Positions 1 through 23,589 of a stretch of 23,589 nt of DNA are shown one piece after another; positions within the stretch are counted from its first letter, which is position 1; every line of letters begins with the position of its first letter. The notes beneath the pieces are model-generated. The model ran no database searches, was not told the origin of the DNA, and worked only from the letters and a program-made list of their open reading frames with translations. Source of the stretch: a virus; IMG/VR virus record IMGVR_UViG_3300022538_000775, positions 1 through 23,589 of that record. The stretch is one strand, 5' to 3'. Position numbers and translations under genes: made by a program.

Positions 1-153
1 TACTGATCCATAATCCATCGGAAGTGTGTTCTCTTCGGGATGTACAAATCCATAGAGGCATTTGAAAACGAACCGAGTCTCGCATCGAGCGATTGTTGAT
101 AGTCTCGAGGAATCGATGAATTTAATATCGAATCTATCAGGAACTCTTATCAT
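1..153 (-). CDS. PD-(D/E)XK nuclease-like protein, N-terminal part only
   Basis: The first 51 codons of a leftward gene that runs off the window. The ATG overlaps the TGA of the gene before it (ATGA), and GAAGGAG lies 8 bases upstream. Visible blocks are IDSSRLSTIARCETRFVFK, then a hydrophobic/aromatic stretch, then MDYGSV. This resembles the start of phage RecB/Cas4-type PD-(D/E)XK exonucleases, in which an S-x-L-S-x-x-x-x-C-x-x-x-F/Y segment is followed by a 'ldfGs.xH..L' segment. In that family the catalytic D, E and K residues lie further downstream, outside this window, so activity cannot be judged. By analogy the role would be recombination or DNA processing. An unrelated hypothetical protein is still possible. 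Confidence 0.55.
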   Translation of the reverse strand, partial: MIRVPDRFDIKFIDSSRLSTIARCETRFVFKCLYGFVHPEENTLPMDYGSV

Positions 154-464
154 TTTGATATCTCCTTCGCAATCAGGGCAGCGATGATCCAGTGAATAGG
201 CTTGGCCAAATCATCAAACCATCTTTCATTTTTATGTAAATATTCACTTACTTTCTTTTTACCTTCTATCCAATAATGACCGTGAAATCCTTTTGGGTGT
301 TCATATACTTCATCCCTGAGCTTAAATGCAAGACGAGAAAAGCCTGGAGACATAACTCTGCTACCTCCTTTAGGATCAAACGGCTCTCCATTGACATTAG
401 CCTGTACCCATAAGGCCTGATCGTATTCTGGCAAATTCAGAACAGCTAAGAGTTCTGTAATCAT
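150..464 (-). CDS. Hypothetical phage protein with C-terminal PIHWIIAALIA segment
   Basis: A 104-residue protein I cannot assign to a function. The start has AAGGAG 8 bases upstream, inside the preceding gene, which it overlaps by 68 bases in another frame. The C-terminus is a tryptophan-rich helix (WFDDLAKPIHWIIAALIAKE) that is amphipathic rather than a clear membrane span. The middle holds GFHGHYWIEGKK. The style, with scattered W and a helical tail, recalls small phage alpha/beta sandwich proteins, but I could not confirm a family. It is coupled by ATGA to the nuclease-like gene downstream. Confidence 0.7.
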   Translation of the reverse strand: MITELLAVLNLPEYDQALWVQANVNGEPFDPKGGSRVMSPGFSRLAFKLRDEVYEHPKGFHGHYWIEGKKKVSEYLHKNERWFDDLAKPIHWIIAALIAKEISK

Positions 465-702
465 CTTCGTTCTCCTTCTTCATCATCCTTTCAAAAAGCT
501 CGTGATTATACCTATCATCTTCCGTAAATTCATCCAAGATCAATACCCCTGCTCTTCTTCCTACAAATCCGCGAGTAGGAGGAGGATAAAATCTCATAGA
601 AAACTTATCACAGGATAATAGAAACACTCGATGATCTCCAATCAAATCCTCTGGAGCTAAAACGGCCAATCCAACCAGCTTCAGAAAACTTCTTCGTTTC
701 AT
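397..702 (-). CDS. Small protein with Tat-type signal (RRSFLK)
   Basis: A 101-residue protein starting MKRRSFLKLVGLAVLAP. The twin-arginine motif RRSFLK, a short hydrophobic stretch and a proline/acidic boundary match bacterial Tat signal peptides (S/T-R-R-x-F-L-K), which direct folded proteins across the cytoplasmic membrane. I chose the ATG at 702 over an in-frame ATG 15 bases upstream because the signal then starts cleanly and the ATG overlaps the TGA of the 38-codon gene before it. The rest (RFYPPPTRG, RAGVLILDEFTEDDR) is not recognised. A second protein in the window (3647-3907) carries nearly the same N-terminus with an unrelated body. The hydrophobic stretch is short, so a cytoplasmic basic N-terminus remains possible. 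Confidence 0.7.
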   Translation of the reverse strand: MKRRSFLKLVGLAVLAPEDLIGDHRVFLLSCDKFSMRFYPPPTRGFVGRRAGVLILDEFTEDDRYNHELFERMMKKENEDDYRTLSCSEFARIRSGLMGTG

Positions 703-815
703 CGATAATCCGCCCATCCCATCCTCTGATCCTCCTTCATCCTCAGATAAGGATCAGGATCATCACTAAACACGCTTTCCTCCTTGGCATCATCTTCTTC
801 TATTTCACGCATCAT
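699..815 (-). CDS. Acidic 38-residue hypothetical protein
   Basis: A short gene between two overlapping neighbours, beginning MMREIEEDDAKEES and ending GWADYR. Its tandem ATG codons overlap the TGA of the upstream gene, and its own TGA overlaps the ATG of the Tat-signal gene. This makes a fully coupled chain. Composition is strongly acidic in the first 20 residues. It has no strong ribosome site of its own (GGAGG lies more than 15 bases upstream), which suggests translation by coupling. No family recognised. Confidence 0.55.
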   Translation of the reverse strand: MMREIEEDDAKEESVFSDDPDPYLRMKEDQRMGWADYR

Positions 816-1069
816 GAGTTATATGACATCTTTCCTCCAAATCTCTCTGATAGCTTATCAGCAAACTCTTGGCCTGATTCAGCAACAATGCATGGACTCG
901 TTGATGCCCAAACGCCCTTGCCATCAAGTCCCAATCCTTTCCAGCATTCTATTAGCTCATCGTTTACTACGGATTTGAACGACCCTTTACCTGTTACAAT
1001 ACCTACTCGACCAACCGAGCATACACATACCTTACCTATCAAGTTCTCATTTTCTTTTGGCATTCTCAT
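812..1069 (-). CDS. Hypothetical phage protein, beta-rich
   Basis: An 85-residue protein starting MRMPKENEN. The frame is open further upstream, but this ATG has AAAGGAA about 9 bases before it and sits just after the end of the phosphoesterase gene. Visible blocks are GKVCVCSVGRVGIVTGKG and GKGVWASTSPCIVAES. The pattern of alternating hydrophobics with a GxVGxVTG turn suggests a small beta-barrel such as an SH3-like fold. That is a guess from pattern, not a recognised family. It is followed by a coupled 38-codon gene. Confidence 0.65.
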   Translation of the reverse strand: MRMPKENENLIGKVCVCSVGRVGIVTGKGSFKSVVNDELIECWKGLGLDGKGVWASTSPCIVAESGQEFADKLSERFGGKMSYNS

Positions 1070-1085
1070 CTTAACTTTCCTTTCA

Positions 1086-2003
1086 TCATAAAATTGGATA
1101 TGTCCTAAGCTCAATCTTTGGTCTCTCATGCCTAATCCCATCCTCTCCTCGTGATCCTGACCAAAACGGCCAGATGACAATCTTAACCGTCATCATTGGC
1201 CTCGCTGGATACGCAGCAGCTGACTCATAAGACCCCGGTCCTGGATGATGGCTCAAGAGCCAAGTCCCTGGATTCGCTCCGAATCGATATCTCTGGAACA
1301 TCCTTTCCATCCCCATCTTCCCACTCACTGGAACATAAAGAACCGGCTTCGGAGGAAGAATACAATAAGTATGCGAATGCCCTGTAAGACAAACGTCAGC
1401 ATCTTCCCACTCATCAACAAGCCTCTGGAGCTTATTTGGTTCAGCTCCCGGAGTTCTTCCTCCTCCATATCCATGGCGCATATAAATCTTCACCGTTGCT
1501 GCCGCTCTATTCTTCCTCTTAAACGTCAATCTAATAAACGCTTCATCCGTAAGATTAACTATCCCCATTCGATCACAAATTGCCTGATGCACATTCACGT
1601 TCTGCCGCGTTCTCATAGCTTTCTCATGATTCCCATAGATCGCTCCAAGAACATAAGGCTGAAGAGGCTTAAAAATCTCGACCGCTCGTTTAATCTCCTG
1701 ATTGCAAATATCACTAAGCCTCTCCCTCGTTGTCTCAGCATTCGATTTCAAGAACCAATCGGCGAGTTCATCAAAATCAAACCTCCTTAGATCCGCCGGA
1801 TTAATCGCATTCACCATGTCTCCTCCGAAGAGCACAAGAACCTGTCGATTAGGAATCTCTGCGCGCTTGAGAACCTCCTTCACTTGCTTTCTAATGGCCT
1901 TCTCATCACAATTTCTCTTCCCAATGTGACAATCATAGAAAGGAAATATCTCAACTCGATCTGATCGAGAATTGCATTCAATTATTCTATCCAGTAGATA
2001 CAT
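1086..2003 (-). CDS. Calcineurin-like metallophosphoesterase
   Basis: A 305-residue protein with the full set of metallophosphoesterase motifs in order: D24-x-H26 (YDCHIG), G61-D62 (FGGDMV), GNHE at 124-127, H177 (MRHGYGGG) and GHSH at 208-211. In this superfamily these residues bind two metal ions and hydrolyse phosphomonoesters or phosphodiesters, including nucleic acid or cyclic nucleotide substrates. Phage members are often near recombination nucleases of SbcD type, but the SbcD cap domain is not evident here. It starts 2 bases after the preceding HExxH gene, with only a weak ribosome site (AGGA and GAG upstream). The substrate cannot be told from sequence. Confidence 0.9.
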   Translation of the reverse strand: MYLLDRIIECNSRSDRVEIFPFYDCHIGKRNCDEKAIRKQVKEVLKRAEIPNRQVLVLFGGDMVNAINPADLRRFDFDELADWFLKSNAETTRERLSDICNQEIKRAVEIFKPLQPYVLGAIYGNHEKAMRTRQNVNVHQAICDRMGIVNLTDEAFIRLTFKRKNRAAATVKIYMRHGYGGGRTPGAEPNKLQRLVDEWEDADVCLTGHSHTYCILPPKPVLYVPVSGKMGMERMFQRYRFGANPGTWLLSHHPGPGSYESAAAYPARPMMTVKIVIWPFWSGSRGEDGIRHERPKIELRTYPIL

Positions 2004-2004
2004 T

Positions 2005-2355
2005 TTATATCACTTTCTCAAGAATCCTAACAATCTTCTCCCACTCCTGATCCATCTCTCCAGCATTAGTATATCTTTGCTCTCCAAGCCAATAAAGCCG
2101 ATGGAGAAAAAGATGGAGTGCTTCATGCTTAGCGTGAGCTTTGGGATTAAACTCAAGCTCATTTTCCTCCCTCGTTATGAATTTAGTAAAATCAACCGTT
2201 GCCTTTTTTGATTTCTCACTTGTAGTAATACGGGCAAAGCTCTCATCATCCTTCACGTGGCGAAAGCATACAGCATACCCTTGGAGCCCGAGCTTCCTCT
2301 GCCATTTAACGAACTCATCCTTGAATGCTCTGAAATCCTCTTCTGTTGTTCTCAT
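2005..2355 (-). CDS. HEALH zinc-metallopeptidase-like protein
   Basis: A 116-residue protein with HAKHEALHLFLHRL. H77-E78-x-x-H81 is the zinc-binding HExxH signature. It lies in a hydrophobic helix after a beta-rich N-terminal half (QGYAVCFRHV, KATVDF). A third ligand could be the E-rich helix near residues 99-106. The size and layout fit the small SprT- or minigluzincin-like proteins common in phages, whose substrates are mostly unknown. It is coupled by ATGA to the sigma-like gene and followed by the metallophosphoesterase. Confidence 0.75.
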   Translation of the reverse strand: MRTTEEDFRAFKDEFVKWQRKLGLQGYAVCFRHVKDDESFARITTSEKSKKATVDFTKFITREENELEFNPKAHAKHEALHLFLHRLYWLGEQRYTNAGEMDQEWEKIVRILEKVI

Positions 2356-2816
2356 CCTCCCATCTCCTTCCTCAATCCGCTTAGGATCGATTTAATCCTC
2401 AACGATACCCACCATCCACTTCGATCAAAGATCCCCCCAATATCCTTATAACTCTTTTCTCTCCCAAAATAAAGACAAATAAGCACGAGGTCATCCGGAG
2501 AAAGCATCGTTATGAGCTCAAACGCTCTCTCTTTATCATCCTCCATCTCCAGGATCTCACTTGGCGCTCTCTCTCCAACATCTCGAAGAATTGCTCTCCC
2601 ATCCCCCGTCCGAAATGCTCTTCGTTTTACTTCATTCGATGGTAATGTCACGTACGCAACAAGAGTCCATAGGATATATTTCCCTTCCCTCCCCGCTACA
2701 TACGCTACATTCACGAGCTCATCAAATACATCCTCCGGAGCTCCAAGATGGCTCGCTTGGCGAACAAATCTCCGAGCAAGCCGTTTGCATAGAGGGATTA
2801 GTTCCTTATCGTCCAT
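2352..2816 (-). CDS. RNA polymerase sigma-factor-like protein
   Basis: A 154-residue protein. The chosen ATG at 2816 has GGAG 7 bases upstream and overlaps the YopX gene end by 11 bases. The N-terminal helix (ELIPLCKRLARRFVRQ, then GAPEDVFDELVNVAYV) resembles sigma-70 region 2. The C-terminus, LSPDDLVLICLYFGREKSYKDI and then a second helix at 131-149, matches the region-4 helix-turn-helix (LxxxxRxVLxLxYxxxxSYxEIA). Sigma factors direct polymerase to promoters, and a phage-coded one would suit a switch between the leftward and rightward gene blocks. The region-2 core motif is weak, so a sigma-like anti-activator or a DNA-binding protein of another type is possible. Confidence 0.65.
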   Translation of the reverse strand: MDDKELIPLCKRLARRFVRQASHLGAPEDVFDELVNVAYVAGREGKYILWTLVAYVTLPSNEVKRRAFRTGDGRAILRDVGERAPSEILEMEDDKERAFELITMLSPDDLVLICLYFGREKSYKDIGGIFDRSGWWVSLRIKSILSGLRKEMGG

Positions 2817-3339
2817 TGCCCTGCTCCAATAGATTTGGGTTCTGGTGATAATTTCCGACGACTTCAATCTTTCTGCAGAATGACAGTGGGCAATCCCACG
2901 CCTTACTCTTTACACAAAAGGCTGTACGTCTCTCATCATAACATACCCTTGCTGTTTGCAGGACGCCGGTACTTCTATCTATGGGATAAAATGTTATTAT
3001 GTCATCAGCATATACATTCTTGTCCTTGAGGCCGACTTGCTGCCCTACTGTTTCGGGGATGACTTCGCATGGCCAACAATAATTGCCCGTTTGCTCTATA
3101 GTACCAAAATGTCCCTTGCCGTGCTTGGCACAAATACTGATAGTTGAATCTGATGGAACTATAAAATGCTTTTCAATAACGCTAAGGTGAACATACCACC
3201 CATACACAAATTCTTTGCCACCTATGGGTATTCCTCTGTATGGTCTCATCTCATTCTCCTCTGGCTCAGAGATATTTCTTGGCTGTGGTAATTTTGGCTT
3301 TGGATGACCAAAATAATTTCTCCAGTCATCATTCTTCAT
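2806..3339 (-). CDS. YopX-family protein
   Basis: A 177-residue protein with the YopX signature: an N-terminal 'YRGIPIGGKEFVYGWYV' segment (34-50) followed by 'VIPETVGQQVGLKDKN' (93-108) and 'YADDIITF' (110-117). YopX proteins are common accessory proteins of phages; their biochemical role is unknown. The start used (ATG 3339, GAGG 6 bases upstream) overlaps the 42-codon gene before it. An internal ATG at 3249 also has a strong AGGAG site and would begin exactly at the family domain, so the first 30 residues may be absent from the mature form. The C-terminus, with several cysteines, is unusual for the family. Confidence 0.85.
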   Translation of the reverse strand: MKNDDWRNYFGHPKPKLPQPRNISEPEENEMRPYRGIPIGGKEFVYGWYVHLSVIEKHFIVPSDSTISICAKHGKGHFGTIEQTGNYCWPCEVIPETVGQQVGLKDKNVYADDIITFYPIDRSTGVLQTARVCYDERRTAFCVKSKAWDCPLSFCRKIEVVGNYHQNPNLLEQGNGR

Positions 3340-3457
3340 CAGAATCCTCAAAATTCAAGGATTTACCATAACATCCCTTTATCCACTTTACAGGATTTCT
3401 CTTACGCCTTTTTTCATATTCCAACATCCTTTTTAGGACTTTTAACCATTCTTTCAT
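3329..3457 (-). CDS. Basic 42-residue hypothetical protein
   Basis: A small gene with a textbook ribosome site (GGAGG, 6 bases before ATG). The ATG overlaps the TGA of the gene upstream, and the end overlaps the start of the YopX gene by 11 bases. The protein begins MKEWLKVLKRMLEYEKRRKR, a basic amphipathic helix, and ends in an acidic tail (NFEDSDEE). Charge segregation suggests nucleic-acid or protein binding, but no family is recognised. Confidence 0.65.
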   Translation of the reverse strand: MKEWLKVLKRMLEYEKRRKRNPVKWIKGCYGKSLNFEDSDEE

Positions 3458-3657
3458 ACTTTCCTCCTCAGCATCTCCTGCATATCCTTCGGCATCTCAT
3501 TGAATATCTTCTCCAGCATTGGACTCTCGAACTCAATCTTCCTCATCACCCTCTTCCTCGGAGTTCCCTTCTTCCTCCTCTTTTTCTTACTTTCCTCAAG
3601 AAGCTTTTCTCGCTTCTCTCGAAGATCATCAATGATGGAGGAGAATCTATTTAACAT
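3454..3657 (-). CDS. Lys/Arg-rich coiled-coil hypothetical protein
   Basis: A 67-residue, highly basic protein with heptad-like helices: DDLREKREKLLEESKKKRRKK, then MLEKIFNEMPKDMQEMLRR. It overlaps the preceding Tat-signal gene by 11 bases and lacks a clear ribosome site, so it is probably expressed by coupling. Its own end overlaps the ATG of the 42-codon gene. It could bind DNA or RNA or be a small structural helper; the sequence does not decide. Confidence 0.6.
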   Translation of the reverse strand: MLNRFSSIIDDLREKREKLLEESKKKRRKKGTPRKRVMRKIEFESPMLEKIFNEMPKDMQEMLRRKV

Positions 3658-3907
3658 GGCTATGATAGCTATTTCCCAGTATTACCCATCCCCAGCTTTC
3701 TTTTGATATATCTTCCATTGCAACGCCGATTGGAGAGTTACGGTATTGCCATTCGTAATCATCAATCAATGCTTGCATGGCCGTATCTCTCCTTCGCCTG
3801 ATGAGCCGTAGTAAGGCGTTGAATGAAAGATGCTTGGGCTTTGGTATCAGCGTCGATGGCGCTACTACAGCTAAGCAAGCTAATTTTAGGAAACTCCTGC
3901 GCTTCAT
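3647..3907 (-). CDS. Second small protein with Tat-type signal (RRSFLK)
   Basis: An 86-residue protein starting MKRRSFLKLACLAVVAP. The twin-arginine motif and hydrophobic run match the protein at 397-702 almost residue for residue over 17 positions, while the DNA differs by many synonymous changes. The mature part is unrelated: a basic helix (ALLRLIRRRRDTAMQALIDD) and an aromatic C-terminus. The ATG overlaps the TGA of the HEKSH gene. Conservation limited to the signal argues that export, or at least this N-terminus, is under selection. Function unknown. Confidence 0.7.
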   Translation of the reverse strand: MKRRSFLKLACLAVVAPSTLIPKPKHLSFNALLRLIRRRRDTAMQALIDDYEWQYRNSPIGVAMEDISKESWGWVILGNSYHSHVK

Positions 3908-4323
3908 TCCTCATCCTCCTTCACAAAATCTCTAAACGCCTTCGTCCTCATCAGCTTCCTCAACGCTGCAAGGTGTGCTCCATAAACCTCCGGCTGAGCA
4001 TTATACTTAACAAGCGCATCCTTCGCGTGCTTCAAATAAGCTCGCTTCAGCCTGACGCATCCAATAGCCCGAACCTTCTGAAGCTCTCCTCTCATCGCGT
4101 GATACTCACACCAGTAATCAGTCCCCTTGCTCCAGCATTTGCATCCTCCATCAAAGCACTCTTTATGACTTTTCTCATGTAAATAAACGCACTCCCTTGC
4201 TAGTAATCCAAGCCTCGAGCTAACGTAAATTTTACCATCATCCTCATCAAAGAACCCGAAAACCTTAGATGGATTTGGATTATAAACAAACAGAATACAG
4301 TTATCTCGATGCTCAAGTTTCAT
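3904..4323 (-). CDS. HEKSH zincin-like protein (gluzincin type)
   Basis: A 139-residue protein with H49-E50-x-x-H53 (CVYLHEKSHKEC), followed about 20 residues later by E73-Y-H-A-M-R-G-E. That order (HExxH, then E-x-x-A) is the gluzincin layout seen in ImmA/IrrE-type and related peptidases. A cysteine cluster between them (CFDGGCKCW) could bind a second metal or form disulfides. The C-terminal third is helical and basic. It is coupled by ATGA on both sides. The target is unknown. A non-catalytic member is possible because the loop between the zinc ligands is unusually Cys-rich. Confidence 0.7.
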   Translation of the reverse strand: MKLEHRDNCILFVYNPNPSKVFGFFDEDDGKIYVSSRLGLLARECVYLHEKSHKECFDGGCKCWSKGTDYWCEYHAMRGELQKVRAIGCVRLKRAYLKHAKDALVKYNAQPEVYGAHLAALRKLMRTKAFRDFVKEDEE

Positions 4324-4631
4324 TCCTCTACCTTCTCTACCTCCACAACATTTCCTTCCGGAAGCTGCTTAAGCTGCCTATTACACTCCCTCACAAGAAT
4401 AACCTCCAGCTGCCTCGATATCTCCACAATAGGTTCTATCATATCAGGCGGTAGCTCGAACTTTACTCCGCTACTCTGCCATGCATGGGTATGGAGGCTA
4501 AAAGAAGCAACTTCCTTGTCTCCTGACATCAGCTCAATACTGGCTGATACATCTGGCGGAGCATCATCCTTCAAACTTACAGCATACGATGTTATCTTCG
4601 CTTGATTGATTTGAATGTCAATAGCTTTCAT
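4320..4631 (-). CDS. Hypothetical phage protein, first gene of a leftward unit
   Basis: A 103-residue acidic protein (starts MKAIDIQINQAK, ends in an E/V-rich tail) of unknown family. It has a strong AAGGAG site 8 bases before ATG and is the first gene after a 154-base gap holding the 19-bp dyad and a tRNA-like element, so a transcript may begin or be controlled here. The N-terminal half alternates hydrophobic residues as in a beta sheet; the C-terminal half is helical. Confidence 0.75.
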   Translation of the reverse strand: MKAIDIQINQAKITSYAVSLKDDAPPDVSASIELMSGDKEVASFSLHTHAWQSSGVKFELPPDMIEPIVEISRQLEVILVRECNRQLKQLPEGNVVEVEKVEE

Positions 4632-4652
4632 AATCGTTCTCCTTTTTCCATC

Positions 4653-4671
4653 TATTTCACATTTTGAAATA
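4653..4671 (-). promoter_or_regulatory. 19-bp dyad element, copy 1
   Basis: TATTTCA-CATTT-TGAAATA on the + strand; read leftward it is followed by GATGG and then the AAGGAG of the gene at 4320-4631, 21 bases before its ATG. Perfect 7-bp arms with a 5-base spacer, the same geometry as the copies at 7458, 9325, 12591 and 19390. It could be an operator for a dimeric protein or an RNA hairpin in the leader. Confidence 0.7.
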
Positions 4672-4681
4672 CCTAATTAAA

Positions 4682-4765
4682 AAGGCATCCAAGGATTTGA
4701 ACCTTAAATCAATAGTCCGTGTAATTGACTGAGCCTACCGCTCGTAGACGGAATTCTCAATGCCT
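4682..4765 (-). tRNA. tRNA-like element, aberrant
   Basis: Read leftward, AGGCATT and GATGCCT form a 7-bp acceptor-like stem (one G-U), and TAAGG-TTCAAAT-CCTTG is a proper T arm with a TTC loop. Between them are 28 bases before the expected anticodon arm, containing GTCTAC/GTAGGC with a 5-base loop, then AGTCAAT/ATTGATT with a 10-base loop. Spacing does not fit a normal D arm and anticodon arm, and no anticodon can be assigned. It may be a decayed tRNA, an unusual tRNA, or a tRNA mimic in the leader of the next gene. Confidence 0.4.
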
Positions 4766-4785
4766 CCCTGAGAGGGGGAGAAAAT

Positions 4786-4917
4786 TCAATAGCTGCTGGC
4801 GGGCAGGATACGTTTTTCCATACCATCCAAACCCTCTGGGAATGACTTGGTAGTATCAGGTATAGATAGCCCTGCTTTTTGCAAGCCGCCGCCAGCATCT
4901 ATTAAGAAATCCCTCAT
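4786..4917 (-). CDS. 43-residue hypothetical protein
   Basis: A small gene starting MRDFLIDAGGGLQKAG. The AAGGAG that overlaps the stop codon of the upstream gene sits a few bases before the ATG, the same arrangement as its neighbours. The body is Gly/Ser/Pro-containing and neutral, with no membrane segment or known motif. It is the last gene before the tRNA-like element. Confidence 0.55.
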   Translation of the reverse strand: MRDFLIDAGGGLQKAGLSIPDTTKSFPEGLDGMEKRILPASSY

Positions 4918-4925
4918 CCTTCTCC

Positions 4926-5327
4926 TTAAGCCGCGCCCGCTGCTGCCAGCTTCTCATCAACCGCCTTCTGAACCTCTGGAGTCTGAAAGAGCTTATCCAT
5001 CTCAGCCTTCCTGCTGTCCTCATCCGGCAAACTACAAATCGCTGTGAGCTTCTGCAGGCCAGTTTCACCATCCTCGAAGAGAACCGTCGGAAGAACATTA
5101 AACGCCGTATTCCATCGCTTTCCCTTCCCTGGCTTGCTCTCTCGATGCTCGGATCGACATGCATTACAGAGGTTCGTTGAGACCTGAGCGTTGATAACCG
5201 CGAGAACCTTGGCAATTCCTTCCTTATCCAAGTACGCCTGCAGATCCTCTTCCGTCTCAAGGACAGGAACATCAATTGGCCCGACTTCTTCCTTCGCCAA
5301 CTTCACACTTTTTTGAATAGTTTTCAT
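4926..5327 (-). CDS. Hypothetical phage protein with NACRSEHRE segment
   Basis: A 133-residue protein, AAGGAG 9 bases before ATG. The N-terminus is helical and acidic (ETEEDLQAYLDKEG). The centre holds NLCNACRSEHRESKPGKGKR, with a CxxC plus His that might bind metal. The C-terminus is an Ala/Glu/Lys helix ending AAAGAA. I do not recognise the family. A 10-bp palindrome CTTACGTAAG lies just upstream of its start (5343-5352), around the end of the preceding gene. Confidence 0.75.
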   Translation of the reverse strand: MKTIQKSVKLAKEEVGPIDVPVLETEEDLQAYLDKEGIAKVLAVINAQVSTNLCNACRSEHRESKPGKGKRWNTAFNVLPTVLFEDGETGLQKLTAICSLPDEDSRKAEMDKLFQTPEVQKAVDEKLAAAGAA

Positions 5328-5341
5328 TCTTTTTTTACTCC

Positions 5342-5686
5342 TTACGTAAGAGTTAACTTTTCCACTGTAGCTAAAAGCTTCGGATCCTGCTCAACGAGCT
5401 CTCTTCCGAACTTCGTGAGCTCCAGTGGGATTAAAAACTCAGGCGAGACAAGATCCTCTCGATTAGAATGCTCAAATTTTACTCTAACGATATGATTAAG
5501 ATGAGCAAGCACGACGCATCTCGCGCCTTGATGTATCTCTTCTCTCTCAAACAGCTTTTCCTGAGGAACAAACTCATTCTGCGTAAGCTGCAGAGCGCAA
5601 GAGAACATATGCTTTTCTCCAATCAAAGGTGCGTTTACACCTGAGCAACGATCAACATTTTTATATATCTGAGGAATATTCTTCAT
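5342..5686 (-). CDS. Hypothetical phage protein
   Basis: A 114-residue protein with GGAG 8 bases before ATG and ATGA coupling to the gene before it. Segments GARCVVLAHLNHIVRVKF and LIPLELTKFGRELVEQ suggest an alpha/beta fold. Three cysteines lie in the first 80 residues. No recognised motif or family. Confidence 0.7.
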   Translation of the reverse strand: MKNIPQIYKNVDRCSGVNAPLIGEKHMFSCALQLTQNEFVPQEKLFEREEIHQGARCVVLAHLNHIVRVKFEHSNREDLVSPEFLIPLELTKFGRELVEQDPKLLATVEKLTLT

Positions 5687-5895
5687 CTTTTTAGCTCCGC
5701 CTTGATTTCATCCTCTACATTAAAGGCAGGCATTCGATTGTCGACATTTGTGTCAAACATGCTCTGCACCCACTCTAAAGCTTCTCGGTACGCACATCTT
5801 GCCACAGCTTTCCTTATCTTCTTTTCATCTCCACCATACGTATCTGGATCAATCTGTCGCTCAAATGACGCCCACCATCTTTCAAATATCAACAT
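5683..5895 (-). CDS. Hypothetical helical protein
   Basis: A 70-residue protein with a GGAGG site 8 bases before ATG. It starts MLIFERWWASFERQIDP and is helical and aromatic at the N-terminus, with KIRKAVARCAYREALEWVQ as a second helix. The compact helical layout (WW...R...AYREALEW) is common among small phage proteins of unknown role. Coupled by ATGA to the next gene. Confidence 0.7.
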   Translation of the reverse strand: MLIFERWWASFERQIDPDTYGGDEKKIRKAVARCAYREALEWVQSMFDTNVDNRMPAFNVEDEIKAELKR

Positions 5896-5952
5896 TTTTA
5901 TTTCCTCCCTAATCGAATGGCGTTCAGCTCAAGGAGCTTTTGATAGAACTCC

Positions 5953-6210
5953 TTAGGCTCTCTCAGTAAGAACAACCACAATCTCATCAATCTTCCCAAG
6001 GATCTTCGTTGCAGGCTCTCCACGAAAGTTACCCTTGCCGCTTGAGGCCACTTCAAGCCAATCTTGGCCATTTGAGTAATTCAATACAACTGCCTCATTG
6101 CCTGCCAATTTCAGAAGAGTCACGCCGCATCGAATTTCGTAAACCATACCCGGCTTGATGTTATTAAACGTGATGACATCACTGCTTTTTTCCTTGATTG
6201 TAATCTTCAT
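5953..6210 (-). CDS. Small phage protein, beta-rich (FNNIKPGMVYEI type)
   Basis: An 85-residue protein with AAAGGAG 8 bases upstream. The text FNNIKPGMVYEIRCGVTLLKL followed by NEAVVLNYSNGQDW resembles a widespread small phage family with 'F.dlkpGdvF....g..ylKi....naV.l..g....f' order, thought to form a small beta barrel. No function is known. About 57 bases separate it from the next gene; that gap includes a 6-bp hairpin (AAGGAG/CTCCTT). Confidence 0.7.
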   Translation of the reverse strand: MKITIKEKSSDVITFNNIKPGMVYEIRCGVTLLKLAGNEAVVLNYSNGQDWLEVASSGKGNFRGEPATKILGKIDEIVVVLTERA

Positions 6211-6224
6211 TGTAATGCTCCTTT

Positions 6225-6626
6225 CTAATCCGGCACTATCCCTCTCGCTCTCTCCCTCAACGCCTCAAGAAACCTCCCTCTCCTCTTCTTCCTCTCTCGA
6301 TACTCCTCCGACTTCGGCTCGGGGATTAAATAATCATCATACCTCTTCCCTAACCGAATAGCCACTCGATCCTCAAGAGCCTCTATCGGAATAACCCAGA
6401 CATTCTTGGTCGCCGGATCATAAACCCCATATAAATCAAAGCCTGCGGTTCTCTTAATTGAGAGAACCGAGCTCCTATTATTATCAACGCTCGCAGTCCG
6501 AGCCAGACATGTTTGGATTGCTCCTCCCTCCTTCTTCACAAGAATCTCGGAGCTTCCTCCGATAGGCAGATAAACCGAGTAGCCTGATTCGATGAGCCTT
6601 GATATGATAATTGGATGCATCATCAC
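6225..6626 (-). CDS. PD-(D/E)XK-like nuclease-fold protein, catalytic site degenerate
   Basis: A 133-residue protein. The order 'IIISRLIESGYSVYLPIGG', then 'SEILV', 'GAIQTCLAR', and later 'AGFDLYGVYDPATKNVWVIP', follows the endonuclease-like PD-(D/E)XK domain found in phage and intron nucleases ('i.e.Gy.V..P.G...D.vv...g..iQVKt ... D.ygVY.p....yyIP'). Here the expected metal-binding D is S/E and the Q-x-K is Q-T-C, so catalysis is doubtful. The C-terminus is very basic (RERKKRRGRFLEALRERARG). The start is probably GTG at 6626 with AAAGGA 9 bases upstream; ATG codons follow directly at 6623 and 6620. It lies after a 167-base non-coding gap and so may begin a transcript. Confidence 0.55.
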   Translation of the reverse strand: MMMHPIIISRLIESGYSVYLPIGGSSEILVKKEGGAIQTCLARTASVDNNRSSVLSIKRTAGFDLYGVYDPATKNVWVIPIEALEDRVAIRLGKRYDDYLIPEPKSEEYRERKKRRGRFLEALRERARGIVPD

Positions 6627-6708
6627 GGACTATATCCTTTTGTAGAGCATAAAAGGGTTTTTGTTGTCGTTTCATAGAGATAGAGGGAAAAAGACGGCCA
6701 GATTCAAC

Positions 6709-6738
6709 TATCTAACTAAAATTTTTATTTGTTAGCTA
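6709..6738. repeat. Inverted repeat TATCTAAC / GTTAGCTA in a 167-base gap
   Basis: TATCTAAC and GTTAGCTA pair at 7 of 8 positions around an AT-rich 14-base loop. It sits between the genes ending at 6794 and starting at 6626. The same word recurs as a perfect 9-bp repeat at 11674-11734. It may be a weak regulatory dyad; chance in AT-rich DNA is not excluded. Confidence 0.35.
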
Positions 6739-6793
6739 CTTAATAAAGATGTAGAGAAAGTTACCCATCAATCTAACATCCATCCGGCTCTTC

Positions 6794-6970
6794 CTAACGC
6801 CTAAGCGAAATACTTGATACCTCGATATAAATCACCTTCGGCTCCTCCAACCTCTCAAACGCCTCGTTCATCAGATAAACACTCCTGAGCACATCTGATT
6901 TCACGTTATTGAATCTAACGGAGTGCTTTTTCTTCTCATCAAGCTTCATTGTCACCTTTTCTGATTCCAT
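6794..6970 (-). CDS. Small phage protein (MKLDEKKKHSVRF type)
   Basis: A 58-residue protein; the ATG at 6970 has GGAG 7 bases upstream, better placed than the in-frame TTG just before it. The N-terminus KVTMKLDEKKKHSVRFNNV and the end PKVIYIEVSSISLRR match in style a widespread family of tiny phage proteins ('..K..V.m.ldkekkhsvRy....VYv.k..l....P..I.v.i'). Their role is unknown. Compact beta-hairpin fold expected. Confidence 0.65.
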   Translation of the reverse strand: MESEKVTMKLDEKKKHSVRFNNVKSDVLRSVYLMNEAFERLEEPKVIYIEVSSISLRR

Positions 6971-7003
6971 TTTCAATCTCCTTTCTTAAGTTAGGTTCAA
7001 TAC

Positions 7004-7147
7004 TCATCTAACAATAATATATACTCTATCCTCTTCTTTTTCAACATCAGTGATGTGTATTGCCGCAGGCCCTTTTGGGTCAGCCAGCACAGTTGCCTTT
7101 GGCGCATTCAGAGCCTTTAGTTTCTCGATCAATTCTTCAACTATCAT
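7004..7147 (-). CDS. 47-residue protein of the 'ELIEKLKAL' small phage family
   Basis: A short gene beginning MIVEELIEKLKALNAPKATV, with GGGAG 7 bases before ATG. The form 'x-x-ELIExLxxLxxxAxV' followed by a beta strand and an acidic turn (VEKEEDRVYIIVR) matches a very common family of tiny phage proteins of unknown role. The protein at 12257-12412 has the same opening, so the two may be distant relatives. Confidence 0.65.
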   Translation of the reverse strand: MIVEELIEKLKALNAPKATVLADPKGPAAIHITDVEKEEDRVYIIVR

Positions 7148-7161
7148 CTTCTATCTCCCTT

Positions 7162-7440
7162 CTATCCATTCCCAAACTTTTCACACGCTTGATCCATTAT
7201 CAACTCCAGCGACTCAGCCTCCAGCAGATGATTATACGAATGATGTTGCCATATCTCACATCTCCAGATTTTTTCATCCCGCGCATAATAAACATATCCA
7301 CAGAAATCCCTGGCTGAGTACTGAGCATAATACTTATCATCCATCAACCGACTGGCGACATCTCTATCTATCGTATGATCAAAGTTTGTCATCACTGGCC
7401 TGCTTGTTTCAACTAATCCTTCAGGTCGTTTATGAAGCAT
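7162..7440 (-). CDS. Hypothetical protein preceded by dyad element
   Basis: A 92-residue protein with AAGGA 8 bases before ATG. Rich in Tyr, Trp and His: KYYAQYSARDFCGYVYY, then EIWQHHSYNHLLEAES. The C-terminus is a helix. The 19-bp dyad lies 17 bases before its start codon, immediately before the ribosome site, so its expression may be controlled separately. No family recognised. Confidence 0.7.
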   Translation of the reverse strand: MLHKRPEGLVETSRPVMTNFDHTIDRDVASRLMDDKYYAQYSARDFCGYVYYARDEKIWRCEIWQHHSYNHLLEAESLELIMDQACEKFGNG

Positions 7441-7457
7441 TTTTAGTTCCTTTCCTC

Positions 7458-7476
7458 TATTTCACATCTTGAAATA
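7458..7476 (-). promoter_or_regulatory. 19-bp dyad element, copy 2
   Basis: TATTTCA-CATCT-TGAAATA, perfect arms; leftward it continues GAGGAAAGGA, so the dyad abuts the ribosome site of the gene at 7162-7440. The flank AGG(TATTTCA) on the upstream side is shared with copies 1 and 5. Confidence 0.7.
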
Positions 7477-7493
7477 CCTAAAGAAAGCTGAGT

Positions 7494-7739
7494 TTATTTA
7501 ACAATTCTATCTATCTCTCGCAGCCAAAGGTAGATGTTGAAGAGCACTATACCATGGGGCTCTCGTATCTCAACCTTGTATATCTTGTTGTTTATGGAGT
7601 AAACTTCTACATTGTTGTAGGCTATTGAGAAGTATGGATAGCCATCGGTGCTTACATACACCTTAACATCTTCAACACTGCACGTGCAGTTACCCACCCG
7701 TACTACAATCTGATTAGCTATCTTATTGCACCCATCCAT
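7494..7739 (-). CDS. Hypothetical beta-rich protein
   Basis: An 81-residue protein with AAAGGAG 7 bases before ATG. Alternating hydrophobic residues throughout (QIVVRVGNCTCSVEDVKVYV, NNVEVYSINNKIYKVEI) predict an all-beta fold. A CTC pair at residues 18-20 is the only notable motif. Not recognised. It is the first gene downstream of the tRNA in the leftward direction. Confidence 0.7.
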   Translation of the reverse strand: MDGCNKIANQIVVRVGNCTCSVEDVKVYVSTDGYPYFSIAYNNVEVYSINNKIYKVEIREPHGIVLFNIYLWLREIDRIVK

Positions 7740-7777
7740 TTTGTTTCTCCTTTCTTTTAGTCATTAACATCAACTCA

Positions 7778-7798
7778 CTTGTTCAAACAATGAACAAG
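7778..7798. repeat. Inverted repeat CTTGTTCA-N5-TGAACAAG
   Basis: A perfect 8-bp inverted repeat with a 5-base spacer between the tRNA and the gene at 7494-7739. Read leftward it forms a hairpin without a strong U tract, so it is not a clear terminator. The arm-spacer geometry resembles the 19-bp dyad elements but the sequence differs. It could be an operator or a tRNA 3'-processing structure. Confidence 0.45.
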
Positions 7799-7820
7799 AG
7801 CGTTTGGTTTGGTAATATAA

Positions 7821-7891
7821 TAGACGAGGCAGGACTCGAACCTGCAACTTTGCCCGATATGGCATGCTTTGACCTTATAAGCTACTCGTCT
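7821..7891 (-). tRNA. tRNA, anticodon uncertain
   Basis: Read leftward: acceptor AGACGAG/CTCGTCT (7 bp, perfect), TA at 8-9, D arm GCTT/AAGC with a GG-containing 9-base loop, T arm GCAGG-TTCGAGT-CCTGC, discriminator A, no encoded CCA. The anticodon stem TGCC/GGCA closes on only six bases (ATATCG) instead of seven, so the anticodon cannot be named safely and the molecule may be altered. Total length is 71 bases. It lies in the gap between two small leftward genes, as phage tRNAs often do. Confidence 0.72.
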
Positions 7892-7941
7892 ACCCTGTCC
7901 GGTATTATACTTACCGCTAACAGTTCTGTTTGCCGTCCTTC

Positions 7942-8145
7942 TCATTGCCTCGATGTTGATTTCTGCAAATGCTCTCCTGCCGCTGTCGCTCCATCTCCGA
8001 AGCCCTCAATGATCATCCTCGTTCCCCTCATCATCTTCCCGCATCCAGCTTGCCAGATGCTAAGTATTACCAGGATCGTAATAACAACAATCGCTATCAA
8101 GACCCTTCTTCTCAATCTCTTCTCCATCTGTTCATTCATTCTCAT
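7942..8145 (-). CDS. Small lipoprotein, entericidin-like
   Basis: A 67-residue protein with AAAGGAG upstream. A basic N-terminus (EKRLRRR) leads to a hydrophobic run (VLIAIVVITILVILSI) and then WQAGC-G. C35 could be the lipidated cysteine of a lipobox, although Q at -3 is not ideal. The short remainder (GTRMIIEGFGDGATAAGEHLQ) resembles entericidin-type lipoproteins (C-x-T...G...D...aG). Such peptides act at the outer membrane or in lysis regulation; an Rz1-like spanin part is less likely without an Rz partner. A plain single-span membrane protein is the alternative. Confidence 0.6.
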   Translation of the reverse strand: MRMNEQMEKRLRRRVLIAIVVITILVILSIWQAGCGKMMRGTRMIIEGFGDGATAAGEHLQKSTSRQ

Positions 8146-8173
8146 TCTCGTTCTCCTTTCTTAATAATAATGA

Positions 8174-8545
8174 TTATTTCATCATAATCCTCGACACCGC
8201 GACCGCGAGGATCGTGGAGTAATCAGCCTGAGGACATCCTATCCGATTGATATCCTTCTTCCCCGCCCAGCACTTGATGATCCTAAAGCCGCGGAATTGA
8301 TTATTATCGCTTAAAGTTGGTCTCTCCAAAAACGCGTGGAAGCTGGGGGGGTAATCAAGCCTCATCCTCCGCTTCGGAAAGCTCTGAGCAACATATGTTC
8401 CCTTCCTCTCAATCCTCGGCTGGTTATGATCCATATCATACTCACAATGTCCGCTCTTTCTCACAATCTTCCAACAAGGAAACTCCTCCTCAAGCTTCCT
8501 GAGCTCTTTTTTCTCATCTTTTTCTGCTAACCTTTTTAAGCACAT
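8174..8545 (-). CDS. Hypothetical phage protein
   Basis: A 123-residue basic protein with AAAGGAG 10 bases before ATG. It has a helical Lys/Glu N-terminus (LAEKDEKKELRKLEEEF) and then mixed sequence with CWKIVRKSGHCEYDMDHN, a Cys/His grouping that might bind metal. The end is hydrophobic (YSTILAVAVSRIMMK). Family not recognised. Confidence 0.65.
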   Translation of the reverse strand: MCLKRLAEKDEKKELRKLEEEFPCWKIVRKSGHCEYDMDHNQPRIERKGTYVAQSFPKRRMRLDYPPSFHAFLERPTLSDNNQFRGFRIIKCWAGKKDINRIGCPQADYSTILAVAVSRIMMK

Positions 8546-8564
8546 CTCTTAATCTCCTTTCTAA

Positions 8565-8711
8565 TCAAATCACTACAAATCTTAGTATCTTCGCTAAACC
8601 ACACGCTGCATAATACACAAGCATTGAACCCAACGCAAACGCCATCCACAATACACATGCTTCTAAGAAGATAAGCATCCACGTCGTGGCTCCGCGTAAT
8701 AACATCTTCAT
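8565..8711 (-). CDS. 48-residue membrane protein
   Basis: A small gene with TAGGAG 7 bases before ATG. The protein has a basic start (MKMLLRGATT) and one long or two short hydrophobic segments (MLIFLEACVLWMAFALGSML, then VYYAACGLAKILRFVVI), so it should sit in the membrane. It follows the hairpin element at 8748-8780 by about 37 bases. It might be a holin-like or superinfection-related peptide; no family recognised. Confidence 0.6.
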   Translation of the reverse strand: MKMLLRGATTWMLIFLEACVLWMAFALGSMLVYYAACGLAKILRFVVI

Positions 8712-8747
8712 TTTATTTCTCCTAAGAAGATATCGTTTCAAACAGCA

Positions 8748-8780
8748 TACAAGCCCGACCAGAGGTTAGGCTGGTCGGTA
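8748..8780 (-). ncRNA. Structured hairpin element, copy A
   Basis: Leftward: CCGACCAG-8-base loop-CTGGTCGG followed by GCTTGTA. A second element at 11087-11119 has the same layout with two compensatory base-pair changes in the stem. Each lies in the leader of a leftward gene. No U tract directly follows, so it is not a simple terminator. Confidence 0.55.
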
Positions 8781-8791
8781 TAGTAGGCTGT

Positions 8792-8893
8792 CTAACATCC
8801 TCTTATAATCAAGAAGATAATTATTAGCCATAGAAACATCCCTATGGTTATGGCTAACAGCGGGGGTCTCCATACTGGTTTTTGATATCTCAT
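8792..8893 (-). CDS. 33-residue single-span membrane peptide
   Basis: A very short gene with AAAGGA 7 bases before ATG. After MRYQKPVWRPP comes an unbroken hydrophobic run (LLAITIGMFLWLIIIFLII) ending RGC, so it is a single transmembrane segment with a basic N-terminus. It is the first gene on the left side of the origin candidate. Too short for family assignment; the ribosome site and clean frame support it. Confidence 0.55.
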   Translation of the reverse strand: MRYQKPVWRPPLLAITIGMFLWLIIIFLIIRGC

Positions 8894-8938
8894 TTTCTAA
8901 TCCTTTCAAATCAAGTTATAATTGTATCGAGAGTCCTC

Positions 8939-9306
8939 TATTTCACGTCTTTCAAACTCTCTCTAACGCCACCGGAACGCCGATAGCACCGTTTTTGGGT
9001 CAGAAACGGGGGTGTATCGTATCGATTCAATACACTTTTTGGGGGGTAGATAGGTAGTTAAAAGGTTCGTTAGTCATCTACCTAATAAAAGGAAGATTTC
9101 AGTTATCTACATATATAATATATATATTATATATATATATAAATACCTAACACTTGTTAATGCAAAATCCATAGCTACTCCCTATGCCCCCCCTTGAAAG
9201 TGTAGTGATTCGATACCATACCTTCCCAAAAAAGCCCCTTTTTAACCCAAAAACGACCCTATCGCCGTTTCTGGTGCGTGGCGAGAATTTCAAAACCCTT
9301 GAAATA
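8939..9306. repeat. Large imperfect inverted repeat (candidate replication origin)
   Basis: Left and right arms match in reverse complement: TATTTCA 8939-8945 with TGAAATA 9300-9306; CGCCGATAG 8978-8986 with CTATCGCCG 9259-9267 (8 of 9); GTTTTTGGGT 8991-9000 with ACCCAAAAAC 9245-9254. All three pairs share the midpoint 9122.5. Inside, GTATCGATTCAATACACTTT near 9018-9038 matches the reverse of 9197-9217 after a shift of 10 bases, and G6 faces C7. The midpoint coincides with a 24-bp AT palindrome. Known phage and plasmid origins often combine AT-rich melting DNA and dyads. The origin role is inference. Confidence 0.7.
9111..9134. repeat. 24-bp perfect AT palindrome at the repeat centre
   Basis: Only A and T, self-complementary over all 24 bases, centre at 9122.5. 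It is flanked on the right by a further TATATATA run to 9140. It could extrude as a cruciform or melt easily. Confidence 0.85.
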
Positions 9307-9324
9307 GATGACTATTAATCCCTC

Positions 9325-9343
9325 TATTTCAGAATGTGAAATA
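9325..9343 (+). promoter_or_regulatory. 19-bp dyad element, copy 3
   Basis: TATTTCA-GAATG-TGAAATA. The right half plus flank (TGAAATAGATGACTA) is repeated exactly at 9300-9314, so a full site and a half site stand side by side at the right edge of the origin candidate. It is the only copy not directly in front of a gene. Confidence 0.7.
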
Positions 9344-9366
9344 GATGACTAAGGCTCCCTTCCTTA

Positions 9367-9657
9367 TCACGCATCCCACCATCGAGAATCCATGACACAA
9401 GCAAGCATCTGTGACAGTCTTTCCTCCCGCCTGAGCTGCCCCCTCGCTCGCTTATTCCTCTCCTCATCCTCCATATACTCCGCATAAACTACGATTGCTT
9501 CGCAGAGAATCCTGACGATCCTGTCATATCCATCGTAGAAGTCCTGAGTATCCACGATGTTTGAGAGTTTCTCGTTATCAAAGATAACTCCCGCATCAAC
9601 GACCTTTGCTTTTGCTCTCACAATTTCCTTAATTATTTCCACGTTTGATTTGCTCAT
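9367..9657 (-). CDS. Hypothetical helical protein
   Basis: A 96-residue protein, AAAGGA 9 bases before ATG, ATG overlapping the TGA of the gene before it. Largely helical and charged: EIIKEIVRAKAKVVDAG, then DRIVRILCEAIVVYAEYMED and a basic stretch. It is the last gene before the origin candidate. It might be a small DNA- or protein-binding factor; nothing in the sequence proves this. Confidence 0.7.
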   Translation of the reverse strand: MSKSNVEIIKEIVRAKAKVVDAGVIFDNEKLSNIVDTQDFYDGYDRIVRILCEAIVVYAEYMEDEERNKRARGQLRREERLSQMLACVMDSRWWDA

Positions 9658-9818
9658 TTTCTATCCTTTCTTTTCCTCCGCCGCCAATACGGAGACTCAG
9701 CCGAACGAAACATCCCTGTTTTCTCCTCACTCGTCCACGCTGGTCTATCAAGAGATTCTCGCTCGTTAGCTCCAAGACTCGTCTCGATAGCGTGGGATAT
9801 TATGTTATTCTCATTCAT
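9654..9818 (-). CDS. 54-residue hypothetical protein with basic C-terminus
   Basis: A small gene starting MNENNIISHAIETSLGANER and ending YWRRRKRKDRK. Its ATG overlaps the TGA of the zinc-ribbon gene and its TGA overlaps the ATG of the next, filling the gap exactly. AAAGGA is 12 bases upstream, so coupling probably helps. The C-terminal basic patch suggests nucleic-acid contact. No family recognised. Confidence 0.6.
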   Translation of the reverse strand: MNENNIISHAIETSLGANERESLDRPAWTSEEKTGMFRSAESPYWRRRKRKDRK

Positions 9819-9976
9819 TCTACTAAATACCATCCTTTCGAATTTCGCTTATCATCAAGGCTGCCGCCATCCACGATGCAAATATTCTGTGGAGGAGCAT
9901 CACCTTCTTTCTTAATTTCACAATACGATGGACAACCATCACAGTGATATGTTTTTACCTTTATCCTCTCATCCAT
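9815..9976 (-). CDS. Small cysteine-rich zinc-binding-like protein
   Basis: A 53-residue protein. The frame is open further upstream, but this ATG has AAGGAA about 8 bases before it and overlaps the end of the previous gene by 8 bases, the usual spacing here. KTYHCDGCPSYCEIKKEG holds C12, C15 and C19, with C33 (NICIVDGG) as a possible fourth ligand, a compact zinc-ribbon layout found in many tiny phage proteins. Role unknown. Confidence 0.65.
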   Translation of the reverse strand: MDERIKVKTYHCDGCPSYCEIKKEGDAPPQNICIVDGGSLDDKRNSKGWYLVE

Positions 9977-10220
9977 CCTGATTCCTTCTAATCGCTCCGA
10001 ATCCATCCTCAAGCATCTCTCCATAGCTTGGTGGATGCTCTCGATAACACCATCCTCTTTCCTCTTGCTCAGAATACACTCGATGCGGCTGCCGTCTCGA
10101 GCGCCTTTCTTTCTCTGCGCTATCCATATCAATCCTCCCTTCAGAACGATGAGGCCTCCTCATCGATTGCTTGAAATGCTTCTCGTTGAAAGTGAACTCT
10201 ATTTTCTTATGTACTTTCAT
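9969..10220 (-). CDS. Basic hypothetical protein
   Basis: An 83-residue protein starting MKVHKKIEFTFNEKHFKQS with AAAGGAG 7 bases before ATG. An internal in-frame ATG at 10127 also has a strong GGGAGG site, giving a possible 52-residue product (MDSAEKERRSRRQPHRVY...). The frame stays open upstream to 10376, but see the next entry. The Arg-rich centre (EKERRSRRQPHR) suggests nucleic-acid binding. Not recognised. Confidence 0.6.
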   Translation of the reverse strand: MKVHKKIEFTFNEKHFKQSMRRPHRSEGRIDMDSAEKERRSRRQPHRVYSEQEERGWCYREHPPSYGEMLEDGFGAIRRNQDG

Positions 10221-10376
10221 TAGAATGCTCCTTTCTCTGATAAAAAAGAAGGAGCATCCCTCTCGGCACGTGAACGCTATGGCATTCTCATAAGCATTGC
10301 TCGTGATACTCATAACGTGCTCGTACGCCCTGTCAAGAGATGCTCTTCCATCAGGAGGACTATTCTCGTAAATCAT
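10221..10376 (-). other. Upstream in-frame segment, probable separate gene with a frame break
   Basis: This stretch starts at an ATG overlapping the TGA of the preceding gene (ATGA) and reads MIYENSPPDGRASLDRAYEH and on. It runs in frame into the next gene with no stop. Dropping one base from the A6 run at 10242-10247 (T6 on the coding strand) would instead end it at a TAA overlapping the next ATG as TAATG, the usual junction here. Either a homopolymer error or indel split a 51-codon gene, or the whole is one 135-residue protein. Confidence 0.45.
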
Positions 10377-10555
10377 ATATCCCTGCGAGCGTTGTAGAAC
10401 AGAATTATGTATCCATCTTCAAGCCTAATGTCCTCAATGGGGTACTTAGGAGGGTGTCTGTCATCATCTGTTAAAACTTTCGCAGCTACGGGCGTATTCC
10501 ATCCGGATTTTTTTGTCAGCTCCTTCATCCTATCTTCTACTTCTTTCGCGTTCAT
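10373..10555 (-). CDS. 60-residue hypothetical protein
   Basis: A short protein (starts MNAKEVEDRMKELTKKSGWN) with GGAGG 7 bases before ATG. An N-terminal helix precedes a beta part, YPIEDIRLEDGYIILFYNAR. This helix-plus-hairpin layout is common in tiny phage proteins of unknown role. It lies after the 11-bp hairpin at 10594-10619. Confidence 0.7.
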   Translation of the reverse strand: MNAKEVEDRMKELTKKSGWNTPVAAKVLTDDDRHPPKYPIEDIRLEDGYIILFYNARRDI

Positions 10556-10593
10556 TTCAATACCTCCTAATAATCTGTCCGCACCGATAGCCC

Positions 10594-10619
10594 GTAAGGA
10601 TGGACAAATCCATCCTTAC
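10594..10619. repeat. Perfect 11-bp hairpin with 4-base loop
   Basis: GTAAGGATGGA and TCCATCCTTAC around CAAA, between the genes at 10639-11040 and 10373-10555. No U tract follows on either strand. Leftward it is followed by CGGGCTATCGG, recalling the CGGGCTTGTA after hairpins A and B, so it may be a processing or stability hairpin, or a distant third member of that group. Confidence 0.6.
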
Positions 10620-10638
10620 AAGCTACCTTAACATCGTA

Positions 10639-11040
10639 CTATAAGATGTCCCAGTGGACCTTATCTGGCTCAATCTTCGCCTCCTTACCAACTCCCATCA
10701 AACTCGCCGCCGCCTCAATATACGTCAGGTTCTTATTCTTCATAACCTGTTCAACATCCGGGGATTTCAACGTACCTGCGGCAAGAGCCTTAATAACCGC
10801 CGAGGCTGTAACGGCGTCCTTCGTGAACATCGCTCGAACTTTATTCTTTGAATCCTGGTCGTATTGCCTGTCGGCTAAATCACGGATTAATTCCGGCGTA
10901 AATATCTCAAGCATTTCGTCTAAATCCTTTGTTGCACATCTGGGGGCATAACCGACCTGCTTACCACCGTGCCGGACGGGAGAGCAAATGTACTCAATCC
11001 CGTCGCGCACTTCGCGCCTAATTTTCTCGTCTTTAGTCAT
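10639..11040 (-). CDS. Hypothetical phage protein
   Basis: A 133-residue protein; GGAAGG about 9 bases before ATG. Starts MTKDEKIRREVRDGIEYICS and contains KSPDVEQVMKNKNLTYIEAA, mostly helical after residue 40, with no recognised motif. It has its own leader of about 89 bases holding hairpin element B. Codon choice seems more varied and GC-richer than in neighbouring small genes, a weak sign of separate origin. Confidence 0.7.
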   Translation of the reverse strand: MTKDEKIRREVRDGIEYICSPVRHGGKQVGYAPRCATKDLDEMLEIFTPELIRDLADRQYDQDSKNKVRAMFTKDAVTASAVIKALAAGTLKSPDVEQVMKNKNLTYIEAAASLMGVGKEAKIEPDKVHWDIL

Positions 11041-11086
11041 CTGACTTTCCTTCCTGATTAAGTTATCAAAGAACGGTTAAAAAACT

Positions 11087-11119
11087 TACAAGCCCGAGCA
11101 CCGGCTAAAGTGCTCGGTA
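11087..11119 (-). ncRNA. Structured hairpin element, copy B
   Basis: Leftward: CCGAGCAC-8-base loop (TTTAGCCG)-GTGCTCGG followed by GCTTGTAAG and a T-rich stretch. Compared with copy A, stem positions 5 and 8 differ but stay paired (C-G to G-C, and G-C to C-G), and both flanks are conserved. It lies 47 bases before the ATG of the gene at 10639-11040. Confidence 0.55.
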
Positions 11120-11129
11120 GTGAAAGTTC

Positions 11130-11363
11130 TCAATCGTCTGCTGAGTCGTGTTGTACTGCAACAGCGTTGTGAGGCTCTGGGTCGCGCGTATTTGGGCAAA
11201 TCACGCCGTCGCCAATCCAAATGTCATCCACGTCTTTGTCTCGTGAAATATGAGCGGCAAGGTTTTTTGTTTGTGCGACTGCCGAATCCGGTGTCTCAGC
11301 CCAAATCTGCACGGTAATTTTCGCCTGATACAACGTTTGCACGCGTGTTTCGTCTATCAACAT
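11130..11363 (-). CDS. Hypothetical protein, first gene of the leftward block
   Basis: A 77-residue protein starting MLIDETRVQTLYQAKITVQ; AGGAGG is 6 bases before the ATG, so earlier in-frame codons are unlikely to be used. It contains IWAETPDSAVAQTKNLAAHI (strand-helix) and VDDIWIGDGVICPNTRD. The alternating beta/alpha layout resembles small dodecin-like or ferredoxin-like folds, but no family is certain. It is closest to the divergent control region, so probably expressed first in the leftward transcript. Confidence 0.7.
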   Translation of the reverse strand: MLIDETRVQTLYQAKITVQIWAETPDSAVAQTKNLAAHISRDKDVDDIWIGDGVICPNTRDPEPHNAVAVQHDSADD

Positions 11364-11592
11364 AATAGACCTCCTAATTATCAAAGAGCTAATCAATTCG
11401 TTCTGAGCACGTCGCCCAGAATCATTAACGTCTATGTTGAATCATTTTTTGTTTGCACTATCAATGGTGCAATACCCGTGCCAACAAACGAAAATTTGTG
11501 AGAATAAATGAAAATTGTTGTAAGTCTTTACGAGACAACGACTTATGTTAAATAATAAATACAACGTCTTCACGAGCGGGGTGAAATTACCC

Positions 11593-11637
11593 TGCCAAAT
11601 TGACAGACCCTGCCAAAATGGCACTGCCAAAATGGCA
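11593..11637. promoter_or_regulatory. Three tandem TGCCA-N3-TGGCA dyads
   Basis: Units at 11593-11605 (one mismatch), 11611-11623 and 11625-11637, the last two identical (TGCCAAAATGGCA). Start spacings are 18 and 14 bases. Tandem identical dyads in a divergent intergenic region are typical of operators for a dimeric repressor or activator; no such regulator gene is identified in the window. Confidence 0.6.
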
Positions 11638-11673
11638 GATGATTATTAGTGAACAAAATGATTAAGTGGTTGG

Positions 11674-11734
11674 TTATCTAACTAACAACTTGGTGCGCAT
11701 ACCAACTGAACGTGAGCGCAAGGCTGTTAGATAA
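11674..11734. repeat. Perfect 9-bp inverted repeat TTATCTAAC / GTTAGATAA
   Basis: The arms lie at 11674-11682 and 11726-11734, 43 bases apart, with extra CTAAC words beside each. The same word appears in the gap at 6709-6738. The wide spacing suits looping protein binding rather than a hairpin. Confidence 0.4.
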
Positions 11735-11804
11735 TTGGCTAACAGGAAGCGGACCTAAAAAAGCTTTGTTATATGGATAACAAACAGCATCAATAACGAA
11801 ATCA

Positions 11805-11824
11805 AGAAAGCCCCCACCGGGGGT
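11805..11824 (-). terminator. Terminator-like GC hairpin
   Basis: CCCCC-ACC-GGGGG at 11811-11823. Read leftward it is followed by CTTTCTTG, a weak T-rich tail; rightward there is no tail. It could insulate the leftward genes from transcription entering from the right. The stem is only 5 bp with a 3-base loop. Confidence 0.4.
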
Positions 11825-11956
11825 CGCATGGGGGAGTGCATCCTCTCAGAAATTTTATGTCATTTTTCCGCTATTTCAAAATGAAAAAAAGAATCTTTTA
11901 GATACATTTGAATTTGCCTTCCCTTTTGCCTCCTTCCTCTTAGACGGGACTCCTTT

Positions 11957-11985
11957 TTGCGCCCATCTCGATTTCTTGATATTAA
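11957..11985 (+). promoter_or_regulatory. Candidate sigma-70-type promoter
   Basis: TTGCGC (11957-11962), 17 bases, TATTAA (11980-11985), ending 24 bases before the DUF551 start codon. The -35 box is a fair match and the -10 box is moderate. It would drive the rightward block. Confidence 0.35.
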
Positions 11986-12009
11986 GATAGAAGAATTTAG
12001 GGACGAAGT

Positions 12010-12264
12010 ATGAGTAAGATTAAGTGGGTAAACATCCATGACAGATTACCTGAGAAATATGTTCAGGTATTGACGTTATTTTGGAAGTCTGATGGATACA
12101 AAATGTGCATGAACAGTATCCAGGGAAGATATATTCGGGAAGCTAACGGAAATTTGATAACAGTTTATCAGTGGGAAAATGAAAATCTTGGAGTAACATA
12201 TTGGCTTGATGGATTGCCCGAATTACCCAAAGTTCCCCAGCACCATAGGAGTCCCTATGAGTAA
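12010..12264 (+). CDS. DUF551-family protein
   Basis: An 84-residue protein. The N-terminus KWVNIHDRLPEKYVQVLTLF and the end VTYWLDGLPELPK match DUF551 ('W.sv.drLPe....Vlv' and 'vthWmpLPepP'). The family is common in phages and prophages with unknown function. It is the first rightward gene after the control region; AGGGA lies about 8 bases before ATG. The last residues run into the next gene's ribosome site, with an 8-base overlap. Confidence 0.85.
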   Translation: MSKIKWVNIHDRLPEKYVQVLTLFWKSDGYKMCMNSIQGRYIREANGNLITVYQWENENLGVTYWLDGLPELPKVPQHHRSPYE

Positions 12265-12412
12265 GAAAGAACTAATTGAGCAATTACAACAATATGAGGA
12301 TGATTCGATGATTTGGTTACAGGTTAAGCCTAAAGGCGAGATTATGCCAGAAGAAATAACAGTTCCAATCACCAAAACAGAACTGACAGCAGATGGCATT
12401 TTATTAAGTTAG
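12257..12412 (+). CDS. 51-residue protein of the 'ELIEQLQQ' small phage family
   Basis: A protein starting MSKKELIEQLQQYEDDSMIW; ATG has AGGAG 5 bases upstream. It shares the 'ELIExLxx' opening followed by a strand and acidic loop with the leftward protein at 7004-7147. This layout is widespread in tiny phage proteins without known role. The C-terminus is beta-rich (PEEITVPITKTEL). Confidence 0.65.
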   Translation: MSKKELIEQLQQYEDDSMIWLQVKPKGEIMPEEITVPITKTELTADGILLS

Positions 12413-12422
12413 AAGATAAAAT

Positions 12423-12584
12423 ATGAGTAATAGAGAATGTAGAAAAGAGGGCGAGAAGGCGTTTTTATCTAATCCATACGATATTAACCAAAATCCTTAT
12501 AGTCTGGTAGGTGACGAAGAAGAAGTGGAAAAGAGACGTCAATGGCAAGATGGATGGAATGATGCCCGATCCATAGGAGAATAA
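12423..12584 (+). CDS. 53-residue protein with QWQDGWNDAR motif (Rmf/CrpP-like)
   Basis: A short gene starting MSNRECRKEGEKAFLSNPYD and ending RRQWQDGWNDARSIGE. The order 'G..AF....NPY ... WQ.GW..A' is that of ribosome-modulation-factor-like small proteins (Rmf/CrpP type) found in many phages. In bacteria Rmf dimerises ribosomes; whether this one does is unknown. The ribosome site is weak (AGAAGAT). Confidence 0.6.
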   Translation: MSNRECRKEGEKAFLSNPYDINQNPYSLVGDEEEVEKRRQWQDGWNDARSIGE

Positions 12585-12590
12585 ATGAGC

Positions 12591-12609
12591 TATTTCATGT
12601 TTTGAAATA
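12591..12609 (+). promoter_or_regulatory. 19-bp dyad element, copy 4
   Basis: TATTTCA-TGTTT-TGAAATA, ending 8 bases before the TerS-candidate ATG, in the place where a Shine-Dalgarno site would be; none is seen there. If this dyad folds in mRNA or binds protein it would act directly on translation or transcription of the packaging block. Confidence 0.7.
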
Positions 12610-12617
12610 GATAAAAA

Positions 12618-13097
12618 ATGACTGAGATCGTTGATAAACAAACCATAAAACGAGAGATGTTTAAGAATGAGTATCTCACTCCGCTTGCCCACGCGGTCAT
12701 GAATCTCTTCATCCAGAACGTCAGCATACAGCAAATCGCAGAGCGCCTTGGACATGGTAGGCAGTATATATCCTCACTCGTTAATGCTCCAAACTTTCAA
12801 CATATGCTATCAATTCGCCGAGCTGTTGTGGCGGAGGGGATTGATGATAAGGTAATCAACGCGGAGAAAGAGGCCGCTGATGTGCTGAAAGCTCATGCAA
12901 AGGAAACAGCGGAAAAGATGGTTCGATTGCTTGATAGTGAGAACGAAGCAATCGTCCTTCGGGCTGGAGCGGATCTCCTCGATCGAGTTGGACCGCAGAA
13001 AAGGCAAAAAGGATCTGAGGTCGCAGCAACTGTTGTGATGATTGATGGAGATGGAGCGAAATTGATTAAAGAGACTATGGAAATGATAAGGGAGTAA
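12618..13097 (+). CDS. Putative terminase small subunit (HTH)
   Basis: A 159-residue protein. Residues 35-60 (VSIQQIAERLGHGRQYISSLV...) form a helix-turn-helix. The rest is a long charged helix (EKEAADVLKAHAKETAEKMV) and 'EAIVLRAGADLLDRVG', as in phage small terminases that recognise packaging sites and recruit TerL. The position at the start of the virion block fits, though TerL is 5 kb away instead of adjacent. A plain DNA-binding regulator is the alternative. It lacks a visible ribosome site, and a dyad element sits in its place. Confidence 0.65.
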   Translation: MTEIVDKQTIKREMFKNEYLTPLAHAVMNLFIQNVSIQQIAERLGHGRQYISSLVNAPNFQHMLSIRRAVVAEGIDDKVINAEKEAADVLKAHAKETAEKMVRLLDSENEAIVLRAGADLLDRVGPQKRQKGSEVAATVVMIDGDGAKLIKETMEMIRE

Positions 13098-13102
13098 GAA
13101 GA

Positions 13103-13360
13103 ATGGCAGTGACATATAATTTTAGCGTCAATCGAATAGGCTCATCGGATAGTTTTAGTATCGGTGCAACAATAACAGATGATACTCGGCCAGCTGGACA
13201 TCAGACTGAAAATGTCTCTATTGCAGGTAAACTTGGTACTCCTGAGCAAAAAAAGGGTGCATGGGATGGAATTCAAGCTGAGTATTTAAGAAAATTAGCA
13301 GAGTCTGATGCCATGTCAGCTTTTGAAACAGAAGCTAAGGGTTACCTGGAGGCTCTGTAA
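13103..13360 (+). CDS. Hypothetical virion-block protein, paralogue of the next
   Basis: An 85-residue protein, GGGAG before ATG. A beta-rich N-terminal half (SVNRIGSSDSFSIGATITDD) is followed by LGTPEQKKGAWDGIQAEYLR. The order 'GTPxxKKxxxDxIxxxY' recurs in the next gene, and lengths are similar, so the two look like a tandem duplication. Structural or assembly role inferred from position only. Confidence 0.7.
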   Translation: MAVTYNFSVNRIGSSDSFSIGATITDDTRPAGHQTENVSIAGKLGTPEQKKGAWDGIQAEYLRKLAESDAMSAFETEAKGYLEAL

Positions 13361-13647
13361 TGGTGATAAAATGGAGAGCAAAAATATCCGTTCTGGATGC
13401 AAAAAAAAGAAATGTATCCGTAACTTTGGAGCAGATTGATGATGCTGACCCTGAAAGCATTAAGGTTCTAAAGAGTTTCTCTGTTTTGGACGCCCTCATA
13501 GGCACGCCTGTGCTGAAGAAGCAGGTACTTGATGAGTTGAAAAGGCAGTATTACGCGCAGAAGCAGAGAAAGATAGATGATGCAAAAACGGTTGGAACGC
13601 TCGCTGAAGATATTGTTGTCGCTGCTGAAAACTGGGAGGCGGAGTAA
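13360..13647 (+). CDS. Hypothetical virion-block protein, paralogue of the previous
   Basis: A 95-residue protein joined by TAATG on both sides. It has a beta-rich first half (AKISVLDAKKRNVSVTLEQ), then LIGTPVLKKQVLDELKRQYY, aligned with the preceding protein's GTPEQKK segment, and an acidic/helical end. Probably a small virion component. No named family. Confidence 0.7.
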   Translation: MVIKWRAKISVLDAKKRNVSVTLEQIDDADPESIKVLKSFSVLDALIGTPVLKKQVLDELKRQYYAQKQRKIDDAKTVGTLAEDIVVAAENWEAE

Positions 13648-14057
13648 TGGCAGATACAGGATTTAATTGGGATGCTAACTTCACGGTATTAGATGGTTCG
13701 ATAGCATTGACGGTAGGCGGTACAATTACTGACCAATCGGCGGAGATTGACTGTGACGGTAAAGCAGCGATTATGTTTAGTATTGATACTGATTACTCAA
13801 ATCACGCAAAAGCAACCGGCGGATTGAAGATTAGTATTAAGAAAGATATAGATGATACAGTATATGAATCCGCTAAAGGCTGTTTTTTCTTTGAGATGCC
13901 GTTTACCCAGAATAATACGGAGCGAAAGGCGTTTGCGCTTGACTGCTCAAAGTTTCAAAAGATTGTATTAGTACAGGACTGGCTTAATACTACTGCATCT
14001 GCAGTAGCAACAACAGCAACAGCTTATAAATTCGCAACAGTTCCGGTAGCTTCATAA
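13647..14057 (+). CDS. Putative virion structural protein
   Basis: A 136-residue Thr/Ala-rich beta protein (SIALTVGGTITDQSAEIDCD; SAVATTATAYKFATVPVAS at the end). The composition and lack of charge clusters are like phage tail or decoration proteins. TAATG joins it to both neighbours. No specific family recognised. Confidence 0.65.
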   Translation: MADTGFNWDANFTVLDGSIALTVGGTITDQSAEIDCDGKAAIMFSIDTDYSNHAKATGGLKISIKKDIDDTVYESAKGCFFFEMPFTQNNTERKAFALDCSKFQKIVLVQDWLNTTASAVATTATAYKFATVPVAS

Positions 14058-14845
14058 TGAGTAGTATATTAAAACCTGTTCTTGGTAGTCAGTTAAACTT
14101 CGGGCATCCTCTTGCTCAAGGACTTGCCGGTCTCTGGCTATTCAATAAAGGCTCAGGCGGTCAAGTCTTTGATTTAGTGAATGGGAATACGGGGACTCTT
14201 GCAGGTGACACCCATTGGGTTGCAGGTAAATTTGGCCCTGCATTGAAGTTTGATGGTACGGGGGATGTAGTAGGAATTGGTACAAATCCGAAACTTGGGT
14301 TTACAAGTGAGGATTACACTTTATATCTTTATTTTATGATTACAGATTCAAGTGATTCAGATTGGTTATACTCAAAGGGTCAAGCCAATAATGATGGATT
14401 TTACGTTCAAGTCAGAAATAATAATATAATTAGAGTAATAACCGCTCAAGATGGTGCACAGCAAGAGACAGACACAACTACAACATTTTCGGATAATGTT
14501 TGGCATTCACTTGTTGTAGTCAGGAAAGGTAGTTACATACATATATATCTGGATGGCGTTGAATGTTCTTATCTCTCTCAACCAGTAATTACTGACCCAG
14601 ATGATGCGAGTGCAAGAACGGCATACATTTCCGGTTATTTCGCTGATTATGGAATTGTAGGCTTAATTAGTCATGGAGCCGTCTGGAATGGCCGTGCCTT
14701 ATCTGCTTCTGAGATCGCCTTACTCCACCGAGAGCCATTTTGTATGTTTGAGAGAATACCTATTGAATTATGGGCAGCGGCCACGCAGGGAGGAGTACCG
14801 CCGGCAGGCATTCCGATTTTCAGGAGAAGGATTGAGGCTGCATAA
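14057..14845 (+). CDS. LamG/concanavalin-A-like domain protein
   Basis: A 262-residue protein. After GLAGLWLFNKGSGGQVFDLV come 'W..GKFGPALKFDGTGD', 'SEDYTLYLYFMI', 'VWHSLVVVRKGSYIHIYLDG' and 'GAVWNGRALSASEIALLH'. This is the full LamG/Laminin_G_3 order (jelly-roll, 12-220 or so). Such domains bind glycans and occur in phage tail fibres or virion surface proteins. The Arg-rich end (PIFRRRIEAA) is typical of phage copies. It probably binds cell-surface sugars. Confidence 0.85.
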   Translation: MSSILKPVLGSQLNFGHPLAQGLAGLWLFNKGSGGQVFDLVNGNTGTLAGDTHWVAGKFGPALKFDGTGDVVGIGTNPKLGFTSEDYTLYLYFMITDSSDSDWLYSKGQANNDGFYVQVRNNNIIRVITAQDGAQQETDTTTTFSDNVWHSLVVVRKGSYIHIYLDGVECSYLSQPVITDPDDASARTAYISGYFADYGIVGLISHGAVWNGRALSASEIALLHREPFCMFERIPIELWAAATQGGVPPAGIPIFRRRIEAA

Positions 14846-16047
14846 TGCAAGGTGTTCATCTTAGAAAATACGGCGTTGAGACGATAATCAACTTTGAGCT
14901 TTACGAGGTTGATGGGGTTGATCTTAGAACTGATGCCGCTGATGCAGGCAGCGATTGTAACATAAGGAAGGATCAAGGAGCTGATGCTACATGTACCAAT
15001 GATTTTGTTGATGAGGGAATAAGTTATTCTATAACTCTTACAGCTGGGGAGATGGAAGCTAAATGCATCACGCTTCACATCATTGACTCAGCCACCAAAG
15101 CTTGGCTGGATAAGACTATTGAGATTGAAACTTACGGCAATGCTTCTGCACAGCATGCGTTTGACTTAGATACAGCCTTGGCAGATGCTACCGTAGGAAC
15201 ATGCACGACTAACACGGATATGGTAGGCACGAATAGTGCTGCTTTAGCATCCGTAGTTGGAGCATTGGCTGATGTGGCTTCGGCTGGCGAGGTGACTGAG
15301 GCTGATACTCTGATGCAGTATCTCAAGCAACTTATAAACATTCTAATAGGAGCTCCTGGAATCGTAGCATTTCCTGCTGAGGCGGCTCCTGCTAATGGAG
15401 TCTCAATAGCTGAGGTACTTAGAGCTGTAGCTATTGATGTAGCAACAACTATTCCTGGAACTATATCAACAGCGCAGACGGAATTAAATAAAATAGGAAC
15501 AATTCCTGCGCTGGACGGAGGAGGCCAGACGATTGGGGCAGCGATTGCTAAGCTTGCGGATGATAACAATGGGGCAACCTTTGATGCTGGAACTGATAGC
15601 TTGAATAAGATCAGGGATCGAGGAGACGCCGCCTGGGCGGGAGCACCGGAGAGCGTATCAGGTACATGCACTGTTGAAACCCCTGATACAGTGTTTAATC
15701 TTACGGCGACATTAGGGACACTTTCGGATCAGGATGATGCTTACCATGACATGGTAATTTGTTTCTTCGATAACAGTGGAAGTATTTATGAGACAAAGAG
15801 AATAACAGATTATGTTGGAGCGAGTACTCGAGTAACAATTCATGAGAATCTTTCATTTCCTGTGGAAGATGGTGTTGATACGTTTACTATTTACCGAGCT
15901 GGTGTGGCTCCTGTTGGAGCAGCGTCGATTACGGAAGGGGATATGAACACCATTGTGGATAAGATGCACGATGAGGATTTGCTTGCAGCCCATAAAACAG
16001 TTGGATCAGCTGGATATTTTTTGAGACGCTCAGGGAGTAGATATTGA
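14845..16047 (+). CDS. Putative tail-fibre or baseplate surface protein
   Basis: A 400-residue Ala/Thr/Asp-rich protein. The N-terminal 100 residues are beta-rich (YGVETIINFELYEVDG, ITLHIIDSATKAWLDKTIEI). The centre is low-complexity helical repeat-like sequence with NKIRDRGDAAWAGAP (about 255-269), a motif seen in phage fibre proteins. The C-terminal part is again beta (VETPDTVFNLTATLGTL). It follows the LamG gene by TAATG, so both may form an adsorption structure. Exact role unproven. Confidence 0.65.
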   Translation: MQGVHLRKYGVETIINFELYEVDGVDLRTDAADAGSDCNIRKDQGADATCTNDFVDEGISYSITLTAGEMEAKCITLHIIDSATKAWLDKTIEIETYGNASAQHAFDLDTALADATVGTCTTNTDMVGTNSAALASVVGALADVASAGEVTEADTLMQYLKQLINILIGAPGIVAFPAEAAPANGVSIAEVLRAVAIDVATTIPGTISTAQTELNKIGTIPALDGGGQTIGAAIAKLADDNNGATFDAGTDSLNKIRDRGDAAWAGAPESVSGTCTVETPDTVFNLTATLGTLSDQDDAYHDMVICFFDNSGSIYETKRITDYVGASTRVTIHENLSFPVEDGVDTFTIYRAGVAPVGAASITEGDMNTIVDKMHDEDLLAAHKTVGSAGYFLRRSGSRY

Positions 16048-16292
16048 TGAGGATGAAGCAAGTATGGAAATGTTTGTTGTGTAAGCATGAGTTTTACACA
16101 GCCATCAAGAAGAAGCAATCACTTGTGAGGAGATTGTTTCGAAGGAGAGAGAAGATTAAATGCCCGGTATGCGGAGAGCTCTTTGCAACAAGAAATCGAG
16201 TTATTAAATTTAAGGAGAAGAAGAATGAAGAAAAAGACACTAATCCTTTTGTTAATACCAATTTTACTGATCAGCCTGGGAGCAAGAGGTAG
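16047..16292 (+). CDS. Zinc-ribbon protein
   Basis: An 81-residue protein. C9-x-x-C12 (WKCLLCKHEF) and C39-P-V-C42-G (KIKCPVCGELF) flank a basic loop (RRLFRRREK), a standard zinc ribbon. GGGAG is 9 bases before ATG, which overlaps the TGA of the fibre-like gene. The C-terminal 23 codons overlap the next gene in another frame. It probably binds nucleic acid or protein. Confidence 0.7.
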   Translation: MRMKQVWKCLLCKHEFYTAIKKKQSLVRRLFRRREKIKCPVCGELFATRNRVIKFKEKKNEEKDTNPFVNTNFTDQPGSKR

Positions 16293-16758
16293 ATACTCCT
16301 CGATTTGGAAGAACCGATCTGGAGTGCTTACCTATTCGAGAGGAAATGTAAATATCTCGAATGGTGCGCTGACAGTTTCCGGAGCTTTGACAGTAGGAAG
16401 TGGGCCGGCCTTGCTAAGCTCAACAACTGTTTCTCTTGCTGCCGACGCTGATACCGCTCTTTACACTGTACCAACAGGAAAGAGATGCGTTTTGACTCAT
16501 GCTATTCTTGTTGCAGGAGCTGATGCGGTGGGAAGTGACATCAGCATTGGTCAGAATACTGCTGAGACAGATTTCGTTCCCGCTACTGATCTACAGCACC
16601 TTGACGCTCAGTACGATGCGGTTATCCTGCAACCAATACCGGCTATTGAGGTATTGCAACAGAAATCCTATGCTGCTGGGACGGTTATTGAGGCTCAGGT
16701 AACGAACCAAGCCGGTGGAGCAACTAACACCTTATATCTATTTGGCTTTCTTTATTAG
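16225..16758 (+). CDS. Secreted-type virion-block protein with signal peptide
   Basis: A 177-residue protein. The start MKKKTLILLLIPILLISLGA, with AAGGAG 9 bases upstream, is a classic Sec signal peptide. The rest is a beta-rich repeat-like domain (GNVNISNGALTVSGALTVG) and a domain with 'LYTVPTGKRCVLTHAILV' and 'SDISIGQNTAETDF', seen in phage surface or tail proteins. A signal peptide is odd for a virion part and suggests a secreted or membrane-displayed product, or a lysis or exclusion role. Confidence 0.65.
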   Translation: MKKKTLILLLIPILLISLGARGRYSSIWKNRSGVLTYSRGNVNISNGALTVSGALTVGSGPALLSSTTVSLAADADTALYTVPTGKRCVLTHAILVAGADAVGSDISIGQNTAETDFVPATDLQHLDAQYDAVILQPIPAIEVLQQKSYAAGTVIEAQVTNQAGGATNTLYLFGFLY

Positions 16759-16768
16759 GAGATAAAAA

Positions 16769-17035
16769 ATGCTTGATAAAGTAGTGGATAATCTTCCCGC
16801 AATACTCACAGCCTTAGCAGCTCTTGGAATTGTAAGAGGCTACATGAAGAAGCTCCTTGCGTTGAATAAGGAAGTGATGGAGCTTCAGAATGCTATAGTG
16901 AAAGCGATGGCGGATGACAAGATAACGAAGGAAGAGCTTGAGGAGATCAGAAAAGAGGCTCAGGATATCCCAGGAGCTGTGAAGAAATGCGTTGATCCAA
17001 TTAAAAAGCTCTGGAATAAGATTTTTAGGAGATAA
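16769..17035 (+). CDS. Small membrane-anchored helical protein (holin candidate)
   Basis: An 88-residue protein. Residues 8-24 (NLPAILTALAALGIVRGYM region) form one hydrophobic segment, followed by long charged helices (NKEVMELQNAIVKAMADDKI; TKEELEEIRKEAQDI) and a basic tail. TAGGAGATAAAAA precedes both this gene and the next. One membrane span plus coiled coil could be a holin or an anchor for the neighbouring virion proteins. No family certain. Confidence 0.55.
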   Translation: MLDKVVDNLPAILTALAALGIVRGYMKKLLALNKEVMELQNAIVKAMADDKITKEELEEIRKEAQDIPGAVKKCVDPIKKLWNKIFRR

Positions 17036-17038
17036 AAA

Positions 17039-17566
17039 ATGCCTGGAATTAGTTTTGTGGGATCAAAGAAAATTCCCTGGTTTAGCCTGGGGACGATTAA
17101 CGCGACATCAGCGGCCGCTGATGTAACACTTGCTGTGACGGAGAGAAATTTTCAATCTGTTAAAGACCTTACTAATGCTCTTTATCTCTTCGTGCCGCCG
17201 GCGATTAGCGCCATCAAAGCAAGGTTTCTTCTAACGACAAGTGATGAGGATGTTGATATCGAGATATGGCAAGGAAAGCTTGCACAGGATCCCAGCAAAC
17301 TCTCGACGGTTGATTGTGATCTTCAGCGAAAAGCAACTCTCGATGTGATTTGCGGTACGCAGGATGTCTACGGAACAACAAAGCATTTTGCGGATACAAT
17401 CAATGTCGCAAGCGATGTAACCGAGGATGGAATCGATTATTCTTTGCCTGCTGCTGAGCACATGGCTACAATCCACTGGGATTTGAAGGGAGATAATCTT
17501 GTTGTGTTCCACGGATTTGGGACATTTGATGAGGCCTGTGAGATTGAAGTAACAGGATATTCTTAA
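17039..17566 (+). CDS. Putative virion protein
   Basis: A 175-residue beta-rich protein (MPGISFVGSKKIPWFSLGTI; VDIEIWQGKLAQDPSKL; the end VFHGFGTFDEACEIEVTGYS). It starts with the same ribosome-site sequence as the gene before it and ends TAATG into the next. It resembles small tail/decoration jelly-roll proteins by pattern only. Confidence 0.6.
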   Translation: MPGISFVGSKKIPWFSLGTINATSAAADVTLAVTERNFQSVKDLTNALYLFVPPAISAIKARFLLTTSDEDVDIEIWQGKLAQDPSKLSTVDCDLQRKATLDVICGTQDVYGTTKHFADTINVASDVTEDGIDYSLPAAEHMATIHWDLKGDNLVVFHGFGTFDEACEIEVTGYS

Positions 17567-17772
17567 TGGATAAGCATGATCGAACAATTCCGGAGCGATT
17601 AGCATCGATTGAGATGAAGCTTGATGTCATGTGTGAGAGAACCGCTGCGTTTGAGAAACTTATTCCTCAAATCATAGAAAACTCATGGTGGGTAGGAAAG
17701 ATTAAGTGGGGATGCGCGACGATTGCTATTGCAGGAGTAGTTGGAGGTATTGTTAAATACGCATGCAGTTAG
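17566..17772 (+). CDS. XhlA-like small membrane protein
   Basis: A 68-residue protein. An N-terminal amphipathic helix (PERLASIEMKLDVMCERTAA) is followed by a C-terminal membrane span (GCATIAIAGVVGGIVKYAC). This layout matches XhlA/hemolysin-type phage proteins, which act with holins in lysis. It overlaps TerL by 10 bases. A lytic enzyme gene is not in the window, so the assignment stays provisional. Confidence 0.6.
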   Translation: MDKHDRTIPERLASIEMKLDVMCERTAAFEKLIPQIIENSWWVGKIKWGCATIAIAGVVGGIVKYACS

Positions 17773-19385
17773 ATCTTGATACAATCGATAAGATGAGGAA
17801 GCAGGCTCGAGAGAATCTCTTCTTCTTTGCTCGCGCGATTCTTAAGTTCGGGGATCTCGATCCGGAGATTCATAAACCGATTTGTGATGAGCTTCAAGCA
17901 TTTCGAGAGAACACTCGGATGACTATTGAGCTTCCGCGAACATGGTTTAAGAGCTCTCTTGTCACCATTGCTTATTCTATTTGGAGAGCAATTAAAGATC
18001 CGAACATAAGAATCCTGATAGCTCAAAACACTCATGGGAACGCATGTAAAAAACTTAAAGCTATTGCGAGTGTTTTTGAGAAGAACGCTTTGTTTCGAGC
18101 ACTTTTTTACAATGTTCTTCCGGATAAAACTTGCAGATGGTCGAGTGAGTGTCTTGAGCTGAGGAGGACTCAAGCCCATCCGGAGGGAACGTTTGAGGCT
18201 GCTGGAGTAGGAACTGCTGTCGTTGGAAGGCATTTTGATCTTATTATTGAAGATGATACGATTGCACCTAAGAAGGATGATATGACAGGAATTGTCCAGC
18301 AGCCGACAAGATTGGATATCGAGAAAGCTATTGGCTATCATATCCTATGCCATCCGATGCTTATACATCCTACGGAGAGTCAGGTTATCATCGTAGGAAC
18401 TCGGTGGGCGGAGAGAGATTTGCTGGGATATATTTATGACAAGTTTCCTGAATATAAAAGCATGCGAAAAACGGCGTGCGAGAAGGATGGAGAATCCTGT
18501 ACGCTTCTTGAGGGAGGAACGCCAACGTGGGATCGGTTTAACGCTGACGTGCTGAGGGAGATCGAGCGACAGGAAGGGCCGTATATGTTTGCGTCTCTTT
18601 ATCTCGGAAAACCTACGGCGGCGATTAATCAGGTATTTAAGAGAGAGTGGATTCGGCATCGAGATCGCAAGCTAAAAGGTTCTTACACATGTACATCAGT
18701 TGACCTCGCGTCGGCGGAGAAAGAGGAGTCGTCTGATCCGGACTTTAATGTCATCATGACAACCGCGATTGAGCCGAAATCGGGGATTGTGACTGTTGAG
18801 GAATACACGAGAGCAAGGATGAGTCCAAGTGATGTGATTGATTGTATCTTTCAACATCACCTGAGGCATCATCCGGTTAAGATCCTTGTTGAGGCTATCG
18901 GATATCAGAGAACTCTTGTGCATTGGATTAAGAGACGCCAGAAGCGCCAAGGGCTTTTGTTTCTTATCGAAGAAATTCGAAGCCATGATCGAGCAAAGGT
19001 TGAGAGAATTCGAGGCCTGCAGCCGTATTTTGCTGCAAACTTAATACATATAAAGCCTGGGATGACAGAGCTTGAGCATGAACTCCTTGCTTTTCCGAAG
19101 GGAGCTCATGATGATATAATTGATACCCTCAGTATGCAGATAGCTTTCTGGGTTGAGATGACGGAGATGATTACCAAGTACAAACCGGAGAAGGTTATTG
19201 ATGAGTTCTCGGGAGCATCAGTTATTGAGGAACTTAAGAATAAGGTCAGTGCGATTAATCGATATCCCTGGGATACAGGGAATCTTGATGATTATTATCT
19301 CAACGAGGTCATTGGATCTAATGTGCTGAGGATGGAAGTCAGGGAGCGAGCTGAGGCTTATCGGAGAGAAGCGCTCTTTGTTTGA
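17763..19385 (+). CDS. Terminase large subunit
   Basis: A 540-residue protein. ATPase part: LPRTWFKSS at 57-65 is the (degenerate) Walker A, DLIIEDD at 159-165 the Walker B plus catalytic acid, and IIVGTRW at 209-215 the coupling motif. Nuclease part: SVDLAS (D314), VEAIG (E378) and GAHDDIID (D450/D451), as in RNase H-like terminases. TerL cuts concatemers and drives packaging with the portal. The P-loop lacks the usual G before K, as in other phage TerLs. It is followed by a dyad element. Confidence 0.93.
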   Translation: MQLDLDTIDKMRKQARENLFFFARAILKFGDLDPEIHKPICDELQAFRENTRMTIELPRTWFKSSLVTIAYSIWRAIKDPNIRILIAQNTHGNACKKLKAIASVFEKNALFRALFYNVLPDKTCRWSSECLELRRTQAHPEGTFEAAGVGTAVVGRHFDLIIEDDTIAPKKDDMTGIVQQPTRLDIEKAIGYHILCHPMLIHPTESQVIIVGTRWAERDLLGYIYDKFPEYKSMRKTACEKDGESCTLLEGGTPTWDRFNADVLREIERQEGPYMFASLYLGKPTAAINQVFKREWIRHRDRKLKGSYTCTSVDLASAEKEESSDPDFNVIMTTAIEPKSGIVTVEEYTRARMSPSDVIDCIFQHHLRHHPVKILVEAIGYQRTLVHWIKRRQKRQGLLFLIEEIRSHDRAKVERIRGLQPYFAANLIHIKPGMTELEHELLAFPKGAHDDIIDTLSMQIAFWVEMTEMITKYKPEKVIDEFSGASVIEELKNKVSAINRYPWDTGNLDDYYLNEVIGSNVLRMEVRERAEAYRREALFV

Positions 19386-19389
19386 GAGG

Positions 19390-19408
19390 TATTTCAGAAG
19401 TTGAAATA
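19390..19408 (+). promoter_or_regulatory. 19-bp dyad element, copy 5
   Basis: TATTTCA-GAAGT-TGAAATA, followed by GAGGAATAGAAAAG and the ATG at 19423. Perfect arms. It starts 4 bases after the TerL stop, so it could separate TerL from the portal/capsid genes as a control point. Confidence 0.7.
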
Positions 19409-19422
19409 GAGGAATAGAAAAG

Positions 19423-19557
19423 ATGTCTGTGAAAGGAAAAACAGTAAAGCATTGTCATGGTAAGGATAAAGGTAAGACGATCTCGAAGCATAAGACTCAT
19501 AAAGCTGCTGTGAAAAAGCATAAGGCGATAATGGCAAAAAAGAGGAATAAGCGCTGA
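19423..19557 (+). CDS. 44-residue Lys/His-rich basic protein
   Basis: A short gene starting MSVKGKTVKHCHGKDKGKT and ending IMAKKRNKR. Almost half the residues are Lys, His or Arg. It has GAGGA about 9 bases before ATG, directly after the dyad element, and its TGA overlaps the portal ATG. Such composition suits DNA or RNA binding, or neutralising packaged DNA. No family recognised; the ribosome site, frame and junction support it. Confidence 0.6.
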   Translation: MSVKGKTVKHCHGKDKGKTISKHKTHKAAVKKHKAIMAKKRNKR

Positions 19558-21242
19558 TGGCAAAGAAAATGTCCGCACAAGATTGGATGGCTGAGATCAG
19601 AAGAGGCCTCGCTTATCGGAAGATCTACGCGATGGAAGAAGCGTGGAGGAAGAACGAGCTGAATTATCTGAACGATCCAGCTTCTCACGCATCAAAAGGA
19701 CCGAACCTCGTGTTCGAGATGGGAGATACAATTCTCAGCGCAACGGGCTCTCTTGATCCCGAGTTCGTGATCACTCCGGAGCATCCAGCTGGAGTAACTC
19801 GAGGGCCGATTGTGGAGTCTGTAGATAATTATCTTGTGCGGAAGCTTAGGATGCGGAAATACGTGAATAGGAGTTCTCAGCATTCATATTTATATAATCG
19901 AGCTATTTTGAAGATTGGGTATGATAGTGAATTTGGATGGAGTCCAAGGCTTGATATTGGGAAGGGGGATCAGCCGCTTGGAATGTCAATGTCTCAATTC
20001 CATCCAAGAACGGGGAAGAGGATTGAGAACATGAATGTCACTCCTGGAATGCCTTGGGTTGGATCGGTTCTTCCGCATGATTTCGTCGTACCTTGGGGGA
20101 CGATTGATCTCGATGATGTTCCATGGGCGGCTCATAGGATTGTTCGGTTGAATGATGATATTAAGGCTGATAAGAAGTATATGAACACGAGGGAGCTGAA
20201 GCCTGATATGTCGATTGAGGATTTCGTTTATAGCTATCTTTATCCCGGAATCGAGAGGGTGAAGTTTACAGAGACGAGTAGAGGGCTTCATACAGGGAGA
20301 GAGAGACCTCAATCGATTTATAACGAGCTCTGGGAGATCCATTGTCGAAGAGATATGTCAGTTAAGGTTGTATGTAAGGATCATCTAAGGTTCTTGAGAG
20401 ATGAACCTGATGCTGTGATGCTCGCATGCGGAATGCCATTTGTGAGCGGAGCGTTTGTAGAGCATCCAAGGAGCTTCTGGGGAACGCCTCTTGCGTATTA
20501 TCTTGGGCAGTTGCAATCGGAATCTTATGATATAGCAAAGCAATCAGAAAAACAAAGAAGAATTAGTATTCTGAAATTCATTGCTGCTAAAGGGTTCATG
20601 GAGCCTGATGCTCTCCAAAAGCTCATAAGCGGCGATGTCGGAGCGGTTGAGTTCGCTGAGGTAATGGGAGACCTGAAGGATAAGATAATCCAAATGCCTG
20701 TTGGGCAGATTTATGATTTTATTATTCAAATGAATCAAGTCCGTCAGGATGCTCGGTCGATGATAGGAACATCGAGAAACCAAGCTGGAGAATTCGACGC
20801 CGGGACGCGGAGAACAAAGGGAGAAGCGATGCTGGTTGCTCAGGGATCCGCTCGCCGTCAGACTCCGAGAGTTGCAATGGTAAGGGATCTTTATCTTGAT
20901 GCGATTACGAAGTTGAATCAGGTAATATTCTCCTACTGGACATTTCCTCGTTCTGTGATGGTAGGGAGGGAATGGGTGAGGTTTACTGGAGAGGAGATTA
21001 AGGGAGATTATCTCTATGACATTACCCTTGCTCAGAAGAGGATTCTCAGCAAGGCAGAGAGAAAGGTTGAAGCGATGATGATGTTAGCTCAACTAATGCC
21101 ATTCTTGCAAGGGGCTGATCCGAATCAGGTATTTGAGTATCTCTCTAACGCAGCGAATGATCCATCTTTTGAGAGACTCCTTGGATTTGTTCGAGGAGGA
21201 GGAAAAGCTCAGGGAGGAGGCGGCGGTGAGTCCAATTTATGA
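19557..21242 (+). CDS. Portal protein
   Basis: A 561-residue protein between TerL and the scaffold/capsid genes. The N-terminus (WRKNELNYLNDP..., GPNLVFEMGDTILSATGSLD), a strand-rich clip (RAILKIGYDSEFGW) and a helical stretch near 390-450 with 'DARSMIGTSRNQAGEF' and 'RTKGEAMLVAQGSARRQTPR' match portal proteins of tailed phages. They form the dodecameric ring for DNA passage. Gly-rich tail. It starts by 1-base overlap with the basic protein gene. Confidence 0.88.
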   Translation: MAKKMSAQDWMAEIRRGLAYRKIYAMEEAWRKNELNYLNDPASHASKGPNLVFEMGDTILSATGSLDPEFVITPEHPAGVTRGPIVESVDNYLVRKLRMRKYVNRSSQHSYLYNRAILKIGYDSEFGWSPRLDIGKGDQPLGMSMSQFHPRTGKRIENMNVTPGMPWVGSVLPHDFVVPWGTIDLDDVPWAAHRIVRLNDDIKADKKYMNTRELKPDMSIEDFVYSYLYPGIERVKFTETSRGLHTGRERPQSIYNELWEIHCRRDMSVKVVCKDHLRFLRDEPDAVMLACGMPFVSGAFVEHPRSFWGTPLAYYLGQLQSESYDIAKQSEKQRRISILKFIAAKGFMEPDALQKLISGDVGAVEFAEVMGDLKDKIIQMPVGQIYDFIIQMNQVRQDARSMIGTSRNQAGEFDAGTRRTKGEAMLVAQGSARRQTPRVAMVRDLYLDAITKLNQVIFSYWTFPRSVMVGREWVRFTGEEIKGDYLYDITLAQKRILSKAERKVEAMMMLAQLMPFLQGADPNQVFEYLSNAANDPSFERLLGFVRGGGKAQGGGGGESNL

Positions 21243-21492
21243 TTACCGATGTCCTAAGTGCAAGAAGGATAAGATCGATGTGTTCGTGCATTCTTGGGAT
21301 GATGAGATAAAGTGCGATGATTGCAAGGTTGCGATGAAGAAACTATTTAGTGGATTTCCCGTGCCTCATGTCTTTCCGGCTGAAGGGATTTTCCTCGAGC
21401 ATGTTTCTCCTGAAGGGAAACGATTTTATTCAAAAAAGGAAATGCGCGATTATGCAAAGAAGCATGACCTTGAATTAGGAGCATTAGAATAG
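21226..21492 (+). CDS. FmdB-like zinc-ribbon protein (GTG start)
   Basis: An 88-residue protein. SPIYDYRCPKCKKDKIDVFV, with C-x-x-C at about 9-12, and a second pair in EIKCDDCKVAMKKLFSG match the FmdB-type zinc ribbon common between portal and capsid genes in phages. The C-terminus (KRFYSKKEMRDYAKKHDLEL) is the usual companion helix. I chose GTG at 21226 with GGAGG 6 bases upstream. It overlaps the portal end by 17 bases. Confidence 0.8.
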   Translation: MSPIYDYRCPKCKKDKIDVFVHSWDDEIKCDDCKVAMKKLFSGFPVPHVFPAEGIFLEHVSPEGKRFYSKKEMRDYAKKHDLELGALE

Positions 21493-21532
21493 GAATGCAA
21501 AGAAAAAGATAATTGATTTAAGGATACAACGA

Positions 21533-21904
21533 ATGAGAAAAATAACAGCCGTGATTGATGATTCTGGTCGAGTGCAAGTTGAGATTCTTCCTGATCCAGA
21601 AACTGGAAGATTCTTTACAAAGCGAGATTTCGATAGAACCGTCCGCTCGATAAAAAAAGAGTATCGTCGATCAATCAAGGAGTACAGAAAAGGAAAAATA
21701 ATTAGAAAAGTAAAGGAACAAAAAGATGACATTGAACTTAAACAAAACAGCAGGAGAATCGAAGATGGAAAAGAAATCAGAACAGAAGAGCCCAGAGCTG
21801 ATAGCAGCCGAACAAAAGAACAAGCTTTTGCTGGAGCAGTTGAACAAGCTCTCAAGCGATCAGGAAAGCTTAACTTTGGAAAAAGAAGCGGAAAAGATGG
21901 CTAA
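21533..21904 (+). CDS. Basic hypothetical protein overlapping the scaffold gene
   Basis: A 123-residue protein. The N-terminal half (MRKITAVIDDSGRVQVEILP; GRFFTKRDFDRTVRSIKKEY) looks like a small strand-helix domain and has AAGGAT about 9 bases before ATG. Its last 46 codons share DNA with the scaffold gene in another frame, which is unusual for this map. Possibly the real product is shorter, or both frames are used. Role unknown. Confidence 0.55.
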   Translation: MRKITAVIDDSGRVQVEILPDPETGRFFTKRDFDRTVRSIKKEYRRSIKEYRKGKIIRKVKEQKDDIELKQNSRRIEDGKEIRTEEPRADSSRTKEQAFAGAVEQALKRSGKLNFGKRSGKDG

Positions 21905-22481
21905 GGAAGAAGCGGCTCTTAAGGAAGAAGCTGATTTGAGAAAAGCTCTCGGAGATGAGTTCTCAACGGTGAAAGCTGGATTGAAGGACGGAGAAGAGAT
22001 TTCGAATGAGCAGATGATTGCAATAATGGCGGAAGCTGTTGGAGCAAGCTCGGATGCTCAGGGGAAACTGATTCTTAATAAGGTTGCAGCGATGGTAGGT
22101 GAGTCGAATACTGAGCTTAAGAAAACTCAGAAGCTTTTGATCGAACTCGCTGCGGGCGTGAGCATGAATCAAGTTCGCTCAGCTCATAAGGACTACGATG
22201 ATTACAAAACCGAGATTGCTGGGATCATGAGCGTTACTCGAGGATTGTCGCCTGAGAGGGCTTATCTGTTAGCGAAAGCTGAGAAATCGGAAGGCCAGCC
22301 TGATCAAAAACGGACTGAGACTGAGCGCCCCGGCGAACCTCCGAATGAGACATTTTCATCTTCAAGAAATGAATACGTGCAGGAGAGGAAAGATGATGGC
22401 GTGAAAAGAAGCCCCAGAGCAGTGTTTAAGGCTGCTGCAGAGGCTGCCGTCAAGAAAACTCTTGAGGCACGACAAGGATAA
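21765..22481 (+). CDS. Scaffolding protein candidate
   Basis: A 238-residue, highly charged helical protein directly before the capsid gene. It begins MEKKSEQKSPELIAAEQKN with AGGAG 8 bases before ATG; an in-frame ATG at 21726 with AAAGGA is the alternative. The middle has coiled-coil Glu/Lys helices, then 'AHKDYDDYKTEIAGIMSVT' and 'GLSPERAYLLAK', as in phage capsid scaffolds. The tail is Pro/Arg/Ala-rich. Scaffolds guide shell assembly and are removed. Confidence 0.72.
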   Translation: MEKKSEQKSPELIAAEQKNKLLLEQLNKLSSDQESLTLEKEAEKMAKEEAALKEEADLRKALGDEFSTVKAGLKDGEEISNEQMIAIMAEAVGASSDAQGKLILNKVAAMVGESNTELKKTQKLLIELAAGVSMNQVRSAHKDYDDYKTEIAGIMSVTRGLSPERAYLLAKAEKSEGQPDQKRTETERPGEPPNETFSSSRNEYVQERKDDGVKRSPRAVFKAAAEAAVKKTLEARQG

Positions 22482-22509
22482 TTTTAGATAATGAAAAGAA
22501 AGGATAGGA

Positions 22510-23589
22510 ATGGCAACACTTCCAAGTTTAACTCGAACTATCGATGACGATTTTGTCAACACATGGTACGAAATTCGTGCTCTTGTGATTGATCAAGTCA
22601 CCGAAGCGACAGTCTTTTGGGCTGCGTTGAAGAACTTCGGATGTCTCGTGCCGCAGGTCGGCGGTGAGTATATTACTCGATCTGTTCGTTACGGGACGAA
22701 ATCAACGCAGAGATTTAGTAAGGGATCGACGCTTGATCAAACGGTCAAGAAGCTCGATACGATGGCTCGATGGGATTGGAGATATTTTTTGGTGGATATT
22801 AATAGAAGTCTTATCGATGATGCCAAGAACTCCGGACCATACAAGATCAAGGATTATCTGACATCAAGAATGGATGCTGCTCGGGAAGCTTTGATTCAGG
22901 ACTCCGAGACTTACGTCTCTCAATGGGGAGCTTATTATGGTGGAGATCGCCAGCCGAATGGTCTCTATGATATTTGTCCTCAAAATGCCGCAGAAAGCGT
23001 TGCTTCAGGCTCTGGCGGAGCAGTAAGCGATTATAATGATCAATCTGCTGGTGTGAGTAATGGAAATATTGATCGTGTCAATGTCTGGTGGCAGAATTGG
23101 GTAGCTTATAGCGGAGGTACTTATACTCCCACTACCGGAAAAGTTGGCGGAAACGCAGCTACACCTTACGATGTAAACCTCGTTCCGAACCTGAGGAGCA
23201 TGTACCACGCGGTCAACGCGAATATGGAGCCTCCGAACTTCATCCTAATGGATCAAGCCATCTATGAAGCGTATGAGGATGAGGTATCTGATAAGCTTCA
23301 GATCGTAAGAAACGCGTTTACTCGCCAGGCTGGGGATCTGGGATTCGAAGCGATTACGTATAAAGGCGCGACGATGAGCTACAGCGCCAAGCTTGCGAGT
23401 ACGAAGCATGTGTTTTTGCTGAACATGAATCACATTGAGCTTGTGTATGATCCTGACGTATGGTTCAGCCCGACTACCTGGCGAACCACAACCAATCAAC
23501 TGGAATCCGTTATGTTCATCGTATGTATGACCACGGGATTGATCACCGATCAGCCTCGTCGACATGGATGCATGGAGTACTCAGGCTAA
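22510..23589 (+). CDS. Major capsid protein (HK97-like fold expected)
   Basis: A 359-residue protein after portal, zinc ribbon and scaffold, the standard place for the shell protein. The N-terminal 100 residues contain 'QVGGEYITRSVRYGTKSTQ' and 'WDWRYFLVDINRSLIDDAKN', and the C-terminal third contains 'HVFLLNMNHIELVYDPDVWF', all like phage major capsid proteins. AAAGGA is 9 bases before ATG. The stop codon ends the window. Fold assignment is inferred from order and pattern. Confidence 0.8.
   Translation: MATLPSLTRTIDDDFVNTWYEIRALVIDQVTEATVFWAALKNFGCLVPQVGGEYITRSVRYGTKSTQRFSKGSTLDQTVKKLDTMARWDWRYFLVDINRSLIDDAKNSGPYKIKDYLTSRMDAAREALIQDSETYVSQWGAYYGGDRQPNGLYDICPQNAAESVASGSGGAVSDYNDQSAGVSNGNIDRVNVWWQNWVAYSGGTYTPTTGKVGGNAATPYDVNLVPNLRSMYHAVNANMEPPNFILMDQAIYEAYEDEVSDKLQIVRNAFTRQAGDLGFEAITYKGATMSYSAKLASTKHVFLLNMNHIELVYDPDVWFSPTTWRTTTNQLESVMFIVCMTTGLITDQPRRHGCMEYSG

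Follow-up and report, generated by a model that had tools for sequence, protein, structure and literature searches.

The primary origin of phage T7, a phage with a family A polymerase, is an AT-rich spacer in the early region. The tos site of phage N15 is a single imperfect palindrome in the middle of the virion genome (352 nt, 64% self-complementary). In herpes simplex virus (HSV) OriS, an AT-rich spacer is flanked on either side by initiator boxes in inverted orientation, and the arms can form a hairpin once unwound (PMC12543377). In the phage satellite PLE, RepA binds repeats in the origin, and replication depends on this repeat region (PMC7145576). For uncultured phages, the origin has seldom been identified, since its sequence changes too fast.

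The element described here is a long, AT-centered inverted repeat, and of the known systems HSV OriS comes nearest to it in logic. HSV OriS/OriL and the phage group have in common an AT-rich spacer between inverted boxes, which in the phages take the form of repeated words and occur in only part of the elements. However, the phage arms are far longer (up to ~200 nt) and 60-72% complementary, virus and host are unrelated, and the likeness is one of DNA layout: OriS and OriL are used with the origin-binding helicase UL9, and no such helicase was recognized for the phage element. As in the iteron origins of plasmids and PLE, a noncoding region holds short repeated words next to an AT-rich stretch. 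In the phage elements, however, the repeats on the two sides of the AT center point toward each other and lie within long complementary arms, 8 of 23 elements pass our repeat test, and no RepA-like initiator was recognized. The likeness to T7 consists of an AT-rich spacer in the early region and, in one relative, a family A polymerase (PolA), but T7 has no such palindrome by the same scan, and the proteins checked in this phage group included no phage RNA polymerase.

The sequence studied, hereafter the window, is the complete IMG/VR virus record IMGVR_UViG_3300022538_000775 (23,589 bases). It has no nucleotide similarity to known phages, and a host search found no terminase relatives in bacterial or archaeal genomes. 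The gene layout is that of a tailed phage: the early genes, which are small and point leftward, extend to ~11.5 kb, and the late genes point rightward from ~12 kb onward and include those for the terminase large subunit (TerL; 17763-19385) and a portal-like protein (19557-21242). The window also carries a tRNA-like gene (7820-7892, minus strand; Rfam tRNA score of 51 bits) with an unusual anticodon that ARAGORN could not assign, and two early proteins (397-717 and 3647-3907, both minus strand) share a signal-peptide-like motif near the N terminus, MKRRSFLKL, and then diverge. The element occupies the spacer between two leftward early genes, bounded by positions 8893 and 9367. The gene on its right (9367-9657, minus strand; 96 aa, without a family match) is transcribed toward it, and a small ORF with a ribosome-binding site (8792-8893, minus strand; 33 aa, hydrophobic) starts just to its left. 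A close-relative search with two early genes near the element gave no homologue. The ORF list of the window contains no ORF of at least 60 aa inside the element, in agreement with an earlier note on this DNA, according to which no gene lies there.

The same note had described a symmetric structure of 368 bp. The symmetry is real, and larger than claimed: in a comparison of the window with its own reverse complement (self-blastn, minus strand), positions 8904-9341 form an imperfect palindrome of 438 nt with 64.5% identity (142 bits, E = 7e-35), which we consider a candidate replication origin. The word pairs on which the claim was built, namely TATTTCA (8939-8945) with TGAAATA (9300-9306), CGCCGATAG (8978-8986) with CTATCGCCG (9259-9267; one mismatch) and GTTTTTGGGT (8991-9000) with ACCCAAAAAC (9245-9254), are in place, and all have the midpoint, 9122.5, of a perfect 24-bp palindrome at 9111-9134. 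Opposing G6 and C7 tracts are also present, and they are offset because the arms carry insertions and deletions. Over blocks of 45 nt, complementarity reaches 76% in the outer arms (8966-9010 with 9235-9279) and 78% in the inner arms (9014-9058 with 9177-9221). The AT-rich center (9103-9150), a candidate DNA-unwinding element, includes the perfect palindrome, and positions 9111-9150 are the most AT-rich 40-mer in the 23.6-kb record.

The folding and self-comparison suggested by the earlier note thus gave strong folds and a single 438-nt palindrome. Relative to dinucleotide shuffles, RNA folding of the element has z-scores of -11.5 (plus strand) and -9.0 (minus strand), and DNA folding has a z-score of -8.7. 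We also implemented an arm test, in which the most AT-rich 40-mer of a record is located and the complementarity of its 230-nt flanking arms, with the central 36 nt excluded, is compared with that of dinucleotide shuffles. The window element has an arm z-score of 20.6, and none of 67 random viral contigs (739 kb) exceeded 5. Similarly, 983 kb of random IMG/VR contigs contained no palindrome reaching both 150 nt and 65 bits. The long, AT-centered imperfect inverted repeat is therefore confirmed as a structure. A chimeric assembly was considered and rejected, because the arms are only 60-72% alike and because independent samples, as well as one genome that is circular and complete, show the same layout.

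Relatives were collected as ~70 related contigs from two terminase searches. An AT island with complementary arms (z >5) is present in 11 of the 14 loci that have at least 6 kb upstream of TerL (L013, L024, L031, L035, L037, L040, L042, L048, L060, L061 and L065; in L024, at the second-ranked AT island of the record), and was not detected at this threshold in the other three (L047, L070 and L076). Where TerL identity is at least 44%, all eight loci have the element. Further examples were found in two shorter contigs (L011 and L016), in the longer records of G001, G005 and G013, and in MW202554, a complete circular 44-kb phage genome in GenBank (35772-36018; z of 27). An annotated hypothetical protein of the latter (L238, 35682-35993) spans the palindrome and is probably a spurious ORF. 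Five additional loci that contain the region have TerL proteins 65-69% identical to that of MW202554, and in all five the distance from the region to the terminase downstream of it is 1.0-1.3 kb, which matches the placement in MW202554. Three of these (L246, L250 and L251) are positive in the arm test, one (L245) contains a long palindrome that lacks an AT center, and one (L248) gives a weak arm signal (z of 2.6).

More than 15 related phages thus have a common layout at a similar position with quite different letters. The position is on the early side of the early/late divergence, and in one subclade ~1.0-1.3 kb from TerL. Most records contain a single copy; L016 has a second long palindrome (3868-4033; 166 nt) in a divergent spacer, without an AT-only center. 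The comparison with relatives that the earlier note had suggested therefore shows conservation of the layout but not of the arm sequences. Alignment of the arms fails from one genome to another, and blastn matches occur only in the AT-rich apex. For example, L016 and G001 have an identical 22-nt apex and unrelated arms; an IMG/VR scan with this apex word gave no additional genome. Likewise, the MW202554 region has no blastn match in loci with the same element position. Homologous small genes lie directly 3' of the element in L016, L011 and L206, and another gene pair, homologous by eye, follows it in G001 and G011.

Such stable folds could also belong to a structured RNA, that is, a transcribed long hairpin that serves as an RNase III site or as an antisense or decoy RNA and whose pairing is maintained while its letters can change. 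In keeping with this, G.T mismatches outnumber A.C mismatches on the TerL-sense strand across 13 elements after adjustment for composition (CMH z of 2.75), and two left-arm changes between G005 and G006 preserve G.U pairs on that strand. However, the early genes around the element run on the strand opposite to the favored one; any such RNA would therefore not be the leftward mRNA, and the window itself has no strand preference (6:12 versus 7:12). A hairpin in the leftward mRNA was accordingly set aside: G.U-type mismatches are in excess on the opposite strand, and in the window neither strand has an excess. An RNA read from that opposite strand is a possibility. The element has no match in Rfam, promoter and terminator signals at its ends are not above chance, and an RNA would need neither an AT-only center nor convergent repeats. 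Homologues in which covariation or compensatory changes between the arms might show are either near-identical (G005 and G006 only) or have arms that cannot be aligned. Overall, we consider an RNA role doubtful.

The earlier note had also proposed that the arm ends act as protein half-sites. This idea has partial support from one word inside the arms: TTTTTGGG occurs twice in the left arm (8992-8999 and 9036-9043, plus strand) and twice in the right arm (9225-9232 and 9246-9253, minus strand), and nowhere else in the record (P = 0.017 for the 2+2 arrangement). These copies are candidate initiator sites facing the center. Other elements have center-facing repeats of their own, with left and right copies numbering 3+4 for TTCTACA (L246), 2+5 for TTTCTAC (L248), 4+2 for GCCGTTT (L251), 4+3 for ATTATGG (L060) and 3+3 for TTATGGA (L225); the elements of L246 and L248 have the repeated word TTTCTACA in common. 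Such words are absent, or nearly so, from the remainder of each locus. At least 2+2 convergent words are found in 8 of the 23 elements, compared with a mean of 0.19 and a maximum of 2 in simulations that keep composition and arm identity; the other 15 have no convergent repeats by this strict test. The unequal copy numbers of the two arms suggest that the repeats are binding sites rather than mere mirror copies.

The half-site proposal fares differently for the outermost pair, TATTTCA/TGAAATA, which belongs to a dispersed operator family that is also sited at other genes. The half-sites are CTATTTCA (8938-8945, plus strand) and TGAAATAG (9300-9307, minus strand), and the full operator-like 21-bp palindrome, CTATTTCA-N5-TGAAATAG, occurs at 4652-4672, 7457-7477, 9324-9344, 12590-12610 and 19389-19409. 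The copy at 9324-9344, CTATTTCAGAATGTGAAATAG, lies at the right edge of the element. Most of these sites are just upstream of gene starts. On both strands of the window, the family has 11 matches, compared with 0.02 expected, and variants such as CTTTTTCA-N5-TGAAAAAG are present in relatives. A phage regulator may therefore also touch the element. These bracketing operator sites, and the location of the elements near the early/late divergence, would suit a transcription control region in which paired operators and promoters govern the early genes through DNA looping. However, complementarity runs along whole arms (up to 200 nt each), further than operators would require, promoter-like sites are no more frequent than expected by chance, and the element is often located within the early operon and not where the operon begins. 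We thus regard a control region as unlikely.

Other short words were also examined. Beside the AT center, TTATCTACA (9103-9111, plus strand) matches 8 of the 9 letters of the DnaA box TTATCCACA, which is a weak site. Two of the five perfect DnaA boxes in 345 kb are located at elements (0.08 expected); these boxes are in two elements only, and most elements have none. The T7-primase-like word GGGTC is mildly raised in the elements (9 versus 4). Post hoc enrichments were seen for ACCTA (23 versus 6.6 expected) and for runs of at least five G or C (17 versus 3.4 expected from the genomes).

Template switching makes quasi-palindromes, and the elements could in principle be neutral relics of inverted duplications that arose in this way in AT-rich spacers and then decayed. 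Arms that are ~60-72% alike with many transversions, and the turnover of arms between relatives, would be expected of such decay. However, the element is present in most relatives at a kept position and absent from controls, and the unequal word copies of the two arms (3+4, 2+5 and 4+2) require more than decay, which makes a relic improbable. A telomere-resolution site as in N15, where hairpin ends result from cleavage of the palindrome by protelomerase, is highly improbable: the N15 cut-site region is the closest shape match found (96.8 bits in the same scan), but tos adjoins a protelomerase gene and the AT-rich peak of N15 is not at the palindrome center, protelomerase (PF16684) is absent from 15 family records, some of them fragments but including the complete MW202554, in a search that detected N15 as positive control, and L016 has two long palindromes.

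A phage replication origin is the best explanation of the element, a plausible and moderately probable reading, if unproven. The earlier note's claim that replication starts here stands in part. The AT-rich dyad, the inverted site arrays, the mostly single copy, the kept position and the recurrence in most relatives fit an origin, as does a single AT-rich island that has inverted arrays on its flanks and is placed close to where the early operon begins. Against it, GC skew in the window makes no turn at the element; its minimum is at 11,969, 2.8 kb away, and the skew tracks gene direction. In L227 and G020, the element is in a divergent spacer with the GC-skew minimum beside it, an arrangement confounded by gene direction. 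Where gene direction is constant, third-position skew drops from 0.40 to 0.23 to the right of the window element, the direction predicted for a bidirectional origin; when pooled, this signal is weak (z of 2.4, or 1.5 without the window). Also counting against an origin are the 15 elements without convergent repeats, the lack of a DnaA box in most elements and the second long palindrome of L016, and no initiator gene was recognized.

In favor of an origin, the full-length relative G011 encodes replication-type proteins, namely a DUF3987 primase/helicase-like protein, a family A polymerase and a Sak4-like protein; it also encodes a ribonucleotide reductase. Under the origin reading, a fast-evolving phage initiator would bind the convergent repeats on both arms, and its complexes would bend the DNA and melt the AT center. 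The freed strands could then fold back through the complementary arms, which would keep AT loops single-stranded on both strands. The primase/helicase of the phage might then load onto these loops together with its family A polymerase; alternatively, host DnaB might do so through a phage loader. Arm letters would drift with the initiator, and the layout would be retained; the constancy of the layout in turn predicts that the initiator evolves quickly. A more specific and tentative version is that the origin is encoded by structure, so that the fold is kept and not the letters. In this version, an AT bubble would be surrounded by arms extruded from both strands, which would present hairpins to a phage initiator or primase, and each member would have its own arm sequence. 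If the fold is what counts, bacteriophages would have in this element an equivalent of the logic behind herpesvirus OriS. Across the whole phage group, the layout has two computable marks, namely the most AT-rich spot and the center of a long inverted repeat, and therefore offers a sequence-independent way to find candidate origins.

Some additional features of the relatives were noted. The family of small early genes that adjoins the element in L016, L011 and L206 is also present in a 252-kb phage contig (L235, 5965-6207), and no such long element was found in the 12 kb of that contig that was seen. Small palindromic words such as TTGCGCYAGCAA are repeated beside the element in L206 and L231, and these near-identical genomes differ there by insertions and deletions. 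In-frame intein-like inserts are present in two TerL genes, one within an 802-aa ORF (L013, 7846-10254) and one matched in two pieces (L067, 1305-3629).
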